64,000 nucleotides of DNA from a bacterium (GTDB lineage: Bacteria; Eisenbacteria; RBG-16-71-46; CAIMUX01). A model generated the notes under the pieces. That model ran no database searches. It had not been told where the DNA came from and saw only the letters and a list, made by a program, of their open reading frames with translations. The DNA lies in the NCBI GenBank assembly GCA_030431975.1, contig JAUIHP010000001.1, forward strand, positions 248,001 to 312,000. The letters are read 5' to 3'. This document shows positions 1-64,000 of this stretch, piece by piece; position 1 is the stretch's first letter, and each line of letters begins with the position of its first letter. The translations under genes and the position numbers were made by a program.

Positions 1-111
1 AGGCCGTGTTCGGTTGCACTATGATCTCCGGAGCCGAGTGTCCAACCCTCTCTATCGGCCGCCTGAGACTAGTGGAGCGTTGGCGCTTTGTCCAAGAAAG
101 GGGCTCACGCG

Positions 112-1297
112 ATGACGAACCGGCGTCCGGTCCCAGTGAGCATGCACAACTTCGGCGTTGCAAGAAGCCCGCACATGCCGAGTCTCGTTCTGGGCTACAT
201 AGCCGTGGCACTCTTGACGTCATCTCTCGGAGCCGCCGTGAGAGTCTTTCATCACGGTGACTTCACCGTATCCAGCTGGCTAGCCCCTACGTTCATCGCA
301 TCCTACGATCTCGAGTTTTTTGAAGAGAAGTATCGTTGGGACGATGCTGTCCCCCTTCGATCTCACGATTCAAGGAATAGACACCGCGGCGCTCGTCAGC
401 ATGATTCTCAGCTCCGTTCTCTCCGGCTTGTTTCTCGCCGAAATGACAAGGGTCGGCGCGCTCTCGTCGTGGACGGCCCGTGCAGCAATTGTCGCGTTCG
501 TCTCACCATGCCTTTTCTTACAGCTCGGCTACGACTTTGGCAGGCTGGACCACCTCAACTCCGGGATATTCCTGATCACGCTTGTCTTGCTAAGAAGACA
601 AGCTCCCCCTGCAATTGCCGCAATCCTGGTTGCGTTTGCCACCCTCAATCATGAAGCGTTCGTGCTCCTTCACCTGCCCACGATCGTCGCCGCGGCACTC
701 TGGAGTGACACGGTTCCAGCGCGGCTCATGATCCTCACCATCCTGCCCGTCTCCGCCGGCTTGTTCACGGTCATCATGTTGTGGGGTGGTGCTTCCGGGG
801 CCACCGTTGGATACCTGGAGGCATCGGCGTTGCGGATTGGATATCCGGAGGAGGCTGTCGCCTCGTCTACGGCGGTCTGGCGATACTCTCTCGCCGACAC
901 CGTGCGCCAAACATTTGACTACTACAAGACTACCCGCGGACTGGGTTACACCATGTTCTATCTAGGTGTTCTTGCGGCTGCTGTCGCGAGCTATGTCTCT
1001 GGCCTCGATCGGTTCGTCACCCCAGGAATCCGAAGATGTCCCGGCCGGGAACGGCTACTTTACCTCGCGCCGCTCTCACCCGCGCTCATGTTCCTGGTTG
1101 GCCTGGATGGCGGGAGATGGTCCTGCGCCTGCCTACTCGACCTCATTGCTATGCTGGTCTATCTCTCATCCTCCCGCAGACCGCCCCCCGGCGGCGGCGT
1201 CCAGTTTCCCGCCTGGGTGTACTTCATTCCACTCATCGGCCCCGTAGGCGTGACGAGCGCGCTCCCACTGATCGGAGAGTTGGTGCGCCGCATGTAG
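112..1297 (+). CDS. Polytopic membrane protein interrupted by a one-base frameshift
   Basis: The reading frame opens at ATG 112, with AAGGGG about 9 bases upstream. It runs through a first hydrophobic segment (LVLGYIAVALLTSSLGAA) and then breaks at the CCCCC run at 351-355. Removing one C joins this frame to the downstream one (DAVP then FDLTIQGIDTAALVS) and gives one 394-residue protein ending at 1297. The downstream part has about eight hydrophobic stretches and polar loops with conserved-looking GRLDHLN and NHEAF motifs, resembling integral membrane enzymes or polymerases of surface-polysaccharide assembly. I cannot assign a family. As written, only the part from TTG 320 or ATG 344 could be translated. 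The break could be a sequencing error, a true mutation or a slippage site. The convergent neighbour at 1461-2684 is separated by a hairpin. Confidence 0.6.
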
Positions 1298-1394
1298 GAA
1301 CGGGGTCTACTCGGGATTTCGAGTCGCGATAAACAACTCCCTGCGGCTGCAATCGAGGGACCAACCCCCGAGCGTTTCGGGTCAGATACAGGAA

Positions 1395-1428
1395 TGGCGC
1401 GAACTCTGGAAACCCATCGTTCGCGCCA
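1395..1428. terminator. Hairpin between convergent genes
   Basis: A perfect 10-bp inverted repeat, TGGCGCGAAC (1395-1404) with GTTCGCGCCA (1419-1428), encloses a 14-base loop in the gap between two convergent genes. Its position suggests a bidirectional terminator. Neither side has a clear T-run, so function is inferred from position only. Confidence 0.45.
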
Positions 1429-1460
1429 CTCGAGATTCAGACCTCTACAGGACTGGAAGT

Positions 1461-2684
1461 CTAAAAGCCGTGCCGTCCGGGACCCCGCATTCCGTGACCT
1501 CCGGCGACTCCACGCTCCAACACATCCTTGAGCGACTCGGCCGCCTCCGCCTGATCCTCATCGAGCACCGCACGGATCGCAGTACGAGCCTGATCACGAA
1601 TCGCCATCATCTGGAACGCCGCGACCTGCGCATCGGTATCGCCGGATGCAACGGAACGGAGCACGGCGACCCGGTCACCGACGGTCCCGTTGAGAATCGA
1701 ATCGACCTGACGGGCCTGATCGTCACTCAAGTCGAGGGCTGCCGACATGAGCGACGCTCGCTGCGAAAGCTGCTCGGGCAGTCGTTCGATCCGTGAGTCG
1801 ATCCTCCGCTCCATGTGCTCGGCCTTGCGGGACTCGAGCTTTGTGAGCTGCTCTTCACTCAGGACCCCGAGGAGTTCGGCGCGGGCGTTCTGCGCAAGTG
1901 CGGTCGCCTCGCTGACCGCAGCGTCGGCGGACTTTGCCTCGTCCCGGACGGCCTCGTGAAGCGCGCGGAACTCGTCACCGTACTTTTCACGAATGCTGTG
2001 CAGCTGGTCCATCTGCTCGGGCTCGAGCCCGAAGCGACGGCCGAGGAACCGCTGACCGACACCGGCCTTTCCATCCGAGGACTGACTCTCCAACTTCTTT
2101 TGTTTGCGGTTGGCCTGATCCCCGCGGGATCCGCGATGACGGTCGCCCCGCCCCTCGCGCCATTGTGCGCGCATCTGGTCGGCGCGCGCACTCATGCTCT
2201 CTTCCAACGACTGCGCCAGCGTCACAAACTGGTCCCGATCGAGGATCTCGGCCGAACGCTGCAGAAACTCCTGAAACGGCCTCGGTCCGTCGAGCGCGTC
2301 GTCGAGCTTCCCACCGCGCATGCGTCCGCCCGGTTCACCCGGTGAACGCTCGCTCCGGCCGCGACGTCCGCGTTCGCTTTGGAAGCGCTCCCGGGCGGCA
2401 GCCCAACGCTCGCGACGCTCGACGAGACCGCTTTCCAAATCAGAGAAGGCGTCGGCAAGTTGTGCCGTCTGTTCCGTAGAGAGGCTCAACTCCCCGGCCA
2501 GTTCTTCCATCCGTAGATCACCGATCCATGCGCCGACTTCTGCCGAAGCCATCGCCTGGGGACCGAGGAGCGATTCCTCCAACGTCGACTCTTCCGAGCA
2601 ACCGGTCATTGAAAACGAGGAGGCACCGACCACCAGAATGGCGGCCAGGCTCGATACGTTGAGATTCTTACTGTGCCGTCTCAC
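1461..2684 (-). CDS. Lipoprotein with LTxxQ-type (Spy/CpxP-like) motifs
   Basis: This is a 407-residue exported lipoprotein. I place the start at GTG 2684, directly after AAAGGAGGTC; the frame also extends upstream but lacks that signal. A hydrophobic signal ends in the lipobox MTGC. The mature part is highly charged and helical, rich in Arg, Glu and Gln, with a basic low-complexity stretch (GRGDRHRGSRGDQANRKQK). It carries three spaced LTxxQ-like motifs: LSLSTEQTAQL, FGLEPEQMDQL and LDLSDDQARQV. That motif defines periplasmic helical-hairpin chaperones and stress sensors of the Spy/CpxP/ZraP type, but those are usually about 150 residues, so this looks like a tandem or expanded version. The C-terminus is Gly/His-rich (GGHGMRGPGRHGF), which might bind metal. 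The gene diverges from the protease at 3129. Confidence 0.7.
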   Translation of the reverse strand: MRRHSKNLNVSSLAAILVVGASSFSMTGCSEESTLEESLLGPQAMASAEVGAWIGDLRMEELAGELSLSTEQTAQLADAFSDLESGLVERRERWAAARERFQSERGRRGRSERSPGEPGGRMRGGKLDDALDGPRPFQEFLQRSAEILDRDQFVTLAQSLEESMSARADQMRAQWREGRGDRHRGSRGDQANRKQKKLESQSSDGKAGVGQRFLGRRFGLEPEQMDQLHSIREKYGDEFRALHEAVRDEAKSADAAVSEATALAQNARAELLGVLSEEQLTKLESRKAEHMERRIDSRIERLPEQLSQRASLMSAALDLSDDQARQVDSILNGTVGDRVAVLRSVASGDTDAQVAAFQMMAIRDQARTAIRAVLDEDQAEAAESLKDVLERGVAGGHGMRGPGRHGF

Positions 2685-3128
2685 GACGACCTCCTTTGTT
2701 CCAGACTCCCTGGATGGCGCCCCCATTGTCGACGAACCCTCGATCGCTACCATCCCATTTTGGATTCATATCAAGCTACGGGCGGGTTGCGTCAGAATTG
2801 TGTCAGCGGCACGACAAAGTGCCATCAACGCCAAAACCTGTCGGTAGAGTTTTTTCTCCCAAGTCGGCTGAATCCGACCGTCTTTGAGCCATTCGCCCCG
2901 CGAACCTCTTTCCCGCCAAGTCCTTGAGGCATTTGACGGCGCTGTTTGCTCTCATTTGTCGCCACCCGGTACAATTACGACACGTGCAGTGAACGTCCCC
3001 CCTCTGCGGACCGGCTGGAGCCGGATCGCGGAATCAGACATCCGGCCCTCGGGCCCCAGATCGACCGTCATCCCGTCCGCAGGATGCAAGGACTTCGACG
3101 GATCGGATCAAGGAAGGAAAGACCTCTC
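2685..3128. other. Divergent intergenic region with a candidate promoter
   Basis: This 444-base gap separates the divergent lipoprotein and protease genes. It contains the candidate promoter listed at 2946-2975 and a T-rich stretch near 2850. I see no convincing short gene or RNA in it. Confidence 0.5.
2946..2975 (+). promoter_or_regulatory. Candidate sigma-70-like promoter for the protease gene
   Basis: TTGCTC at 2946-2951 and TACAAT at 2970-2975 are separated by 18 bases. The -10 matches TATAAT at five of six positions; the -35 matches only at TTG and the final-C half is weak. The predicted start site leaves a leader of roughly 145 bases before ATG 3129. Confidence 0.35.
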
Positions 3129-6101
3129 ATGCGTGCCACTCGCGCCCTTACAGCTGGCGTTGCCCTCACTGTCCTCGCCGGAACAGCTCATGCCGACGCC
3201 ATGCAGAATTCCCTCAGCGAAACGCTGACACCCCAGCGGGTCATCGTCAAACTGCGCCCCGAGATTCAGGGGAACGTTCGCTCCACCGCGACCGCCGCGG
3301 GTCGAACCGGAGTGGCTTCGCTCGACACACGGCTGGCCCGGATCGATGCGCAAACGATCCGCCCCCTCTTCAATATGGACGTGAATCCCGAGGCCAAGCG
3401 GGCTGCGGGGATGGACCGCTTCTACGTCGTCGACTACGGCGCGCCGTTGCCTCCCAACCAGGCCATGTCCCTGGTCGCGGGGCCGGAACTGGAGATGGCC
3501 GAGCCCGAAGTCGTCTATCGCAAGATGGTGACTTTGCCGGATGACCCGGACTTCGACGAGCAATGGTGTCACATCAACCCCGTCTTCCCTTTCGGTTGGA
3601 CGGAGGACTGCGACGGTGACACGCCGATCGCGTGGGACTACGAGACAGGCGATCCGAACCTGATCATCGCCATCATCGACAGCGGCGTCGACATCGACCA
3701 CCCGGAATTCGAGGGACGGACGGTCGACGGTTGGGACTTCGTCAACAACGACGACGATCCGGCAGACGACGAGGGACACGGAACAGCTTGCGCCGGCATC
3801 GCCGCAGCGTCCGGTAACAATGGAGAGGGAATCGCCGGTGTCATGTGGGAAGGCTTGATCATGCCGGTCAAGGTCCTGAACGACGAAGGTGAAGGCGCAT
3901 CGAGCTGGGTCGCCAACGGCATCGAGTTCGCCGCCGACAACGGGGCCGACGTCATCAGCCTGAGCCTGGGAAGCAGCTCCCCGTCAGGTGCGATCCAAAC
4001 TGCGGTCAACTACGCGTTCAATACCCAGGGAGCCATCCTGTTGGCCGCCACGGGGAACGACAACAACCCGACCATCGGATACCCCGCGGCCTTCGCCAAC
4101 TGCATGGCCGTCGGCGCCATGTCCCCGTGCCTCGAGCGAAAGAGCCCGAGCAGCTGCGACGGCGAGGGTTGGTGGGGATCGAACTACGGAACGGGAATCG
4201 ACTTCGTCGCTCCGGGCGTGGACATGTTCACGACCGACGTAACCGGCGGCGGCGGCTACACCATCTTCGACTACTTCTCGCAGTTCAACGGAACCTCGTC
4301 CGCAACGCCGTACGCTGCGGGCGCGGCGGCACTCGTCTGGTCGATGTACCCGTCACTGACCAACGCGGAGCTGCGCGATCTTTTGCGCAAGTCGGCCACC
4401 GACATGGGCGCACCCGGCTATGACCTGGAGACGGGCTACGGCCACGTCAACCCGGCCAGCGCCATTCAGGCCCACGGACTCATCGATGCCACAGGATCAC
4501 TGGCCGGCGCGGCCGTTTCGCGCGGGGTCAGCTGGGGTGATGTCGACGACGACGGGGACGCTGACCTCTACATCGTCAACGACGGTTCGGCAAACGAGTA
4601 CTACCGGAACGACAACGGAACCTTCGTCGACGCCACGACCGGGCTCCTCGCCGACGCGGGCTCCGGCTACAGCGCCGTCTTCGGCGACACCGATGGAGAC
4701 GAGGACCTCGATCTCTACATCGTCAACGACGGGATCAATGTCTTCCTGCGTAACGACGGTGGAACCTTCGTCGACGCGACCGTCGCGCCTTTGAACAATG
4801 GTGACGCGGGCACATCGTCCTCGTGGGTCGATTATGAAGGAGACGGCGACCTCGACCTTTACGTCGTCAACGACGGTACCGAGAACAAGATCCTCCAGAA
4901 CGACGGATCCGGAGTCTTTACGGACGTCAGCGCGCTTCCCCTTGGCAACACGCGTGCCGGGAAAGGTGTCGCCTGGACCGACTATGACAACGACGGAGAT
5001 CAGGATCTCTATCTGGTCAATGACGGACCGAACCGACTGCTTCGCAACGACGGTGGCGGAGTCTTTTCCAACGACACCGGCGCACTCCTCGATAACCTGA
5101 CCGGTCACGGTACCTGCTGGGCGGACGTCAACAACGACGGGTTCATGGATCTGTTCGTCGCGAACGCTGCCGACGGAAACCGCATGTGGATCTCGGACGG
5201 AGCCGGAACCTGGACCGACCTGGCCGCCGGGACGATGATGGCAGAGACCTACGACACGCGCGGATGTACCTTTGCCGATCTCGACAACGACGGCTACGAA
5301 GACCTCATCCTGACCAACTTCAATGGAGCCAACTCGGTCTACCGAAACGAAGGCGGAGTCAGCTTCACCAACATCGTCGCACTGGGCCCGGCTGCGAACG
5401 ATGGACAGGGTCAGGGCGTGGCCGCCGCTGACTACGATTGCGACGGCCAGATCGACTTCTTCGTCGCGAATGCCGACGGGGCAAACGTCCTCGTTCGCAA
5501 CGACCAACCGGCCATCCATCACTGGATCCAGCTCCGCCTCCACGGCGTGACCTCGAACACCGGCGGCATCGGCGCCCGGGTCCAGATCGTCGCCGGCGGC
5601 GTGACCCAGATCCGTGACGTCCGCGCCGGCGCAGGCTACCTCTCCCAGAACGAGGCGACCGTTGCTTTCGGATTGGGCAGCGCCACGATGATCGACGAGA
5701 TCACGGTGACCTGGCCGAGCGGTGTCGTCGATGAAGTCGAGAACTTCGACATCGTCGACACCAAGATCGATTTCATCGAAGGCGAGGGCGCAGCTACGGA
5801 CGCACCCGAAGGACCGCGGGTCCTGCAGGATGTCCTGGCTCAGAACTCTCCGAATCCCTTCTCACTCGAAACGGCTATTCGCTTCCGGCTGGAGGAGCCG
5901 TCCTCGGTCCGACTCGCGGTCTTCGGTGCGGACGGCCGCCGGGTACGCGCGCTGGTTGACGGCCCGAAAGAAGCCGGGGAGCACCTGGCCTTCTGGGATC
6001 GACGGGACGACACCGGCGCCACGGTTGCAGCAGGGGTTTACTTCTATCAGATCCAGGTTGCGGGAGTGAGTGAGTCGCGACGGATGGTCGTGGTCGAGTA
6101 G
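3129..6101 (+). CDS. Secreted subtilisin-like protease with FG-GAP repeats, UnbV/ASPIC domain and FlgD-type tail
   Basis: This 990-residue protein starts at ATG 3129 after AAGGAAGGAAAG. A signal peptide covers residues 1-22, followed by a pro-region to about 140 (with RVIVKLRPE) that resembles fervidolysin-type propeptides. The S8 peptidase domain has Asp184 in IIDSGVD, His217 in GHGTACAG, oxyanion Asn310 in ATGND and Ser390 in NGTSSATP, so the catalytic set is complete. Residues about 465-795 contain repeated D-x-D-x-D-G/DLYIVNDG calcium-type FG-GAP/VCBS units forming a predicted beta-propeller. About 797-880 is an UnbV/ASPIC domain (GIGARV, TWPSG). Residues about 904-990 are a FlgD-type Ig domain opening NSPNPFS and ending in a basic, hydrophobic strand. 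This is an extracellular protease, probably surface anchored or sorted through the tail, though the sorting route is not shown. Confidence 0.93.
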   Translation: MRATRALTAGVALTVLAGTAHADAMQNSLSETLTPQRVIVKLRPEIQGNVRSTATAAGRTGVASLDTRLARIDAQTIRPLFNMDVNPEAKRAAGMDRFYVVDYGAPLPPNQAMSLVAGPELEMAEPEVVYRKMVTLPDDPDFDEQWCHINPVFPFGWTEDCDGDTPIAWDYETGDPNLIIAIIDSGVDIDHPEFEGRTVDGWDFVNNDDDPADDEGHGTACAGIAAASGNNGEGIAGVMWEGLIMPVKVLNDEGEGASSWVANGIEFAADNGADVISLSLGSSSPSGAIQTAVNYAFNTQGAILLAATGNDNNPTIGYPAAFANCMAVGAMSPCLERKSPSSCDGEGWWGSNYGTGIDFVAPGVDMFTTDVTGGGGYTIFDYFSQFNGTSSATPYAAGAAALVWSMYPSLTNAELRDLLRKSATDMGAPGYDLETGYGHVNPASAIQAHGLIDATGSLAGAAVSRGVSWGDVDDDGDADLYIVNDGSANEYYRNDNGTFVDATTGLLADAGSGYSAVFGDTDGDEDLDLYIVNDGINVFLRNDGGTFVDATVAPLNNGDAGTSSSWVDYEGDGDLDLYVVNDGTENKILQNDGSGVFTDVSALPLGNTRAGKGVAWTDYDNDGDQDLYLVNDGPNRLLRNDGGGVFSNDTGALLDNLTGHGTCWADVNNDGFMDLFVANAADGNRMWISDGAGTWTDLAAGTMMAETYDTRGCTFADLDNDGYEDLILTNFNGANSVYRNEGGVSFTNIVALGPAANDGQGQGVAAADYDCDGQIDFFVANADGANVLVRNDQPAIHHWIQLRLHGVTSNTGGIGARVQIVAGGVTQIRDVRAGAGYLSQNEATVAFGLGSATMIDEITVTWPSGVVDEVENFDIVDTKIDFIEGEGAATDAPEGPRVLQDVLAQNSPNPFSLETAIRFRLEEPSSVRLAVFGADGRRVRALVDGPKEAGEHLAFWDRRDDTGATVAAGVYFYQIQVAGVSESRRMVVVE

Positions 6102-6143
6102 TGGGTTTGAGGGAGCCGTCGGAAGGCGGCTTCGACCACATGA

Positions 6144-6302
6144 TCACGCACGCGATGCCTTCGGCGAGTCGTTCTTGGGCTCGGAAACTCCGGTCCCGCA
6201 GCTGTCGCTCATTCAGGTCGGAACACCGAGGCGCGGCAGAATCACGGCCTGAAGCAGGATCCATAGCGCGAACAAACCGACGACAAGTAAAGCGTCATAC
6301 AT
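6144..6302 (-). CDS. Candidate single-pass selenoprotein with in-frame TGA (Sec) codon
   Basis: An ATG at 6302, with AAGGG about 6 bases upstream, opens a frame encoding MYDALLVVGLFALWILLQ, then AVILPRLGVPT, then TGA at 6215-6213. The same frame continues MSDSCGTGVSEPKNDS to a second TGA at 6146-6144. Read through with Sec at codon 30, the product is 52 residues: a very short N-terminus, one membrane helix (about residues 5-23), a Leu-Pro-Arg-x-Gly-Val-Pro-Thr-Sec motif, a Cys five residues after Sec and a charged tail. The Sec/Cys pair next to a membrane suggests a redox or metal-binding site. A SECIS-like hairpin lies at the right distance (see 6179-6202). Without Sec insertion the product would be a 29-residue membrane peptide. 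The family assignment is not established, and no selA, selB or selC gene is in the window. Confidence 0.5.
6179..6202 (-). promoter_or_regulatory. SECIS-like hairpin downstream of the in-frame TGA
   Basis: In the transcript, numbering from the base after UGA, positions 11-13 GCU pair with 32-34 AGC, G14 is bulged, and 15-19 CGGGA pairs with 27-31 UUCCG (one G-U). The 7-base loop is CCGGAGU. The loop begins 19 bases after UGA and contains a GG pair. Bacterial SECIS elements recognised by SelB lie just downstream of UGA as a short stem with a bulge and a G-containing loop, so the geometry fits. I folded it by eye only. Confidence 0.4.
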
Positions 6303-6464
6303 GTAAGGCCCTTGACCTCCGCGTCTTCCCAGTAAGCGAACCACCTGGTTTGGATGCCGCAGAGTTGCAAACCGTTACCCCCGGGGACGCACGCACAAGA
6401 CCTGGCGCCGCCCTCGAAACAAAGTCTTGAGCGGGCTTCGGATCGAAGGGCCGGCTTCGGACCC

Positions 6465-7588
6465 TCATTGACCGCGGCGGCTGGATCCAAACGCCTTCTT
6501 CAACTCGCCCCAACCCCGTCGGACCACCGGCGATGGAACGCACATCCCGTCCGAAGCTCCCAGAGCGACAGAGCAGTCCTCGAGCCCCTTGTTTTCGAAC
6601 GGCCGTCGAAGCGGAGAGTCCGACTCAAGGTGGAAAGACTCGTCCTCGTCACAAAACAGCGGATCGACCTCGAACAAACGCCCACGCCAGGCTCCCAGTA
6701 GCAGGTGCCGATGATCGCCCTGTGGTTGTCCCAGAACGCGTTGCAGAAGCATCGATCTGCGCCGGTCGTGTAGACAGCAACGGCGTCATTGTTGGCAAAA
6801 CTGCAATTGAAGATTCCACCGTCGGAGCCCAAGTCTCCCGTGAAGACACTATCGTCGGACTTGTTTCTCACGAAGGTGTTGTTCACGAGTCGAGTCCCGG
6901 CCAATCCAAAGACGGCGGCGCCTGTAATCGCTTCGTTCGAATCGAACAAACAGCGCCGAATCTCGACGTTCCCCTCCGCCGCGACTGCGCCGCCGCCACA
7001 GTATCCACTCCCCCACGGTCCGCCGAACATCGTGCTGTTGCTCCTGAACACGCAATCCTCGACAAGAGCGCTCAAGCCCGGCAACGTCGCCGTGACAACG
7101 ATCGCGCCACCTCCAAGTCCTTCGCCCAACCGTGTCGCATGGTTGTTCTCAAAGTAACAATTCTGAACCAGGCAGTCCTGGATCTGTATCAAGCGGCAAG
7201 GGAGGGGAAACCCACAAACCTCGCAGTTCTCGACTACTACCGACTCGGAATCGAAGAAGTGGAGAGCTGAAAAGTCACGGCCTTCGAATCGAAAGCCTCG
7301 AATGACTGCGTCAACCGGCTGGATCGACCCGACCGACTGTGGGACTGTCGAGTCCGGACCTGCAGAGGCCAGAAGGACGATGTCTCGTTGAAAGTAGACC
7401 GGCTCGGAGTAAGTGCCTGGGAGAACCATCACGGTATCACCCGAGGCCGCCGCATCGACCGCCTCCGCCACCGAAGCATAGTCAGATCCGCCGTCGGGCG
7501 ACACGGTCAGCGTCGCTCCCAGCGACTCGGAACCGACCGTAATCGCAAGCGCAGCCAGGAGCGCGAAGGGTAACGAACTCCGACACAT
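6465..7588 (-). CDS. Exported right-handed beta-helix protein, frameshifted near the C-terminus
   Basis: The start is ATG 7588, followed by a signal peptide (MCRSSLPFALLAALAITVG). The mature protein opens with the typical TLTVSPDGGSDYASVAEAVDAA segment of DUF1565/pectate-lyase-like beta-helix proteins (a GDTVMVLPGTYSEPV strand follows), then runs through solenoid turns with N/D/C-rich corners (VVENCEV, VQNCYFENN, RCLFDSNEA, NTFVRN). Near 6676-6678 (AAA on the plus strand, TTT in the gene) the frame slips. Adding one T joins GTCYWEPGVGV to LFEVDPLFCDEDESFHLES, the usual closing motif of such proteins, and the repaired protein has 374 residues and ends at 6465. As written, the frame continues to 6500 with an unrelated tail. 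It is probably extracellular; its ligand is unknown. It could be a sequencing error or a decayed gene. Confidence 0.65.
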
Positions 7589-7902
7589 GACCACCCCGAT
7601 GACTTCGCCCAAACGCAGCACGCGACCTCGCCGTCCAGCCGCCGGTTCCAGCGGCTCGTTGCTAGGGTACCGCACTCCAGTCGTGCTGGTCTGTACCCCT
7701 TCGACCGCCTTCATCGTCGGCACCTCATTACGCACTCCCCGGGTCACCATCGCGCTTCGGACACATTGCCCTTCATTACTACGTACGCCCCCCGGGCCGG
7801 GGTAGTCGTCGACCCTTCCCTGTGCGACTATACCGCCATTGTAGGTCATCAACAGTGGCACCGGATTGGCAGAACCGTGCGCTCATCGAACTCGGAGGTC
7901 TT
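7589..7902. other. Divergent intergenic region
   Basis: This 314-base gap separates the divergent beta-helix and receptor-like genes. Open frames cross it on both strands, but I find no initiation signals or recognisable product. Promoters for both flanking genes presumably lie here, though I cannot identify them with confidence. Confidence 0.4.
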
Positions 7903-10419
7903 GTGGAACGGCTTCGATCTTTCTGTTCTCGTACAGGAGCACGCGTACGTTCCACAATCCGTCTGACACTGGCTGCCTGTTCCATGTCCGCAAGTGTACT
8001 TCCGACGGCTGTGACGGCAGCCGGTCCCGAGCCGAACGAGAACAGTGCGCATGCGGACACCACCACCTCCCTTTCACACCCCAATGTGTCCGCACCCTCG
8101 TTTCTGCGATCCAACGCTCTCCTCTCCCTGCACCGCCAGTTCGCACTTCTACCCGGGGACGTCTATCACGCCCCAGTCACGACCGAGGGAACGAACCCGG
8201 CTGCGACAAAGTTCTTCACCAATGGAACTCGAACGACCGGTGCCGAAGGTGAAGCCGGCATCCATTCAAGCCGACTTGCCGCAGGATCACCCATTGTTGC
8301 CATGGGCGGGCATCGCTTCGTTGTCACTCAAGGGTCCCGGCAGGATCCTCGCCCCTGGCAGCTCGAGTCCCACGGCTCTGCAGTCCACTTCGGCACGCCG
8401 ACGCCTGCAAATGTTTCGGTAGAGGTCGAAGCGATCTCGGACAACCTCGCGGGCTCGGGATTTGACCAGAACTGGTACTCAGTGCTCGCCCAAGGGTCGC
8501 TCGGCGTAGATCACCCCGTTCGGTTCCTCGCCGCAACGGAACGCCGCTGGCTGGGAGACCGAAGGCCGTCCTCTGCCTTGAACGCCCTGCCTGGCGATTG
8601 GGATCGAACACCCGCCAACGAACTATCCGGTGTTTCCTACCACGGAAGACTCGAGATGGACCTCCGTCGCGACGCCCGGTTGACGATCACAGCGGACGGG
8701 TCCGAGGACCGCTGGAGCGAGTTTCAACAGGCCTACTTCTTCAATCTGGACCACGCCCCCTATCGCGAACAGTTCGGGCGCGCTTTCGGGGCCCAGCTGG
8801 AGGGTGTTGCTGTGCGCGGACTCGAGTATCGACTGAGGGTCTCGCGCTTCGGCTTCGAGTCGTTTCGGGGCGACGGTCTTTTCCAGAGAGACCTGGAGCC
8901 GTACTTCCAGGAATACGGAAATCCGCCGACAGACGTGAACGCACTGTTCTACGAGCCGGGCCATGCCTTCGACGACTACCTGAAGCGTAAGCTCGAAAGT
9001 ACGGACTGGTCGGCGGACGTTCGTGTTCCATGGAGTAGGCAAAGCCTCCTCGCAGGTATCACCCATCGACGCCAAACCTATCGCTTCTTTCGATCGGTCC
9101 TGCCGACTTTTGATAGCCGCAACGTCAACATCGATCGCCTGGGGTACGACTCAGGCGGAAACCAGATCGAAGACGAAGGACTGACCGACAGCCCGGCTCG
9201 CCCCAGGCAGACGGATGCGTACGTCGCCTCCGAGATTCCCCTGGACCACGCCCGCCTCTCGATCGGACTCCGTTGGGAGCGGAGGTCGCTGGACTCAGAA
9301 GTGTTCATCGACCCGCTCCTTCCTTTCGGCGCGGACCGCGTGAGTCTGGATCCGGAAGACCTCGAGCAAGCCAAGCCCCAAAACCGGCTGACGCCCCGCC
9401 TCGCCCTACGACTGTTCTTGGGAGAAGAGTCGGAGTTCGGGGTCAGCTGGGGTGTGTACCATCGCTGGCCGCACCCGAGCCAAACCTACTTTGGCCCGGA
9501 CTTCTTCGCTTTCAAACTGAGGACGGGTGGCTACCACTACGTTTTCGGAAACCCTTCCGTCGAGCCGGAGCGAACGGAGCTTCTCACCATGGACTGGCGT
9601 CGGCGCTTCGGTCGGAGGGGTTCGTTTTCTCTGGGACTTTTCCGACGCGAAACGGATGACCTGATTGGAACCAACGACGTCTTGGCCTCCCCCAACCTCT
9701 ACTCCATCTTTGACAATGTCGGCGTTGCCGGATCCAAGGGAGCCTGGGCCCGCGTCGAACTGGCGCCCGACCCACGTGTCGGAGTCACGGCCGAGTACTC
9801 TCTGATTTCGTCGGAGGAAACGTTCCGCACCGGAGCGTATCGCGAGTGGGACGGCGGCATCCCCGCCGGCTCCAACCGATCCGACTATGAGGCAACACAC
9901 AAGGTTGCCTGCATCCTCCGAGCGCGGATGGGGCAGGACGATGGGCCGGCGTTGGGTCCGTGGAAGCCGCTTTCCAACACCGACTGGTGGCTCTCGTGGA
10001 CAAGCCGCTCCGGTTTCCCATACACGCCCACCAAGGTCTACTACGAATCGAGCCAGGCCGCCGTCACAGCCGAGCCACTGGACCGGCGGAACAAGGACGA
10101 AAGCGACCCTGTCGCCACCCTCGATCTCGAAGTTCGAAAGACCTTTCATCTGGCCCGCACCCGAATCACGCCGTTCGTCTCCGTTCGAAACCTGCTCGAC
10201 CGCGAGAACGCCGTGCAAATCTGGACCGGTACAGGCGAGCCCGACGATACCGGCTATCTCGACACCGAGGCGGGCCAGGCCAGCATCGAAGCGGACCGGG
10301 GCCGGGGAGACTTCCGAGACATGAGTTTCGAGGACTCGTATCGCCTTCGGGAGAATGACGTCACTCACTTCGGAGCGCCGCGGCAAGTCTTCCTCGGACT
10401 TCGGGTATCCTTGCAGTAA
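7903..10419 (+). CDS. TonB-dependent-receptor-like outer-membrane beta-barrel lacking an obvious plug
   Basis: I favour GTG 7903 because GGAGG lies 4-5 bases upstream; the frame is open back to 7822. This gives 838 residues with a signal-like N-terminus (STIRLTLAACSMSASVLPTAVTA). The remainder is a run of amphipathic beta-strands rich in aromatic and Arg residues, with features typical of receptor barrels: a late NLLDRENAVQIW strand followed by a Pro/Gly loop, and a final QVFLGLRVSL strand. I cannot find a TonB box, a clear plug domain or a carboxypeptidase-regulatory domain, unlike canonical receptors. It may be a plug-less member or take a plug from another protein. The substrate is unknown. 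The downstream VWA gene starts 113 bases later and could share the transcript. Confidence 0.7.
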   Translation: MERLRSFCSRTGARVRSTIRLTLAACSMSASVLPTAVTAAGPEPNENSAHADTTTSLSHPNVSAPSFLRSNALLSLHRQFALLPGDVYHAPVTTEGTNPAATKFFTNGTRTTGAEGEAGIHSSRLAAGSPIVAMGGHRFVVTQGSRQDPRPWQLESHGSAVHFGTPTPANVSVEVEAISDNLAGSGFDQNWYSVLAQGSLGVDHPVRFLAATERRWLGDRRPSSALNALPGDWDRTPANELSGVSYHGRLEMDLRRDARLTITADGSEDRWSEFQQAYFFNLDHAPYREQFGRAFGAQLEGVAVRGLEYRLRVSRFGFESFRGDGLFQRDLEPYFQEYGNPPTDVNALFYEPGHAFDDYLKRKLESTDWSADVRVPWSRQSLLAGITHRRQTYRFFRSVLPTFDSRNVNIDRLGYDSGGNQIEDEGLTDSPARPRQTDAYVASEIPLDHARLSIGLRWERRSLDSEVFIDPLLPFGADRVSLDPEDLEQAKPQNRLTPRLALRLFLGEESEFGVSWGVYHRWPHPSQTYFGPDFFAFKLRTGGYHYVFGNPSVEPERTELLTMDWRRRFGRRGSFSLGLFRRETDDLIGTNDVLASPNLYSIFDNVGVAGSKGAWARVELAPDPRVGVTAEYSLISSEETFRTGAYREWDGGIPAGSNRSDYEATHKVACILRARMGQDDGPALGPWKPLSNTDWWLSWTSRSGFPYTPTKVYYESSQAAVTAEPLDRRNKDESDPVATLDLEVRKTFHLARTRITPFVSVRNLLDRENAVQIWTGTGEPDDTGYLDTEAGQASIEADRGRGDFRDMSFEDSYRLRENDVTHFGAPRQVFLGLRVSLQ

Positions 10420-10532
10420 GCTCGACGATTCGTAAGGGGCCGGCACGAATTGTCGGACTCCGGTCCGCCCCATCGCGGCGTCGCAGCTGCAACTCACGAC
10501 TCGAACCGTGAATGCATCAAGGAGAACTCATC

Positions 10533-12464
10533 GTGTCCACAGAGGAAGTCACCTTACGGCCAAGCCTTGCCCTCCTGTTCCTCTTCGCCACTCTGGTCAT
10601 TGGCGCCGCCCCCGCTTACGCCCAGTCCATCACTCTGAACGTCCCCGAAACCGTCAAGGCGGGCGAGGAATTCGAGGTCACCTGGGAAGGTTCCGCCCAA
10701 CCCAAGGACTTTGTCAGCCTCGATGAAGTGGGTGCACCGGACAAAGAGTATGGAAGCTACTTCTACCCTTCCAAACGGCCGGTGGGCAAACTGCTGGCTC
10801 CGTCCTATCCGGGTCAGGTTGCCGTTCGCTACCACTCGGGTGAGTCCGGTTTCCGCGTGCTCGCGACCGCGCTCGTCACCGTCACCGAAGTGACCGCAAG
10901 CTTCCAACCGATCGCCGAAGTGAGCGCGGGAGCAGAGTTCGAAGTTCACTGGGAAGGCCCTGGACATCCGCGCGACTACATCAGCATCGATGAACCGGGT
11001 AGTCCGGAGAAAGAATACGGCCCCTACAAGTACGCGCGTTCAAGTCCGGTCAAACTCAAGGCTCCCGACACGACGGGAACTTGGACCGTTCGCTACCACA
11101 TGGGAAACAGCCACCGTGTCCTCGCCGAAACACCGCTCGTCGTCGGCGGAGTCGAGGCTTCACTCGACGGGCCTACCCAGGCTCCGGCAGGTTCGGTCAT
11201 CGAAGTCGCCTGGGAAGGCCCGGACAACCAGGGTGACTACATCAGCGTCGACCCACTTGGAGCTCCGGACAAAGAGTACGGAAGGTACACCTACACCAAG
11301 CGCGGCAGTCCGGCGAAGCTGACGCTCCCCGAAGAAGTGGGAACCTACGAAGTCCGCTACCACATGGGCGGCTCTTCGATCGTCCTCGCGAGCTACGAAC
11401 TGACAACCCTGGCCAACGAAGCGACGGTTTCCGGACCGGCTTCCGTCGTTGCGGGCTCCAAGTTCGAAGTCGCGTGGACGGGTCCGGCCAACCCATCCGA
11501 CTTTCTGACCATCGTTCCCGTAGGCTCCGGCAACCGTGAGTACATGGACTACGACTACGCGCGCAAGGGAAGTCCGTCGACGATCGTCGCGCCACTCGAA
11601 CCGGGTGACTATGAGCTTCGCTACATCACGGGAGGTAAGAGACAGGTCCTCGCCAACGCACCGATTCAGGTGACACCGGGAGAGTTCCCGGGAACGCTTC
11701 AGGTCTTCTCCGACAAGAGCGGCTCAACAACATCTTATGGCGCGGTCGAAGTCATCCTCGACGCCTCTGGAAGCATGCTGCAGCGCCTTGATGGAGAGCG
11801 TCGGATCGAGATCGCGAAGCGTGCTCTACGAGGACTGGTCGAGGATGTCATTCCGAAGGGAACGCAGTTTGCCCTGCGCGTCTTCGGGCACAAAGAAGCG
11901 GACTCCTGCCGCAGCGACCTCGAGATCACGGCCGGGCCGTTGGATCCGGCGTCGGCGCTTTCCAAGATCGGATCGATCAACGCGATGAACCTGGCCCGGA
12001 CGCCGATCGGCGCCTCGCTCGGCTCGGTCCGTCAGGACTTGAACGGAGTTCCCGGTCCGTACGTCGTCGTCCTCTTGACCGACGGCGAAGAGACATGCGA
12101 TGGAGATCCCAAGGCCGCCATCGAGTCCCTGCGTTCGGCCGGGATCGACGTCCGGGTCAACATCGTCGGCTTTGCCATCGACGACCTGCGCCTTGCCGAA
12201 GAGTTCAGCGAGTGGGCGCGAATCGGCGGCGGCCGCTACATCAAGGCAGACGATGCCGAGCAGCTGGACGCCGCCATGGGCGGTGCGCTCGAAACAACCT
12301 ACGAGGTCCTTCAGGACGGAAGCCTGGTCACGACGGGAGTGATCGACGGCCCCGCCGTCCGACTACTGCCGGGGACCTACACGGTGCGGGTGCGGAACGG
12401 CGAGGATCTGGGCACCGTGACCGTCGACCCGAACGGAAAGCACGCGCTGACTGTTGAGAACTAA
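10533..12464 (+). CDS. Exported protein with four Ig-like repeats and a VWA domain
   Basis: GTG 10533 follows AAGGAG at good spacing and is preferred over ATG 10512. The 643-residue product has a signal peptide ending PAYA-Q. Residues about 31-378 form four repeats of about 87 residues, each with an (F/I)EVxW(E/T)G motif, a DY/DF-(I/V/L)-(S/T)-(I/V/L) motif, a YxY segment, (V/E)-RY-(H/I) and a closing V-L-A strand. A von Willebrand A domain follows, with a MIDAS motif DASGS (Asp410, Ser412, Ser414), a later Thr in ARTPIG and LLTDGEETCDGD. A small beta domain (LLPGTYTVRV) closes the protein. VWA domains bind ligands through a metal ion. The architecture suggests an adhesive or scaffolding role in the periplasm or at the surface. 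The ligand is unknown. Confidence 0.8.
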   Translation: MSTEEVTLRPSLALLFLFATLVIGAAPAYAQSITLNVPETVKAGEEFEVTWEGSAQPKDFVSLDEVGAPDKEYGSYFYPSKRPVGKLLAPSYPGQVAVRYHSGESGFRVLATALVTVTEVTASFQPIAEVSAGAEFEVHWEGPGHPRDYISIDEPGSPEKEYGPYKYARSSPVKLKAPDTTGTWTVRYHMGNSHRVLAETPLVVGGVEASLDGPTQAPAGSVIEVAWEGPDNQGDYISVDPLGAPDKEYGRYTYTKRGSPAKLTLPEEVGTYEVRYHMGGSSIVLASYELTTLANEATVSGPASVVAGSKFEVAWTGPANPSDFLTIVPVGSGNREYMDYDYARKGSPSTIVAPLEPGDYELRYITGGKRQVLANAPIQVTPGEFPGTLQVFSDKSGSTTSYGAVEVILDASGSMLQRLDGERRIEIAKRALRGLVEDVIPKGTQFALRVFGHKEADSCRSDLEITAGPLDPASALSKIGSINAMNLARTPIGASLGSVRQDLNGVPGPYVVVLLTDGEETCDGDPKAAIESLRSAGIDVRVNIVGFAIDDLRLAEEFSEWARIGGGRYIKADDAEQLDAAMGGALETTYEVLQDGSLVTTGVIDGPAVRLLPGTYTVRVRNGEDLGTVTVDPNGKHALTVEN

Positions 12465-12519
12465 CCTCGATTCGTCAATCCTTCACGGCTGAAACCGCCT
12501 TCGGCTCGCGCCATAGCGT
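12465..12519 (-). repeat. Copy 1 of a 55-bp dispersed intergenic repeat
   Basis: Read on the minus strand, this 55-base segment matches 20778-20832 (+) at about 49 of 55 positions. It starts immediately after the stop codon of the VWA gene. The core holds a small inverted repeat around CAGCCGTG. The remaining gap to 12626 contains two near-copies of GTCGGCGCGCAGCTTA. It may be a REP-like or terminator-derived element. Confidence 0.6.
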
Positions 12520-12625
12520 GCCCTTCGCGTCCGTACTCGTCTGCGGTGGCCCCGGCTGTACGTCGGCCTGCTCTAAGCGTGTAGTCGGGTGGGTCGTCGC
12601 GCAGCCTAAATTGTCGGCGCGCAGC

Positions 12626-15442
12626 TTACATCGTCGGCGCGCTGCCCTTTGATCGCCACGTTTCCGCGTCTGAAGGGCGGCCGCACTCCGAGAAGAGCGC
12701 TGCAAGTTCATCCGCCGCCGCCTGCGTACGGTGATGCTGAGTTCCGAGCGTCTCGGTGTAGAGATCGTAGGCCCGGATCAGTAACTCCTCAGCACGCTCA
12801 TACTGCTTGAGCTCCCGCTGGCACTGTCCACTTCGAACCCAGAGGATGGCCCGCATCCAGTCCTTTTCCTGCAAGGTGCGGTCGGCCCGTTCGACCGCCT
12901 CCGAGAGAATGGAGTCGGCCTCTTCGAGACAACCCTGGAGGCGCAACAACTCCCCGTAGTGACCCATCGCGATCAGAGTGTGCATGTGATCGGGACCGAG
13001 CGCCTGCCTCGTTCTTTCGAAGCCGTCGGCCAGAAGAGGCTCCGCCTCGTCGAGACTCCCCATCGCTTTGAGAGAGCAACCAAGATTGTGATTGGCTCCC
13101 AAGGTACGTGAGTGCTCGGGCCCGACGGTCTTGACCAAACCGTCGCGAGCTTCCCGGAAACAGTCCGCCGCTTCATCGTGGCGTGTGCGGGCGTCCAGGA
13201 TGGCCCCGAGGTTGATCAACGCCACGCACGTGTCGTAGTGCTCGTCGCCGTGGATGTGTCGGCAGACCTCGAGAATGTCGCGGCAGACTTCTTCGGCCTC
13301 GTCACTTCGTCCCTTCTGTTCGAGCACGTGGGAAATGTTTCCGAGTGCGGTCAGGGAAAGTGCCGAGTGAGGACCGGTTGTCCTGCTGTAGATCTCATAG
13401 GCCAGCCGCAGTGGCGGCTCGGCTTCATCGTAGTTCCCGCGGTAGGTCAGCAAAACGCCCAGGTTGCCGACCGCATTGGCCGTCTCCACATGGTTGTCCC
13501 CAAGAACACGGAGATACTCGTCGGCCGACTCGCGGCGCACGGCTTCCGCTTCATCCATCTGACCGGAGGCAAGCAGCAGAGATCCGAAATTGGCCCGCGC
13601 CAGCATGGTTTGCAGATGGTCCTTCCCAAGCACGCGCTCTGCGTGTTGCAACGTCTCGCGTGTGCTCTTCTCGGCTTCTTCGAACCTCTCCTGTTCCAGC
13701 AGCATTCGGGACAGCGCATTCAGAGAGCTGATCGTTTCCGGATGATTCGGTCCGAAGACCGCGCGGCGTTGCCGCAGCGACTCCCGCAACAAAGGCTCGG
13801 CTTTTTCATAGAGACCGAGATCCCGATAGGTGACACCGAAAGTGGCGCGCATCCGGGCCGCGATTTCCGGCTCGTCCCCGAGCTTCTCGTCGATCATGCG
13901 ACCGGCCCGAGCCAGGATCTGTTCGTCGAGGAGACGAAGAGCAGCGTCCGTCGGATTGACGCCATCCAATGCACGCTGCCAGCGACGAAGGGAATCCTCG
14001 ACGTCCGCCTCACTTCGTCCCTGGTTCTGTTGCTCCTCCCGAACGCGTACGGTCAGGTCTTCGACGATCGCCGCACCCAGGACACTCGGCTCCACCGTGG
14101 CCAGGGTTTCGGCCAGAAAGTCCGAGACGCGCTCCGCTCGTTCGAGTTCCCGACGCGCCCGGTCCCGGTCTTCCGCGATGCGCTGCGCCTGCACGGCATT
14201 GCTCACGGCCACACCCACCCGACCGATCCAGTCGGTCGCACGTGCTCCCGCTCCGGACAGCGCCCAACGAACCCGCCGACTGAGGCGCGCACCCGGATGA
14301 GCCGGCGCGGCCGCGACTGCTTCGTCGGCCAGGAAGCGTCGAATGTCCGCCGCCATCTCCTCTGCCGACGCATAGCGCTTCGACGGATCGATTTCGAGCG
14401 CCCGGACGACGATCCAATCCGCCCCCGAACGCAGTTCCTGTTGCAGAGACTTCAGAGACGAGTTTCGCGCGGACGCAATCGACTCCGCGTCGTCCAGTCG
14501 GGACAATCGGTCGCTCGGGAGAATGACGGCGCGGTCCCACTGCGTTCCGTGGGAGCCGCTCGTCCCCGGGTCGGTGAACAAGTCCGGATCGTGCGGCGGC
14601 ACTCCGGCCATCAGCTCGTAGAGCACGGCTCCCAACGAGTAGACATCCGATGCCGGTGTGACGTCGGATCCCGCCGTCGCCTGCTCCGGGCTCATGTAGG
14701 CCGGTGTTCCCAGGACCTGACCCGCGCCCGTCAGGATCGTCCGGTCGGTCAGAGGGTTCGCCAATGCCTTGGCGATTCCGAAGTCGATGACCTTCGGAGT
14801 CGGAGTTCCGTCATTCGTTGCGACCAGGATGTTCGACGGTTTGACGTCGCGATGAATGACGCCTTTTCCGTGCGCATGTTCGATCGCGGAGCAGACGGAA
14901 AGGAACATGGTGAGACGATCCCGCACCGACATCCGTTGCTCGTCGGCATGGCGCGTAATCTTGCCGCCGCGGATCCAGTCCATGACGAAGTACGGCAGAC
15001 CGGTCTCGGTTTCACCTGCGTCCAGGATTCGCGCGACGTTCGGATGCTCCATCAACGCCAGTGCCTGCCCTTCGGCAGCAAAACGGGCCAACACGGATCG
15101 CGTGTCCATTCCGCGCTTCAGAATCTTGATCGCGACCTTCCGGCGGAAGGGTTCGGTCTGCTCCGCGACGAAGACTTCGCCGAATCCTCCTTCACCGAGC
15201 CGGCGCTCCAAACGGAAGGGACCGATTTGTTCGGGCGGCGGGGACGGTTCCTTCCAATCGACGATGCCGCCGGTCTGGAGACGGGCGTCGGTGACATCAT
15301 CGTGTTCGAGGAGGGACTCGACTTCCTCCCGCAGTTCAGAATCGTCGCCGCAGGCCTCGTCGAGAAAGGTCGATCGGTCATCCAGGGGGTGCGCTCGGGC
15401 GGCAAGGACGATCTCCTGGATCCTCTCGAAGCGGCCGGTCAT
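12626..15442 (-). CDS. Ser/Thr protein kinase with C-terminal TPR array
   Basis: The start ATG at 15442 overlaps the stop of the upstream sigma gene as ATGA, indicating translational coupling. The protein has 938 residues. A helical N-terminal segment (about 1-65) of the type seen before kinase domains in such proteins is followed by a Hanks-type kinase: glycine loop GEGGFGEV (about 83-90), Lys106 in VAIKIL, HRDVKPSN (His197, Asp199), DFG at 220 and a SPEQ segment. After about residue 380 there is a coiled-coil-like charged stretch but no clear membrane helix, unlike PknB-type kinases, so the protein is probably cytoplasmic. The C-terminal half is a run of TPR units with the LG..HP.T/LL...G...EAE pattern of TPR_10/12 proteins. 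It probably controls the adjacent sigma factor; this is inferred from pairing and known ECF/kinase systems. Confidence 0.92.
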   Translation of the reverse strand: MTGRFERIQEIVLAARAHPLDDRSTFLDEACGDDSELREEVESLLEHDDVTDARLQTGGIVDWKEPSPPPEQIGPFRLERRLGEGGFGEVFVAEQTEPFRRKVAIKILKRGMDTRSVLARFAAEGQALALMEHPNVARILDAGETETGLPYFVMDWIRGGKITRHADEQRMSVRDRLTMFLSVCSAIEHAHGKGVIHRDVKPSNILVATNDGTPTPKVIDFGIAKALANPLTDRTILTGAGQVLGTPAYMSPEQATAGSDVTPASDVYSLGAVLYELMAGVPPHDPDLFTDPGTSGSHGTQWDRAVILPSDRLSRLDDAESIASARNSSLKSLQQELRSGADWIVVRALEIDPSKRYASAEEMAADIRRFLADEAVAAAPAHPGARLSRRVRWALSGAGARATDWIGRVGVAVSNAVQAQRIAEDRDRARRELERAERVSDFLAETLATVEPSVLGAAIVEDLTVRVREEQQNQGRSEADVEDSLRRWQRALDGVNPTDAALRLLDEQILARAGRMIDEKLGDEPEIAARMRATFGVTYRDLGLYEKAEPLLRESLRQRRAVFGPNHPETISSLNALSRMLLEQERFEEAEKSTRETLQHAERVLGKDHLQTMLARANFGSLLLASGQMDEAEAVRRESADEYLRVLGDNHVETANAVGNLGVLLTYRGNYDEAEPPLRLAYEIYSRTTGPHSALSLTALGNISHVLEQKGRSDEAEEVCRDILEVCRHIHGDEHYDTCVALINLGAILDARTRHDEAADCFREARDGLVKTVGPEHSRTLGANHNLGCSLKAMGSLDEAEPLLADGFERTRQALGPDHMHTLIAMGHYGELLRLQGCLEEADSILSEAVERADRTLQEKDWMRAILWVRSGQCQRELKQYERAEELLIRAYDLYTETLGTQHHRTQAAADELAALFSECGRPSDAETWRSKGSAPTM

Positions 15443-16008
15443 CCGGACAGCTCTCGGGCCAACCACATTCTCGCCAGTGTCCAGTCGCCGGTCACCGTGC
15501 GGCGGGAAACACCCAGGGCCTCCGCGATCTCGTCGCCGGAAAGGCCGCCGAAGACTTTGAGCTCGGCAACGCGTGCGGCCCGTTCGCTCTCGGAAGCGAG
15601 CTTGGTCAGGGCATCGTCGAGTTCGATGAGCGCGAAGTCCTGCTCGTCGTTCCCGATTCCGCCCAGCGTGACCCGCTCGAGACCGCCGCCACGCTTTTCC
15701 GCCCGATGGCGACGGGCGTGATCGACCAGCACCCTACGCATAGCCTGCCCCGCAATGGCCAGGAAGTGCGCCCTCCCTTGCCAATCGACCCGTTCCTGGT
15801 CGACCAGCTTGGCGAACGCCTCGTGGACAAGGGCCGTCGGCTGCAGCGTGTGACCGACTCGCTCCTGTCGAAGCAGGGAGCCGGCCAGGGCCCGCAGCTC
15901 CCGGTAGAGGAGCTCGAAGACCTGGTTCGTGATCTCCGGACGGTCCGTACCGGTCTCTCGCAGGCTGTTCAGGAACTGCGTAACTTCTAGTCGTTTCGGA
16001 TCTTCCAT
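15439..16008 (-). CDS. ECF-type RNA polymerase sigma factor paired with a protein kinase
   Basis: The preferred start is ATG 16008 (MEDPKRLEVTQFL), giving 189 residues; a longer frame reaches 16041. The sequence matches the Sigma70_ECF (TIGR02999-like) group: region 2 with LYRELRALAGSLLRQER, the HTLQPTALVHEAFAKL motif, then an AMRRVLVDHARRHRAEKRG segment, and region 4 with GLSGDEIAEALGVSRRTV as the DNA-binding helix-turn-helix. Region 2.2 lacks the acidic DAED-like core-binding motif of ordinary ECF factors. This matches kinase-controlled ECF factors such as Vibrio EcfP. The kinase gene overlaps it by 4 bases. It probably directs transcription of an envelope or stress regulon that I cannot define. 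Confidence 0.92.
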   Translation of the reverse strand: MEDPKRLEVTQFLNSLRETGTDRPEITNQVFELLYRELRALAGSLLRQERVGHTLQPTALVHEAFAKLVDQERVDWQGRAHFLAIAGQAMRRVLVDHARRHRAEKRGGGLERVTLGGIGNDEQDFALIELDDALTKLASESERAARVAELKVFGGLSGDEIAEALGVSRRTVTGDWTLARMWLARELSG

Positions 16009-16107
16009 CGGCAGGAACAAGCGTATCACAACAAGTTGCAACGACGATTACCCAGATCGGGGCGGGGTTGCGCGTATCCGGATAGGACCCAAACTTCCGG
16101 AGGCATC

Positions 16108-19100
16108 GTGCGACACACAGCGACCACTCTTCTTCTCTTCCTGGCCATCATCGCGGGGCCCTGCGCCCAAGCCGTCGAGGCGGCAAACCTATCCTGGTCC
16201 AACCCGGCGGACGGCCTTTGGAGTGACGGTTCGAACTGGTCCGGAGGGAATCCCCCTGGTCCCGGAGACACCGTCTCGATTGCCGTGAGCGGAAGCTACA
16301 CGGTGACGTTGGATGTCGACGTCGAGGTCGACGGGATCACCGTCGGAGCGGCGACGGGCGAGCAGACCGTCGCCGTCATCGACGGTTACACCCTGACCGT
16401 CGGCAGCTCCGGCCTGGACGTGCTGGCCAACGGGCGCTTTTTTGTCGACGACGGAACGATCGACGGATCCGGGACCATCGAAGTCGACGGGACGCTCGAG
16501 ATGCGTGGAGACGCCTTCCTTTCGGTCGACGTCTCTCTCTTCGGTTTGTTGTTCGTGAACTCCACACCCAACGAGATCAGCGGCAGCTTCGATCCTCAGG
16601 CCGGATCCACAACCCGCATCGACCCAACGAATGCCAACTTGAACTCGTCGCTCATCGTTACGAACGGATTCACCAATCACGGCACCGTCGAACTCACCAA
16701 CACCGGCTCCGCCCATCGGGACGCGAAGTTCGCGGTCTCAGGCGGCACCTTGGTCAATGCCGCAGACGGAACGATCTTCGCTTCGCGAGGTAGCTTCTCT
16801 GCCGGAACCCGAACCCTTGACGCCGTCCTCGACAACGAGGGAATTCTGGACGTCCAGCACACCTTCTCGATGAGCCGTGCGGACGCAGACCACGTCAACT
16901 CAGGAAACATCGAGGTCACCAACAACGGAAGCTTCACGCTCACGCAGTCGGGAGCAGATCCGACCTTCACGCATTCCGGGAACATCCATATCGACGTCAA
17001 CCGGATCATGACAATTCAGAGTGGCACGTTCACTCATGACCCCGGAACTACGTCCGGAGATGGAACGCTTCGTTGCGAAGACGTCAACGTTGTCGGCGTC
17101 ACCCACGGATCCGGTGCGGCCGTCCTCCTGCTCGCCGGAGGAAACCAGGTCGACAATCTCGACAACGCTGGACCCGTCCATGCTCTCGACATCGACAACG
17201 TGGTCACTCAGTACACGTCGGCGGCCGGATCACTGATCCGGATCGATCCGACCAACGCCAACCTGAACTCCACCCTTACCGTTTCGAACGGCTTCACGAA
17301 CCAAGGGACCATCGAGCTCACGAACACCGGCTCCGCCCATCGCGACGCCAAGTTCGCGGTCTCCAACGGCACGTTAGTCAACGCCGCGGACGGAACGATC
17401 TTTGCTTCGCGAGGCAACTTCTCTGCCGGAACCCGCACCCTCGACGCCGTCCTCGACAACGAGGGTCTCCTGGATGTCCAACACACCTTCTCGATGAGCC
17501 GTGCGGATGCAGACCATGTCAACTCAGGCGACATCGAGGTCACCAACAACGGCAGCTTCACCCTCACGCAGTCGGGCGTAGATCCGACTTTCACCCACAC
17601 TGGGAATGTCCAAATCGACGCCAACCGGATCCTGACGATTCTTGGCGGTGCCTTCTTTCATGACCCAGGAACAACTTCCGGAGACGGCACGCTGCGTTGC
17701 GAAGACGTCAGCATCGTAGGCGTCACCCATGGATCCGGTGCGGCCGTCCTCCTGCTCGCCGGAGGAAACCAGGTCGACAATCTCGACAACGCTGGATCCG
17801 TCCACGCCCTCGACATCGAAAACGTCGTTGCTCACTACACATCGGTGGCCGGATCACTCATTCGGATCGATCCAACCAACGTCAATCTGCATTCCGAACT
17901 CACCGTCACCAACGAATTCATCAACCACGGAACCATCGAACTCACCAACACCGGCTCCGCTCATCGCGGCGCCAAGTTCGTGGTCTCCGACGGCACTCTG
18001 GTCAACTCCGCAGACGGAACGATCTTCGCCTCGCGAGGCAACTTCTCTGCCGGAACCCGAACCCTCGACGCGGTCCTGGACAACGAGGGACTCCTGGATG
18101 TCCAACACACCTTCTCGATGGCACGCGCAGACGCAGACCACATCAACTCAGGAGACATCGAGGTCACCAACAACGGCACCTTCACGCTCACCCAGTCGGG
18201 GACGAGCCCCAGCCTGACCCACACCGGAAACATCCACATCGACGTAAACCGCCTCATGACCATTCAGGACGGAGACTTCTTCCACGATCCCGGTACGACA
18301 TCCGGCCAGGGCACGCTTCGACTCGAAGGCGTCCGCATGGTCGATGTCACCCACAACCAGACATCCGCCGTTCTCCTTCTGGCCGGAGACAACAGCATCG
18401 CCGCACTGACCAACGACGGCACCGTCGCCGGCCTCGACCAGAACAACGTCATCTCCTTCTGCACAACAGGTCCGAGTTCCGTCCTTCGCATAGACCCAAC
18501 GAACGCGAACCGTCACTCCGATCTTCAGTTTCGATTCGGCCTCACGAACCACGGCCTGATCGAGCTGACCAACTCCGGCTCTGCCACCCGGGACGCAAGG
18601 CTCACCGTCGATTCGGGAACTCTGACCAATGCTCCTGACGGAACCATTCAAGCCGCCCGGGGAACGTTCAGCGCCGGAACCCGAACCCTGAATGCCCAGC
18701 TCAACAACCAGGGTCTGGTTGATGTCCGACACACCTTCCTTCTCGATGAACCCGACGCACAGCACCTGAACTCCGGAACTTTCAGCCTTTCGGACAACGC
18801 TTCCTTCACCCTCAATCAAACCGGCGTCGATCCTCGCCTCACCCACGTCGGCTTGATCGAGTTCGCCAACAGCCGAAAGATGACGATCCAGGGCGGACAG
18901 TTTCTGCACGACCCCGGAACGACCCAGGGTGCCGGAGCCCTGCGCTGCGAAGGCGTCGAACTGATCGGAGTCACCCACTCGGCGGAAAGCCCGATTCTCG
19001 AACTCGCCGGGAACAACAGCGTCGACGAGCTTTCGAATGCCGGGACGATCGTGGCCACCTCCCTCAGCAATCTCGTGGACAGCTACTCGACATCCCCGGG

Positions 19101-20703
19101 ATCGATTACGCGAGTCGATCCGACGACCGCCAACCTGCACTCCGAGCTCGTCATCGGGAACGGCTTCACCAATCAGGGTCGAATCGAACTGACCAACTCC
19201 GGTTCGGCCCATCGCGAAGCGCGGATCGCCGTCACTTCCGGAATACTGTTCAACGTCGGCGGCGCCGTCCTCGAATCCTCCCGCGGTGCGTTCAGTGCGG
19301 GTACCCGGCAGATCGACGCGGCCGTGGACAACCAAGGAACTCTCATCGTCGAGCAGCCACTGACGGTCGTGAGCGGCCCGCTCCACCAACTTGCCGGAGC
19401 GCTACTCGCCGGAAGCGGTTCCCTGGACGTTTCCGCGGTCGAGTTTCTAAACGACGGGACGACCGCGCCGGGCTCGTCCGCCGGAACTCTTTCGATCATC
19501 GGCCCGGACACCCGAAGCGCCACCAGTGCCCTCAACATCGAGATCGGCGGCCGCAACACCAACCAGTACGACCGGCTGGCCGTCAGCGATTCCGCACACG
19601 TCGTGGGAGCGCTCAACATCAGCTTCATCGGCGGTTTCGAGCCATCCCTCGGTGACAGCTTCTCCATTCTCACCTCACCGGCACGGCAAGGGCTCTTCGA
19701 CATCGCGACCGGGCTCGTCGCACCCAACGGCTTGAAGCTCGAAATCAGCTACAAGGAGGACCGGATCGACCTTCTCGCGGGCGAGGCCGGAACCAACGAG
19801 CCACCGGTTGCCGTCAACGACTCCGTCACCGTCGGCGAAGACCTGATAGTCGATGTCGACGTGCTCGGCAACGACTTCGACCTCGACAGCGACTCCCTTT
19901 CTGTCGTAGCCGGAACCGTTTCCACTCCACCTCACGGTTTCGCTGTCCTGGGCGAGGACCAGACCATCCGCTACACGCCGGACTTCAACTTCGTCGGAGT
20001 CGACAGCTTCACCTACATCGTCAGCGACCTGGAAGGCGGCGATGACATGGGTACCGTCTATGTGGAGGTCACTCCACGCAACGACGGTCCCAAGTTCCTC
20101 GCCCTCTCGTCGCCCAACGTCGTCGTCCTCGCCGGCCAGCAGTTGGAGATCCTTGCTGTAGCCACCGACGTGGACGAAGGTGACATCGTGACCTTGACCT
20201 CGTCCGAGCTACCGCCCGGCGCGACTCTCTCCCCTCCGCTTCCGCTCGAAGGAAACCCCGTCTTCAGCACGTTCACGTGGATTCCGACCGAAGAAGACGA
20301 AGGGATCTACGACCTGACGTTCTTTGCCACCGACGACTCTCTCGCTCAGGATGCGCTGGAGTTCACCATCGAGGTGCAGCTCGCCGTGTCCTCCACTCCG
20401 GACGACGAGACGCTCGAGGAACAGATCCAGGACTTCGGCTTTGACGCCGTCTGGCCCAATCCCTCCCGCGGCCCGGTTCAGCTCGACTACTCGGTTCCCA
20501 CCGACGCTGCGATTCGGCTCGCGGTCTACGACATTCAGGGACGGCAGTTGGATCGACTGGTCGACGGGATGGTCGAGGCCGGGCGCCACACCAGCCAATG
20601 GGACGGCACGGTCGACGGCCAACCGGCAGCCGCAGGCGTCTACCTTCTGCGGCTCGAAGGCCCGGACAAGTCGTTCACGAAACGGATCGTCATCACGAAG
20701 TAA
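16108..20703 (+). CDS. Giant secreted protein with five 208-residue repeats and FlgD-type tail
   Basis: The start is GTG 16108, just after CCGGAGG. The 1531-residue product has a signal peptide ending near AVEA-A. An N-terminal segment (SWSNPADGLWSDGSNWSGG) resembles the start of autotransporter-like beta-helix proteins. Repeats begin at residues 170, 378, 586, 794 and 1002 with exactly 208-residue spacing; each opens with (R)I/V-DPT, followed by FTN(H/Q)G, ELTN(T/S)GSA and SAGTR motifs, so a long beta-solenoid is expected. The fifth copy is partial. A cadherin-like/VCBS-type domain (about 1232-1325, with VDVLGNDFD and DSFTYIVSD), an Ig-like domain (to about 1415) and a FlgD-type Ig tail (from about 1446, WPNPSRGPV) follow. 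It is probably a surface filament or adhesin. No enzymatic motif is visible. Confidence 0.85.
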   Translation: MRHTATTLLLFLAIIAGPCAQAVEAANLSWSNPADGLWSDGSNWSGGNPPGPGDTVSIAVSGSYTVTLDVDVEVDGITVGAATGEQTVAVIDGYTLTVGSSGLDVLANGRFFVDDGTIDGSGTIEVDGTLEMRGDAFLSVDVSLFGLLFVNSTPNEISGSFDPQAGSTTRIDPTNANLNSSLIVTNGFTNHGTVELTNTGSAHRDAKFAVSGGTLVNAADGTIFASRGSFSAGTRTLDAVLDNEGILDVQHTFSMSRADADHVNSGNIEVTNNGSFTLTQSGADPTFTHSGNIHIDVNRIMTIQSGTFTHDPGTTSGDGTLRCEDVNVVGVTHGSGAAVLLLAGGNQVDNLDNAGPVHALDIDNVVTQYTSAAGSLIRIDPTNANLNSTLTVSNGFTNQGTIELTNTGSAHRDAKFAVSNGTLVNAADGTIFASRGNFSAGTRTLDAVLDNEGLLDVQHTFSMSRADADHVNSGDIEVTNNGSFTLTQSGVDPTFTHTGNVQIDANRILTILGGAFFHDPGTTSGDGTLRCEDVSIVGVTHGSGAAVLLLAGGNQVDNLDNAGSVHALDIENVVAHYTSVAGSLIRIDPTNVNLHSELTVTNEFINHGTIELTNTGSAHRGAKFVVSDGTLVNSADGTIFASRGNFSAGTRTLDAVLDNEGLLDVQHTFSMARADADHINSGDIEVTNNGTFTLTQSGTSPSLTHTGNIHIDVNRLMTIQDGDFFHDPGTTSGQGTLRLEGVRMVDVTHNQTSAVLLLAGDNSIAALTNDGTVAGLDQNNVISFCTTGPSSVLRIDPTNANRHSDLQFRFGLTNHGLIELTNSGSATRDARLTVDSGTLTNAPDGTIQAARGTFSAGTRTLNAQLNNQGLVDVRHTFLLDEPDAQHLNSGTFSLSDNASFTLNQTGVDPRLTHVGLIEFANSRKMTIQGGQFLHDPGTTQGAGALRCEGVELIGVTHSAESPILELAGNNSVDELSNAGTIVATSLSNLVDSYSTSPGSITRVDPTTANLHSELVIGNGFTNQGRIELTNSGSAHREARIAVTSGILFNVGGAVLESSRGAFSAGTRQIDAAVDNQGTLIVEQPLTVVSGPLHQLAGALLAGSGSLDVSAVEFLNDGTTAPGSSAGTLSIIGPDTRSATSALNIEIGGRNTNQYDRLAVSDSAHVVGALNISFIGGFEPSLGDSFSILTSPARQGLFDIATGLVAPNGLKLEISYKEDRIDLLAGEAGTNEPPVAVNDSVTVGEDLIVDVDVLGNDFDLDSDSLSVVAGTVSTPPHGFAVLGEDQTIRYTPDFNFVGVDSFTYIVSDLEGGDDMGTVYVEVTPRNDGPKFLALSSPNVVVLAGQQLEILAVATDVDEGDIVTLTSSELPPGATLSPPLPLEGNPVFSTFTWIPTEEDEGIYDLTFFATDDSLAQDALEFTIEVQLAVSSTPDDETLEEQIQDFGFDAVWPNPSRGPVQLDYSVPTDAAIRLAVYDIQGRQLDRLVDGMVEAGRHTSQWDGTVDGQPAAAGVYLLRLEGPDKSFTKRIVITK
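16615..19400 (+). repeat. Tandem 624-bp coding repeat, four full copies and one partial
   Basis: The Arg codon before the I/V-DPT motif of each unit lies at 16615, 17239, 17863, 18487 and 19111, exactly 624 bases apart each time. Copies 1-3 are near identical over long stretches (for example 17095-17172 and 17717-17794), while copies 4 and 5 are more diverged. This indicates recent duplication within the first three units. Confidence 0.9.
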
Positions 20704-20777
20704 ACGTGGAGACGAATCCGCTGCGCTGGCCTTGGGGTAGCCTGGGAAGAGCTCCCCAGGTCAGCGCGGAGCGATCT

Positions 20778-20832
20778 GCGCTGTGGCGCGAGCCGAAGGC
20801 AGTTTCAGCCGTGAAAGATTGCTGAATCGAGG
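20778..20832 (+). repeat. Copy 2 of a 55-bp dispersed intergenic repeat
   Basis: This segment matches the reverse complement of 12465-12519 with about six differences. It lies 75 bases after the stop of the giant repeat protein. Its core, TTTCAGCCGTGAAA, is a perfect 5-bp inverted repeat around GCCG, so it can form a small hairpin in RNA. Confidence 0.6.
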
Positions 20833-20904
20833 CTGACAAAACTGGAGGTCGGTCGTTCCATATGGTCTAGACTCCGCTTCCGCACTTCGGAAGTCCGCCT
20901 ACGC

Positions 20905-20937
20905 ATGGACCCGGTAACCACCGGGCGGGAGGTCCAT
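20905..20937 (+). promoter_or_regulatory. Leader hairpin with the Shine-Dalgarno in a bulge
   Basis: Just upstream of ATG 20942, ATGGA (20905-20909) pairs with TCCAT (20933-20937), and CCCGGT (20910-20915) pairs with ACCGGG (20920-20925) around the loop AACC. The seven unpaired bases at 20926-20932 are CGGGAGG, the ribosome-binding site. A second small hairpin (CTTCCG/CGGAAG) lies just upstream. The layout suggests control of translation by folding, but this is inferred from the sequence alone. Confidence 0.45.
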
Positions 20938-20941
20938 CGCT

Positions 20942-21991
20942 ATGAAACGAACTCGAGCTCAGAACCGCGTCCTTAACAAGTTCGTCTCCAAGCCGCTCGC
21001 CCCCAGGCCGCGAGCCCACAAGCCGCGTGTCCTCAAACCGAGTGTCCTCGTTCCACTCGTCTTCATCGCCTTCACGCTGATTTCCGGCTGCGGCGCCTCA
21101 AAGCAAAAGCTCCGCATGGTTCCGAACCTCGAGTCCACGCTTCGTCAGGTCACCACCCTCGAACAGGACATGACCATGTCTCTGGGACCCATGGGTGAGC
21201 AGTCCACCCAGTCGACGACCTTGTTCGAAATGACCCAGATCCCCAGGGAGCGACGCGACGACGGCTCGACGGTCATGGAGTATCGCTATGACCGGATCCG
21301 GACGGAGACCACGGTTGGCGACCAGGTCATGACCATGGACACCGACTCCCCTTCGGAAGACGAGCTGGACCCGTTCTCCGCACTCGTCGGGTTGTCCATT
21401 ACCGCGCGCATCACCAACCGCGGAAAGGTTCTGGAAGTCTCTGGTTTCGACGAGTTGATGGACTCGATCAGCAGCGACATGTCCGGACCCGAAGCGGCCC
21501 AGATGAAGGAACTGATGCGCTCGAGTTTCGGCAACGAGGCAATGACCTCGATGCTGCAACAGATCACTCCGATTCTTCCTGAAGACGCGGTCGGAGTCGG
21601 GGACTCGTGGAAGAGCGAGACCTCTATGCAATTCCCGATGCTGGGCGACATGGAGGTCGACTACGCGTATGAGGTTCTGGCCTTCGAACCCTACGTCGGC
21701 AGCGACTGTGTCAAACTCGGTTTCGACTACGTCATTTCCATTACGAGCGGTGACGCGCTCCTCGACCTTCTGCGCCAGATGATGGGCACCGATGTCGACC
21801 TCGAATGGGAAATGAAGGACTCGATCGGCACCGGCTCACTATGGCTGGACCGAGCCACCGGCGTGGTCATGGCCATGGACTTTACGCAGGACATATCCGT
21901 GCAGATGTCGATGGGCATTCCGGAAGTGGCCGAAGAAATGGACATGGACTTCGACATTCGCCAGACCATGTCCATGGAGACCGTCCGATAG
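20942..21991 (+). CDS. Lipoprotein, DUF6263-like
   Basis: This 349-residue protein starts at ATG 20942 behind GGGAGG. The N-terminus is an unusually long basic leader (about 35 residues, with repeated KP/RP pairs), then a hydrophobic segment and the lipobox ISGC with Cys50. The mature domain is Met-rich and contains TTLEQDMTMSLGPMGEQ, alternating beta-strands and the PEDAVGVGDSWK motif typical of DUF6263-type lipoproteins. These presumably form a lipid- or ligand-binding fold; function is unknown. Expression may be limited by the hairpin around its ribosome-binding site (20905-20937). It is convergent with the RidA-like gene, and the two coding regions end 11 bases apart. Confidence 0.7.
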   Translation: MKRTRAQNRVLNKFVSKPLAPRPRAHKPRVLKPSVLVPLVFIAFTLISGCGASKQKLRMVPNLESTLRQVTTLEQDMTMSLGPMGEQSTQSTTLFEMTQIPRERRDDGSTVMEYRYDRIRTETTVGDQVMTMDTDSPSEDELDPFSALVGLSITARITNRGKVLEVSGFDELMDSISSDMSGPEAAQMKELMRSSFGNEAMTSMLQQITPILPEDAVGVGDSWKSETSMQFPMLGDMEVDYAYEVLAFEPYVGSDCVKLGFDYVISITSGDALLDLLRQMMGTDVDLEWEMKDSIGTGSLWLDRATGVVMAMDFTQDISVQMSMGIPEVAEEMDMDFDIRQTMSMETVR

Positions 21992-22024
21992 CGGTCGCGC
22001 GTCTACCTGAGGACGGCGACCGCT
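21990..22024. terminator. Bidirectional terminator-type hairpin overlapping two gene ends
   Basis: AGCGGTCGC (21990-21998) pairs with GCGACCGCT (22016-22024), and CGTC (22000-22003) pairs with GACG (22012-22015) inside it, leaving an 8-base loop and one bulged G. The hairpin covers the last bases of both convergent genes. A short TTT follows on the plus strand. Confidence 0.6.
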
Positions 22025-22581
22025 TTCAGCTCGAGCAGCATCTCCGGATGAACGAGGTTCGAGACGCCGACTGCGGTCCAGGCCGCCTCGGTGCTTCCAA
22101 AGATGCGACGCTTCACCTCAGAAAAGACGGAAACATCACCCAGGTCACGGTGATAGGTCGTGAACTCGACGACATCCTCGAGGGTGGCGCCGTGCTCACC
22201 CAACGTCTGCGCCAGGTTGTCCAGGGCCAGACGAGACTGTTCCGTCGGTCCGTCTCCCCATCCGGACGCGTCCCGGCCAAGCTGGCCGCTGATCCACAGA
22301 ATGTTGCCGCTCCGAACGACCTGCGGTTCACCCGGCAGCATGCGCGGCCGCTCCAATCCGGCAATCTCCTGCGACTCGGATTCGTCGACCGAGAAATCGT
22401 CGACTGAGAGATCTTCGACTTGCTGAAGAGCCGCGGACGCGACCTCAGCCAGAGGGACTCCGGCATGCGCTGCAGAAGGAGAGTCGACGTTGATTGGACG
22501 ATCGGGATCGTTCGTGAGGGATGCGGCAGCCAATGTAACGAGAACGAATGCGAGCGAAACCATGGCTAACGCCAGGCGCAT
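22003..22581 (-). CDS. Exported RidA/YjgF-family protein
   Basis: This 192-residue protein starts at ATG 22581 after GGGAGGAAG. It has an N-terminal hydrophobic segment (MRLALAMVSLAFVLVTLAAAS), then a linker of about 55 residues rich in Asp, Ser and Glu, and a RidA domain (about 75-192) with GNILWISGQLGRDASG, a central LALDNLAQTLGEHGA helix and a LLELKAVAVL strand. RidA proteins deaminate reactive imines in the cytosol using a conserved Arg. Here the corresponding region reads AAWTAVGVSNL, so the catalytic Arg is replaced, as in other Rid subfamilies. Export plus loss of Arg suggests a role other than cytosolic imine hydrolysis. Whether the N-terminus is cleaved or acts as an anchor is unclear. 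Confidence 0.82.
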   Translation of the reverse strand: MRLALAMVSLAFVLVTLAAASLTNDPDRPINVDSPSAAHAGVPLAEVASAALQQVEDLSVDDFSVDESESQEIAGLERPRMLPGEPQVVRSGNILWISGQLGRDASGWGDGPTEQSRLALDNLAQTLGEHGATLEDVVEFTTYHRDLGDVSVFSEVKRRIFGSTEAAWTAVGVSNLVHPEMLLELKAVAVLR

Positions 22582-22885
22582 GTCGAATCTTCCTCCCTGT
22601 CGATATCGCGAGAATTGAGCCCGGCGCGAATCCTACCGATCGGTCACGAACACGTAAAGAGTAGATCGCGTTCGCGGTCGTGATTTTTCGCAACGGGGGC
22701 CTGGCAGGCACATCGACAGCGTTAGCCCGACCTTCATGAGCCGGCCGAGTTCGGGTTCCCATTTGTACAAGCCGCTCGCAGAGACAGTCGCAGTCGAAGG
22801 AGAACTCTGCTTCCGCTGCCTCCGCGGCTTCCGCTCACAGCGACTTCAGCACTTCAGCTCTGCGACCCATGCCGATGCAGAGATG

Positions 22886-24613
22886 TCACATCTTTTCCAC
22901 GCGAGGGAGCTCGACCGTGATGCGCGCCCCACCTTCAGTTCGGTTCTCGGCCCGAATCGATCCGCCGTGCTGCCGGACGATCTCGCGAACGACGGCCAGC
23001 CCGAGCCCGCTGCCTCCGGAAGCTCGCGCCGGGTCTCCCCGGTAGAAGCGATCAAACACGAAACGAAGCTCGTCCTCCGGAAAGCCCGGCCCGTCGTCTT
23101 CGACCTGTAGCTGCAGACGGTCCGCCGACGACGTCTGAAGAGAGACCCGGACCTGTGCAGTGTCTCCGGCGTGGCGAATGGCGTTCCCGATCAGATTGTC
23201 GAGCACCTGCTCCATCCGCAGGCCATCAAGCCGGGTTGGAACGGGCTGTTTCGGCAGGACCAACTCGAGCTGCGCGCCCGCCTTTTCCCATTCGCGCTTC
23301 CGACGCTCGACCTGGCGCCGAATCAGGTCCGCCAGATCGAGCTCGACCGGTTCGAAGGCGTTGGCCGCTCCCGCTTCCAACCGGGCCAGGTCGAGCAGGT
23401 CGTCGATGAGACGGCCCATGCGCTGCCCTTCGTCAAGAATGTGTCCGAGGTAGGCTCGGTTCTCGTCCTCATCGACGGGAACGGCCGGATCGAGCAGCGT
23501 TTCGGCATAGCCGCGAATCGACGTGAGCGGAGTCGACAGTTCATGCGTGACGTCCGCAAGGAAACGCTTCCTTTGCGCCTCAGCCTCTTCCAGCTGCCGT
23601 CGCTGCTCGGAAAGCTCCTCGGTCATGTCGTTGAGGGAGTCCGCCAAAGACCCGATCTCGTCCCCGCCGAGGTCGGGCACCCGGGCGTCCAACTGCCCGG
23701 CCGAAACGCGCGCCGCGTGGGCATCGAGCAACCGAAGTCGGCGGGAAAGGCCGTGAAAGAGAAGCAGCCCGGCCAGCGCCGCGAGCACTGCCGCCGCCGG
23801 GATGAAGACCAGGGCTGGACGTGGATACAGACGGCCGACGGGAAACTCCCGCTCCGGGTAGACCAGCCAGACGGTGCCGAGAACTTGCCCCTCCGGCTGT
23901 GCCTGGACGGGAGCGTCGGTCGCCCGCTCGTTTCCCGTCGCGGACCGAACCACGGCAGACACGACCGCGGCCTGCCGGTCCGGGCCCAGCCATCGGTCGA
24001 GATCTGGGGGCGGTCGCCGCGAACGTCCGGTTCGTGAGCGCCATCGACGGCCGTCCCGACCGCCCGGATCGTCCCGACCATCCCGCTCGTTCCTTTCGAA
24101 CTCGGGATAGGGCCCCTGCCCCGGCCCCGGGCCCGTCCCGGGCGGGGCGGACCCTTCCGCACCCGGCGGCGGATCTGTCGGAGGCGGTCGAAACCCGCGG
24201 GCTTCAAAGTTCCGCTCGGCTGCGAGTTCCGCGGGCAGTTCCTCTCCGCTGGCCTCTTCGATCAGCTCTCGAAGCGGAGCCGGAAGCCCGAACGAAAAGG
24301 GGACCTGCCATCGCGCACCGGTTCCGGTCGCGTCCTCGACTCCCTGAAAGACGTAGAGCCGTTCCCGACCCGCACTGAAAGTCCGAAGCACTCGCGAGAC
24401 ATCCTCGTTCCCTTCGTCCAGGGCCTCGGCCAATGCGGCCGCGCATCCCTGAGCCTCTTCCACTCGTGCCGCTCGCTGTTGCGAAGACAGGAGTGGTCGG
24501 ACGACGAAAAGCGCAAGTAGCAGCTGGACGACCAGGCCAACGAGAAGGACGGCAAGGAAGGCGCCGGCCAACGTCCAGAAGAGGCTGGGATAGGTCGGTC
24601 GGACGGGGCGCAC
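22886..24613 (-). CDS. Two-component sensor histidine kinase
   Basis: I choose GTG 24613, five bases after the end of the response-regulator gene, giving 575 residues. The order is: first membrane helix (LFWTLAGAFLAVLLVGLVVQ), a periplasmic domain containing a long Pro/Gly/Arg-rich low-complexity stretch (PPPTDPPPGAEG onward), a second helix (ALVFIPAAAVLAALAGLLLF), a HAMP domain, a dimerisation/phosphoacceptor helix with His357 in DVTHELSTPL, and an HATPase with NLIGNAIRHA, DDGPGFPEDE and GSGLGLAVV. All catalytic boxes are intact. The Pro-rich sensor insert is unusual. The downstream partner is the OmpR-type regulator at 24619-25314; the signal is unknown. Confidence 0.95.
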   Translation of the reverse strand: MRPVRPTYPSLFWTLAGAFLAVLLVGLVVQLLLALFVVRPLLSSQQRAARVEEAQGCAAALAEALDEGNEDVSRVLRTFSAGRERLYVFQGVEDATGTGARWQVPFSFGLPAPLRELIEEASGEELPAELAAERNFEARGFRPPPTDPPPGAEGSAPPGTGPGPGQGPYPEFERNERDGRDDPGGRDGRRWRSRTGRSRRPPPDLDRWLGPDRQAAVVSAVVRSATGNERATDAPVQAQPEGQVLGTVWLVYPEREFPVGRLYPRPALVFIPAAAVLAALAGLLLFHGLSRRLRLLDAHAARVSAGQLDARVPDLGGDEIGSLADSLNDMTEELSEQRRQLEEAEAQRKRFLADVTHELSTPLTSIRGYAETLLDPAVPVDEDENRAYLGHILDEGQRMGRLIDDLLDLARLEAGAANAFEPVELDLADLIRRQVERRKREWEKAGAQLELVLPKQPVPTRLDGLRMEQVLDNLIGNAIRHAGDTAQVRVSLQTSSADRLQLQVEDDGPGFPEDELRFVFDRFYRGDPARASGGSGLGLAVVREIVRQHGGSIRAENRTEGGARITVELPRVEKM

Positions 24614-24618
24614 GGGAT

Positions 24619-25314
24619 TCAGTTCCCGGACCGCGGATCGGCGAACCGGTAGCCCGCACCCCAAACCGTCTGCACGTAGCGCGGTTTCGAGGGATCCGAC
24701 TCCAGCTTGCGCCGCAGCCGGCTGATCAGACTGTCGATGGAACGACCGTCGACGATCCGGTCGTCTCCCCAAACCTGCTCCAGCAACTGATCCCGGCTGT
24801 AGACGAAGCCCGGGCGATTGGCCAGAAACTGCAACAGGTCGAACTCGAGGGAGGTCAACTCGATGGGATCACCGTCCCGCTCGACGAGTCGACGCGCCTT
24901 GTCGATGCGAATGGCCCCGCGCTCCAGCACTTCATCCTTGTTCGGAGCCGGCTGAGACCGGCGAAGAAGCGCGCGCACCCGCGCTACGAGTTCGCGCGTG
25001 CTGAACGGCTTGGTCACGTAGTCATCGGCGCCAAGCTCGAAGCCCAGGACCTTGTCAGCTTCGTCGGTCCGCGCCGTCAACATCAGGATGGGAGTGTGCG
25101 ACGTCTCGCGAATGCGTCGACAAATCTCGAGTCCGTCGACGCTGGGAACCATAAGGTCCAGCACGACCAGATTTGGCGTCTTCTCGTGGAAGAGTCGGAG
25201 GGCGGTCTTGCCATCCGACGCGCTCGCGACGGTGAATCCGGCCGAGGACAGATTCTTGGCCACGAGTTCAGAGATCTTTGGGTCGTCTTCGACGATCAGA
25301 ATATGCGAGGTCAC
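24619..25314 (-). CDS. OmpR-family response regulator
   Basis: The product has 231 residues if started at GTG 25314 (TSHILIVEDD); GTG 25332 is also possible. The receiver domain has the acidic pair (Asp10, Asp11), phosphoacceptor Asp53 in VVLDLMVPS, the conserved Thr in LMLTAR and Lys in DDYVTKPFS. A winged-helix DNA-binding domain follows, with LTSLEFDLLQFLANRPG, SRDQLLEQVWGD and VDGRSIDSLISRLRRKLE. The gene precedes its histidine kinase by five bases, so the two form an operon. topA is upstream on the same strand but begins its own unit more than 100 bases away. Confidence 0.95.
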   Translation of the reverse strand: MTSHILIVEDDPKISELVAKNLSSAGFTVASASDGKTALRLFHEKTPNLVVLDLMVPSVDGLEICRRIRETSHTPILMLTARTDEADKVLGFELGADDYVTKPFSTRELVARVRALLRRSQPAPNKDEVLERGAIRIDKARRLVERDGDPIELTSLEFDLLQFLANRPGFVYSRDQLLEQVWGDDRIVDGRSIDSLISRLRRKLESDPSKPRYVQTVWGAGYRFADPRSGN

Positions 25315-25430
25315 GAAGTGAGGATACTCCACAGGAAAGGAGCCCGCCCTGACATTCTAAGGCACATCCCCTCGCTGACGGCCCTCGCGAACCAACCGTC
25401 CAGGCCGCTTCACGCTGGCCGGCTCTCGGA

Positions 25431-28148
25431 CTACGACGCGACTTCTGCGAACTCGTCCTCTGAGGTCTCCTGACCCATCAGCAACGGGATGTAGTCCTCG
25501 CCGATGGGCTCGCCTTCGGTCGTCTTCACGACCGGCAACGGATTCGCCGCCACGTGCTCTTCCCAACCTTTGGTCAGCGCTTCCTTCTTTTCGTCGGGAA
25601 GGGGCGCCCAGGTTCCGCGGCCGCGACACTTCGGGAACTTCGAACAGCTCAGCCAAAAGCCGCGCTTGGAGTCCCGCATGTTGAGCGGCGTGTCGCACTT
25701 GGGGCACGGAAGGTCGGTGAGAAGAGGAGGCGTCTTCGGAAGCTTGATCGTGCCCTTCTTCGGATCGAGATTGAGGATGCCCTTGCACTCCGGATAGTTC
25801 ACACAGCCGAGGAACTTCCCAAATCGACCGCTCCGCAGCGTCATGCCCGATTCGCAAATCGGACAGGCGATGTTGGTCAGTTCCGGCTCCATCGGATTGC
25901 CATCGGCGTCGATGGGAGCGGCGTAATCACAGTCCGGATAGGTCGCGCAGGAGAGGAACCGTCCGTTGCGTCCGAAGCGGTACATCGTCCCCGCCCCGCA
26001 CTTCGCACACTCGTGTGGAGCCGGTTCGGTCTCGGCCTTGGCGTGCACCATCTCTTCGTGGGCCCGATCGAGGTTCTGGCGGAACGGGCCGTAGAAGTCG
26101 TGAAGCATCTTCACCCAGTCGTGGCGTTCGTCCTCGATGTGATCGAGTTCCTCTTCCATGTACCGGGTGTAGGCCACGTCCATGACCTTCGGAAACGCTT
26201 CGACCAGCTTGCTCGTCACGACCTTGCCCAGGTCGGTGGCACGGAGCCGGCGATCCCGCGGGAAAAGCGGCTCGACGTATTTTCGATCCTGGATCGTCGA
26301 AATGATGGCCGCGTAGGTCGAGGGTCGACCGATGCCTTCCTCTTCCAGCTTCTTCTGCAGAGAGGCCTCGGTGTAGCGGGCCGGCGGCGACGTGAAGTGT
26401 TGGGTCGGATCGATGTCGATCGGCGCGACCGGCTGCTTCTCTTCCAACGGCGGCAGGATCGCGTCCTCGCCCTTGGGGATGCCGGTCACCCGGTAGAAAC
26501 CTTCGAAAACCAGCGTCCGGCCGTTGGCCTTGAACACGGCATTCGGGTTGTCGAGATTGATTGCGGCCTGGCTCGCGGCGCCCCGGTATGCACCGATGAA
26601 GACCGCCGTCGAGTCCCATTCCGCCGGAACCATCTGCGAGGCGACAAAACGCTTCCAGATGATGTCGTAGAGGCGGAACTGCTCTTCGGAAAGCGAGTCG
26701 CGAATCGACTCCGGCGTCAGCTTGACGTCGGTCGGGCGGATGGCCTCATGCGCTTCCTGCGCCGACTTCGCCTTCGTCTGATAGAGATTGGCCTTCTCAG
26801 GGAGATACTTGTCACCGATCTCCAGCGCCACGTACTCGCGGGCCGACTCGATCGCCTCCGGTGAAACGAAGGTCGAGTCCGTTCTCATGTAGGTAATGAG
26901 ACCGGTCTGCCCGGAACCTTTGATGTTCACGCCTTCGTACAGCGACTGCGCAACACGCATCGTTCGCTTCAGAGGGAATCCGAGGTAGTTGCTGGCAGAC
27001 TGTTGCAGCGTACTTGTGATGTAGGGCGCGGACGGCTTGCTACGAGTTCGCTTCGTCTGGATGTTGCGGATGGCGAACCGCACCTCGGGGTCGCTTCCGT
27101 TCCGCGCAACACCGGCCAGAGATCCACGAACGACGATCTTGTTTTGCGCGGCGCCTTTGGCTTTCGGATCCTCGGTCCGGTCGACGTCCGTCTCGACGAA
27201 CCCGACTTCCCGGGCGGCAGCCAGTGCGTCGTCGAGGGACTTCAGCGAGTCGGTCTTCGCGCCCCCGAGTTCGACCATCTCCGCGCGGAACGATTCGTGA
27301 TCGGCCAGCCAGGCGAGCCGGTCTTTCTGTGTCCGCGGCTTTCCGTCTTCACCACTGTCGAGGAAGGCCCTCCAGCCGTTCGAGAGTCCCTCCCGCTTGT
27401 CGAGATTCGGAGTGAAGGACGCAGAGATCTTCCAGTATTCCTCGGGATCGAAGGCTTCGATCTCGAGCTCGCGTTCGACGACCACCCGGACCGCGACCGA
27501 CTGCACGCGTCCTGCACTCAGGCCTCCCGCAACCTTCTTCCAAAGGAGAGGGGAAACCTGGTAGCCGACGATGCGGTCGAGAATCCGGCGCGCCTGCTGC
27601 GCGTTCACCTTGGTCAGGTCGATCGGACGAGGGTGTTGGAAAGCGTCGTCGATCTGCTTCTTCGTGATCGCGTTGAAGACGACACGCTTGGCGTGTTCGG
27701 GATCGACACCCAAAGCCTGAGCCAGGTGCCAGGCGATGGCTTCCCCCTCGCGGTCCAAGTCCGTTGCGAACCAGATGTCGGACGCGCCCTTGGCGGCCTT
27801 CTTCAGCTCGGTGACGGTCTTCTTCTTCTGGGGGAGGATTTCGTAGGTCGGGGTGAAGTCCTTCTCCAGGTCCACTCCTGGAACTTCCTGCTTCACACCC
27901 TTGGGAGCCCGGCTCGGCAGATCGCGGACATGACCGACACTCGCCATGACGACGAAGTCGGACCCCAGATACTTATTGATGGTCTTCGCTTTGGTCGGAC
28001 TCTCGACGATGACGAGTTGCTTGCCGGCGGCATCCACTTTCGCGGCGGACTTCCGCGTTGACGTCTTCTTCGCCGTTTTCTTGGCCGTCTTCTTCGAAGC
28101 CTTGGATGTCGCGGCTTTCTTTGTCGTTTTCTTCGTGGTCTTCGTCAT
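25431..28148 (-). CDS. topA: DNA topoisomerase I with Lys-rich N-terminal tail
   Basis: ATG 28148 follows GGGAGG and gives 905 residues. The first 43 residues form a Lys/Ala/Thr-rich tail with 15 lysines (MTKTTKKTTKKAATSK onward), resembling histone-H1-like or AlgP-type repeats and probably binding DNA. The Toprim domain begins QLVIVESPTKAKTINKYLG and has DLDREGEAIAW. The catalytic Tyr lies in GLITYMRTDST. The C-terminus holds three four-cysteine zinc ribbons (CAKCGAG, CPICESG, CPKCDTP), followed by an acidic tail. The enzyme relaxes negative supercoils by cutting one strand. The eukaryote-like basic tail on the N-terminus is uncommon; Lys-rich tails are usually C-terminal. Confidence 0.97.
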   Translation of the reverse strand: MTKTTKKTTKKAATSKASKKTAKKTAKKTSTRKSAAKVDAAGKQLVIVESPTKAKTINKYLGSDFVVMASVGHVRDLPSRAPKGVKQEVPGVDLEKDFTPTYEILPQKKKTVTELKKAAKGASDIWFATDLDREGEAIAWHLAQALGVDPEHAKRVVFNAITKKQIDDAFQHPRPIDLTKVNAQQARRILDRIVGYQVSPLLWKKVAGGLSAGRVQSVAVRVVVERELEIEAFDPEEYWKISASFTPNLDKREGLSNGWRAFLDSGEDGKPRTQKDRLAWLADHESFRAEMVELGGAKTDSLKSLDDALAAAREVGFVETDVDRTEDPKAKGAAQNKIVVRGSLAGVARNGSDPEVRFAIRNIQTKRTRSKPSAPYITSTLQQSASNYLGFPLKRTMRVAQSLYEGVNIKGSGQTGLITYMRTDSTFVSPEAIESAREYVALEIGDKYLPEKANLYQTKAKSAQEAHEAIRPTDVKLTPESIRDSLSEEQFRLYDIIWKRFVASQMVPAEWDSTAVFIGAYRGAASQAAINLDNPNAVFKANGRTLVFEGFYRVTGIPKGEDAILPPLEEKQPVAPIDIDPTQHFTSPPARYTEASLQKKLEEEGIGRPSTYAAIISTIQDRKYVEPLFPRDRRLRATDLGKVVTSKLVEAFPKVMDVAYTRYMEEELDHIEDERHDWVKMLHDFYGPFRQNLDRAHEEMVHAKAETEPAPHECAKCGAGTMYRFGRNGRFLSCATYPDCDYAAPIDADGNPMEPELTNIACPICESGMTLRSGRFGKFLGCVNYPECKGILNLDPKKGTIKLPKTPPLLTDLPCPKCDTPLNMRDSKRGFWLSCSKFPKCRGRGTWAPLPDEKKEALTKGWEEHVAANPLPVVKTTEGEPIGEDYIPLLMGQETSEDEFAEVAS

Positions 28149-28551
28149 TCGGGCCTCCCGCCCTAATATAGATTCCTTCCGCGCCGATGCCGGACCGAGC
28201 CTCGGCTTGGAGGATCGGCTCGAACCGTTAAGGACTTCACCCTCCACTGTCAAGGGGCTCGGCCGAGGATCCCGGCCAAGTCAAGAACTCGCGACCCGGT
28301 AAACCATTCCCTAACATACACTTGAGCCCCCACAGTCAATCCGGCGAGAAAATCTGCGCCGGGCGAAGATTCTCCGGAGCAGAACCCCTCCCTGCGGCCG
28401 GTCTTTCCGGTTGGGCTGCTCTTGCGATCAACGGCGTGGATGCTCCACGCGAGAACCGCGTTTCACGCCGATGCCTCGACCGGACCCCCGCGGTGTCAGG
28501 TCCGGACTTCCCGACGTTGGCCTTCGGACGCGGGCGCGGTAACGTCCCGGC
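28149..28551. other. Divergent intergenic region between topA and the Nudix gene
   Basis: This 403-base gap contains a TATATT on the minus strand (28165-28170) just upstream of topA, possibly its -10 but very close to the start codon. Open frames cross the region without initiation signals. I see no RNA gene. Confidence 0.4.
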
Positions 28552-29115
28552 ATGGCGATGTCAGATTATCTGCAGGCCGTACGGAACAAAGTCGGCCACG
28601 ATTTTCTCGTTCTGCCGTCGGCCGCTGCGGTCGTGCGTGACCGGTCCGGACGGATCCTTCTGGCCCGGCACGTCGAAAGCGGGCAATGGGTCATCCCCGG
28701 CGGTTGCGTCGATCCCGGAGAGTCTCCGGCCGACGCGGCGGTTCGGGAAACCTGGGAGGAGACCGGCGTTCGGGTCCACGCGACCCGCGTCGTGGGAGTC
28801 TATGGCGGAAGCGAGTACGAAGTCCGCTATAAGAACGGGGACCACGCCGGCTATGTCATGACCGTCTTCCTGGCCGAACCCGCGTCAAGTGCCGCGAATA
28901 CCGACCGGGACGCCGATCCCACGGATCCGGCCCGGCAGACGGATCAGCCGATCCCCGACGGTGAAGAAATCTCGGAGGCGAGATGGGTGGAGATCCGCGA
29001 GCTGGATTCCCTACCCGTCGCTCCCTGGGCCCGCGGCGTTCTCGAACACGTCTTGTCCGGCACAACTTCAGTCCAGTTTACGACTTCGGGGTGGTCTCCA
29101 CCGGAAACGATCTGA
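28552..29115 (+). CDS. Nudix hydrolase
   Basis: This 187-residue protein starts at ATG 28552 (a second ATG is at 28558). A complete Nudix box is present: G-CVDPG-E-SPADAAV-RETWEE-TG, with the expected Gly, Glu, Arg-Glu-x-x-Glu-Glu spacing. Upstream strands read AAAVVRDRSGRILLAR and QWVIPGG. Nudix enzymes cleave nucleoside-diphosphate-linked compounds using Mg ions; the substrate cannot be predicted. A polar insert of about 25 residues (SSAANTDRDADPTDP onward) lies between the fourth and fifth strands. The sigma gene begins 79 bases later, so the two may or may not share a transcript. Confidence 0.92.
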   Translation: MAMSDYLQAVRNKVGHDFLVLPSAAAVVRDRSGRILLARHVESGQWVIPGGCVDPGESPADAAVRETWEETGVRVHATRVVGVYGGSEYEVRYKNGDHAGYVMTVFLAEPASSAANTDRDADPTDPARQTDQPIPDGEEISEARWVEIRELDSLPVAPWARGVLEHVLSGTTSVQFTTSGWSPPETI

Positions 29116-29194
29116 TTTTTCGCCCAGTTCGCCCGTCTCGTACGTTGCTAAGGATGGGGTCTACCACTCAACCCTCTCCTCGGGAGGAACCCAA

Positions 29195-29728
29195 ATGAAC
29201 TGCGAAGAACAGCCCGAACGGGACTCGTCCACACCCAACGCCGATCGCGTCAGCCGCGCATTTCCGGAGGTCCGCCGCCGGGCTTCCAAGCTCTTGCCAA
29301 GACGCTACAACAGCCTGCAGCCGACGGAGCTCGCTCACGAGGCCTGGATCCGGATCCTCCGAAACGACAACTGGAACGACACCCAGCACATCGTCAATGC
29401 CGCGACCCGGATCATGAAGAACTACCTGATCGACCGCTCCCGCAAGGAGGAGGTCCGGGCCCGGTACCGGAATGGCCTCCCCGACCCGGTCGTCGCCGAT
29501 CAGGAATCGATCCATGCTCTTCTCGGCACGTTGGAGGAACTCCGGGAGAGCCATCCGATGCACTTCCGCCTCGTCTTTCTCCGATTCCTCTTCGGGATGT
29601 CCGTGGGGGAAGCCGCCGATGAGCTGGGAATTTCGCGCCGCCAACTGCAACGCGAGTGGGACTTCGCCCGCTCCTGGCTGGGAACACGCCTGAAGTCGGT
29701 CGAGATCGACCCGCCGCTGCAGAACTAG
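29195..29728 (+). CDS. ECF-type sigma factor paired with a kinase
   Basis: ATG 29195 lies 7 bases after GGGAGGAAC, and the product has 177 residues. Region 2 contains FPEVRRRASKLLPRRYN, then LQPTELAHEAWIRIL, closely matching the motif in the other kinase-linked sigma at 15439-16008. The helix for -10 recognition is NAATRIMKNYLIDRSRKEEV, and region 4 has MSVGEAADELGISRRQL. The usual acidic region 2.2 core-contact motif is absent. The kinase gene follows after 47 bases. I infer that the sigma factor is activated by phosphorylation, perhaps at the Thr in QPT. Confidence 0.9.
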   Translation: MNCEEQPERDSSTPNADRVSRAFPEVRRRASKLLPRRYNSLQPTELAHEAWIRILRNDNWNDTQHIVNAATRIMKNYLIDRSRKEEVRARYRNGLPDPVVADQESIHALLGTLEELRESHPMHFRLVFLRFLFGMSVGEAADELGISRRQLQREWDFARSWLGTRLKSVEIDPPLQN

Positions 29729-29775
29729 AGTGGGCCGTATCCAGGAATCGGTAGTGCCGACGGAGGACGCAAGCG

Positions 29776-32043
29776 TTGACCGATGACCGCAGGTCCCAGC
29801 TGGAGGCTCTCTTCGCCGAGCTGGCCCCGGCTTCGGCCGAGGACCGGGAGCGGCGGCTTCGGGAACTCGATGCAGACCTTCGGGCCGAACTGTCGGCCCT
29901 TCTTGAAGAGCACGATCGCTACCAGCGGGACGAGCCGGAGACCGACGCCGAAGAATCCTGGTTCTTCGGCGATTTCCGCATGCTCGATCAAATCGGTGAG
30001 GGCCGGACGAGTGACGTCTGGCTGGCGGAGGAACCTGCCCTGGGGTCGCGCAAGGTCGCGCTCAAGGTGCTCGTCGATCCCATGCTCCTCTACCGCTTCG
30101 AGTCGGAGCGGAACGCGCTGACACGGCTCAAGCATCCGAACATCGTCACCATTTTCCAGGGTGGAACGATCCGGAATCGGCCGTACTACGCCATGGAGTA
30201 TGTCCGGGGCAGTACGCTTCGCAGCGTCCTACTTCATCGTAACGGGCCTCCCTTGGCGACCGGCGAACCCGTGATCGGCGTGTTGGACGGGCTCGACGAG
30301 GTAGCCTGGTCGACCTGGGTACTTGGGATGGGCGCAACCGTCGCGGAAGCGCTTCATCACGCGCACAACCGAGGCGTCTGGCACCTCGACATCAAGCCCG
30401 AGAATCTTCTCATCGACGAACAAGGGGAGCCCCATCTCATCGACTTCGGGCTCGCCGGGACGTCCGAAGCGGCGGAAGCCGAACTCGCAGAGCAGGGACT
30501 GGGGACTCTGTTTTACATGGCCCCGGAGCAGATCCAGCTGCGTCAGACCGTCGACGGACGCACCGATATCTTTTCACTCGGTATCGTTCTTTACGAGTGC
30601 CTGACCGGGGGACGACCGTTCGACGGCGAGTCCCGCACGGAACTGGAAAACGCGGTGCTGCACCAGTACCCGCACGTGCCCCGCCGCCTTCACCGCCAGA
30701 TTCCGTGGACGAATCGGATTCTCGATCGCGCCCTGGAGAAACGGCGGGCCGAACGTTACGTGAACGCCGGCGAGTTCGCCCGCGACATCCGCCTGGTCCT
30801 CGGCGGAGAGAAACCCCGGACTCCCCCGATCTCTCATGTCAAACGGGTCAGGCGCTTCCGGGCCGCACACCCTTCGGCATTTCGATCTCTGGAAACGCTG
30901 GCCCTGATTCTTGCCGTGCTGGTCCCGGCGTTCCTGCTGGTACCGCGACTTTCCGAGTACTGGCAGAGACCGCGTCTGACCGTCCTGGCTCTCTCGTCGC
31001 AGGGAGAACCGATCCGCGATGCGAGTGTGTCTTTGGTTGCTCTCGATCCGTTCGCGCGAGTCGGTGAGGAAAGACTAGAGACGCAGCTGCCGCTGAACGA
31101 CCGGCGCGTTCCCGCCGGCCGGTTTCGGATTGTCGTCGACGGAAACACCGCCGGCTATGCTGAGCTGACACGGGAACTTTCCCCCCGCACGTTCACGCAC
31201 GCGATTGCCTGGCTGCGCCCGGACGACGAAGTCCACGCCGAGATGATCCGGATCGACGAACCCGGACCCGTTTCCGTCCCCGGGACCGAGCAGTTGCCAT
31301 GGGAACGTCGTGATTCCTCCGACCCTCCCTTCTACATAGACAAGTATGAGGTCAGCAACGGCGAGTACCGGACATTTCTCCGTCTGTACAACCAGGCGAA
31401 ACCCGCCGATACTCCTTCTCTCGATGAACCTGGAGTGTGGACGGACGACCGGCCGTCGGGCTGGGAGAACCTACCCGTCGTCGGTGTGAACTACTACGAT
31501 GCTCGCCGCTACGCCGAGTGGGCAGGCAAGCGACTGCCGAATGCAAGTGAATGGCAACGTGCGGCGCGGGGCCCCCAGGGTTGGACATATCCGTGGGGTG
31601 ACACACTCAGCGCGGCGGACACGACGCGTGCGCGTTTTGGAATCGTCCTACCCCGCCAGCGACCTTCGCTGGACGAACCGGGGGCATACCACGACTTTCT
31701 TTACCGGCAGTATCTCGACGGCGTGTTGCCCGTCCGTAGCCTGCCCGCAGGGGCAAGCGCGGACGGACTTCATCATGTCCTGGGCAACGTCGAGGAGTGG
31801 ACAGACAGCATGCCCCTGGCGGAGCGTAGCGTCGGCGGCGTACAAGTTTCGGATTCCGGAGAAAGTTTGTCCGATTCCGCCGGGAGCATCGTTTGGGATT
31901 GGCAGGAGGATGAACGCCTGGTGCTGGGAAGCGCCTGGTCATTCTCTGCCATAGAGACCCGACTGGATTGGCTCGCCCCGGAGGAAACCGTGGTTCGCGA
32001 GCACACCCGGATCGGGTTTCGCTGTGCAAAGAGCGTGCGCTGA
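29776..32043 (+). CDS. Ser/Thr kinase fused to a formylglycine-generating-enzyme-like domain
   Basis: TTG 29776 follows CGGAGGACG at good spacing; no in-frame ATG is nearby. The 755-residue protein has an N-terminal helical segment (1-60), a kinase domain with loop GEGRTSDVW, Lys97 in VALKVL, a catalytic loop HLDIKPENLL (His203, Asp205, so HRD is changed to HLD) and DFG at 223, then APEQ. A membrane helix (LALILAVLVPAFLLV, about 378-394) separates it from an extracytoplasmic beta domain (about 405-490) and an FGE/SUMF-type domain with FYIDKYEVSNGEYR, VVGVNYYDARRYAEWAGK, PWGD, HHVLGNVEEWTD and IGFRCA. Active FGE enzymes need specific Cys residues that I do not see, so this domain may be a sensor. 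The kinase pairs with the sigma factor at 29195. Confidence 0.9.
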   Translation: MTDDRRSQLEALFAELAPASAEDRERRLRELDADLRAELSALLEEHDRYQRDEPETDAEESWFFGDFRMLDQIGEGRTSDVWLAEEPALGSRKVALKVLVDPMLLYRFESERNALTRLKHPNIVTIFQGGTIRNRPYYAMEYVRGSTLRSVLLHRNGPPLATGEPVIGVLDGLDEVAWSTWVLGMGATVAEALHHAHNRGVWHLDIKPENLLIDEQGEPHLIDFGLAGTSEAAEAELAEQGLGTLFYMAPEQIQLRQTVDGRTDIFSLGIVLYECLTGGRPFDGESRTELENAVLHQYPHVPRRLHRQIPWTNRILDRALEKRRAERYVNAGEFARDIRLVLGGEKPRTPPISHVKRVRRFRAAHPSAFRSLETLALILAVLVPAFLLVPRLSEYWQRPRLTVLALSSQGEPIRDASVSLVALDPFARVGEERLETQLPLNDRRVPAGRFRIVVDGNTAGYAELTRELSPRTFTHAIAWLRPDDEVHAEMIRIDEPGPVSVPGTEQLPWERRDSSDPPFYIDKYEVSNGEYRTFLRLYNQAKPADTPSLDEPGVWTDDRPSGWENLPVVGVNYYDARRYAEWAGKRLPNASEWQRAARGPQGWTYPWGDTLSAADTTRARFGIVLPRQRPSLDEPGAYHDFLYRQYLDGVLPVRSLPAGASADGLHHVLGNVEEWTDSMPLAERSVGGVQVSDSGESLSDSAGSIVWDWQEDERLVLGSAWSFSAIETRLDWLAPEETVVREHTRIGFRCAKSVR

Positions 32044-32104
32044 CGGGCTCTCTCTGGGGCCCGCCGGGGCCAAACAGCAAACGCAAGTACGCAAGGGGCT
32101 AAAC

Positions 32105-32659
32105 ATGCAGACTGATCCAGGATCCGCCGGAGGCGGAAGCACGGACGCGAACACCCAATCCGGAAACCAATCCACACAACCGACGGCGGCACGGGACGCC
32201 CTCGGCACCGAGAAGGTTCATCCCGCTTCGCTTCAGCTCGGCTTCAAACCCGAGCTCACAATCTGGGACAACATGTCCATGGAGGAGAAATCCGCGTTCA
32301 AGAAGGCATTCTTCGACGAAGTGAAGGCGAGGCTCGTGACCCTTCCTCGCAGTGAGTACGACCTGGAGAACACGGACCTGGTCGTGGACAGTCAGTACGG
32401 GGGCACCGACGAGTCCAATGTAAGGGACAGGATCAACGCGCTGCTCTCGAATCCCGGACCAAACGAGGCCGAAAACGGCGGGTCTGCTGACGAAGAGCCC
32501 ATTGAGGTTCGCTACGTCTACATCAACGGAAAGCGTTACTGTCAGCACACCTACACGCTGAATTGGCAGGGAAAGTCGTGGACCGCGGCCAGTGGCAACC
32601 AAACCCACGGACCGACGCAGGTCCTGGGAACCTTCAGCTGGGGGTGGGAACAGGCGTAA
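32105..32659 (+). CDS. Small hypothetical protein downstream of the kinase
   Basis: ATG 32105 follows AAGGGG with adequate spacing; the product has 184 residues. The first 35 residues are Gly/Ser/Thr/Gln-rich and disordered. A helical segment follows (LTIWDNMSMEEKSAFKKAF), then an acidic linker and a C-terminal beta-rich part with YVYINGKRYCQHTYTL and SWTAASGNQTHGP. There is no signal peptide, membrane helix or recognised domain. It lies 61 bases after the kinase on the same strand, so it is probably co-expressed and could be a substrate or effector of that kinase. Confidence 0.6.
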   Translation: MQTDPGSAGGGSTDANTQSGNQSTQPTAARDALGTEKVHPASLQLGFKPELTIWDNMSMEEKSAFKKAFFDEVKARLVTLPRSEYDLENTDLVVDSQYGGTDESNVRDRINALLSNPGPNEAENGGSADEEPIEVRYVYINGKRYCQHTYTLNWQGKSWTAASGNQTHGPTQVLGTFSWGWEQA

Positions 32660-32714
32660 CCCACTCGGCACCGGTTGGTCGGCGGGACGGAGTTCCCGCC
32701 GGCTTCCGTATCCT

Positions 32715-32830
32715 TAGTGGCTCACGCCAGTGGTTCACGCCAGTCGTTCACACTAGTCCCGGACTGATGAAGGTTGGCGCGCACGGCGAAAGTTTCGTTC
32801 ACACCAGTCGTTCACGCGAGTCGTTCACGC
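32715..32830. repeat. Two clusters of a 13-bp tandem repeat
   Basis: Units at 32715-32727, 32728-32740 and 32741-32753, and again at 32805-32817 and 32818-32830 (with a degenerate unit before), follow the consensus (C/T/G)AGT(C/G)G(T/C)TCAC(G/A)C. They lie in the gap between two convergent genes. They resemble a small minisatellite more than operator sites. Confidence 0.75.
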
Positions 32831-32857
32831 CTGCGGACAATCTCGGGGACTACGGGT

Positions 32858-33970
32858 TCACTCCTCAGAGAAAACCCGCGCGCGCAGTCCCTCCGCCTCT
32901 CCCTCTCTCCCCATTCGCTCGAGCATCGAGAGGTACGCCTCGACACCGTTTCGGGACGAGAACGTCCGCGTTCCGGACTCCCAGAGTTCGACCATCCGAA
33001 GTAGGAAGGCTTCGGCTTCCTCCGTCTTCCCCGCTGTCTCGAGCAGAGCCGCCAAGTCGAGCAACGAGGTCAGGGTGTCCTCGTGCGTCGAACCGAGGTT
33101 GCCCTCCAGCAGTTCGTAGGACTTCCGCTGCAGAGGTTCGGCTTCAGCAATCCGCCCCTGCCGAAAATAGAACGCCGCGACAACACCGAGGTCTCGCCCC
33201 GTTTGCAGGTGATCTGCGCCCCATCCCTTTACCCGCGCCACCAGGGCCTGGTGATAGAGCGGCTCGGCCTCCTCGAATCGGTCCTGTGACTCGAGCAGAC
33301 CGGCCAGTGACCAACGGGTGTGAGCGACATCCAGGTGGTCCTCGCCGAGCACGCGAACACCGAGGCGCATCGACTTTCGGAATGCCGTCTCCGCCTCTTC
33401 CGCCTGACCTTGCACCCACAGGAGTGAACCCAGATTGGAGAGCGCCTTCGTCCGGGCGGGATGGTTGGGATCCGCTTTCTCCCAGATCTGAATGGCCCTT
33501 TCATACAGCGCCTTGGCGTCCTCGAACTTCCCCACCTTGCGGTAGAGCACGGCCAGGTTGTTCGCGGAGGCGGCCACGGACGGATGCTCTGCGCCCAAAG
33601 CGCGTTCCCGAAGCTCCAGAGCCTGGTGATAGAGCGCGGCGGCATCCTCAGTGCGATCCTGGTCGTCGAAAAGCTGGCCGATGCTGTTCAGGCTGGCTGC
33701 AACCGACGGGTGCTCCTGACCGAGCGCCTTGACCCGAATCTCCAGAGCCTCGACCAGCAGGGGCTCTGCCTCGGGATGGCGGTGTTGCGCGTAGTAGAGC
33801 ATTCCCAGCTGGTGCAACGTATTGGCCAGCCTCGTGTCGGCGTCTCCGAAAGAGCGCGCTTCGTGAACGGCCCGGACCCACGCGTTCTCCGCGTTGTCGA
33901 AGTCGCCCTCTTCAAAGGACTTCAGTCCAAGTTCGTTGTGCTCTTCCCAGGGAGTCTTCTCGCCGTCCAC
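32858..33970 (-). CDS. Tetratricopeptide-repeat protein
   Basis: GTG 33970 follows ACGAGGAGAAC. The 370-residue protein lacks a signal peptide and consists almost entirely of TPR units of the 42-residue NB-ARC/kinesin-light-chain type: ...LG.EHP.VA.SLN.I..L...Q...EDAA.LY..AL.. repeated about six times. It resembles the TPR array of the kinase at 12626-15442 but has no kinase domain. TPR arrays mediate protein contacts; the partner is unknown. It precedes the outer-membrane-barrel gene's reading direction only in position: the barrel gene ends 27 bases upstream of its start, so they may form an operon. Confidence 0.88.
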   Translation of the reverse strand: MDGEKTPWEEHNELGLKSFEEGDFDNAENAWVRAVHEARSFGDADTRLANTLHQLGMLYYAQHRHPEAEPLLVEALEIRVKALGQEHPSVAASLNSIGQLFDDQDRTEDAAALYHQALELRERALGAEHPSVAASANNLAVLYRKVGKFEDAKALYERAIQIWEKADPNHPARTKALSNLGSLLWVQGQAEEAETAFRKSMRLGVRVLGEDHLDVAHTRWSLAGLLESQDRFEEAEPLYHQALVARVKGWGADHLQTGRDLGVVAAFYFRQGRIAEAEPLQRKSYELLEGNLGSTHEDTLTSLLDLAALLETAGKTEEAEAFLLRMVELWESGTRTFSSRNGVEAYLSMLERMGREGEAEGLRARVFSEE

Positions 33971-33997
33971 TCGTTCTCCTCGTGAGTTCCCGGTCCT

Positions 33998-35506
33998 CTA
34001 ATCGAAGCCCTGCCCGGATAAGCTCAGCGTGATTCGCGCCGGTCCGCTGTCCGCACCCATCGGCCACGCAAAATCGACCTGCAGGTACGAGAGCAGTCCG
34101 CTGGAGTCGACGATCCGTCGCAACCCGAAGCCCAGGTCCCAATGGACCTCCGAGCGCAGCGGAAGTTGCAGTTCTTCCGGATTCTCGAGCGGACGACCGC
34201 CCCAGACGGATCCGGCCTCCGCAAAAGGGACCAATCGCAGTCGGGCTTCCTTGATCAACGGGATCCGGGTTCGCTTCATCCAGTTCTCGCGCCACATGTA
34301 CTGCGCACGAAGCAGCCACCGTTGGGTCCCGACATAACTCCGAGGGACGAAGCCGCGAAGTCCACCTTCGCTCCCGATGTCCTGAAGAGCCTGCGTCGGT
34401 GCCTGGCCGCCCGTCGCCCCGTAGTCGAGCAGAAGATAGAACTCGTCGCGCAGCTCGAACGGCTTCCAGATCTGTTTCCACTGAAAGGACCAAAGGGAGT
34501 GCTCGCTCGACCCGCCGAGGGCGCCTCCCCACGATTCCACAGATGCGGAGAAGTAGGCGCCGGGCAGAACCACGTCTTCGGAGTAGCGGGGCCGGTGGGA
34601 AAGGGAAACCCCGATCCCGTTTCCGATCCAGTCGTCGACCGCAGTATCCAGGTCCATCCATCGGTCCGATCCGAACCAGTGGTAGTCCTCTTTCAACGGA
34701 GCGGACTGTTCTTCCCGACGTTCGGCGCGAACTCGCGCGGTCCACGTCTTGTCCGGCTGCCAGTGAAGCGTCAACGCACCGGCTCGCTGCAGCAGGTAGG
34801 ACTGCCCGTCGTATCCGCCGACAAAGGCGAAGAGCGTGTTCCCGTAGGGTTGATGGCTGCCGAAAGCGCGAACCCCGGAGTGCATCCGAAACTCCGCCCA
34901 GTACGTCTCGCGAGCCAGGTCGCCCACGCGGAGGAACCCGCGGCCGGTCGGCTTCTCCCTGGCCACGTCGTAGCCCATCCGTGCGCCGAGGTGAATCCGC
35001 TGCTTCCAGGCTGGACCGATCCCGACGCCGCCGTTGAAATGAAACCCGGTCTTCTTGCCGTACCCGATGCCGAAGAGCGGAATGAGCTGGTTTCCCTGCG
35101 CCTTCTCGAACTCGTCGTCGACTGCGGCGAAGACACTGTCCCAGTCGGTGGTCTCGATGCCGAAGGGATCGTCCATGAACGGGCTGTCGGAAAACGGATC
35201 TGCGAACGGGTCCTCAGGAGCGTCAGCCGGCTCGTCGTTGGCGGCGGCGGCCGTGTTGTCGGCTGTCGCGTTGCCGGCGGCAGCGTTGCCGGCTGGAGCG
35301 TTACCGGCGGCTGGCACGGTGTTCCCGGCGGCCCCGCTCTTGTCAGCGTGCATGTAGACGGCTGGCGCGTCGTCAACCTCCGCCGCCGGGGCCGGGGCCC
35401 ACGTAAGCACGAGCGACGCCAGCGACAGAAGGAACGCCGCCCATCGCGCGGAACCGCCGCAGAAACCGGCAGGGTCAGAAGATGTCATCTGGGATTTGTC
35501 GGACAT
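33998..35506 (-). CDS. Outer-membrane beta-barrel protein (BamA/Omp85-like surface antigen fold)
   Basis: The start is uncertain: ATG 35506 (used), TTG 35518 or ATG 35488. A signal peptide (AAFLLSLASLVLTWAPAPAAE) is followed by an Ala/Gly/Asn low-complexity stretch (repeats of AAGN/PAGN) and an acidic PFADPFSDSPFMDDPF linker. From about residue 140 to the end there are alternating beta-strands with aromatic girdle residues, typical of a 12-16-stranded barrel, and the segments GSEGGLRGFVPRSYVG and VPFAEAGSVWG that resemble the barrel of Omp85/bacterial surface antigen proteins. No POTRA domains are visible. The last residue is Asp, not the usual aromatic. Its role is unknown. Confidence 0.72.
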   Translation of the reverse strand: MSDKSQMTSSDPAGFCGGSARWAAFLLSLASLVLTWAPAPAAEVDDAPAVYMHADKSGAAGNTVPAAGNAPAGNAAAGNATADNTAAAANDEPADAPEDPFADPFSDSPFMDDPFGIETTDWDSVFAAVDDEFEKAQGNQLIPLFGIGYGKKTGFHFNGGVGIGPAWKQRIHLGARMGYDVAREKPTGRGFLRVGDLARETYWAEFRMHSGVRAFGSHQPYGNTLFAFVGGYDGQSYLLQRAGALTLHWQPDKTWTARVRAERREEQSAPLKEDYHWFGSDRWMDLDTAVDDWIGNGIGVSLSHRPRYSEDVVLPGAYFSASVESWGGALGGSSEHSLWSFQWKQIWKPFELRDEFYLLLDYGATGGQAPTQALQDIGSEGGLRGFVPRSYVGTQRWLLRAQYMWRENWMKRTRIPLIKEARLRLVPFAEAGSVWGGRPLENPEELQLPLRSEVHWDLGFGLRRIVDSSGLLSYLQVDFAWPMGADSGPARITLSLSGQGFD

Positions 35507-35563
35507 ACGATGCGCCAATGGTACCCTGCCAAATCAATCATGTCGTGAAAGGACTCCGCCCGC

Positions 35564-36367
35564 ATGTCATCTGATTCCGGCCCCGGCCCCGAAGTTCCAC
35601 CGACGGTGGTCCTCTTCGACCTCGGAGGGGTCCTGGTGGACAACAGCGGGATCACGGACCTGCGTCGTTGGAACCCGGATCTCGCGGGAGACGCGCTTTG
35701 GAACCGGTGGCTGACCTCCCGGTCGGTCCGCGCGTTCGAGTCCGGCCGGGCTGATCCAGAGGAGTTTGCCAACGCCATGGTCCAGGAGTTCGAACTTTCC
35801 CTCTCCCCTCAGGACTTCACCGAAGCCTTTGGCAGCTGGATCCGTGGGTTCTACGACCGCGCGGAAGATCTTGTCACAGAAACCGGCAGACTGACCCGGA
35901 CGGGTTGTCTCTCGAACACGAATCCCATTCACTGGGATCGCATGACCAGGACCCTGGATCTCGAATCCGCCCTCTCGGACGTCTTCCTTTCCTTCCGGCT
36001 GGGGCTTCTGAAACCCGACGCAGAGATCTTCGACACCGTGACGACGGCGCTGCGTAGGGGGCACTCCGGAACCCTTCCCATTGAGAGCACGGATTCTTCG
36101 GAACCTCGATCCACGGCGCCGAGCAGCGACCGTTCGGGAACTCAGCCCGCAGCCACGAACCCGGATTCTTCGGAGCTTCCTTCGGGGCCTTCGGGGCCTT
36201 CTTCGGGGCCTTCTTCGGGGCCTTCTCCGGAGATCCTTTTTCTGGACGACCATCCATCCAACGTGGCGGCGGCTCGCCAAGCCAGCTGGCGCGCCGAACT
36301 CGTGCGCGGCCCTCTCGAAGCCCGGGACGCGCTTCGCTTCCACGGGATTCAGGTCACGGCCCGATGA
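35564..36367 (+). CDS. HAD-family hydrolase with a low-complexity insertion
   Basis: This 267-residue protein starts at ATG 35564. The motif VVLFDLGGVLVD gives the nucleophile Asp, with the +2 Asp replaced by Gly as in YihX-like members. Motif II is TGCLSNTN, the Lys lies in LGLLKPDAEIF, and the acidic motif IV is EILFLDDHPSNV. Between the Lys and motif IV there is an insertion of about 65 residues rich in Ser, Gly, Pro and Thr, ending in repeated GPSSGPSSGPSP encoded by a short tandem DNA repeat (36181-36230). The core fold should survive because the insertion is at a loop. It probably acts as a small-molecule phosphatase. The stop overlaps the next gene's ATG (ATGA). Confidence 0.88.
   Translation: MSSDSGPGPEVPPTVVLFDLGGVLVDNSGITDLRRWNPDLAGDALWNRWLTSRSVRAFESGRADPEEFANAMVQEFELSLSPQDFTEAFGSWIRGFYDRAEDLVTETGRLTRTGCLSNTNPIHWDRMTRTLDLESALSDVFLSFRLGLLKPDAEIFDTVTTALRRGHSGTLPIESTDSSEPRSTAPSSDRSGTQPAATNPDSSELPSGPSGPSSGPSSGPSPEILFLDDHPSNVAAARQASWRAELVRGPLEARDALRFHGIQVTAR
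36181..36230 (+). repeat. Short tandem repeat inside the HAD gene
   Basis: Units of TTCGGGGCC, with two longer TTCTTCGGGGCC forms, repeat four to five times. They encode the Ser/Gly/Pro insertion between motifs III and IV of the HAD domain. All units are multiples of three, so copy changes keep the frame. Confidence 0.75.
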
Positions 36368-37503
36368 AGTTCCTCTACCAAACGGACTCGACCTACTTCG
36401 GCGCCATCGGCTCCGGCCTCGAAGACATCGGAGCCGCCGAGCTCAAGGCGCTGGGCGCGGACATCCGACAGACCGACCATCGCGGGGTCGAATTCCGCGC
36501 CGCAACTCCGGTTCTCTACCGCATCCACAACGAGACGCGACTCTTCTCCCGATTGCTGGCTCCCCTGATTCGATTCCGCTGCCGACATGGCGACGATCTT
36601 TACGACGCGGCGCGCGAGATTCCCTGGGAGCGGTTCCTCGACAACCACGAAACTTTCGCCGTCCGCGCCAACCTTCATCAGTCCGGAATCCGCAACTCCG
36701 CCTTTGCCGGGATGCGGACCAAAGACGCACTCGTCGACCGGTTGCGGGAAAGAACGGGCGCGCGCCCGAGTGTCGACCGGCGGGATCCGGACCTTCGCAT
36801 CGACGTCCATGTCCGGGAGGAGAACGGCACGATCAGCATCGACACCTCCGGCGACTCGCTGCATCGACGCGGCTATCGTACGGACACGGTCCAGGCGCCG
36901 ATCCAGGAAACCCTGGCCGCCGCCGTCCTCGAGATCGCCGAATGGAACGGGGAGCGTCCGCTGATCGACCCCATGTGCGGGTCGGGGACCTTTCTCGCTG
37001 AGGGACTGATGCGGGCCACCAAGACGCCGGCGGGATTCTTCCGCCGGCATTTCGGACTCTTCCACCTGCCCGATTTCGAATCGGACCTGTGGAACGACAC
37101 CCTCGACGAAGCGGAAGCTCAGATCCGGGAACCGGAGGTTGGGATCCAGGGAAGCGACCTCGACAAACGGGTCGTCGCGTCGGCCCGCCGCAACCTTGGG
37201 CATCTTCCCCACGGTCGGACGGTTCGTATCTTCCGGTCGGACTTTCGCGACCATCCGCCCATCCAGGACGCGCTTGTCGTCTGCAACCCGCCCTACGGCG
37301 TACGTCTGAAAGCGGGAGAGGATCTCAGCGGCTTCTACCGGGATTTCGGCGACTTCCTGAAACAGAAGTGCACCGGCTGCTCGGCCTTCGTCTACTTTGG
37401 AGAGCGCGCCTGGCTCAAGTCGATCGGACTGCGGCCGGAGTGGAAACGTCCGCTCATGAACGGCGGACTGGACGGACGCCTGGCCCGATTCGAGCTATAC
37501 TGA
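36364..37503 (+). CDS. THUMP-domain SAM-dependent methyltransferase (RlmL-like)
   Basis: The ATG at 36364 overlaps the HAD stop. The 379-residue protein has an N-terminal THUMP/ferredoxin-like RNA-binding part (YFGAIGSGLEDIGAAELKALGA, then VRANLHQSGIRNSAFAG) and a C-terminal Rossmann methyltransferase with DPMCGSGTFLAEGL as the SAM-binding loop, GSDLDKRVV for the ribose contact and NPPYGVRL as the catalytic motif of N2-guanine/N6-adenine methyltransferases. This matches RlmL/YpsC-type enzymes that methylate 23S rRNA; the second RlmK domain of the fused E. coli protein is absent. It is cytoplasmic and probably acts in ribosome maturation. Confidence 0.92.
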   Translation: MKFLYQTDSTYFGAIGSGLEDIGAAELKALGADIRQTDHRGVEFRAATPVLYRIHNETRLFSRLLAPLIRFRCRHGDDLYDAAREIPWERFLDNHETFAVRANLHQSGIRNSAFAGMRTKDALVDRLRERTGARPSVDRRDPDLRIDVHVREENGTISIDTSGDSLHRRGYRTDTVQAPIQETLAAAVLEIAEWNGERPLIDPMCGSGTFLAEGLMRATKTPAGFFRRHFGLFHLPDFESDLWNDTLDEAEAQIREPEVGIQGSDLDKRVVASARRNLGHLPHGRTVRIFRSDFRDHPPIQDALVVCNPPYGVRLKAGEDLSGFYRDFGDFLKQKCTGCSAFVYFGERAWLKSIGLRPEWKRPLMNGGLDGRLARFELY

Positions 37504-37544
37504 TCGAGCCACGTCAACGGATCATGGACAAGGACGGAACGCAC

Positions 37545-38078
37545 ATGAACCGATCTCTCGTCGACCGCGTCAAAGGCATCCTTCGCCTCGAAGCCGACGT
37601 TTATGAAGAAGTCGAAGCCGACACCACGGCCCTACCTCAGGCCGCCATGGTCGTGGCTGCTGGCGCGGTCGCCAGCGGCATCGGCGCGCTGGGCGGCGGG
37701 CCGCTCGGAATGATCACCCACTTGATCTTCACCTTCATCGGCTGGCTCATCTGGGCCGTTGTCTCCTACTTCGTCGGAACCCGCGTCTTCGGCGGAAAAG
37801 CAACGTGGGATCAGGTCCTGCGAACCTTGGGATTCGCGCAGGCCCCGCACCTGTTTGGGATCCTCGCCATCATTCCCCTGCTCGGAGGACTTGTCGGATT
37901 TGCCGCCGGCCTCTGGGCGATCGCCACATCGGTCGTTGCCATTCGCCAGTCCCTGGACCTGACCACGGAGAAGGCGGTGCTGACCGCGGTCGTGTCCGTG
38001 CTGATCATACTGATGCTCATGGCCATCCCAGCGACCCTCTTCGGCATCGGCGCACTCGCCTTCATGCTCGGGAGCTGA
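37545..38078 (+). CDS. Yip1-family membrane protein
   Basis: ATG 37545 follows AAGGACGG; an in-frame ATG at 37524 is possible. The 177-residue protein has a soluble N-terminus and four to five membrane helices (AAMVVAAGAVASGIGALG, LIFTFIGWLIWAVVSYFVG, LFGILAIIPLLGGLVGFA, AVVSVLIILMLMAIP), with the GGKATWDQVLRTLGFAQAP loop typical of the YIP1 family. Bacterial members are of unknown function. It lies 41 bases after the methyltransferase. Confidence 0.85.
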   Translation: MNRSLVDRVKGILRLEADVYEEVEADTTALPQAAMVVAAGAVASGIGALGGGPLGMITHLIFTFIGWLIWAVVSYFVGTRVFGGKATWDQVLRTLGFAQAPHLFGILAIIPLLGGLVGFAAGLWAIATSVVAIRQSLDLTTEKAVLTAVVSVLIILMLMAIPATLFGIGALAFMLGS

Positions 38079-38082
38079 CGGC

Positions 38083-39063
38083 TTGAGGCAACCTTGGCGG
38101 AACGCCGGAGAAACGGATACGAAGGAAGGCCGGCTGCAGGTAAAGCGGCGCGGCGACCACGATGTGGTCCTGCTCCTGGACGGCCGTGTCCTCCAGTCCA
38201 ACCAGTCGCATCCGCCGGAGGCGGACCTCGTCCAGTTCATCGTCGAACGAATGAAGGCGAAGGAACGCCCGCAGTTCCTGCTCGCCGGAGTGGGCTTGGG
38301 GTTTGGACTGCGGACCGCGCTCGAGCTTCTGCCGGAACGTGCGCAGATCGCCGTCTTCGAGCCGAACCCGGATCTTTTGCGGTGGGCTCGTGGACCACTG
38401 GAGGACCTGACCGGGCGTTGGCTCGATGACCCCCGGGTGACCGTCGTCGACGACGACATCACGACTCTTCTGCACAACGCTGCTCGAGCCGGCGGGCGCG
38501 ACCGCTTCGATGCGATCGCGTTCGATGCCTATACCGGAGTTGCCCACCGGCTCCACCGAGCCCGCGATCCCTGGTTCGGAAAGGGCACACTGCAGTGGGC
38601 CCACGGCGCGCTCTACAAGGACGGCGTCATCGGACTTTGGTCGGAAGAAACCGAGTTCCGACTCGAATCCCGTTTTCGTCGCCACAACTACCGATTCGAA
38701 GTGATCCGTCCCCGGCGGAAGGGACCGGACTTCGTCGTCTATCTGGCAAATCCGGTGGCAGAGCCCAAGCGTCGCGACGAAAGTTCCGAGTCGTCGCAAA
38801 ATGCAAAGCCGGTCGAAACCGGAGGCGCATCGGATCCGGAAGCCGTCTCCGGGGCCCCCACCGGAGACCCCTCCAACGAAACGGAAGCCGCTCCAGCGCC
38901 CCCTTTGGAAGAAGACGTCATCGTCGGCTCCCGGCACACCTCCCGACAGATACCACGCGGCCGCCCGCCCAAGACCGGACGCACCGGATCGAAGAGAACA
39001 GATTCTCGTCGAACGCCGCAGCGTGGCTCGAAGCGCAGCCCAAAACGGCCTCCGAAACGGTAA
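38083..39063 (+). CDS. Spermidine-synthase-like class I methyltransferase with basic tail
   Basis: TTG 38083 has GGGAG about 8 bases upstream within the previous gene's end; it starts four bases after that stop. The 326-residue protein has a Rossmann domain with LLAGVGLGFGLRTAL as the nucleotide loop, IAVFEPNPDLL for the acidic ribose contact and DRFDAIAFDAY in the position of the catalytic acidic region. This resembles spermidine/spermine-synthase-type folds and MnmC-like domains, but the polyamine-binding residues are not clear. From about residue 225 the chain is disordered and becomes strongly basic (RGRPPKTGRTGSKRTD onward), suggesting nucleic-acid binding. The substrate is unknown. Confidence 0.72.
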   Translation: MRQPWRNAGETDTKEGRLQVKRRGDHDVVLLLDGRVLQSNQSHPPEADLVQFIVERMKAKERPQFLLAGVGLGFGLRTALELLPERAQIAVFEPNPDLLRWARGPLEDLTGRWLDDPRVTVVDDDITTLLHNAARAGGRDRFDAIAFDAYTGVAHRLHRARDPWFGKGTLQWAHGALYKDGVIGLWSEETEFRLESRFRRHNYRFEVIRPRRKGPDFVVYLANPVAEPKRRDESSESSQNAKPVETGGASDPEAVSGAPTGDPSNETEAAPAPPLEEDVIVGSRHTSRQIPRGRPPKTGRTGSKRTDSRRTPQRGSKRSPKRPPKR

Positions 39064-39227
39064 CCCTCCGTCCGTCCGCTGTGTTTCGGAATCGTTTCCC
39101 AACGCACGCAGAACAAACCATGTGGTAACGGGGAATCCGATCCCCCTGCGTGTGAACATTCGCCATCGAACGTCCGATCTGGAGGTTGACCGTCACGCCG
39201 ACACAGACATTGAGGAGGCGCTCGCCG

Positions 39228-40250
39228 ATGCAGGGTCCGATCGAGGGCAGGAACTTCCGGGAGGGGCAAGAGTTGGCCAAGGCCGACCTTCACCTCCACT
39301 CCAACTACTCCTACGACGTCATCAACGTTCCCGCCCTTTCCCCTCGTGCGCTCTACGATCGTGCGATCGAGCGCGGAATGGGTTTCTTCACCCTGACCGA
39401 CCACGAAACCATGCGCGGCGTCCTCGCACTAAGGGACGAGCTCGACGCCGAGTTCGGGAGCGAGCACCCGATTCCGGTCATGAATGGAATCGAGATCTAC
39501 GTCAAGGATCGCGAAGTCGGTCATGTCATCCACGTCAACGTCCTGGGGCTCGACCCGAAGCAGGCCAACCAACTGGCCAAGCGCCGGAAGAACCTCGGCA
39601 AGTTTCTCGACTTCTGCCGCGCCGAGGGCCTCTACCACGTCTACAACCATCCCTTCTGGTTCGAGAACGGGGAGTCAGCCTCGCTGGAAACGATCTCGGA
39701 TCTCGTCGCCATGTTTCCGGTCATCGAACTGAACGCGGGGCGCATTTCCCAGCTCAACTGGCGGACGGTGGAGTTGGCCCGCGAGCACGGTCGGAACCTC
39801 GTCGCCGCCTCGGACTCGCACACGGGCCGCATCGGCCGCGCCTACACCATGGCGCCGGGACGTACGCCGGAGCAGTTCCTCGGAAACATCACGGACGGCA
39901 ACTCGGTCGTCGTGCCCCGAAACACTTCGCTCAAGGAATTCATATCCGAAGTCCAGGACACCATCGATCTGGTCTTCGGCCTTCAGCACGCCTTCCCGAT
40001 CAAGCGTACCTTTCTCCGCCAGCATCCGAAGCTTCGCGTTCTTGCCAAGGTCGCGTTGGGTAGCGAGCGTGTCATGCAGCCAGGGAAGCTGCAGGCGATG
40101 GTCCGCCGAAGCCTGGCGCTCATCGCCTACGCTCCCGCGTCGCACTTCATTCTCGAACAGAAGAGGATGAATCAACGATTGGAGAAGGCTCTCGCGGAAG
40201 CCGGACTGGCCGACTCCCCACTTACAGAAGAAGCCCGACTCGCTCACTGA
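39228..40250 (+). CDS. PHP-domain metal-dependent phosphoesterase
   Basis: ATG 39228 follows GAGGAGG; a longer frame to TTG 39186 lacks a suitable site. The 340-residue protein has the PHP motifs KADLHLHSNYSYD (two His), FTLTDHETM (Asp-His), NGIEIYV (Glu), YHVYNHPFWF (His) and AASDSHTG (Asp-His), so the three-metal site is intact. PHP proteins hydrolyse phosphoesters; related stand-alone members act on nucleotides or histidinol phosphate, and the substrate here cannot be told. The C-terminal part (about 250-340) is helical. A strong hairpin overlaps its stop codon. Confidence 0.9.
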   Translation: MQGPIEGRNFREGQELAKADLHLHSNYSYDVINVPALSPRALYDRAIERGMGFFTLTDHETMRGVLALRDELDAEFGSEHPIPVMNGIEIYVKDREVGHVIHVNVLGLDPKQANQLAKRRKNLGKFLDFCRAEGLYHVYNHPFWFENGESASLETISDLVAMFPVIELNAGRISQLNWRTVELAREHGRNLVAASDSHTGRIGRAYTMAPGRTPEQFLGNITDGNSVVVPRNTSLKEFISEVQDTIDLVFGLQHAFPIKRTFLRQHPKLRVLAKVALGSERVMQPGKLQAMVRRSLALIAYAPASHFILEQKRMNQRLEKALAEAGLADSPLTEEARLAH

Positions 40251-40260
40251 GTCGGGCTTC
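40230..40260 (+). terminator. Terminator hairpin overlapping the stop of the PHP gene
   Basis: GAAGCCCGACTC (40230-40241) pairs perfectly with GAGTCGGGCTTC (40249-40260) around a 7-base loop that contains part of the TGA stop. A T-rich stretch (CTTGTTGGG) follows. The 12-bp perfect stem makes this the clearest terminator in the window. Confidence 0.75.
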
Positions 40261-40298
40261 CTTGTTGGGCGTCTTTGTTGGGCTTCTTCGTTGGGCTT
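40260..40298. repeat. 13-bp tandem repeat, three copies
   Basis: Units at 40260-40272, 40273-40285 and 40286-40298 have the consensus CTT(T/C)GTTGGGC(T/G)T, followed by a degenerate fourth. They start at the last base of the terminator arm, whose GGGCTT end they resemble. Confidence 0.75.
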
Positions 40299-40398
40299 CT
40301 TCTTGGACTGTTTCCTCGCTCAGTCAGAGCGAGCGGGCGAGTTTCCGGGGGACGGCGGTCGCAAAGAACTGCCTCGATTCCGGCAGCATGACGGTCGC

Positions 40399-41388
40399 TC
40401 AGGACTGCCACGGCTCCTGATCCTCCGGACGCTTTCCGCGTCCGCGCGGCAGAGGAGGCGTCGGGCCTGCACTGGGCGTCTCCGACTCGCCAAAGACCAG
40501 GTCCGCTGCCGATGGGTTTCCGAAGTGGCTGACATCTGCGAAGTCCGGAGGCACCTGGCTCCCCGCCCCTTTTTCGAAACTCGTCGGGCCTTGACCCTCG
40601 GTCGCTCCCATGGACGGATCCGTCCACGTTCCTGGAGGCGCGGGACCTCGTTCCGGGCTCTGTGCCTGACCTTGTGTCGAACCCGAGCCTGAGGAGGTCG
40701 CCGGATTCATTCCCGGATTCGGCCCGTGGGGGTAGCCGGGGTTCGGGCCCCCGCTCGCCCCGGGGTTCGCACCGGGAACTGTTCCGGGATTCGGGCCGCC
40801 CTGCCGTCCCGGCCCGCCGCCTGGGCCACCACCGGGTCCAGCCGGCGGGTGCGGCGGAGCTCCCGGAGTTGGAGGAGGCATCGTACCCGGATAGCGACCA
40901 CCGGATTGCTCCCGCGCCATCGAGCTCAACCGGTCCGTCTCCAGCTTCTCTTTCGTCTGCTTGTAACGCCAGATCATGTAGACCCCCGCTCCAACCAGAA
41001 AAAGCGGCCAGATGTTGATGAGCCACTCCAAGTCGATATCGAGAGTTACACCTAACGTGAGAAATCCGCCGACGACCAATAACATGATCCCGCTGACCAG
41101 GGGGCTGTCCGTGGGAACGTCGGGAGTCCGTCCCTCATTGTTGTAGTGATTGGCCTTCTTCACGGCGTCGATGATGTTGAAGAACCAGAAGAAGACCGTG
41201 AGGATGATGAAGGGTCCTTCGACATCGCGCGCCGCTCGCGAGTCCGAGAGCATGAGCAAAGAAACGAACACGACGATGTTGATGAATCCCGCCAGGTAGT
41301 AACCGACGTAGATTTGTCCCAGACCGGGAAGGAAAGAGAGGATGGCCGCCCAGGCCGGTGCTTTCTTCATTCGTACTTCCGAACTCAT
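40399..41388 (-). CDS. Membrane protein with LiaF/TM2-like N-terminus and Pro/Gly/Asn-rich tail
   Basis: The start ATG 41388 overlaps the stop of the anti-sigma gene (ATGA). The 329-residue protein has four membrane helices in its first 145 residues (AAILSFLPGLGQIYVGYYLAG, FINIVVFVSLLML, GIMLLVVGGFLTLGV, INIWPLFLVGAGVYMIW). The GLGQIYxGYYxxG motif resembles TM2 or DUF5668-type domains. From about residue 165 the chain is low complexity with repeated PNPG motifs, likely cytoplasmic or periplasmic and disordered. Its position in the sigma/anti-sigma operon suggests a role in signalling or as a target of that sigma factor. Confidence 0.75.
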   Translation of the reverse strand: MSSEVRMKKAPAWAAILSFLPGLGQIYVGYYLAGFINIVVFVSLLMLSDSRAARDVEGPFIILTVFFWFFNIIDAVKKANHYNNEGRTPDVPTDSPLVSGIMLLVVGGFLTLGVTLDIDLEWLINIWPLFLVGAGVYMIWRYKQTKEKLETDRLSSMAREQSGGRYPGTMPPPTPGAPPHPPAGPGGGPGGGPGRQGGPNPGTVPGANPGASGGPNPGYPHGPNPGMNPATSSGSGSTQGQAQSPERGPAPPGTWTDPSMGATEGQGPTSFEKGAGSQVPPDFADVSHFGNPSAADLVFGESETPSAGPTPPLPRGRGKRPEDQEPWQS

Positions 41389-42242
41389 CGTTCGTCTCCT
41401 TGCTCACCTGCTTCTTGCGTTTCGTCTTCCGGGTAGAGTCCGAGCGGTTCCAGGACCACACGGATTTCATCGAGTAGCCCGGTGTAATCTCCTGTACGAA
41501 TGTCTTCTCCGGAGCGCTGCATCCAATCGGAAACACCGCCCGCTTTCTCTTCGACCTTCTTCCAGGTGGTGTGGACCTGAGCGGCTCCGTCGGTCACGAA
41601 TCCGAACCGCTGCTTGCCGTCCTCTGTCTTCCAAACCTGGTTCCCCATCGGCATCTGAGCCACGGCCGCATCTTTGACCCACGCGCTCATGCTCGAGTAC
41701 TCGGGAACCTGATTCCCGAAGAGAATCGCCACAACGAGACCACCCGCCAACGCGACTTCCCACACCGCCTCCGGCCGGCGCCAAAGCGCGCGAAGGATTT
41801 GAATCACTCCCGGAACGGGTCCGGAGGTCAGAGCGAGCACCTCGCGCGTGAACTCGCGTCCGGCTGAGAGTTCGGGCAACTGGGAGTAGAAGTCCGGCAA
41901 GGCTTGCAGCATGTCCCGCATTCGTTGACAGCTGGCACAATCCTCGATGTGGACTCGAACGATCTCGCGATCACTGGGATCCAGAGACTCTTCCAAAGCC
42001 TCGGCCATGCGCAGCTCGATCCAGTGGCAGTCCCGGCCTTCGGTGCGGACACGAATCTGTTCCTGAACCTGCCGTCTTTCCTTCGTATCGAGTAGGGGAG
42101 ACGGAAGGACATCCGCCTCGAGCACGGTGGCGCGGCAACGGGTGCATTCGACCTCGTGCTCCACCATCTGGCCGAAGAAGGGCTCCCCCAGCTCTCCGCC
42201 GAGATAGTCGGAAAGGTGGTGCTGGAACTCACGACACTCCAT
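41385..42242 (-). CDS. Zinc-finger anti-sigma factor
   Basis: ATG 42242 follows AAGGAAGGGG and overlaps the upstream sigma gene by 14 bases. The 285-residue protein carries two zf-HC2-type motifs: an N-terminal one (CREFQHHLSDYLGGEL to HEVECTRC) and a second (HWIELRMAEALEESL to HIEDCASC), so it may hold two sigma-binding or zinc-binding modules. One membrane helix (VWEVALAGGLVVAILFGN, about residue 175) is followed by an extracytoplasmic domain of about 90 residues. It should sequester the sigma factor encoded upstream and release it on an envelope signal. Confidence 0.88.
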   Translation of the reverse strand: MECREFQHHLSDYLGGELGEPFFGQMVEHEVECTRCRATVLEADVLPSPLLDTKERRQVQEQIRVRTEGRDCHWIELRMAEALEESLDPSDREIVRVHIEDCASCQRMRDMLQALPDFYSQLPELSAGREFTREVLALTSGPVPGVIQILRALWRRPEAVWEVALAGGLVVAILFGNQVPEYSSMSAWVKDAAVAQMPMGNQVWKTEDGKQRFGFVTDGAAQVHTTWKKVEEKAGGVSDWMQRSGEDIRTGDYTGLLDEIRVVLEPLGLYPEDETQEAGEQGDER

Positions 42243-42804
42243 GCCGCACCCCCCTTCCTTCGAGTTTGAGGAGAATCCGCGCGAGATCGGCACGGGCGCG
42301 GGAAACCCGCGACTTCATCGTCCCGACCGGTACGCCCTCCATCGAGGCCATCTCTTCGTGAGTCAGACCCTGCAGGTCCTTCTGGACGATCGCATCGCGA
42401 CTGATGGCGCCGAGCTGCTCGAGAGCGCGAAGGAGAAGATCCTTGCCCTCACGCCGTTCGAGCCGCCGGTCGGTGGGCTCGTCGTCGGAAGCCAGATCGC
42501 CGAACTCGTCCACCGGGGGATCCACGACCGCCTTGTCCTTGCGCGACTTCCGGTAGTGGTCGATGCAGAGATTGCGGGCCAGGCTGTTGAACCAGGTTTG
42601 GAACGGCCGCGCCGGATCATAGAGGCCGAGGCTCTCATAGAGGCGGACGAAAATGTCCTGGGCGAGATCCCGGGCCGACTCCCGATTGCCGGAGAACTGA
42701 AAGGCCAGATTGAGAATCCGGTCCTGGTGCCGGTCGACCAGAGTCTGCCAGGAATGGGCATCCCGCTGCTGGCAAAGCCGGACCAGTTCTTCATCCGTCT
42801 TCAA
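42229..42804 (-). CDS. RpoE-type ECF sigma factor
   Basis: The start is TTG 42804, with GGAG 7 bases upstream, giving 191 residues. Region 2 shows the classical DRHQDRILNLAFQFSGN and ARDLAQDIFVRLYESL core-binding motif, followed by FQTWFNSLARNLCIDHYRKSR. Region 4 has GLTHEEMASMEGVPVGTMKSRVSRAR. Unlike the two kinase-linked sigma genes, it keeps the D-x-x-Q-D region 2.2 motif, consistent with control by the anti-sigma protein encoded next to it. Its regulon is unknown, and it probably autoregulates the operon. Confidence 0.95.
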   Translation of the reverse strand: MKTDEELVRLCQQRDAHSWQTLVDRHQDRILNLAFQFSGNRESARDLAQDIFVRLYESLGLYDPARPFQTWFNSLARNLCIDHYRKSRKDKAVVDPPVDEFGDLASDDEPTDRRLERREGKDLLLRALEQLGAISRDAIVQKDLQGLTHEEMASMEGVPVGTMKSRVSRARADLARILLKLEGRGVRHGVS

Positions 42805-43114
42805 AGAGAGTCTCCAGATCGCTTTCCGAGGTCTCGTCTCGCCCTGCCCGGACGATGGGTCGAAGGGGTCTACGGAATCCGAGCCCGAAGGGTTCGTCTC
42901 AAACTTGAGAGTTGTGGACCGAGGATTGCGGATGGAGGCTGGCTAACCGTCTCCGGCGAAAACGTCTTGCGGCGGCGAGGGGCGGTTGGCATTGGAAGCC
43001 GGGATTTGGTGGCCCTATGGCGTGACCTCGCCGACGTTTACGGAGCCGGCGTCCACAATCTTCGCGCCACAACCAACAGGCGACGCCGTAGGGGTTTACG
43101 GTGTTTGGGGCCGA
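42805..43114. other. Gap between the sigma operon and gnd
   Basis: This 310-base region lies between two minus-strand genes. It should hold the promoter of the sigma/anti-sigma operon and the terminator of gnd, but I see no clear promoter, hairpin or small gene. Confidence 0.4.
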
Positions 43115-44536
43115 TCAGTCGACCGTGGACGGCCACTCCGTGTGGAAGACGCCGTCCTTGTCCAGGCGGCGGTAGGTATGTGCCCCGAAGAAGTCCCGCT
43201 GGGCCTGAATGAGGTTGGCGGGCAAGCGGCGCCGCCTCAGCTGATCGAAGTAGGCCAGCGAAGCGGCCATGGCGGGAGAGGTCATCCCCAGGTCCAAACT
43301 TAGTCGGACGACCTTGCGCCAGGAATCGACCCGGGCCCGGATCTCCGTGGCGAAATCTTCATCGAGCAGCAGGTTGTCGAGCTCGGGATCGCGCTGGAAG
43401 GCGGTCCGGATCCGGTCGAGGAACTTCGCGCGGATGATGCATCCGCCTTTCCAGATCCGGGCCATCTCGTCGAGGCGCGTCTCGAAGCCGTACTCCTTCG
43501 ACGCCTGATGAATCAGATCGAAGCCCTGGGCGTACGAACAAATTTTCGATGCGTAGAGCGCCTCCCGAATCCAGTTGACGATCTGCTTCTTGTCACCCGG
43601 CAGCTCCATCGCGGGCGGGGACGGGTAGATCTCCGCAACCTTGCCACGCAGTTCATGGAACGAAGAGACGATCCGCGCGTCGACGGCGGCCGTCATCGTT
43701 GGAATCGGAATCCCAACCTGCAGGGCCGTGATCGTCGTCCACTTCCCGGTCCCCTTCTGCCCGGCGGCATCGAGGATCTTGTCGAGCAGGATTCCCTCGC
43801 CGCCCTGATCGCACGGAAAGTCGACGATCTTCGAGGTGATCTCGATGAGAAAGGATTCGAGTTCGCCTCGGTTCCACTCGGCGAAGATGTCGGCTATCTC
43901 GCTCGGCTCGAGCTGAAGCGCATGACGCATGAGGTCATAGGCCTCGACGATGAGCTCCATGTCACCGTACTCGATCCCGTTGTGAACCATCTTCACGAAG
44001 TGGCCGGCAGAGCCGTAGCCGCACCAGGTCACGCATGGACCGCTATCCACTTTGGCCGCGATCTGCGTCAGGATCGGTTCGAGGCGGGCATACGTTTCCT
44101 TGTCCCCGCCGGGCATGAGGCTCGGGCCCCACAGAGCGCCTTCTTCCCCCCCGCTCACTCCCATTCCGAAGTAACGAATCCCGGATGGCGTCAGTTCTTT
44201 GAGTCGCCGGTCCGTATCGTTGAAGTTGGAGTTGCCTCCGTCAATGAGGATGTCGCCTTCGTCCAGCAGCGGCTTCAGAGACTGGCTGACCGCGTCGACG
44301 GGTGCTCCGGCAGGGATCATCATCAGGATGCGACGGGGCTTCTCGAGAGCCTGGACGAACTCGGCCTCGGTGCCGGCCGCCAGGAAAGTGCCCTCGTCCT
44401 TGACCTCTTCGACGAAAGCCTGCGCGGTCTCGAGGTCGCGATCCTTGACGACGACGGAGAAGCCATGGCGCGCCACGTTGCGGGCCAGGTTCCGTCCCAT
44501 CACTCCCAAGCCGATGATGCCGAAGTCGTGGGTCAT
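43115..44536 (-). CDS. gnd: 6-phosphogluconate dehydrogenase (decarboxylating)
   Basis: ATG 44536 follows GGAGGGAG, giving 473 residues, the normal length of the long-form enzyme. The NADP-binding motif GLGVMGRNLARN is at the N-terminus. Substrate and catalytic residues are in GVSGGEEGALWGPS, the Lys in GHFVKMVHNGIEYGDM (catalytic Lys and Asn), and the C-terminal GWKGG-like RIWKGGCIIRA and RRDFFGAHTYRR segments. It oxidises and decarboxylates 6-phosphogluconate to ribulose-5-phosphate with NADP reduction in the cytosolic pentose phosphate pathway. No other gene of that pathway is adjacent. Confidence 0.97.
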   Translation of the reverse strand: MTHDFGIIGLGVMGRNLARNVARHGFSVVVKDRDLETAQAFVEEVKDEGTFLAAGTEAEFVQALEKPRRILMMIPAGAPVDAVSQSLKPLLDEGDILIDGGNSNFNDTDRRLKELTPSGIRYFGMGVSGGEEGALWGPSLMPGGDKETYARLEPILTQIAAKVDSGPCVTWCGYGSAGHFVKMVHNGIEYGDMELIVEAYDLMRHALQLEPSEIADIFAEWNRGELESFLIEITSKIVDFPCDQGGEGILLDKILDAAGQKGTGKWTTITALQVGIPIPTMTAAVDARIVSSFHELRGKVAEIYPSPPAMELPGDKKQIVNWIREALYASKICSYAQGFDLIHQASKEYGFETRLDEMARIWKGGCIIRAKFLDRIRTAFQRDPELDNLLLDEDFATEIRARVDSWRKVVRLSLDLGMTSPAMAASLAYFDQLRRRRLPANLIQAQRDFFGAHTYRRLDKDGVFHTEWPSTVD

Positions 44537-44764
44537 GAAGGCTCCCTCCATGGAGCAGGTCGGGGGAAGTTGCCGGGAGGCTGCGCTAGTTGAGTCACAG
44601 GCTGCAAATTCTTCTTCTCGAGTCGCAAGAAGCTGCGCCACCTACCCGGCAGAGTGAAAGGGATATCCCAAGAACTCACCCTACGCAAGGGGTGGTTCCG
44701 TTGAACCCGGCGAATCCGTGATTCAGGGACTGTCCCAGGTTCCCGTTTATGTTTTGATTTCGGC

Positions 44765-45613
44765 ATGGAAACGATTGAAGTGAAAGATAATGCACCAGTT
44801 CCCGTCGTGTTGTTCGTGGGGGACCCGGCCACCGGGACCGACGGCGAAACTCTTCTCCGTCGGCTCCGCTCGGCGGTGCGACCTCGGGATTTCTCGGGCG
44901 CAGCCGACCCGGGAATCCTCCGGGACGAGCTGCCCGCCGCCGATGGTGTCGTTTTCGCCTCCGGCACCGAGACCAAGACCGAGACCGAAGCCCAACTTCC
45001 TGTTACAACAACCGATGCCCGAACACCCGATGCGCGAACACCGAGTGTCCGCCTTGGCGATGATGAACCGGCGCTTCGACGTCCGTCTCTAAGTTGGACA
45101 AACAACGAAGAGGCTGTAGAACACTTCCTCGACGAGGCCTACGGTCACGCCCAGATTCGCCACCTCTTTGCGGAAGGTTGGACCCTTGACCAGCTGGTGG
45201 CCTTCAACCTTCGCGAACGCTACCGGGTCATCGTTCATGATCCCAAGCGTCACAAGCTCATGGGCCGCATCGTCGCCAAAGCAAAGGACCATCCCAGAGA
45301 ACGCCTGCAGAAGGAGTTCTCTGATCTGTTCCTGGAGTCTCTCGAAAAACCGACGACCCGACGGAAGCATCTGAACGTCATGGAAACGGTTCGGGAGTTT
45401 CTCGAACCCCGCGTCGAGAAATCGGACGACGCAGAACTCGCGGCCGTCCTCGCGGAGTACAAGGCCGGGCGAGTCCCTCGCTACGAACCGTTACGTGTTC
45501 TGCAAAGACTCGTTCAGTCCGCGGGAATCGCCGGGCTCGAAGCGCAGTCCTACCTTTTCCCGGACGAGCCGCAGCGGCGGTTTCTTGAAAGCGCGGTAGG
45601 TCGAACTGAATAG
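44765..45613 (+). CDS. YbgA/DUF1722-domain protein with a divergent N-terminus
   Basis: This 282-residue protein starts at ATG 44765, with no strong Shine-Dalgarno. Residues about 120-270 match the DUF1722 (YbgA) pattern: LDQLVAFNLRERYRVIVHDP, then LMGRIVAKAK, then TTRRKHLNVMETVREFLEP and a closing YKAGRVPRYEPLRVLQRLV and QSYLFPDEP segment. In typical relatives an N-terminal DUF523 domain with conserved cysteines precedes it. Here residues 1-115 contain a nucleotide-loop-like FVGDPATGTDGE and acidic/Thr-rich linker but no cysteines. The family is of unknown function, sometimes linked to photolyase genes. No photolyase is seen here. Confidence 0.75.
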   Translation: METIEVKDNAPVPVVLFVGDPATGTDGETLLRRLRSAVRPRDFSGAADPGILRDELPAADGVVFASGTETKTETEAQLPVTTTDARTPDARTPSVRLGDDEPALRRPSLSWTNNEEAVEHFLDEAYGHAQIRHLFAEGWTLDQLVAFNLRERYRVIVHDPKRHKLMGRIVAKAKDHPRERLQKEFSDLFLESLEKPTTRRKHLNVMETVREFLEPRVEKSDDAELAAVLAEYKAGRVPRYEPLRVLQRLVQSAGIAGLEAQSYLFPDEPQRRFLESAVGRTE

Positions 45614-45696
45614 CAGGCTGCCGCAAGTGCTTTGCAGGCTGTGTTTCCGGATCGCGGTAGCAGACAGCCGAGCGTCGACTCGACGTTTGAGGGACT

Positions 45697-45732
45697 AGTG
45701 GTTCGTAAGCGAGGAATCGGGTACGAACTACT
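45697..45732. terminator. Hairpin between convergent genes
   Basis: AGTGGTTCGTA (45697-45707) pairs with TACGAACTACT (45722-45732) over 11 positions with one G-T pair, around a 14-base loop. It overlaps the stop codon of the lipase-maturation-factor gene and follows the YbgA-like gene, so it could end both transcripts. Confidence 0.5.
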
Positions 45733-47266
45733 ACCGGCGCAGAGAGATCGGTCCCAGGTAGACGTCGCGCTCGGTTCGGGCCCACCAGTCGCCGGTCGCT
45801 TCACGGCCCGCAGTTCCTGTGAATCGATAGTCGAAACGCCGCACGCGAAGATACCGCGGGGGAGTTTCCTCGAACGGATTCTCCTCGAGTTGCTGCAGAA
45901 CTACCGGTTCGCCTTCCAGAAGGCGCACCGCGAAACGCTCGACCCATCCGCGTTGACTGGGGCTGCCGAGTGCCGCGAACCAAAGCTGCCAATCGAGGCG
46001 CGGCATGTGTCCCCACAAAACGAAACGCGGTCGTGTCCGCGTGTCTCCCGCTTTGTAGCGAAACTCGTAGGGCTCCCAAATGAGGCCGTCGACGCTGCCT
46101 TCGAACTGCAACTCGGGTCGCGTCGTCGTCATCACGGAAAAGAGACCGTACCCGTTGTTGATTCGAAACGGCGCAGTCCATCGTCGAACCGTTGGAACCG
46201 GCTCGGCCCATCCCACGGCATGAATCGAGTCCACCGTGCGGAACAGGGAGAGCAAACAGAGAACCGCAATAGGAGCAGTGGCCAGGACACGCCGCCAGAC
46301 ATCCCATGTCCCGAGTTCGATTTCTTCTCGCGGGCCGGGGTAGTAGATCTTCCGGAGCCATGCAGGCCAAACGGTGTCGTCGAAAAGAAGAACAGCGAGA
46401 CACACGGAAAGGAGGTTGAAGAAACCGTAGTTCCCCGTGGCCACGATAAGACTCTGCAGCAGTAGAAAACCCAGCCCTGCAACGTGGCGAAAACGTCGTG
46501 GCGCGAAGATGAAAAAGGGTAGGACCAGTTCGACCGCGAACATGAACAAGGTCCCCAGTTGTCCGAAGAACGGCGGCCATTGATGGACGAACCACGAGAA
46601 GGTGTGGGGCAACGGTTGCGTCCAGAAGTGGTACTCCAACGCGGACAAGTCCGCCCATGCCGGATCCCCGCTGGCCAGTTTGACGATCCCGGAGCACAGC
46701 ATCAGTTTCAAGAGCAGAATGCGCAGCAACCACAGGCTGGGCGCCCAGGGTTGTCTCTCGTCCCCCGGCGACAACCAAAGCAAAGCCGGTCCCAGGAAAC
46801 ACGCTGCGAAGAGTGTTTCGAGAAGAAGCGCGTCCCACTGGAAGGACAGAAAGGGTCCGCCGGCAGAAACCAGGGAAAGGTAGGCCACGAAGAGCAGCGG
46901 CAGGACGACGGGAACGAGAACTCCCGCCATCAACAAAAGTCCGAGGAATGCGCCGGCGTAACAAGTCACTCGTACGAACGTTTCGGACGCGTTCCACCAG
47001 AAGATCGTCGGAAGGTCGAGATAGCGCAGGTCGCCCCGAACCTCGGCAATCTGATCGAGCCGAGGCTGCAAAGGAAGAATGCCGCGATCTCCGATCAAAC
47101 CCTGGATCTGCACGGCCAGCGAAAGAAACGCAATGACCGACGTCAGTCCGAGTCCGATGAGAAAAACTCGGCGGGCGATGAGGTACCGCCCGAATCCCAT
47201 GGCCGGATCCCCCACTCCGGCCGCCCACGCCGGAGGTGTCGGGAGAGAAAACTTCGGAAGGCGCAT
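45731..47266 (-). CDS. Lipase maturation factor family membrane protein
   Basis: ATG 47266 shares one base with the stop of the upstream hydratase-like gene (TGATG). The 511-residue protein has about nine membrane helices in its first 330 residues, with the family motifs FLSFQWDALLLETLF, RILLLKLMLCSGIVKLASGDP, LEYHFWTQPLPHTFSWF, then FNLLSVCLAVLLFDD. The C-terminal domain contains RFVLWGHMPRLDWQLWFAAL and PRYLRVRRFDYRFT, matching the LMF family. In animals LMF1 helps fold lipases in the ER. Bacterial members are of unknown role but may assist envelope or secreted enzymes. Confidence 0.92.
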   Translation of the reverse strand: MRLPKFSLPTPPAWAAGVGDPAMGFGRYLIARRVFLIGLGLTSVIAFLSLAVQIQGLIGDRGILPLQPRLDQIAEVRGDLRYLDLPTIFWWNASETFVRVTCYAGAFLGLLLMAGVLVPVVLPLLFVAYLSLVSAGGPFLSFQWDALLLETLFAACFLGPALLWLSPGDERQPWAPSLWLLRILLLKLMLCSGIVKLASGDPAWADLSALEYHFWTQPLPHTFSWFVHQWPPFFGQLGTLFMFAVELVLPFFIFAPRRFRHVAGLGFLLLQSLIVATGNYGFFNLLSVCLAVLLFDDTVWPAWLRKIYYPGPREEIELGTWDVWRRVLATAPIAVLCLLSLFRTVDSIHAVGWAEPVPTVRRWTAPFRINNGYGLFSVMTTTRPELQFEGSVDGLIWEPYEFRYKAGDTRTRPRFVLWGHMPRLDWQLWFAALGSPSQRGWVERFAVRLLEGEPVVLQQLEENPFEETPPRYLRVRRFDYRFTGTAGREATGDWWARTERDVYLGPISLRR

Positions 47267-48045
47267 CAGCGGCGCAACCTGGCCACGACCTCCTCTAGTC
47301 GGCGCTGAGTTTCGGTAGAGAACCAGGAGTCGAGAAACGCTTCGTCCTCGGGTGCTTCTCTGCGGCTATCCACGAGCTCGGTCTTGAACTGCTCCTTCAG
47401 CCGCGCCGCTGCCCGCCCGGTCGATTGCGCGAATCGCTTTGCGTGCCGCTCGGTTTCATCGACCAGTTGATCTGCCGGCACGACGACATCGACCATCCGA
47501 CGTTGCAGAGCCTCCGCAGGTGAGAAGAGATCTCCCGTCAGAACGACCTCGTAGCGGGTGCTGCCGGCAGCAATGGCAGATCGAACGATCGACGCCACGA
47601 TTCGCGGCAACGGCAGCCCGATTGCGGACTCGCGCAGACCGAACCGGTAGCCCTTGCCGCTGGGCGTCGTCTCCGCTGCGACGCGAAAGTCACAGGCAAG
47701 GGCCAGGACCGCTCCGCCGGCGACCGCGTGACCATTGACCGCGACCAACGTAGGCCGGGGTAGTGTGGCGATTCGCCCGAACACTTCATCGAAGGACGCG
47801 AGAAACGCGCGCATCTGATTCCGGTCGTACTCGATCAGAGTGGGTAGATCGAGGCCGGCAGAAAGGGCCGAACCCTGTCCAGTGAGCAGAACGGGGCGAG
47901 CCGCAGCATCCGGGTCATATTTGGCCAGCTCGTTCAAAGCCCCGGTCATGGCCTCGAGAAACTCGGGCCCCACACTGTTGGCCCGGCGCAACTCCAGGTG
48001 AGCCCAGTCCCAGTGCTCCCGCTTTTCGATCCGGACTTCTCCCAT
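47266..48045 (-). CDS. Enoyl-CoA hydratase/isomerase-family protein
   Basis: ATG 48045 follows GGAGG and gives 259 residues, the usual size for a crotonase-fold protein. Recognisable are VLLTGQGSALSAGLDLPTL (oxyanion-hole loop), NGHAVAGGAVLALACDFRVA and the FGLRESAIGLPLP segment. Position 144 (rat numbering), normally Glu for water activation, appears to be Val in GGAVLAL, while the second Glu is kept in RESAIG. This suggests an isomerase or other crotonase reaction and not classical hydration. It overlaps the LMF gene by one base, so the two are co-translated. The substrate is unknown. Confidence 0.88.
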   Translation of the reverse strand: MGEVRIEKREHWDWAHLELRRANSVGPEFLEAMTGALNELAKYDPDAAARPVLLTGQGSALSAGLDLPTLIEYDRNQMRAFLASFDEVFGRIATLPRPTLVAVNGHAVAGGAVLALACDFRVAAETTPSGKGYRFGLRESAIGLPLPRIVASIVRSAIAAGSTRYEVVLTGDLFSPAEALQRRMVDVVVPADQLVDETERHAKRFAQSTGRAAARLKEQFKTELVDSRREAPEDEAFLDSWFSTETQRRLEEVVARLRR

Positions 48046-48175
48046 TTCATCCTCCATCGGCGCGGGGGTGCCCGGACTTCGATGCGTCCTTTCACCCAGG
48101 CCCTTGAAGCGCCGCACTCTCAAGCCCTACCCTCACTTTCGAGTGAGACGGAAGACCCCCAAGAGAGGAACGGAC

Positions 48176-48634
48176 ATGACGACGCACCGCGTACTGAAAC
48201 TGTGGTACCGATCCAAGGAAGGCGGCCCGCTCGCCGCCGTCGATTCGCTGGAACTCCTACCCGGCGAAGGGATCGCCAAAGATCACACCCGCGGAAGTAT
48301 GCGCCATGTCACCTTCGTTTTCGAAGACGATTGGAAGATCGCCGCGGAGAAGGTCGGAGTGCCCGACCTCGATCCCGTCGGCCGGCGAGCCAATGTCCTA
48401 CTTTCCGGCGGCGGCGGTGAAGCCTGGCTGAAGGAGTGGATCCGGTTCGGCGACACTCTTCTCGAGATCAAAGGCGTGGTCGCGCCCTGTCCCGTCATGG
48501 ATGAGTACCATCAAGGCTTGAAGGATGCGTTGGAACCACCCGTCCTGGCAGGTATCTGGGGCCGTGTCCATGTCGGCGGCAAGCTCGAGGTCGGCCAGAT
48601 GTTGGAAGAGGGAGAGCCAGTGCCGAAGGCGTGA
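48176..48634 (+). CDS. MOSC-domain protein
   Basis: ATG 48176 follows GAGAGGAACGG. The 152-residue protein is a stand-alone MOSC domain: LLPGEGIAKDHTRGSMRHVTFVFEDDW, then PVGRRANVLLSG and GDTLLEIKGVVAPCPVMDE with the single conserved Cys. MOSC domains occur in molybdenum-cofactor sulfurases and mARC/YiiM-type enzymes and bind a sulfur or Mo cofactor at that Cys. The small size resembles YiiM-like proteins. No Mo-cofactor genes are nearby. Confidence 0.88.
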   Translation: MTTHRVLKLWYRSKEGGPLAAVDSLELLPGEGIAKDHTRGSMRHVTFVFEDDWKIAAEKVGVPDLDPVGRRANVLLSGGGGEAWLKEWIRFGDTLLEIKGVVAPCPVMDEYHQGLKDALEPPVLAGIWGRVHVGGKLEVGQMLEEGEPVPKA

Positions 48635-48688
48635 CGAGATCATTCGGCGATCGTGTCCCGAGTCAGGAGCGGACACGAGACTTCCGCT

Positions 48689-48764
48689 GTCAACTACGCC
48701 TTCCTCGGTCAGTCACGCCCTTCGCGATCAATTACGCCCTTCGCGGTCAGTGAGGCCTTCCGCG
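48689..48764. repeat. 19-bp tandem repeat, four copies
   Basis: Units start at 48689, 48708, 48727 and 48746, each exactly 19 bases; the consensus is GTCA(A/G)T(T/C)ACGCCCTTCGCG. The last unit overlaps the 3' end of the acetyltransferase gene, and the array fills the gap with the convergent MOSC gene. Confidence 0.8.
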
Positions 48765-49238
48765 TGACGGCCTCAGGGAGAAGATAAGTCTCGGAAGCTC
48801 CCGCCCCACGGGCATGCTCGGCACAGATCCCGCCGCCTGACCGCCCATCTTCTCGTAGAACCCGAGCGCATTGGGATCCGAGATCACGATGAGGTTGCCG
48901 CACTGACTGTCCCTTGCGTAGGCCAGCGCGGCTTCAAAGAGTTTGCGTCCCAAACCGGACCCTTGTCGGGAGGGATCGATCCAGAGGTGCTCGACCTCTG
49001 CTTCCACGCCATCGCAGATGACCGCGACAAAGCCCGCGAGCTGACCTGATGTTTCGTCGAATGTCGCGAGGCTCCACGAGTTCCGGATGAACTCCGGAGT
49101 CACGGTCAGACCGTCACGCCAGAGTTCGATCCATTCCTCCGGGTAGCCCCAGCCGCGTTTGGACTTGAACGCCAGTTCCGTGCACGCTGCAGCGTCCTCG
49201 GGTTGGAGCGGGCGCCATTCAGTTTCGTTTGAAGGCAC
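48747..49238 (-). CDS. GNAT-family N-acetyltransferase
   Basis: GTG 49238 follows TCGGAGG. The 163-residue protein has the GNAT fold: a first strand EWRPLQPEDAAACTEL, a central strand AEVEHLWIDPS, the acetyl-CoA pyrophosphate loop RQGSGLGRKLF (Q/R-x-x-G-x-G/A) and the final ALGFYEKMGGQ motif. The substrate (small molecule, peptide or aminoglycoside) cannot be predicted. Its end overlaps the 19-bp repeat array. Confidence 0.9.
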   Translation of the reverse strand: MPSNETEWRPLQPEDAAACTELAFKSKRGWGYPEEWIELWRDGLTVTPEFIRNSWSLATFDETSGQLAGFVAVICDGVEAEVEHLWIDPSRQGSGLGRKLFEAALAYARDSQCGNLIVISDPNALGFYEKMGGQAAGSVPSMPVGRELPRLIFSLRPSRGRPH

Positions 49239-49280
49239 CGGTCCTCCGACAATCTGGAGTCCTCACCGAGGCCGGGTCCG

Positions 49281-51101
49281 CTAGTCGAGGACGAGCATCT
49301 CTCCGGTGTAGGTCGTGCCCGATACGGTCCGTGCGCGGACGAAGTAACGTCCCGGCGCTACAGGTCGGGAGTTTCGGTCCATCCCGTCCCACTCGAAGTA
49401 GGAACCCTTCTCATCTCTCCGCACGGAGCGCAGCGTTCGTATGATGCGTCCCTCTGCTGTGACGACATCTGCGGTCATCCCGTCGGCGCCCGCGTCGCCG
49501 GAAGCTCTCTTCAGGAAGAGCGTCGTACCCACTCCCGGCTTCATCGGATTCGGCATGGCCAACAAACCCTGTCGGGCATCGGCCTCCAGATCCGGACCAT
49601 CCGACGGAGTGTCCACGTTGTAGAAGATGTAGAGGAGATTCGCGTTCTCATCGACAACAGAGATGTCCAGGTCGCCGTCTCCATCGAGGTCATGTGCCCA
49701 TGGATACGACCCGGTCAGGGTGACGAGCAACTCATCATGGAGTGTCATCGCCCCGGTTCCGTCATTGAGAAAGACCTGCGCGTTCCCTCCTGAGAAGTTC
49801 GAGCTGATGACGTCGGAGTCGCCGTCACCGTCCAGGTCCGCGACGTGAACACCGAGAGGAAACGGTGACGTCGGACGGGAAACGATCTGATTGAATGCAC
49901 CGTTGCCGTCGTTTCGCAGCAACGAGAACCGGTTGCTGAATGAGTCGACAAGCACCATGTCGACATCGCCGTCACCGTCCATGTCGTTGGCGTCACAGTC
50001 CCACGGCCCGTTACCCGCGTTGTAGGAGCCGGCCGTCGTGAACCAGCCGCCGCCGGTGTTCAGGAGGACGGTCAGCAAATCCGACTCGCGACCGCCGACG
50101 GCGATGTCACAGTGTCCGTCGCCATTGACGTCCTCGGCCTCGACGGTAAACGAGCCGTCGGGAAGGTCCTCGTAGGAGAGTCCGATTCCGAAAGTCCCGT
50201 TGCCGAAGCCGAAGTAGATGAAGATCTGCCCTTCTCCCGAAGAGAAGCTGTGGGAGGTCGCTACCAGGTCGACGATGAGATCGCCGTCGAAGTCCGCACC
50301 GTGAACCTGACGGCAGTCATGTTGGTCGGTGGTGTAGGTCACGCCGGGAGCGTAGGTCCCGTCACCGTTGTTGATGAGGACGGTGACGGTCGAACCCTGG
50401 ATGTCTGCGGTGGCCAAGTCCTGGTAGCCGTCGTCGTTGAAGTCTTCGCCGAAGATGGAACTCGGCTTCTGCCCGACTCCGTAGTCACTGCGAGCGTCGA
50501 ACTCGCCGAAGCCGCTGTCGTTGAGAAAGACCGAGACGTCATCCGTTCCTTCGTTCGGAACCGCAAGGTCCGGCCGTCCGTCTTCGTCGAGATCGCCGCC
50601 GTGAATGAAGTAGGGAATGATCGACGCGGTGAAGACGTCTCCGTCCGAGAACTCCGGCGTCGCAGCACCCGAAGCGACGGTGAAGGAGAAGTAGTAGCCG
50701 CCGCTGAGAGAACCGCTCGTTCCCATGATGTCACGATGCAGATTGACGCGGACCTTCTCTCCAGGCAGGAAGGCGGAGCTGGGAAACCAGTTGAGAGTGT
50801 TTCCGTCGACGGACCAGGATCCCGCCTGATAGCCGGACATCACTCCCGCCACACGGATCGGGCGGCTGGGAAGAGTCGGCGCCTCGTCGAACTCGATCGA
50901 AATCGTGCCCAGGCTCAACTCGACATTCAGCGCATATGCGGACGGCGAGGTCGAGACGACATCGATGGCCAAAGCCGGGGCCGTCACGACGCCAAGCAGC
51001 GCCAGGCCAAATGCGATGGAGCGAAGGGCCGCGGCGGCGGGCCCGAGTCCGCCGATGCGATCGAAGCGTTGCGAGCGAAGGAAAGACGTAGAGAGGGCCA
51101 T
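49281..51101 (-). CDS. Secreted FG-GAP repeat protein with Ig-like N-terminus and FlgD-type tail
   Basis: ATG 51101 follows CAGGAGGAG, giving 606 residues. The signal peptide (SIAFGLALLGVVTAPALA) is followed by an SbsA/Big_5-type Ig-like domain (TSPSAYALNVELSLGTISI to LHRDIMGTSG), about seven FG-GAP units with D-D-G-x-x-D calcium loops (GGDLDEDGRPDLAV, EDFNDDGYQDLAT, NDMDGDGDVDMVL and so on) expected to form a beta-propeller, and a FlgD-type C-terminal tail (LLAMPNPMKPG, then FVRARTVSGTTYTG). This matches the secreted protease at 3129 in design but has no catalytic domain. It is probably surface located and binds a ligand or Ca ions. Confidence 0.88.
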   Translation of the reverse strand: MALSTSFLRSQRFDRIGGLGPAAAALRSIAFGLALLGVVTAPALAIDVVSTSPSAYALNVELSLGTISIEFDEAPTLPSRPIRVAGVMSGYQAGSWSVDGNTLNWFPSSAFLPGEKVRVNLHRDIMGTSGSLSGGYYFSFTVASGAATPEFSDGDVFTASIIPYFIHGGDLDEDGRPDLAVPNEGTDDVSVFLNDSGFGEFDARSDYGVGQKPSSIFGEDFNDDGYQDLATADIQGSTVTVLINNGDGTYAPGVTYTTDQHDCRQVHGADFDGDLIVDLVATSHSFSSGEGQIFIYFGFGNGTFGIGLSYEDLPDGSFTVEAEDVNGDGHCDIAVGGRESDLLTVLLNTGGGWFTTAGSYNAGNGPWDCDANDMDGDGDVDMVLVDSFSNRFSLLRNDGNGAFNQIVSRPTSPFPLGVHVADLDGDGDSDVISSNFSGGNAQVFLNDGTGAMTLHDELLVTLTGSYPWAHDLDGDGDLDISVVDENANLLYIFYNVDTPSDGPDLEADARQGLLAMPNPMKPGVGTTLFLKRASGDAGADGMTADVVTAEGRIIRTLRSVRRDEKGSYFEWDGMDRNSRPVAPGRYFVRARTVSGTTYTGEMLVLD

Positions 51102-51230
51102 GACTCCTCCTGTGAGAGTCGCGTCGTATCGACGATGTATGATGCTCAAATCCGGTCCGGCAGGTACTTCAAGGTAGCAAATGGCCGGTCGCGGAACAAA
51201 CTCTCCTCGCGCGGAGAAAGGAAGCCTGTT

Positions 51231-51911
51231 TTGAGTCGGACCATCGTCCTCACCGGGGCCACGCGAGGCTGCGGACGAGCCCTCGTTGACGCTTTTGCCT
51301 CCGCCGGTCACACCGTGGTCGGATGCGGCACTCGGCCGGAGCTGGTCGAACAACTCCGAGAGACGATGGGGGCTCCGCATTCGTTCTCCACGGTCGATGT
51401 CGCCTCCGAACAGAACGTTGAAGCATGGGCGGGGAAGGCGGTGAAGGAGCATGGTGCGCCCGACCTGCTGATCAACAACGCCGGGGTCATCAACCGGAAC
51501 GCACCGCTTTGGGAGGTCCCCGAAGAAGAGTTCGCAAGCGTTCTGGGCGTCAACGTTGGCGGCACGGCCCGGATCCTTCGTCATTTTCTGCCGCCGATGC
51601 TCGCTCGCGCATCCGGCGTCATCGCCAACTTCAGTTCCACCTGGGGACGAACGACCTCTCCCGAAGTCGCGCCGTACTGTGCGTCGAAATGGGCCGTGGA
51701 AGGGCTCACTCAGGCGCTGTCCCAGGAACTGCCCTCCGGACTCGCCGCGGTGGCCGTCAACCCCGGGATCATTCACACGGAGATGCTCGAAAGCTGCTTC
51801 GGCGGAGGTGCGGCCGGCTATCCATCACCCGAAGCTTGGGCGAAACGGGCCGCGCCGTTCCTGTTGAACCTCTCGACCAAAGACAATGGCCGTAGCGTCA
51901 CGGTCGGATAG
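51231..51911 (+). CDS. Short-chain dehydrogenase/reductase
   Basis: TTG 51231 follows AAAGGAAG; an ATG at 51181 is out of frame. The 226-residue SDR has TGATRGCGRALV (cofactor loop), LLINNAGVI, Ser in NFSSTWGR, YCASKWA (Tyr-x-x-x-Lys) and VNPGIIHTEM. The full catalytic set is present. The replacement of the usual acidic or basic residue after the second strand (GCGTRPEL) leaves the NAD/NADP preference open. The substrate is unknown. It diverges from the FG-GAP gene, with a 129-base shared promoter region. Confidence 0.93.
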   Translation: MSRTIVLTGATRGCGRALVDAFASAGHTVVGCGTRPELVEQLRETMGAPHSFSTVDVASEQNVEAWAGKAVKEHGAPDLLINNAGVINRNAPLWEVPEEEFASVLGVNVGGTARILRHFLPPMLARASGVIANFSSTWGRTTSPEVAPYCASKWAVEGLTQALSQELPSGLAAVAVNPGIIHTEMLESCFGGGAAGYPSPEAWAKRAAPFLLNLSTKDNGRSVTVG

Positions 51912-51936
51912 CAAGGAGCGGTCTCGAGGGGCCGGC

Positions 51937-52356
51937 CTACTCCCCGATGATCTTGACCAGGGCCCGTTTCCGTCGCCTTCCGTCGAACTCGCCGTAGAAA
52001 ATCTGTTCCCACGGACCGAAATCGAGTCGTCCTTCGGTGATCGCGACGACCACTTCCCGGCCCATGATCTGCCGTTTGTGGTGCGCGTCTCCGTTGTCTT
52101 CGCCGGTGCGATTGTGGGCGTACCGATCGATGGGAGCGTGCGGCGCCAACTCTTCGAGCCAGCGTTTGTAGTCCGAGATCAGCCCCTGCTCGTCGTCGTT
52201 GATGAAGACCGAAGCGGTGATGTGCATGGCGTTGACCAGGCAGAGTCCTTCCTGGACCCCGCTCTCAGCCAGGGCTTCTTCGACATCGGGGGTGATGTTG
52301 ACGAACCCCATCCGCTCGGGGACTTCGAACCAAAGCTCTTTGCGGTACGACTTCAC
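51937..52356 (-). CDS. YjbQ/UPF0047-family protein
   Basis: GTG 52356 gives 139 residues, the family's normal size. The characteristic motifs are [46 protein letters not shown] and [23 protein letters not shown], containing conserved His/Asp residues that form the active site. Members have been reported with thiamin-phosphate-synthase activity, though the true role is debated. It is small, cytosolic and single-gene. Confidence 0.94.
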
Positions 52357-52471
52357 GTTGGCTCATTGCTGCCGAGACAGAGTCAAATCGGCAAAAAAGA
52401 GCGACGCCAGAAGATATGGTAGAAGCTGCCTTGTTCGCAGCTGGGCCACATCCTCTGACGCGCACGATGGG

Positions 52472-52487
52472 ACGGCCGAAAGGCCGT
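52472..52487. terminator. Small perfect hairpin downstream of the DUF3798 gene
   Basis: ACGGCC (52472-52477) and GGCCGT (52482-52487) form a perfect 6-bp stem with a GAAA tetraloop on the plus strand. It lies about 15 bases past the stop of the minus-strand DUF3798 gene. There is no T-run downstream on that strand. Confidence 0.4.
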
Positions 52488-52502
52488 AAAATCTTCCGTG
52501 GG

Positions 52503-53663
52503 TTAAAAGACCACGCTTTCGATGAGGAACATATAGTAATTCTGCTTGTCCTCAAAGGGTAGTACTGTAACTTCCGCCTTTGCAGCAGTTTGCAATTCCG
52601 AAGCTACGGACGCCTGGTCCGCGATTCCCGTTTCGCCCTCCACGGCCTTGATTGCAAGCTCGGTTAGAGCCTCGATCGCGACCATTCCGACGGACACCGG
52701 CCAGGATCCCATCCGGCCCGTGTTGCCCGCTTCGGCCACCTTCTCGTGGATGGCCTGCCGGATGGCGCCCATGTCTCCCGCGTCCTCTTCCGAGATCGCG
52801 ATCCCGAGCGCCCCGGGGTAACCGTGGGTCGGGGACGGACAGCACTGCTCCGGCATGATGGCGTGGTTGTCGGCCGAAGAGCGAATGAGCGGCTCCTGCA
52901 TCCCGCAGTTGGTCGAGAAGAACGCGGTGTCCTGACCGTACTGCTTCACCTGCCTCGGAACGTCTTCGAGGATGAACTTCTGCGCTCCGGGGAGACCCTG
53001 ATCACCGGTCGGGTCGGGAGCGTTGGCGAAGACGAACTTCATTCCCTGGGAAGCGCAGCGCTCTTCCATGATCTTGGCTCGCCGGCTGATCAGCTCCTGA
53101 CTCATGTGGCGCGGAAAGGAGTAGTGGACGAACGTCTTCGCGCCCATCTCCTTCGCCAGGTCGACAATCGTCTCACCGCGCTTCAGGTTGTCCGGCATGA
53201 TGCAGACATCGGCGTAGTCCGCGATCTGGTGCGGATCCTCGTGCGGTTCATAGACCAGGAACTTCATGTCGGGACGGAATTCGCGCACGCGCTTGATCGC
53301 AGCCATCGATCCGGGAACGCCCTGCGCGAGAATGAACGCTTTGACGTCCTTGTCGGCCGCGACGTTCAGAACCTGGGAGATCATCGCCTCCTGCTCGGTC
53401 ATGAAGTTGTCCGGGTAGGTCACGTGACGAATGCGGTCGGCGCCGTACTGGGCGATGACGGCCTCGGCTCCGCGGTACTCGTCCTCTCCCTGAGAGACCG
53501 TTCCGGTCATGAGGCCAATCTTGAACGGCAGCTTACCGTCGTCGGCTGCTTGCGAAGAGTCCGCCGAGTCAGAGGTTTCCCCTCCGCCCGAACATGCCCA
53601 GGCAAAGCTGACCAGGCCCGTCAGAAGAATCCCGCGAACCCACGCTTTCGAAACACGCTTCAT
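52503..53663 (-). CDS. DUF3798 lipoprotein, candidate substrate-binding protein of the ABC system
   Basis: This 386-residue protein starts at ATG 53663. The signal peptide ends in the lipobox FAWAC, followed by a Ser/Asp/Gly linker. The mature fold resembles type I periplasmic binding proteins: PFKIGLMTGTVSQGEDEYRGAEAV, then VKAFILAQGVPGSMAAI and VCIMPDNLKRGETIVDLAKEMG. The sequence matches DUF3798, a family usually adjacent to ABC transporter genes. The ATPase and two permease genes lie upstream on the same strand, so it should be the receptor of that uptake system. The ligand is unknown. Confidence 0.88.
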   Translation of the reverse strand: MKRVSKAWVRGILLTGLVSFAWACSGGGETSDSADSSQAADDGKLPFKIGLMTGTVSQGEDEYRGAEAVIAQYGADRIRHVTYPDNFMTEQEAMISQVLNVAADKDVKAFILAQGVPGSMAAIKRVREFRPDMKFLVYEPHEDPHQIADYADVCIMPDNLKRGETIVDLAKEMGAKTFVHYSFPRHMSQELISRRAKIMEERCASQGMKFVFANAPDPTGDQGLPGAQKFILEDVPRQVKQYGQDTAFFSTNCGMQEPLIRSSADNHAIMPEQCCPSPTHGYPGALGIAISEEDAGDMGAIRQAIHEKVAEAGNTGRMGSWPVSVGMVAIEALTELAIKAVEGETGIADQASVASELQTAAKAEVTVLPFEDKQNYYMFLIESVVF

Positions 53664-53728
53664 TGATATCGCTCCTTTGGCCGCGTTTGGCCGCCCCTAT
53701 CCGGAAGAGGCTAAGCGGACAGACGAAC

Positions 53729-53800
53729 TGGGGCAAGCCCGGGACCCTTGCCGAACGGACGACGTGGGGCAAGCCCGGGCCCCTGGCCGAACCGAGCACT
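53729..53800. repeat. 36-bp tandem repeat, two copies, between permease and receptor genes
   Basis: Units 53729-53764 and 53765-53800 begin TGGGGCAAGCCCGGG and differ at several positions. The first can fold as GGCAAG/CTTGCC around a CCCGGGACC loop. The array sits in the 173-base gap between the receptor gene start and the permease end and could act as a processing or attenuation site that sets the receptor:permease ratio. Confidence 0.65.
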
Positions 53801-53836
53801 CGGCGCGCCATTGGGCGCCAAGGCCTCCGCGATCCC

Positions 53837-54901
53837 TTATGACCGGCGCGTTCTCCAGGCATGCAGCGCCAGCGTTACGCCGATGACCGCGTAGGCCACG
53901 AACTCCCGGAAGTATTCCCCGATCTGGGCGCTGCCAAGCAAAATCTGTCCGGCGATCGGGCTCACCTGAAACAGCGTATGGAAGAGCAGAGTCCCGAGAA
54001 TCGCATGCCAGATCGTCGCGTGGGCGACCGTGGCTCCCCCAACCAACAACGCGGCGATGGCGTAGGGACCGACCTGCTCGTGACTCTGAAACGTGTTCAT
54101 CGTCCCGATATTGGAAAGCCAGATGATCTGGCCCAGTCCTCCCAGGACCGTCGAAATGAGGATAGCTCGCATGCGCGTCCGGTCGACATTGATGCCGGAA
54201 ATCTCCGCGACGTGCATATCCTGCCCCACCGCGCGAAGCTCCTGCCCCGACTTCGTGCGGAGATAGCCGCGCAGCGCCACGCACAACAAGGCGATGAAGA
54301 TGAACGTCGCCACCGGAATGAAAAGCGGCAGTCCCATGAATGGAATCGAAGGTCGAAGGAGGCGATCGAGTTGTCCTCCGGTTCCGATGAGATCGATGGT
54401 GATGGCCAGCCCAATCCCACCGTCCAGAAGAATGCGCTGGTTGTGCAGAGGTATGACCGGTCCCGCCATCAGAAGGAAGACCGCCTGATAGATCCCGTTG
54501 GCGAAGAAGGCGAGAATCATTCCCGTGATCATCTCGCGACCCTTGGCCCGGTTGAGAAGCAGCCCGGTCAGCCACCCGAAGATGAGACTGAACGGAATCG
54601 AAACGCCCATCGCCGCAAAGAACGCGCCGAGCCCGCTTGCGCCCTGGTTCTCGACGACGATCAGTCCGATCTGACCGCACATGGCTCCGACGATGATCCC
54701 GAAGTTGAGTCCCATCCCCGCCACGACGGGAATGATCAGCGACAGGACAAGGAAGAGATTCCGCGACAGGCGGGTCACGATGTCGTTGGCCAGGATGGGA
54801 AGCGAGATGTCCGCCCGTGCCGCGATGATTCCGCTCACACAAAGGACCGTGAAGAGAATGGGCACAACGTTCTGCAGCGCCAACTGACGGAGTTTGCCCA
54901 T
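53837..54901 (-). CDS. ABC transporter permease
   Basis: ATG 54901 shares a base with the stop of the upstream permease (TGATG), giving 354 residues. It has about eight to nine membrane helices of the BPD_transp_2 (ribose/nucleoside RbsC-like) type: LVLSLIIPVVAGMGLNFGIIVG, IGLIVVENQGASG, GWLTGLLLNRAKGREMITGMILAFF, with the EAA-like loop GQELRAVGQDMHVAEISGIN. It forms a heterodimer with the permease encoded just upstream and moves the solute inward, powered by the cassette's ATPase. Confidence 0.93.
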   Translation of the reverse strand: MGKLRQLALQNVVPILFTVLCVSGIIAARADISLPILANDIVTRLSRNLFLVLSLIIPVVAGMGLNFGIIVGAMCGQIGLIVVENQGASGLGAFFAAMGVSIPFSLIFGWLTGLLLNRAKGREMITGMILAFFANGIYQAVFLLMAGPVIPLHNQRILLDGGIGLAITIDLIGTGGQLDRLLRPSIPFMGLPLFIPVATFIFIALLCVALRGYLRTKSGQELRAVGQDMHVAEISGINVDRTRMRAILISTVLGGLGQIIWLSNIGTMNTFQSHEQVGPYAIAALLVGGATVAHATIWHAILGTLLFHTLFQVSPIAGQILLGSAQIGEYFREFVAYAVIGVTLALHAWRTRRS

Positions 54902-55962
54902 CACGCGGACTCCTTCCTCGTCAGGGCGTAGAGAATGATCCCGTTGGAGATGATGAGCCGCGCGATTTCCGGCAGGTTGGTCAGGGCCTGCGCTCCCTCG
55001 GCCTGCCCGACGAGAGCGTTGACCAACGGCAACGACGTGGTGAGCACACTCTGAAACAAGAACGTTCCGATGATGACGTGTGAGACCTTGGCCACCCGAA
55101 CGGAAGCTCCACCGATGAGCAGCGCCGCGACGGTGGGAAAGGCCATGAGAAGAGGCGCCTTGTAGAGCTGCACGAATCCGTAGGACTGACTGAAGACGAC
55201 GATCCCGACCGCTCCCATTGCCGTCGAAATGATGACACCCAATGAGCGCATCGATCGCACATCGATTCCGCTCGCTTCCGCGAAGCGCGGATTGGCGCCG
55301 GCCGCGGACAAGGCCATCCCGACCCGCGTACGGAAGAACAGGTAGACGAGTCCGCACAGTCCCAACCAGAAGGCCAGCAATCCGACGGGGACGAACGCCG
55401 TCCCTCCGAGGGGGATTGCCAACTTCAGGTCGAGCCACTGCTTGAAGTAGCCGTCCAGAACCAGGGTGTTGCGCAACCCCTCGCCGCCCAAGGGCCAGAT
55501 GAGCTCCGGATTGCTGACCGGAAAGAAGAGCCAAAGGATGGAAGCGCCGGCGACGGAACCGAAGCCGACATAGATTCCGACCATCATTTCCTGACCGCGG
55601 ACGGCTTCCAACAGACGCGCGTACAACCAACCCGCGCCCGCGCCCAGTGCCGCACCCAAAGCGATCGACCCGAAGAGACCAAGGCCGCCCCGCGCGTCGA
55701 AGTTCATGAAGATGACGGTGGCGAGAAGGCCGCAGACCATACCGAGCGGAATTCCGAAGTTGAGACCGACGCCTCCGCGCACGGCAGGAACCAACGCCAG
55801 AACGAGGATCCCGTTCATACCCGTCCGCACCAGACAGTCCGAGAAAAGAAGCACCAGGTCCAACTCCGTGGCGACGGCGCTGACGATCCAAAGGACGAGT
55901 AGAAACGCTGCGAGAATCGTCCGCGTGACACCGAGCCGTTTGAGCCAGTCGAGTGGATTCAC
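54901..55962 (-). CDS. ABC transporter permease
   Basis: GTG 55962 overlaps the ATPase stop (GTGA), giving 353 residues; a longer frame to 56076 lies inside the ATPase gene. About nine helices (TILAAFLLVLWIVSAVATELD, GLNFGIPLGMVCGLLATVIFMN and others) and the loop MALSAAGANPRFAEASGID identify a BPD_transp_2-type permease, paired with the next one. Together they form the membrane channel. The N-terminal half has the conserved GVGLNFGI motif, shared with the partner as GMGLNFGI, showing their common origin. Confidence 0.93.
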   Translation of the reverse strand: MNPLDWLKRLGVTRTILAAFLLVLWIVSAVATELDLVLLFSDCLVRTGMNGILVLALVPAVRGGVGLNFGIPLGMVCGLLATVIFMNFDARGGLGLFGSIALGAALGAGAGWLYARLLEAVRGQEMMVGIYVGFGSVAGASILWLFFPVSNPELIWPLGGEGLRNTLVLDGYFKQWLDLKLAIPLGGTAFVPVGLLAFWLGLCGLVYLFFRTRVGMALSAAGANPRFAEASGIDVRSMRSLGVIISTAMGAVGIVVFSQSYGFVQLYKAPLLMAFPTVAALLIGGASVRVAKVSHVIIGTFLFQSVLTTSLPLVNALVGQAEGAQALTNLPEIARLIISNGIILYALTRKESA

Positions 55963-57557
55963 GAAGAGACTCCACTGCGCTCGCCGGCAAAGAGCAGACC
56001 GAATTCCACGTCCGGAGCGTCCGGCGCGAGGATGCCCTGAATCCGTCCTTCGAAGACGACGGCAATGCGGTCGCAAACCTGTCGCAACTCGGCAAGCTCA
56101 CTCGAGGTCAGGACGATCGTCGTCCCCGCTTCCCGATTGACCCGCACCAGCTGTTGCAACACGCGATCCTTGGCTCCGACATCGACGCCGCGAGTCGGTT
56201 CCGAAACGAAGAGCAGGGAGGGATCCAGCGTGAACGCCCGCGCCAGGCAAACCTTCTGCTGATTGCCACCGGACAAACGCCGCACCGGCTGCGTCGGTCC
56301 CTGACAACGAATGTCGAACTCCTGGATCATGTTCTCGGCGTGTCGACGCACTTCGGCGCGATTGATCATGGCCAGAGGGCCGCCGCTCTTTCCAAGAAAA
56401 CGACCCAGAACATGCACGGCCGTCCCGGCGATGTTCAGCTCGATCGATTCATCGAGAAGCAGACCGACCTGACGGCGATCCTCGCTGACGAAAGCCACGC
56501 CCTGACGAAGCGCAGCCAGAGTTTCTCCGAGAACGAACGGCGCACCTTCGAGTTTGACGGCGCCTCGCACGGGATGAAGTCCCAGAAGACCGTTCGCGAT
56601 TCCCAGCTTGCCCTGCCCGGCCAGACCTGCGATGCCCAGGATCTCGCCTTTGTAGACGTCGAGGTCCACACCCCGAACTTCTTCTCCCGGCATGTCGACT
56701 TCCAGACCGCGAACTTCCAACGCCACCTGCTGGGTCTCACCCGCTCCCCGGGCCGGCAGCTCACGTTCCGGCAAAGGCCGCCCGATCATGAGCTCCGCAA
56801 TCTGCTCGACGCTGGCTTCCTGCATGTCGAGCGTGGCCACGACCTCGCCGTCACGAAGGACGGTGACGCCGTCGGCGATTTCCATCACTTCGTCCAGCCG
56901 GTGGGAAATGAACAGAAGAGCAATGCCCTGAGCGGCCAGCGACTTCATTGTGGCCAGAAGTTCGGCCGCTTCCGATTCGGCAAGGACCGCCGTCGGTTCG
57001 TCGAAAACGATGAGTCGCGCGTTTTCCTTATCGACCTCGCGCGCGATCTCGACGAACTGCATGTGACCGACCGGCATTCCCGCAATCGGCTGCATCTCGT
57101 CGAGCGACATCCCAATCCGATCGAGAGCGTTGCGGCTGTCGTCCTGCATCTTTCGGCGGTCGAGACTACGAAGCCCCTTACCCACCGGACCGAGGACCCG
57201 ACTGAAGAGGTTGGCGCGAGTCGGCTCCCGTCCCAACTTGACGTTCTCGGCGACGGTGAAGCCCGGAAGCAGCATGAACTCCTGATGGACCATGCCGATG
57301 CCTTCCACCATGGCATCCGACGGACTGTTCAGACGAACGGCTCGGCCACCCAGCTCGACCGTGCCTTCGAAGCCACCCGTTTCATGAATGACCGGCATCC
57401 CAAAGAGGATGTTCATCAGGGTCGATTTGCCGGCGCCGTTCTCACCGACCAGCGCGTGGATCTCTCCCGGACGCACGGTGAGGTCGACCCCGCGCAAAAC
57501 AGGGTTGCCGTAGTAGGACTTGTGAATTCCGCTGAGGACGAGAGTCGGGGATTCCAT
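55959..57557 (-). CDS. Two-domain ABC transporter ATPase with altered motifs
   Basis: ATG 57557 gives 532 residues, the normal size of sugar/nucleoside-type double ATPases. Domain 1 has Walker A GENGAGKST (39-47 region), Walker B LIVFDEPTAVL and H-loop FISHRLDEV, but the signature reads MPVGHMQ and not LSVGxQQ. Domain 2 has the degenerate Walker A GLAGQGKLG usual in the class, the signature LSGGNQQKV and Walker B LLFVSEPTRGVD, where the Mg-binding Asp is Ser. ATP hydrolysis should rest mainly on the first Walker set with the second signature, as in related systems. The gene leads the cassette, with a TPR gene 67 bases upstream. Confidence 0.93.
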   Translation of the reverse strand: MESPTLVLSGIHKSYYGNPVLRGVDLTVRPGEIHALVGENGAGKSTLMNILFGMPVIHETGGFEGTVELGGRAVRLNSPSDAMVEGIGMVHQEFMLLPGFTVAENVKLGREPTRANLFSRVLGPVGKGLRSLDRRKMQDDSRNALDRIGMSLDEMQPIAGMPVGHMQFVEIAREVDKENARLIVFDEPTAVLAESEAAELLATMKSLAAQGIALLFISHRLDEVMEIADGVTVLRDGEVVATLDMQEASVEQIAELMIGRPLPERELPARGAGETQQVALEVRGLEVDMPGEEVRGVDLDVYKGEILGIAGLAGQGKLGIANGLLGLHPVRGAVKLEGAPFVLGETLAALRQGVAFVSEDRRQVGLLLDESIELNIAGTAVHVLGRFLGKSGGPLAMINRAEVRRHAENMIQEFDIRCQGPTQPVRRLSGGNQQKVCLARAFTLDPSLLFVSEPTRGVDVGAKDRVLQQLVRVNREAGTTIVLTSSELAELRQVCDRIAVVFEGRIQGILAPDAPDVEFGLLFAGERSGVSS

Positions 57558-57624
57558 GGCCCGGCGAGTATCCCCGCGCCGAGGTCATCGGTCCACAAGG
57601 CTTTTGGAATCCGTGCAGGCTCGA

Positions 57625-58683
57625 CTACGGCTGTACGCCACCGAGTTCGGCCAAACGCGACAGACGATCCGCCTCGTTGGCCTGCAGCCAGCCATCCTTG
57701 GAAAGAATCCCGTGGGCCTTCGCAAACCACGGGCGGGCTTCGTCGGCTTTCCCCTGTTGCAGGAGACACTCCCCGATTTCCTCGAGGACGTAGCCATCTT
57801 CCTCTCCGGCGTCTTCCCACTCTTTGGCGAGCCGGTGGTTGATGGCCAACGCCTCGTCGAGGTTGCCCATGACGCGGTGCGTCTTGGCGATGCAGTAGTG
57901 GGCGATGCGGATCGGCTTCGGCTGCTCCTTCGACTGCCGGAAGGCCAGCGACGACTCGAAAACCTCGAGCGCTTCGGCGTACTTCTCGGCGTCAAAGAGA
58001 GTCCAGCCATAGTTGTTGTAGAGAGGACCCAGCCAACCTCGCGCCACAGGGTCCTGCGTCTGCTCGGCCAACTTGACCCCGCGGGAGAACCACTCGAGGG
58101 CGGAGTCGCCCGTCTCGATGATGGCCATCATGTGAACCGCGTCGATAGCGAGATCATCCAGGCCCGCCTTCTCACCAACTTCGAACGCGGCAAGAAAGTG
58201 AGGACGCGCCTCGTCCGGCTTTCCAGAGGAGTTGAAGACTCGGCCGCGTTCGAGTTCGTATCGGACGTGAAGCTCGGCGGGGATCATTCCGGCTGCCTCG
58301 GCCGCTCCGCGGTTACCGGATTCCGCATCGTTCGCATCCGCACTCGGAACTCCCGTCGCCGCAAACCGACGCTCGATCGCATCGAGCTCGGCATGCGCCT
58401 CATCGAACTTCCGGCGCAAACCGAAGGTGCGGGCCGCCTGGGTCAGATAGCAGTCGCGTCCGACCTCGTCACCGGCGGCGGCAGCAGCTTCCGCAGCTTC
58501 GCGAAACCGAGTCTCGGAAGCAGCGGGATCCGAATAGTCCCAAAGAGAAGAAATGGTGGGTAGGGAATTCGACACGTCTTCGACCTCCTCGGCCCATGCC
58601 TGGGGCACCGCAGGTCGAAACACGCCGGAAACAAGGCCGAAACTGAGCCATGCGGCGAGAACGAACGAACTGCGATTCATCAA
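57625..58683 (-). CDS. Exported TPR protein
   Basis: This 352-residue protein starts at ATG 58683 and has a signal peptide (FVLAAWLSFGLVSGVF, ending near AWA-E). Residues about 60-350 form TPR-like helical pairs (QAARTFGLRRKFDEAHAEL, YNNYGWTLFDAEKYAEALEV, YVLEEIGECLLQQGKADEAR), so it is probably periplasmic. It may assist the ABC cassette that follows after 67 bases, as some periplasmic TPR proteins do in TPAT-type systems, but this is inferred only from position. Confidence 0.78.
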   Translation of the reverse strand: MMNRSSFVLAAWLSFGLVSGVFRPAVPQAWAEEVEDVSNSLPTISSLWDYSDPAASETRFREAAEAAAAAGDEVGRDCYLTQAARTFGLRRKFDEAHAELDAIERRFAATGVPSADANDAESGNRGAAEAAGMIPAELHVRYELERGRVFNSSGKPDEARPHFLAAFEVGEKAGLDDLAIDAVHMMAIIETGDSALEWFSRGVKLAEQTQDPVARGWLGPLYNNYGWTLFDAEKYAEALEVFESSLAFRQSKEQPKPIRIAHYCIAKTHRVMGNLDEALAINHRLAKEWEDAGEEDGYVLEEIGECLLQQGKADEARPWFAKAHGILSKDGWLQANEADRLSRLAELGGVQP

Positions 58684-58825
58684 CTCGACACCTCCCGATC
58701 GGAGGGCATCGTAGTCGAGTTCGGTCGGTCGTCAAAGAAGCGAGTGAGGGTCGGAGACCGCGTGTCCCGGGCGGGACATTAGTCCGATCTTCGCCACCTC
58801 AGTAGACCATCATGAAGAGTTCGAG

Positions 58826-59110
58826 CTAGGGCTCGACGTTTACACCGCGCCAAAACGCGACGTAGCCTTTGATGTTCTTGGCAGCGTCCTTGGGATCTGC
58901 GTAGTACCACGCGGCGTCCTCGTTGCGCTCGCCCTCGACCTCCAACGTGTAGTAGTTGGCGGACCCTTTCCACGGACAAAAAGACGTCGTCGCGCTCGAC
59001 TGGAAGAACTCCTTCTTCAGAGATTGCGGCGGAAAGTAATGGTTCCCCTCGACGACTTCGGTGTCGCCGCTCTCTGCGACGACCGCTCCCCTCCACATCG
59101 CTTTCGGCAT
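58826..59110 (-). CDS. DUF427-family protein
   Basis: This 94-residue protein starts at ATG 59110 after TGAGGAG. The family motifs are VVEGNHYFPPQSL, SFCPWKGSANYYTLEVEG, DAAWYYADPKDAAKNIKGYVAFW, with the CPWKG loop intact. DUF427 proteins are small beta-barrel proteins of unknown function, sometimes fused to or near reductases. It is likely cytosolic. Confidence 0.92.
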   Translation of the reverse strand: MPKAMWRGAVVAESGDTEVVEGNHYFPPQSLKKEFFQSSATTSFCPWKGSANYYTLEVEGERNEDAAWYYADPKDAAKNIKGYVAFWRGVNVEP

Positions 59111-59440
59111 GCCGGGCTCTCCTCAGGTTGGAGTCTCTATCGAAGAAATGTGAATGTTGAGATGCTGAAAACCCTCCGTCGGTTTCCACTCTTCGCCCTT
59201 CCGACGAACCCGCCGGCCAGATACACGGTTCGTCCAGCAAGTGCCCCCGCGCAGGTGCTCGGTCCGCCCGCTCCCTAGCCAGGCCCACCACTTGGCCCAC
59301 GACTTGGCCCGCGACCCGCGTGCGGCCCGTCCCGAACACCACGTCGCCGTCGCGCCCCCACCTCCCGTTTCCGCTTCTTGACTCCGGCCGGGTCCGAGCC
59401 GCATGGTTCTTTCCCGCAGAGGCAAGAAGAGGAGGAACCG
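59111..59440. other. Gap with a 12-bp tandem repeat
   Basis: This 330-base gap lies between the DUF427 gene and the divergent nuclease gene. At 59280-59315 a 12-bp unit (CAGGCCCACCAC, TTGGCCCACGAC, TTGGCCCGCGAC) occurs three times. No promoter or gene can be recognised with confidence. Confidence 0.55.
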
Positions 59441-60112
59441 ATGTTGCCTGGAAGATTCGCCGCCCGATTCGCCGCCCCCGTACGGGCTCTCACTCTCAGC
59501 CTGGCTCTCACCGGCCTGGCCGTGACGACGAACGCACAGAACGAGAAGAAGGAGCCTGTTCCCCAGCCACGGACGTCGATGGAGAAGGTCGCCGTGCCGA
59601 TCGACAAGGTCATCATCGACGACGGCGACACGGCCGTCATCCAGTGGGCCAAGGACGACGCGGAGATCATCCGCATCCTCGGAATCGATACTCCTGAGAT
59701 CCAGCACATCGAGCACAACATCCCGTACGACCAGTCCTTCGGACGGGAGGCGTCCGGTTTCGCCAAGGGCGCGTTCGGCATGGCCGACGAGGTCCACCTT
59801 CTTCGCTCGGCGACGCTGGATCCGTACGGACGAACGCTGGGGTATCTCTACATCAACGGAAAGAACTACTCGGCCATGATCGTGAAGGCGCGCCTGGCCG
59901 CAGAATCGGTCTCCTTCTACGGGGACAACGGACTGCCGGAGCCGGCCCAGGAAGTGTTGGCCGCCGCCGAGAGCGCGGGCCCCGTCCCCTTCGAGCCTCC
60001 GTATCAGTTCCGCCGCCGGATGCGGGAAGTGGTCGAGCACGAGAAGAAGTCTCAGGCCAAGACGGAACCCAGTTCTGAAACCAAGTCCGAGGCCATGTCC
60101 GGGAGCAAGTGA
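59441..60112 (+). CDS. Exported thermonuclease-like (SNase) protein
   Basis: ATG 59441 follows AGAGGAGGAACC, giving 223 residues. The signal peptide (TLSLALTGLAVTTNAQ) is followed by an SNase-type OB-fold: IIDDGDTAVIQW, EIIRILGIDTPEIQH (Arg and Asp of the metal site), then DEVHLLRSATLDPYGRTLG (the second conserved Arg region). The catalytic Arg/Asp/Glu arrangement of staphylococcal nuclease is broadly kept, though the second Arg/Glu pair is not certain. The C-terminal tail is Lys/Glu/Ser-rich. It may degrade extracellular or periplasmic nucleic acids. Confidence 0.8.
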   Translation: MLPGRFAARFAAPVRALTLSLALTGLAVTTNAQNEKKEPVPQPRTSMEKVAVPIDKVIIDDGDTAVIQWAKDDAEIIRILGIDTPEIQHIEHNIPYDQSFGREASGFAKGAFGMADEVHLLRSATLDPYGRTLGYLYINGKNYSAMIVKARLAAESVSFYGDNGLPEPAQEVLAAAESAGPVPFEPPYQFRRRMREVVEHEKKSQAKTEPSSETKSEAMSGSK

Positions 60113-60556
60113 GGGTTTCGGCCCTTCCGCCCTTTCCCACCCTTCCCGCCCGCTCGGAAAGCACGTTGCAGCGTGCACCGGGCGGACGGGCATTCTCGAA
60201 TCCTGCCGGCAATGGACGACGCCGAATCGGCTGAAACCCGGCCGGACGCCGACTTCCGCCGAACCGTTCCAACTCGTTGACCCACGGATCGCTGGGTCCG
60301 ATTTCGCTCCCCGATTCCCCAGCTGATCCCTTTCAGTCCGCCCTTCGGCACGGACCTTGACCTACTGGAACCAGATACGGTTTGGCTGCCGCGCATGCCG
60401 GCGGCGGCCTCCGAGAGGATCGTCCCGAACGGGTCGGTCTCGGCGCCCCGCTGTTGTTCCCCCCCAGCGGGGCTGCCGCTTTTTTGCCTCCCGAGGGTCC
60501 CCGCCGGTTATCTTCTCGCCCGAACGAAAACACAAACTCGGGATAGCACTCGATAC
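60113..60556 (+). other. Long leader region of pnp
   Basis: This 444-base gap precedes pnp. Besides the terminator-like hairpin at 60445-60485 I see no tRNA, no rpsO (the usual upstream neighbour) and no small gene. pnp leaders in other bacteria carry RNase III/PNPase autoregulation hairpins, which may be the role of part of this region. Confidence 0.45.
60445..60485 (+). terminator. Terminator-like hairpin upstream of pnp
   Basis: GCCCCGCTG (60445-60453) pairs with CAGCGGGGC (60465-60473) around an 11-base loop. Seven bases later comes a run of six T (60480-60485). It may end the nuclease transcript or act as an attenuator in the pnp leader. Confidence 0.5.
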
Positions 60557-62722
60557 ATGGGCCAGCGGATCGTCTCTGATCCGCCGTCGGCCCTCGGAGG
60601 CGAACTCTTGGCAGCACTACCCCCTTCATGGACCGGCTCGGTCACCCTCGGCGAACGCGAAATCACTTTGGAAACAGGCCGGGTGGCCCGGCAAGCCGAT
60701 GGAGCCGTCCTCATCCGATCGGGAGAGACGGTGCTGCTCGTCACGGTCGTCGCCGCAAACGCCCCCCGAGAAGGCGTCGACTTCTTTCCTTTGACCGTGG
60801 AGTACCGCGAGCGCTTCTCCGCCGTCGGCCGCTTCCCCGGCGGATACCGCAAGCGCGAAGGTCGGGCCTCGGATCAGAACATCCTCACCTGCCGTCTCGT
60901 CGACCGCTCGATCCGGCCTCTCTTCCCGGACGGGTACCGCTGCGAAGTTCAGGTCATCGCCACCGTGCTCTCCTACGACCCGGAAGCGGATCCGGAATCC
61001 CTGGCCATCCTCGGAACGGCCGCGGCCCTTCACCTCTCGACCGTTCCCTTTGACGGGCCGATCGCCGGCTTCCGCATGGGCCAGGATGCCGACGGCAAGC
61101 TCATCGTCCTGCCGACCGCCGCACAGCTCGCCGACTCCGGCCTCGACCTCATGCTTTCGCTCGGAGGCGGCGGACTCGTCATGGCTGAAGGAGAGGCGCG
61201 CGAAGTTGCGGACACGGTCATCAGCGACGCCATCGACCTGGCCGCCGAAACCGCCAAGCCGTTCTTCGATCTTTTGGAAGAAGGACGAAAGCATCTCGGC
61301 ATCGAGGCTCGTCCCTTCGAATCGCCGACGCAGGACGCAAAGATTGTCCAGGCCGTTGCCGACGAAGCCGGCGCTCCCTTGAAAGACGCAGTTCTCACCA
61401 GCGGAAAACACGAGCGCTCGGCGGCCAAGAAAGAAGTCGCCACCGCGGCCAAGGCTCGTCTCGCCGAACGCTTTCCCGACCGGGAATCGGAGATCAGCGA
61501 AGCCATCCACGACCTGGAGAAAAAGACCCTGCGTCAGCTCGCTCTCGAAGACGGAAAGCGCGTCGACGGTCGCGGGCCCAAGGACATTCGTCCTCTGTGG
61601 ATCGAACACGGCGTGCTTCCCCGAGTTCACGGTTCGGCCCTGTTTACCCGCGGCGAAACGCAGGCCATGGTCGTGACGACGCTAGGGTCGGCCCGCGATC
61701 AGCAGGAAGTCGAAACGTTGGACGGCGTCGAGAGCCACTGGTTCCAGCTCTACTACACCTTCCCGCCGTACTCCGTCGGCGAAGCCCGCCCCATGCGCGG
61801 ACCCGGTCGCCGCGAAATCGGGCACGGCAACCTCGCCCTCCGGGCGCTGAAGGGTGTGCTTCCGACGCAAAAGGACTTCCCCTACACGATCAAGGTCGAG
61901 TCGGAGATCACCGAGTCCAACGGATCGAGCTCCATGGCCAGCGTCTGCGGCGGATGCCTCGCGTTGATGGATGCCGGGGTGCCCTTGCGGAGCCCCGTCG
62001 CCGGGATCGCCATGGGCCTCATCTCGGACGGAGAGAAGACCGTCGTCCTCTCGGACATTTTGGGCGACGAAGACCACCTCGGTGACATGGACTTCAAGGT
62101 CGCCGGAACAAAGGACGGCATCACCGCCATTCAGTTGGACAACAAGCTCGGCTCATTGCCCGCGTCGGTGTTGAAGCAGGCGCTCGAGCAAGGCCGGGAA
62201 GGCTACCTGCACATTCTCGGCGCGATGACCGAAGTCCTGGCCGAACCCACCGGACTCGCTCCGTCCGCGCCGCGCATCAGCATGATGACGATCGGTACCC
62301 ACCGCATTCGCACGCTCATCGGTTCCGGCGGCAAGACCATCCGCGAGCTGCAGTCCGAAACCGGAACCACGCTCGACGTCGCGGAGAACGGAGACGTCCG
62401 CATCTTCGCCCCCGACCTGGAGGCGATTCAGGCGGCGGAGAAGCGTGTACGCGATCTGACCGGTGAGCCGGAAGTCGGCAAGTTCTATCGCGGCCCCGTG
62501 ACCGGCATCGCCAGCTTCGGCGCCTTCGTTCGGCTCTTCGAAGGGATCGAGGGGATGATCCACGTCAGCCAGCTGGCGGACCGGCGGGTCGATACGGTCG
62601 AATCGGTCGTGTCGGACGGGCAGATCGTGAACGTGAAGGTGATCGGAACGGAGAAGGGGCGGATCCAGCTGTCGCTGAAAGATGCGGTAGGGGTGGACGA
62701 GTCGGATATCGCGAATCTGTAG
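60557..62722 (+). CDS. pnp: Polyribonucleotide nucleotidyltransferase (PNPase)
   Basis: I choose ATG 60557, giving 721 residues, the expected size; the frame is open upstream to 60395 without good signals. Two RNase PH domains are visible (ETGRVARQADGAVLIRSGET, FFPLTVEYRERFSAVGRFPGG and VDGRGPKDIRPLWIEHGVLP, GSALFTRGETQAMVVTTLGS), the active-site motif LSDILGDEDHLGDMDFKVAG, a KH domain (RIRTLIGSGGKTIRELQ) and a C-terminal S1 domain (GKFYRGPVTGIASFGAFVRL). It degrades RNA 3'-5' by phosphorolysis in the cytosolic degradosome. rpsO is not upstream as usual. Confidence 0.98.
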   Translation: MGQRIVSDPPSALGGELLAALPPSWTGSVTLGEREITLETGRVARQADGAVLIRSGETVLLVTVVAANAPREGVDFFPLTVEYRERFSAVGRFPGGYRKREGRASDQNILTCRLVDRSIRPLFPDGYRCEVQVIATVLSYDPEADPESLAILGTAAALHLSTVPFDGPIAGFRMGQDADGKLIVLPTAAQLADSGLDLMLSLGGGGLVMAEGEAREVADTVISDAIDLAAETAKPFFDLLEEGRKHLGIEARPFESPTQDAKIVQAVADEAGAPLKDAVLTSGKHERSAAKKEVATAAKARLAERFPDRESEISEAIHDLEKKTLRQLALEDGKRVDGRGPKDIRPLWIEHGVLPRVHGSALFTRGETQAMVVTTLGSARDQQEVETLDGVESHWFQLYYTFPPYSVGEARPMRGPGRREIGHGNLALRALKGVLPTQKDFPYTIKVESEITESNGSSSMASVCGGCLALMDAGVPLRSPVAGIAMGLISDGEKTVVLSDILGDEDHLGDMDFKVAGTKDGITAIQLDNKLGSLPASVLKQALEQGREGYLHILGAMTEVLAEPTGLAPSAPRISMMTIGTHRIRTLIGSGGKTIRELQSETGTTLDVAENGDVRIFAPDLEAIQAAEKRVRDLTGEPEVGKFYRGPVTGIASFGAFVRLFEGIEGMIHVSQLADRRVDTVESVVSDGQIVNVKVIGTEKGRIQLSLKDAVGVDESDIANL

Positions 62723-62728
62723 GGGTGC

Positions 62729-62756
62729 GGAACGGCGCCGCGTAGCGGCGCGTTCC
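62729..62756 (+). terminator. Terminator-type hairpin after pnp
   Basis: GGAAC (62729-62733) with GTTCC (62752-62756) and GCGCCGC (62735-62741) with GCGGCGC (62745-62751) form a 12-bp stem with one bulged G and a GTA loop, seven bases after the pnp stop. No T-run follows, so it may instead protect the mRNA end or terminate with Rho. Confidence 0.6.
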
Positions 62757-62819
62757 TCCGGACTTCAGTGAAATCCGACGGGAAGCTCGCCGACGCGCAG
62801 GGCTCCCGCCTTCATGAAC

Positions 62820-63365
62820 CTACCGCGGGCCGGGTCTTCCCGGTCGGCCACGCCTGTCCCCTTCGAAAGAGTCCGGCGATCGCTTCTCCAGCACGGAACC
62901 CGGTGACTCCTGCTCCAACGTTTCCGCCGCGCTCGGGTCGACCACACAGTAGGCTTGTCGACTGGCTCCGTGGCTCTCGACGATGGCGGCCGATCCGTCG
63001 ATCAGGCGTTTGAACCCGGAGTCGCTGAGCTCCAGAAAGGTGATCTGGCCCCCGGGGAGGGTGAAGAAGTACTGCTTGGGGCCTCCCATGGCTCCGCGAA
63101 TGATTCCCTGCGTGACCAGGGACTTGGGGTCGACCTTGCCTTCCACGTCCCGGGCCTGGTCGATTCGCTCCTGCTCGAGCTTCCGGTCGCGATCGCGTTT
63201 TGCGGACGCTTCCTCGGCGTGCTCCGCCTCTTTCTGGCGGCGCTCCTCGTCCAGCCCCTTGTGCCCCACGCTTTTTCGATGGACGCGCTGCTTGTGCTTG
63301 GCCTGCCGGGCCTGTTTTTCGCTGACCAGGCCGGCCTTGCGCAGCGCCTCTCTCATGTCCGCCAT
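62820..63365 (-). CDS. DUF2058-family protein (YaiL-like)
   Basis: ATG 63365 lies about 9 bases after GGAGG, giving 181 residues. The N-terminus (MREALRKAGLVSEKQARQAKHKQRVHRK) is a highly charged helix, followed by a coiled coil (DEERRQKEAEHAEEASAKRDRD), then the conserved C-terminal domain with YFFTLPGGQITFLELSD and AYCVVDPSAAETL. This matches the DUF2058 family, including E. coli YaiL, which is linked to nucleoprotein or polysome-associated material; the function is unknown. It is convergent with pnp. Confidence 0.9.
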   Translation of the reverse strand: MADMREALRKAGLVSEKQARQAKHKQRVHRKSVGHKGLDEERRQKEAEHAEEASAKRDRDRKLEQERIDQARDVEGKVDPKSLVTQGIIRGAMGGPKQYFFTLPGGQITFLELSDSGFKRLIDGSAAIVESHGASRQAYCVVDPSAAETLEQESPGSVLEKRSPDSFEGDRRGRPGRPGPR

Positions 63366-63465
63366 CCGGACGCACCTCCGCTTCGTAAGTCTCTATTTTC
63401 TTGTGAGTTGAGAGGGGCTGGCGCCGCCATTCCCTCCCCCGAGTCACGGAGGACGCCAGTCCGTG

Positions 63466-63471
63466 TATACT
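63466..63471 (+). promoter_or_regulatory. Candidate -10 element upstream of the MbnP-like gene
   Basis: TATACT at 63466-63471 is preceded by TG one base upstream (extended -10 type) and lies about 97 bases before ATG 63568. No good -35 is visible 17 bases upstream. Confidence 0.3.
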
Positions 63472-63567
63472 AACGAAAGAGTCGCGGGCTGCCAGTGCCG
63501 ATCGCGTTCGGAACCAGGCGCAAGACCCGTAATGGGACTCGAACCACTCAAGATCGAGGTGACAACG

Positions 63568-64000
63568 ATGAGACTCCAGCTTCTCCCCGCACTCGCTGTT
63601 TCCGCCGGCGTTCTTGTCGCCGGTTGTTCGGACGATGACAACAAGGTGACGACGCCGGATCCGGAAGTCGGAACCGTGATGATTTCGATGGAGCATGTCG
63701 TCGGTGACGACGCTCTCCTCCTGGACCAGATCAACTTCACGAACGCCGCCGGAAACCAGTACAGCGTCGAGACCCTGAAGTACTATCTCTGCGACGTGTT
63801 CGTCATGGGGCCGGACGGCCGATTCGACGCCGGCAACGTCCAGTTCGTCGACGCTCGCGAACACGGCACCCACACGATCATGATCGAGGGCATCCCGCAG
63901 GCCCACTACGATGCTCTGGGCTTCACTTTCGGTCTGAACCCCGAATTCAACAGCGATGAGACGATGCCCGAAGACGCCCGCATTCCTGACATGGGGTGGC
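63568..64000 (+). CDS. MbnP-like lipoprotein, truncated by the window end
   Basis: ATG 63568 follows GATCGAGG. The visible 144 residues begin with a signal peptide and lipobox VAGC. The mature part matches the MbnP family (the copper-binding partner of MbnH): VMISMEHVVGDDALLLDQINFTNAAGNQYSVETLKYYLCDVFV, with the LKYYLC strand, FVDAREHGTH and the GFTFGLNPEFN segment. MbnP proteins bind copper in the periplasm, and an MbnH di-heme protein is often encoded next to it. The 3' end and any MbnH gene lie outside the window. Confidence 0.82.
   Translation, partial: MRLQLLPALAVSAGVLVAGCSDDDNKVTTPDPEVGTVMISMEHVVGDDALLLDQINFTNAAGNQYSVETLKYYLCDVFVMGPDGRFDAGNVQFVDAREHGTHTIMIEGIPQAHYDALGFTFGLNPEFNSDETMPEDARIPDMGW

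Follow-up and report, generated by a model that had tools for sequence, protein, structure and literature searches.

A new family of very small bacterial selenoproteins, predicted to be membrane-anchored and inferred to serve a Sec/Cys relay

The question raised by this locus is whether a TGA at codon 30 of a short reverse-strand reading frame ends a small membrane peptide or encodes selenocysteine (Sec), and, in the latter case, what a protein of this kind might do. The frame lies in the window, by which we mean the whole 64,000-nucleotide stretch of DNA that was analysed, and when read through the TGA it yields a product of 52 aa, MYDALLVVGLFALWILLQAVILPRLGVPT-U-MSDSCGTGVSEPKNDSPKASRA (Table 1). 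An earlier note on this DNA had described a ribosome-binding site and ATG, a hydrophobic helix, an in-frame TGA, a Cys at codon 35 and a polar tail running to a second TGA, all of which we confirmed; AAGGG and GGAGG precede the start codon, AlphaFold2 predicts the helix, and across the family a Shine-Dalgarno-like motif was found 5' of the gene in 171/192 members versus 49% of shuffles. The Leu-Pro-Arg-x-Gly-Val-Pro-Thr segment singled out in that note was also read correctly, and corresponds to the conserved core of the family described below.

Table 1. Coordinates of the selenoprotein gene and its features in the window
Feature	Position	Strand	Basis
Selenoprotein gene	6144..6302	(-)	ATG 6302, 52 codons plus stop, TGA stop 6146-6144; read-through translation, 191 TGA homologues
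TGA codon 30, read as selenocysteine	6213..6215	(-)	TGA in 191/192 homologues, TGT (Cys) in L205
Single transmembrane helix, residues 2-25	6228..6299	(-)	AlphaFold2 pLDDT 91-95; hydrophobic; Trp at -16 in 173/191 TGA members, Tyr in others
Core motif P-[RK]-x-G-[VI]-x-T-U, residues 23-30	6213..6236	(-)	Pro-7 and Gly-4 (relative to Sec) invariant, 191/191; Thr-1 in 190/191 TGA members
Cys35, Sec +5, candidate resolving cysteine	6198..6200	(-)	Cys at +5 in 153/191, at +6 in 14/191
SECIS-like hairpin, apical loop at UGA +24 nt	6174..6201	(-)	Fold prediction; family excess 86% vs 32%; covariation
Ribosome-binding-site-like AAGGG 6313-6309, GGAGG 6320-6316	6309..6320	(-)	Sequence; family-level SD excess

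A first scan of one genome per species recovered 23 loci encoding relatives, every one of them with TGA at the same codon. W14, LQAVILPR, G26, T29 and Sec30 were invariant in that alignment, with the caveat that the exact invariance of LQAVILPR is partly a product of the search pattern. Homologues with either Cys or TGA at codon 30 had been named as the evidence to look for, and the wider search found TGA in hundreds of genomes and Cys in one. The 192 homologues collected have a median length of 53 aa; besides the residues listed in Table 1, Gln or Asn at -12 is conserved in 170/191 TGA members. Seven TGA members have no Cys at all after Sec, which rules out a Sec-Cys pair as a requirement throughout the family. 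The sole Cys (TGT) homologue, L205 (G802:C1:110134-110274), retains the Cys at +5 and provides the single instance of a Sec/Cys pair among homologues, one of the criteria for membership among selenoproteins. Two further candidates for Cys homologues, L072 and L260, were rejected as chance matches at 22-23 bits.

The family is spread over the window's own phylum, Chloroflexota, and genomes labelled Acidobacteriota, Planctomycetota and Deltaproteobacteria. Profile searches found it in 7/47 genomes of the window's phylum, 155/395 genomes of the phylum of the Olavius algarvensis Delta 4 endosymbiont, 94/396 genomes of the Acidobacteriota-labelled phylum (two probably chance matches), and 6/158 genomes of a Chloroflexota class, where one match is due to chance and five are genuine. 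These counts are not independent events, as some of the genomes are closely related. Searches of plasmids and phages with tblastn returned no match to the family.

Conservation that ended at the TGA would have refuted Sec decoding, and this is not what we found. Within the 14 codons 3' of the UGA, 41 independent close pairs had accumulated 81 single changes that were synonymous and 76 that were nonsynonymous, compared to a synonymous share of 22% expected without constraint (p = 3e-16), a pattern that indicates purifying selection on this stretch. The family thus meets the membership criterion of a UGA conserved in frame with conserved sequence on both sides (191/192).

The earlier note had also placed a hairpin at SECIS distance, with its loop 19 bases after the UGA. 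The hairpin exists (CTGCGGGACCGGAGTTTCCGAGCCCAAG, about -9 kcal/mol), but its predicted loop of 3 nt, GUU, begins 24 nt after the UGA, 5 nt from the position given. Rfam had no match on the window. Qualifying hairpins occurred in 115/133 family sequences (86%) versus 32% of synonymous-codon shuffles, and in a subgroup defined solely by its protein motif (Cys +5, Asp +9) 62% of the cells of the predicted stem were paired and 69 cells were compensatory, versus at most 40% and 31 for slid versions; a Cys-Gln-Val subgroup was less clear-cut, with 72% paired, yet 73% in one slid version. By this excess and covariation the family meets a further criterion, a SECIS-like hairpin directly 3' of the UGA. 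The conserved Gln-Val or Glu/Gly-Asp at codons +6 to +9 past Sec overlap loop sequences of the SECIS found family-wide (AGGU at 16 nt, GGA at 23 nt), and we infer that protein conservation at these codons may be RNA-driven rather than protein-driven.

The source genome was checked for selA, selB, selC and selD, and all four are present: SelA (494 bits), SelB (344 bits), a tRNA-Sec with a TCA anticodon, and SelD (373 bits), which has an in-frame TGA of its own (G000:C52:182266-183189, L174) and, on that evidence, is probably itself a selenoprotein. SelB scored above the cut-off in 24/26 searched genomes that carry the family. Co-occurrence with SelB was rejected as a test, since it fails to discriminate among sampled phyla in which SelB is nearly universal (44/49; 114/158); in a Desulfobacterota-type sample SelB was found in 25/29 genomes with the family versus 19/20 without. 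It is nearly certain, in our judgment, that the window protein belongs to a new selenoprotein family, although an experiment is lacking.

We found no previous description of such a family. The window protein matched no family in Pfam or NCBIfam (June 2026), and 23 members gave only scattered, chance-level matches to these databases, none of them convincing; the NCBIfam scan took in those families named by Haft and Tolstoy (2025) that have models, and the profile comparison extended to the Sao and OS/GOS selenoproteins for which a model exists. The family was not found in a full-text literature search (the text of Haft and Tolstoy, 2025, was outside its scope), and is absent from the 2026 catalogue of 119 prokaryotic selenoprotein families and subfamilies (Table 1 of PMC13188914). 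It shares with the catalogued bacterial selenoproteins decoding by UGA, SECIS and SelB, Sec with a nearby Cys, and redox-type neighbours, but none of those listed in PMC13188914 has P-K/R-x-G-V/I-x-T-U with Cys at +5, and they are for the most part Sec versions of families that otherwise have Cys, a thioredoxin-like fold being found in many, whereas the window family is a single-helix mini-protein. The Tso selenoproteins (TsoA, B, C, X and Y) are likewise recently catalogued, and TsoB resembles a rhodanese/DsbD fusion, but no member of our family matches NF045695, NF045694, NF045708, NF045809 or NF047643. The absence from Pfam, NCBIfam and the current selenoprotein catalogue is apparently explained by tiny size, an early end under standard annotation and the near lack of Cys homologues, which, we infer, would have hidden the family from searches that rely on Sec/Cys pairs.

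AlphaFold2 modelled the window protein as one helix followed by a disordered tail. It lacks a thioredoxin fold with UxxC or CxxU, and the spacing is U-x4-C. The N side of the helix carries a mean charge of about -0.4 and the C side one of +1.5 to +2, and by the positive-inside rule we predict an N-out/C-in topology with the Sec end cytoplasmic, for which this charge bias is the only basis. A similar architecture occurs in the animal proteins SELENOK and SELENOS, single-pass membrane selenoproteins with a cytosolic Sec, but these are eukaryotic and longer, and their Sec lies near the C terminus; we know of no homology between them and the window family.

Like the family and its Sec decoding signals, the gene neighbourhoods of the relatives can be read from the sequences themselves. 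We surveyed 192 loci for eight sulfur/redox families on the same strand within 1.5 kb: FmdB zinc ribbon, thioredoxin, rhodanese/metallo-beta-lactamase (MBL), YgaP-like TM (DUF2892), DUF302, ArsR, TauE and CcdA. At least one was present at 84/192 loci and none at 108/192, the window's own copy being among the latter. FmdB was found within 0.6 kb at 45 loci, co-oriented in 45/45 and never on the opposite strand at that range. Same-strand bias was also evident, within 0.6 kb, for thioredoxin (19 same, 0 opposite), MBL-rhodanese (18/0), DUF302 (15/0), DUF2892 (14/0) and ArsR (11/2), the exception among recurrent neighbours being CcdA, which was mostly on the opposite strand. Matches fell off with distance, a within-locus control, and Pfam confirmed the neighbour domains for representatives. 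Adjacency to FmdB extends to the window's own phylum (L031), Chloroflexota, and the Acidobacteriota-labelled and Desulfobacterota-type phyla. Recurrent architectures, with [SEC] marking the selenoprotein gene, were ArsR-[SEC]-FmdB-Trx-CcdA (L172), DUF2892-[SEC]-Trx-FmdB (L218, L237) and MBLrhod-[SEC]-TauE (L023), and a fusion of pyridine-nucleotide-disulfide oxidoreductase and rhodanese lies upstream of the Cys homologue L205. Several clades are instead found near MobB, MoaE, an ECF sigma factor or an RND pump.

A selenol at the membrane edge with a partner Cys, encoded beside thioredoxin and sulfur-transfer proteins, most simply suggests a Sec/Cys relay that handles sulfane sulfur or disulfides. 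The family would then consist of very small single-pass inner-membrane selenoproteins in which the UGA at codon 30 is decoded as Sec through SelB, tRNA-Sec and the SECIS hairpin just 3' of it, placing Sec where the membrane borders the cytoplasm, with its partner Cys at +5 or +6. By inference, the selenol might accept sulfane sulfur or reduce a membrane-proximal disulfide or persulfide, the +5 Cys might resolve the intermediate as a Sec-Cys selenenylsulfide, and thioredoxin might recycle the relay; in many relatives the protein would be part of a sulfane-sulfur/redox operon (ArsR, thioredoxin, FmdB, rhodaneses, YgaP-like TM, TauE, DUF302, CcdA). We give this explanation as a whole, a tiny membrane selenoprotein with a Sec/Cys relay role, a probability of roughly 60% in the absence of activity data. 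Topology, chemistry and substrate are inferred only, as is an equal job for the window's isolated copy, and neither translation past the UGA nor any activity has experimental evidence.

For the function taken alone, a thiol or sulfane-sulfur relay inferred without experimental activity, we consider the odds about even. Many relatives lie in gene sets similar to persulfide and sulfane-sulfur operons, which combine ArsR-type repressors, persulfide dioxygenase/rhodanese, TauE and YgaP, and ArsR repressors responsive to sulfane sulfur are documented (PMC12423496). Cys occurred in 11/15 ArsR neighbours at one alignment column and in 8-9/15 at two others; a Cys sensor in these proteins was rejected as a candidate, the columns not having been matched to known sulfane-sulfur sensors. 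In the literature searched, no selenoprotein component of this kind appears in sulfane-sulfur operons, and a dedicated sulfane-sulfur relay role is undescribed for any selenoprotein. A more tentative idea, which we hold at somewhat less than even odds, is that this nearly Sec-obligate mini-protein is a dedicated sulfane-sulfur/persulfide component across several phyla, its membrane-tethered selenol passing sulfur or electrons among rhodaneses, thioredoxin and a membrane thiol carrier.

The earlier note had left the choice between Sec/Cys redox chemistry and metal handling open. Redox chemistry fits the +5/+6 Cys (167/191 together) and the thioredoxin and rhodanese neighbours; metal or organometal handling, in which a membrane-edge Sec would bind Hg, As, Cd or Cu and hand it on to an exporter, under ArsR control, is less well supported and rather unlikely, but is not excluded. 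Selenols bind soft metals, the FmdB neighbour is a zinc ribbon, and ArsR (15-24 loci) and RND exporters (17-18 loci) fit a metal role equally well; the Sao selenoprotein system also appears to be organometal-related, as far as can be told from the title of ref. 63 in PMC13188914. Against this, we recognised no MerA/MerB/MerT, ArsB or P-type ATPase family in the neighbour clusters that recur, one phylum accounts for almost the entire RND cluster, and rhodaneses, TauE, YgaP-like TM and thioredoxin are sulfur or thiol proteins.

Less likely again is a membrane peroxidase or thiol reductase, recycled by thioredoxin, whose substrates would be (per)oxides of lipids or membrane proteins. Peroxidases that use Sec are familiar, and Sec at the predicted bilayer edge, a resolving Cys, and thioredoxin and CcdA neighbours would suit one, but the short disordered tail has no peroxidatic scaffold, and no catalase, peroxiredoxin or OxyR-type genes were among the clusters recognised. 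An accessory factor for maturation of molybdenum cofactor or formate dehydrogenase seems improbable: MobB occurs in 9 loci and MoaE-like genes, by eye, in 12, but in the Acidobacteriota set no MobB lies near the gene, no fdh genes were recognised among the recurrent clusters, and we rejected the link as clade-specific, MoaE being encoded on the other strand and coming mostly from a single clade.

We regard it as highly improbable that the TGA is an ordinary stop, ending a membrane peptide of 29 residues with only non-coding sequence beyond it. Standard annotation would end there and no database family matches, but the Cys at +5/+6 is conserved, purifying selection continues past the UGA, the codon is TGA and not TAA or TAG in 191/192, hairpins show excess and covariation, and the one Cys homologue reads straight through. 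Decoding as Trp, the meaning of TGA in some bacterial lineages, or as another amino acid is the least likely reading in view of the full Sec machinery of the source genome, the SECIS signal, and the lack of TGG at this position in any homologue, with TGT in one.

Among the genomes sampled, the new selenoprotein family is present in about 39% for one large phylum and 24% for another. It adds a common family to the bacterial selenoproteome and suggests that Sec-obligate families escape Cys-pair searches. The neighbourhoods, with their sulfane-sulfur and thioredoxin genes, point to a step that depends on selenium, and it is possible that a widespread sulfur or redox step of this kind has gone unnoticed.

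Other genes near the family were noted in passing. In one clade a 3D-domain-like protein lies upstream, with a convergent MoaE-like gene, and a protein of the pattern MTHxDxGNYAAKH...LSC.AAH...CQLGLFG, without a match in Pfam, lies directly downstream, about +100 to +540 from the TGA (L073-L076, L080, L081, L085, L086, L088, L040, L047). An ECF sigma factor and then an anti-sigma-like protein are found directly 3' of the selenoprotein gene at L017, L018, L049, L054, L057 and L064. In the window itself, the gene upstream (6465-7861, reverse strand) is a frame of 453 aa that by eye resembles a beta-helix-like repeat protein, apparently frameshifted near 6650 with a likely C-terminal continuation in another frame (6465-6752), and a large convergent ORF (2946-6101, forward strand) has, also by eye, the look of a subtilisin-type protease that carries FG-GAP-like repeats and, at its C terminus, a sorting-like tail.
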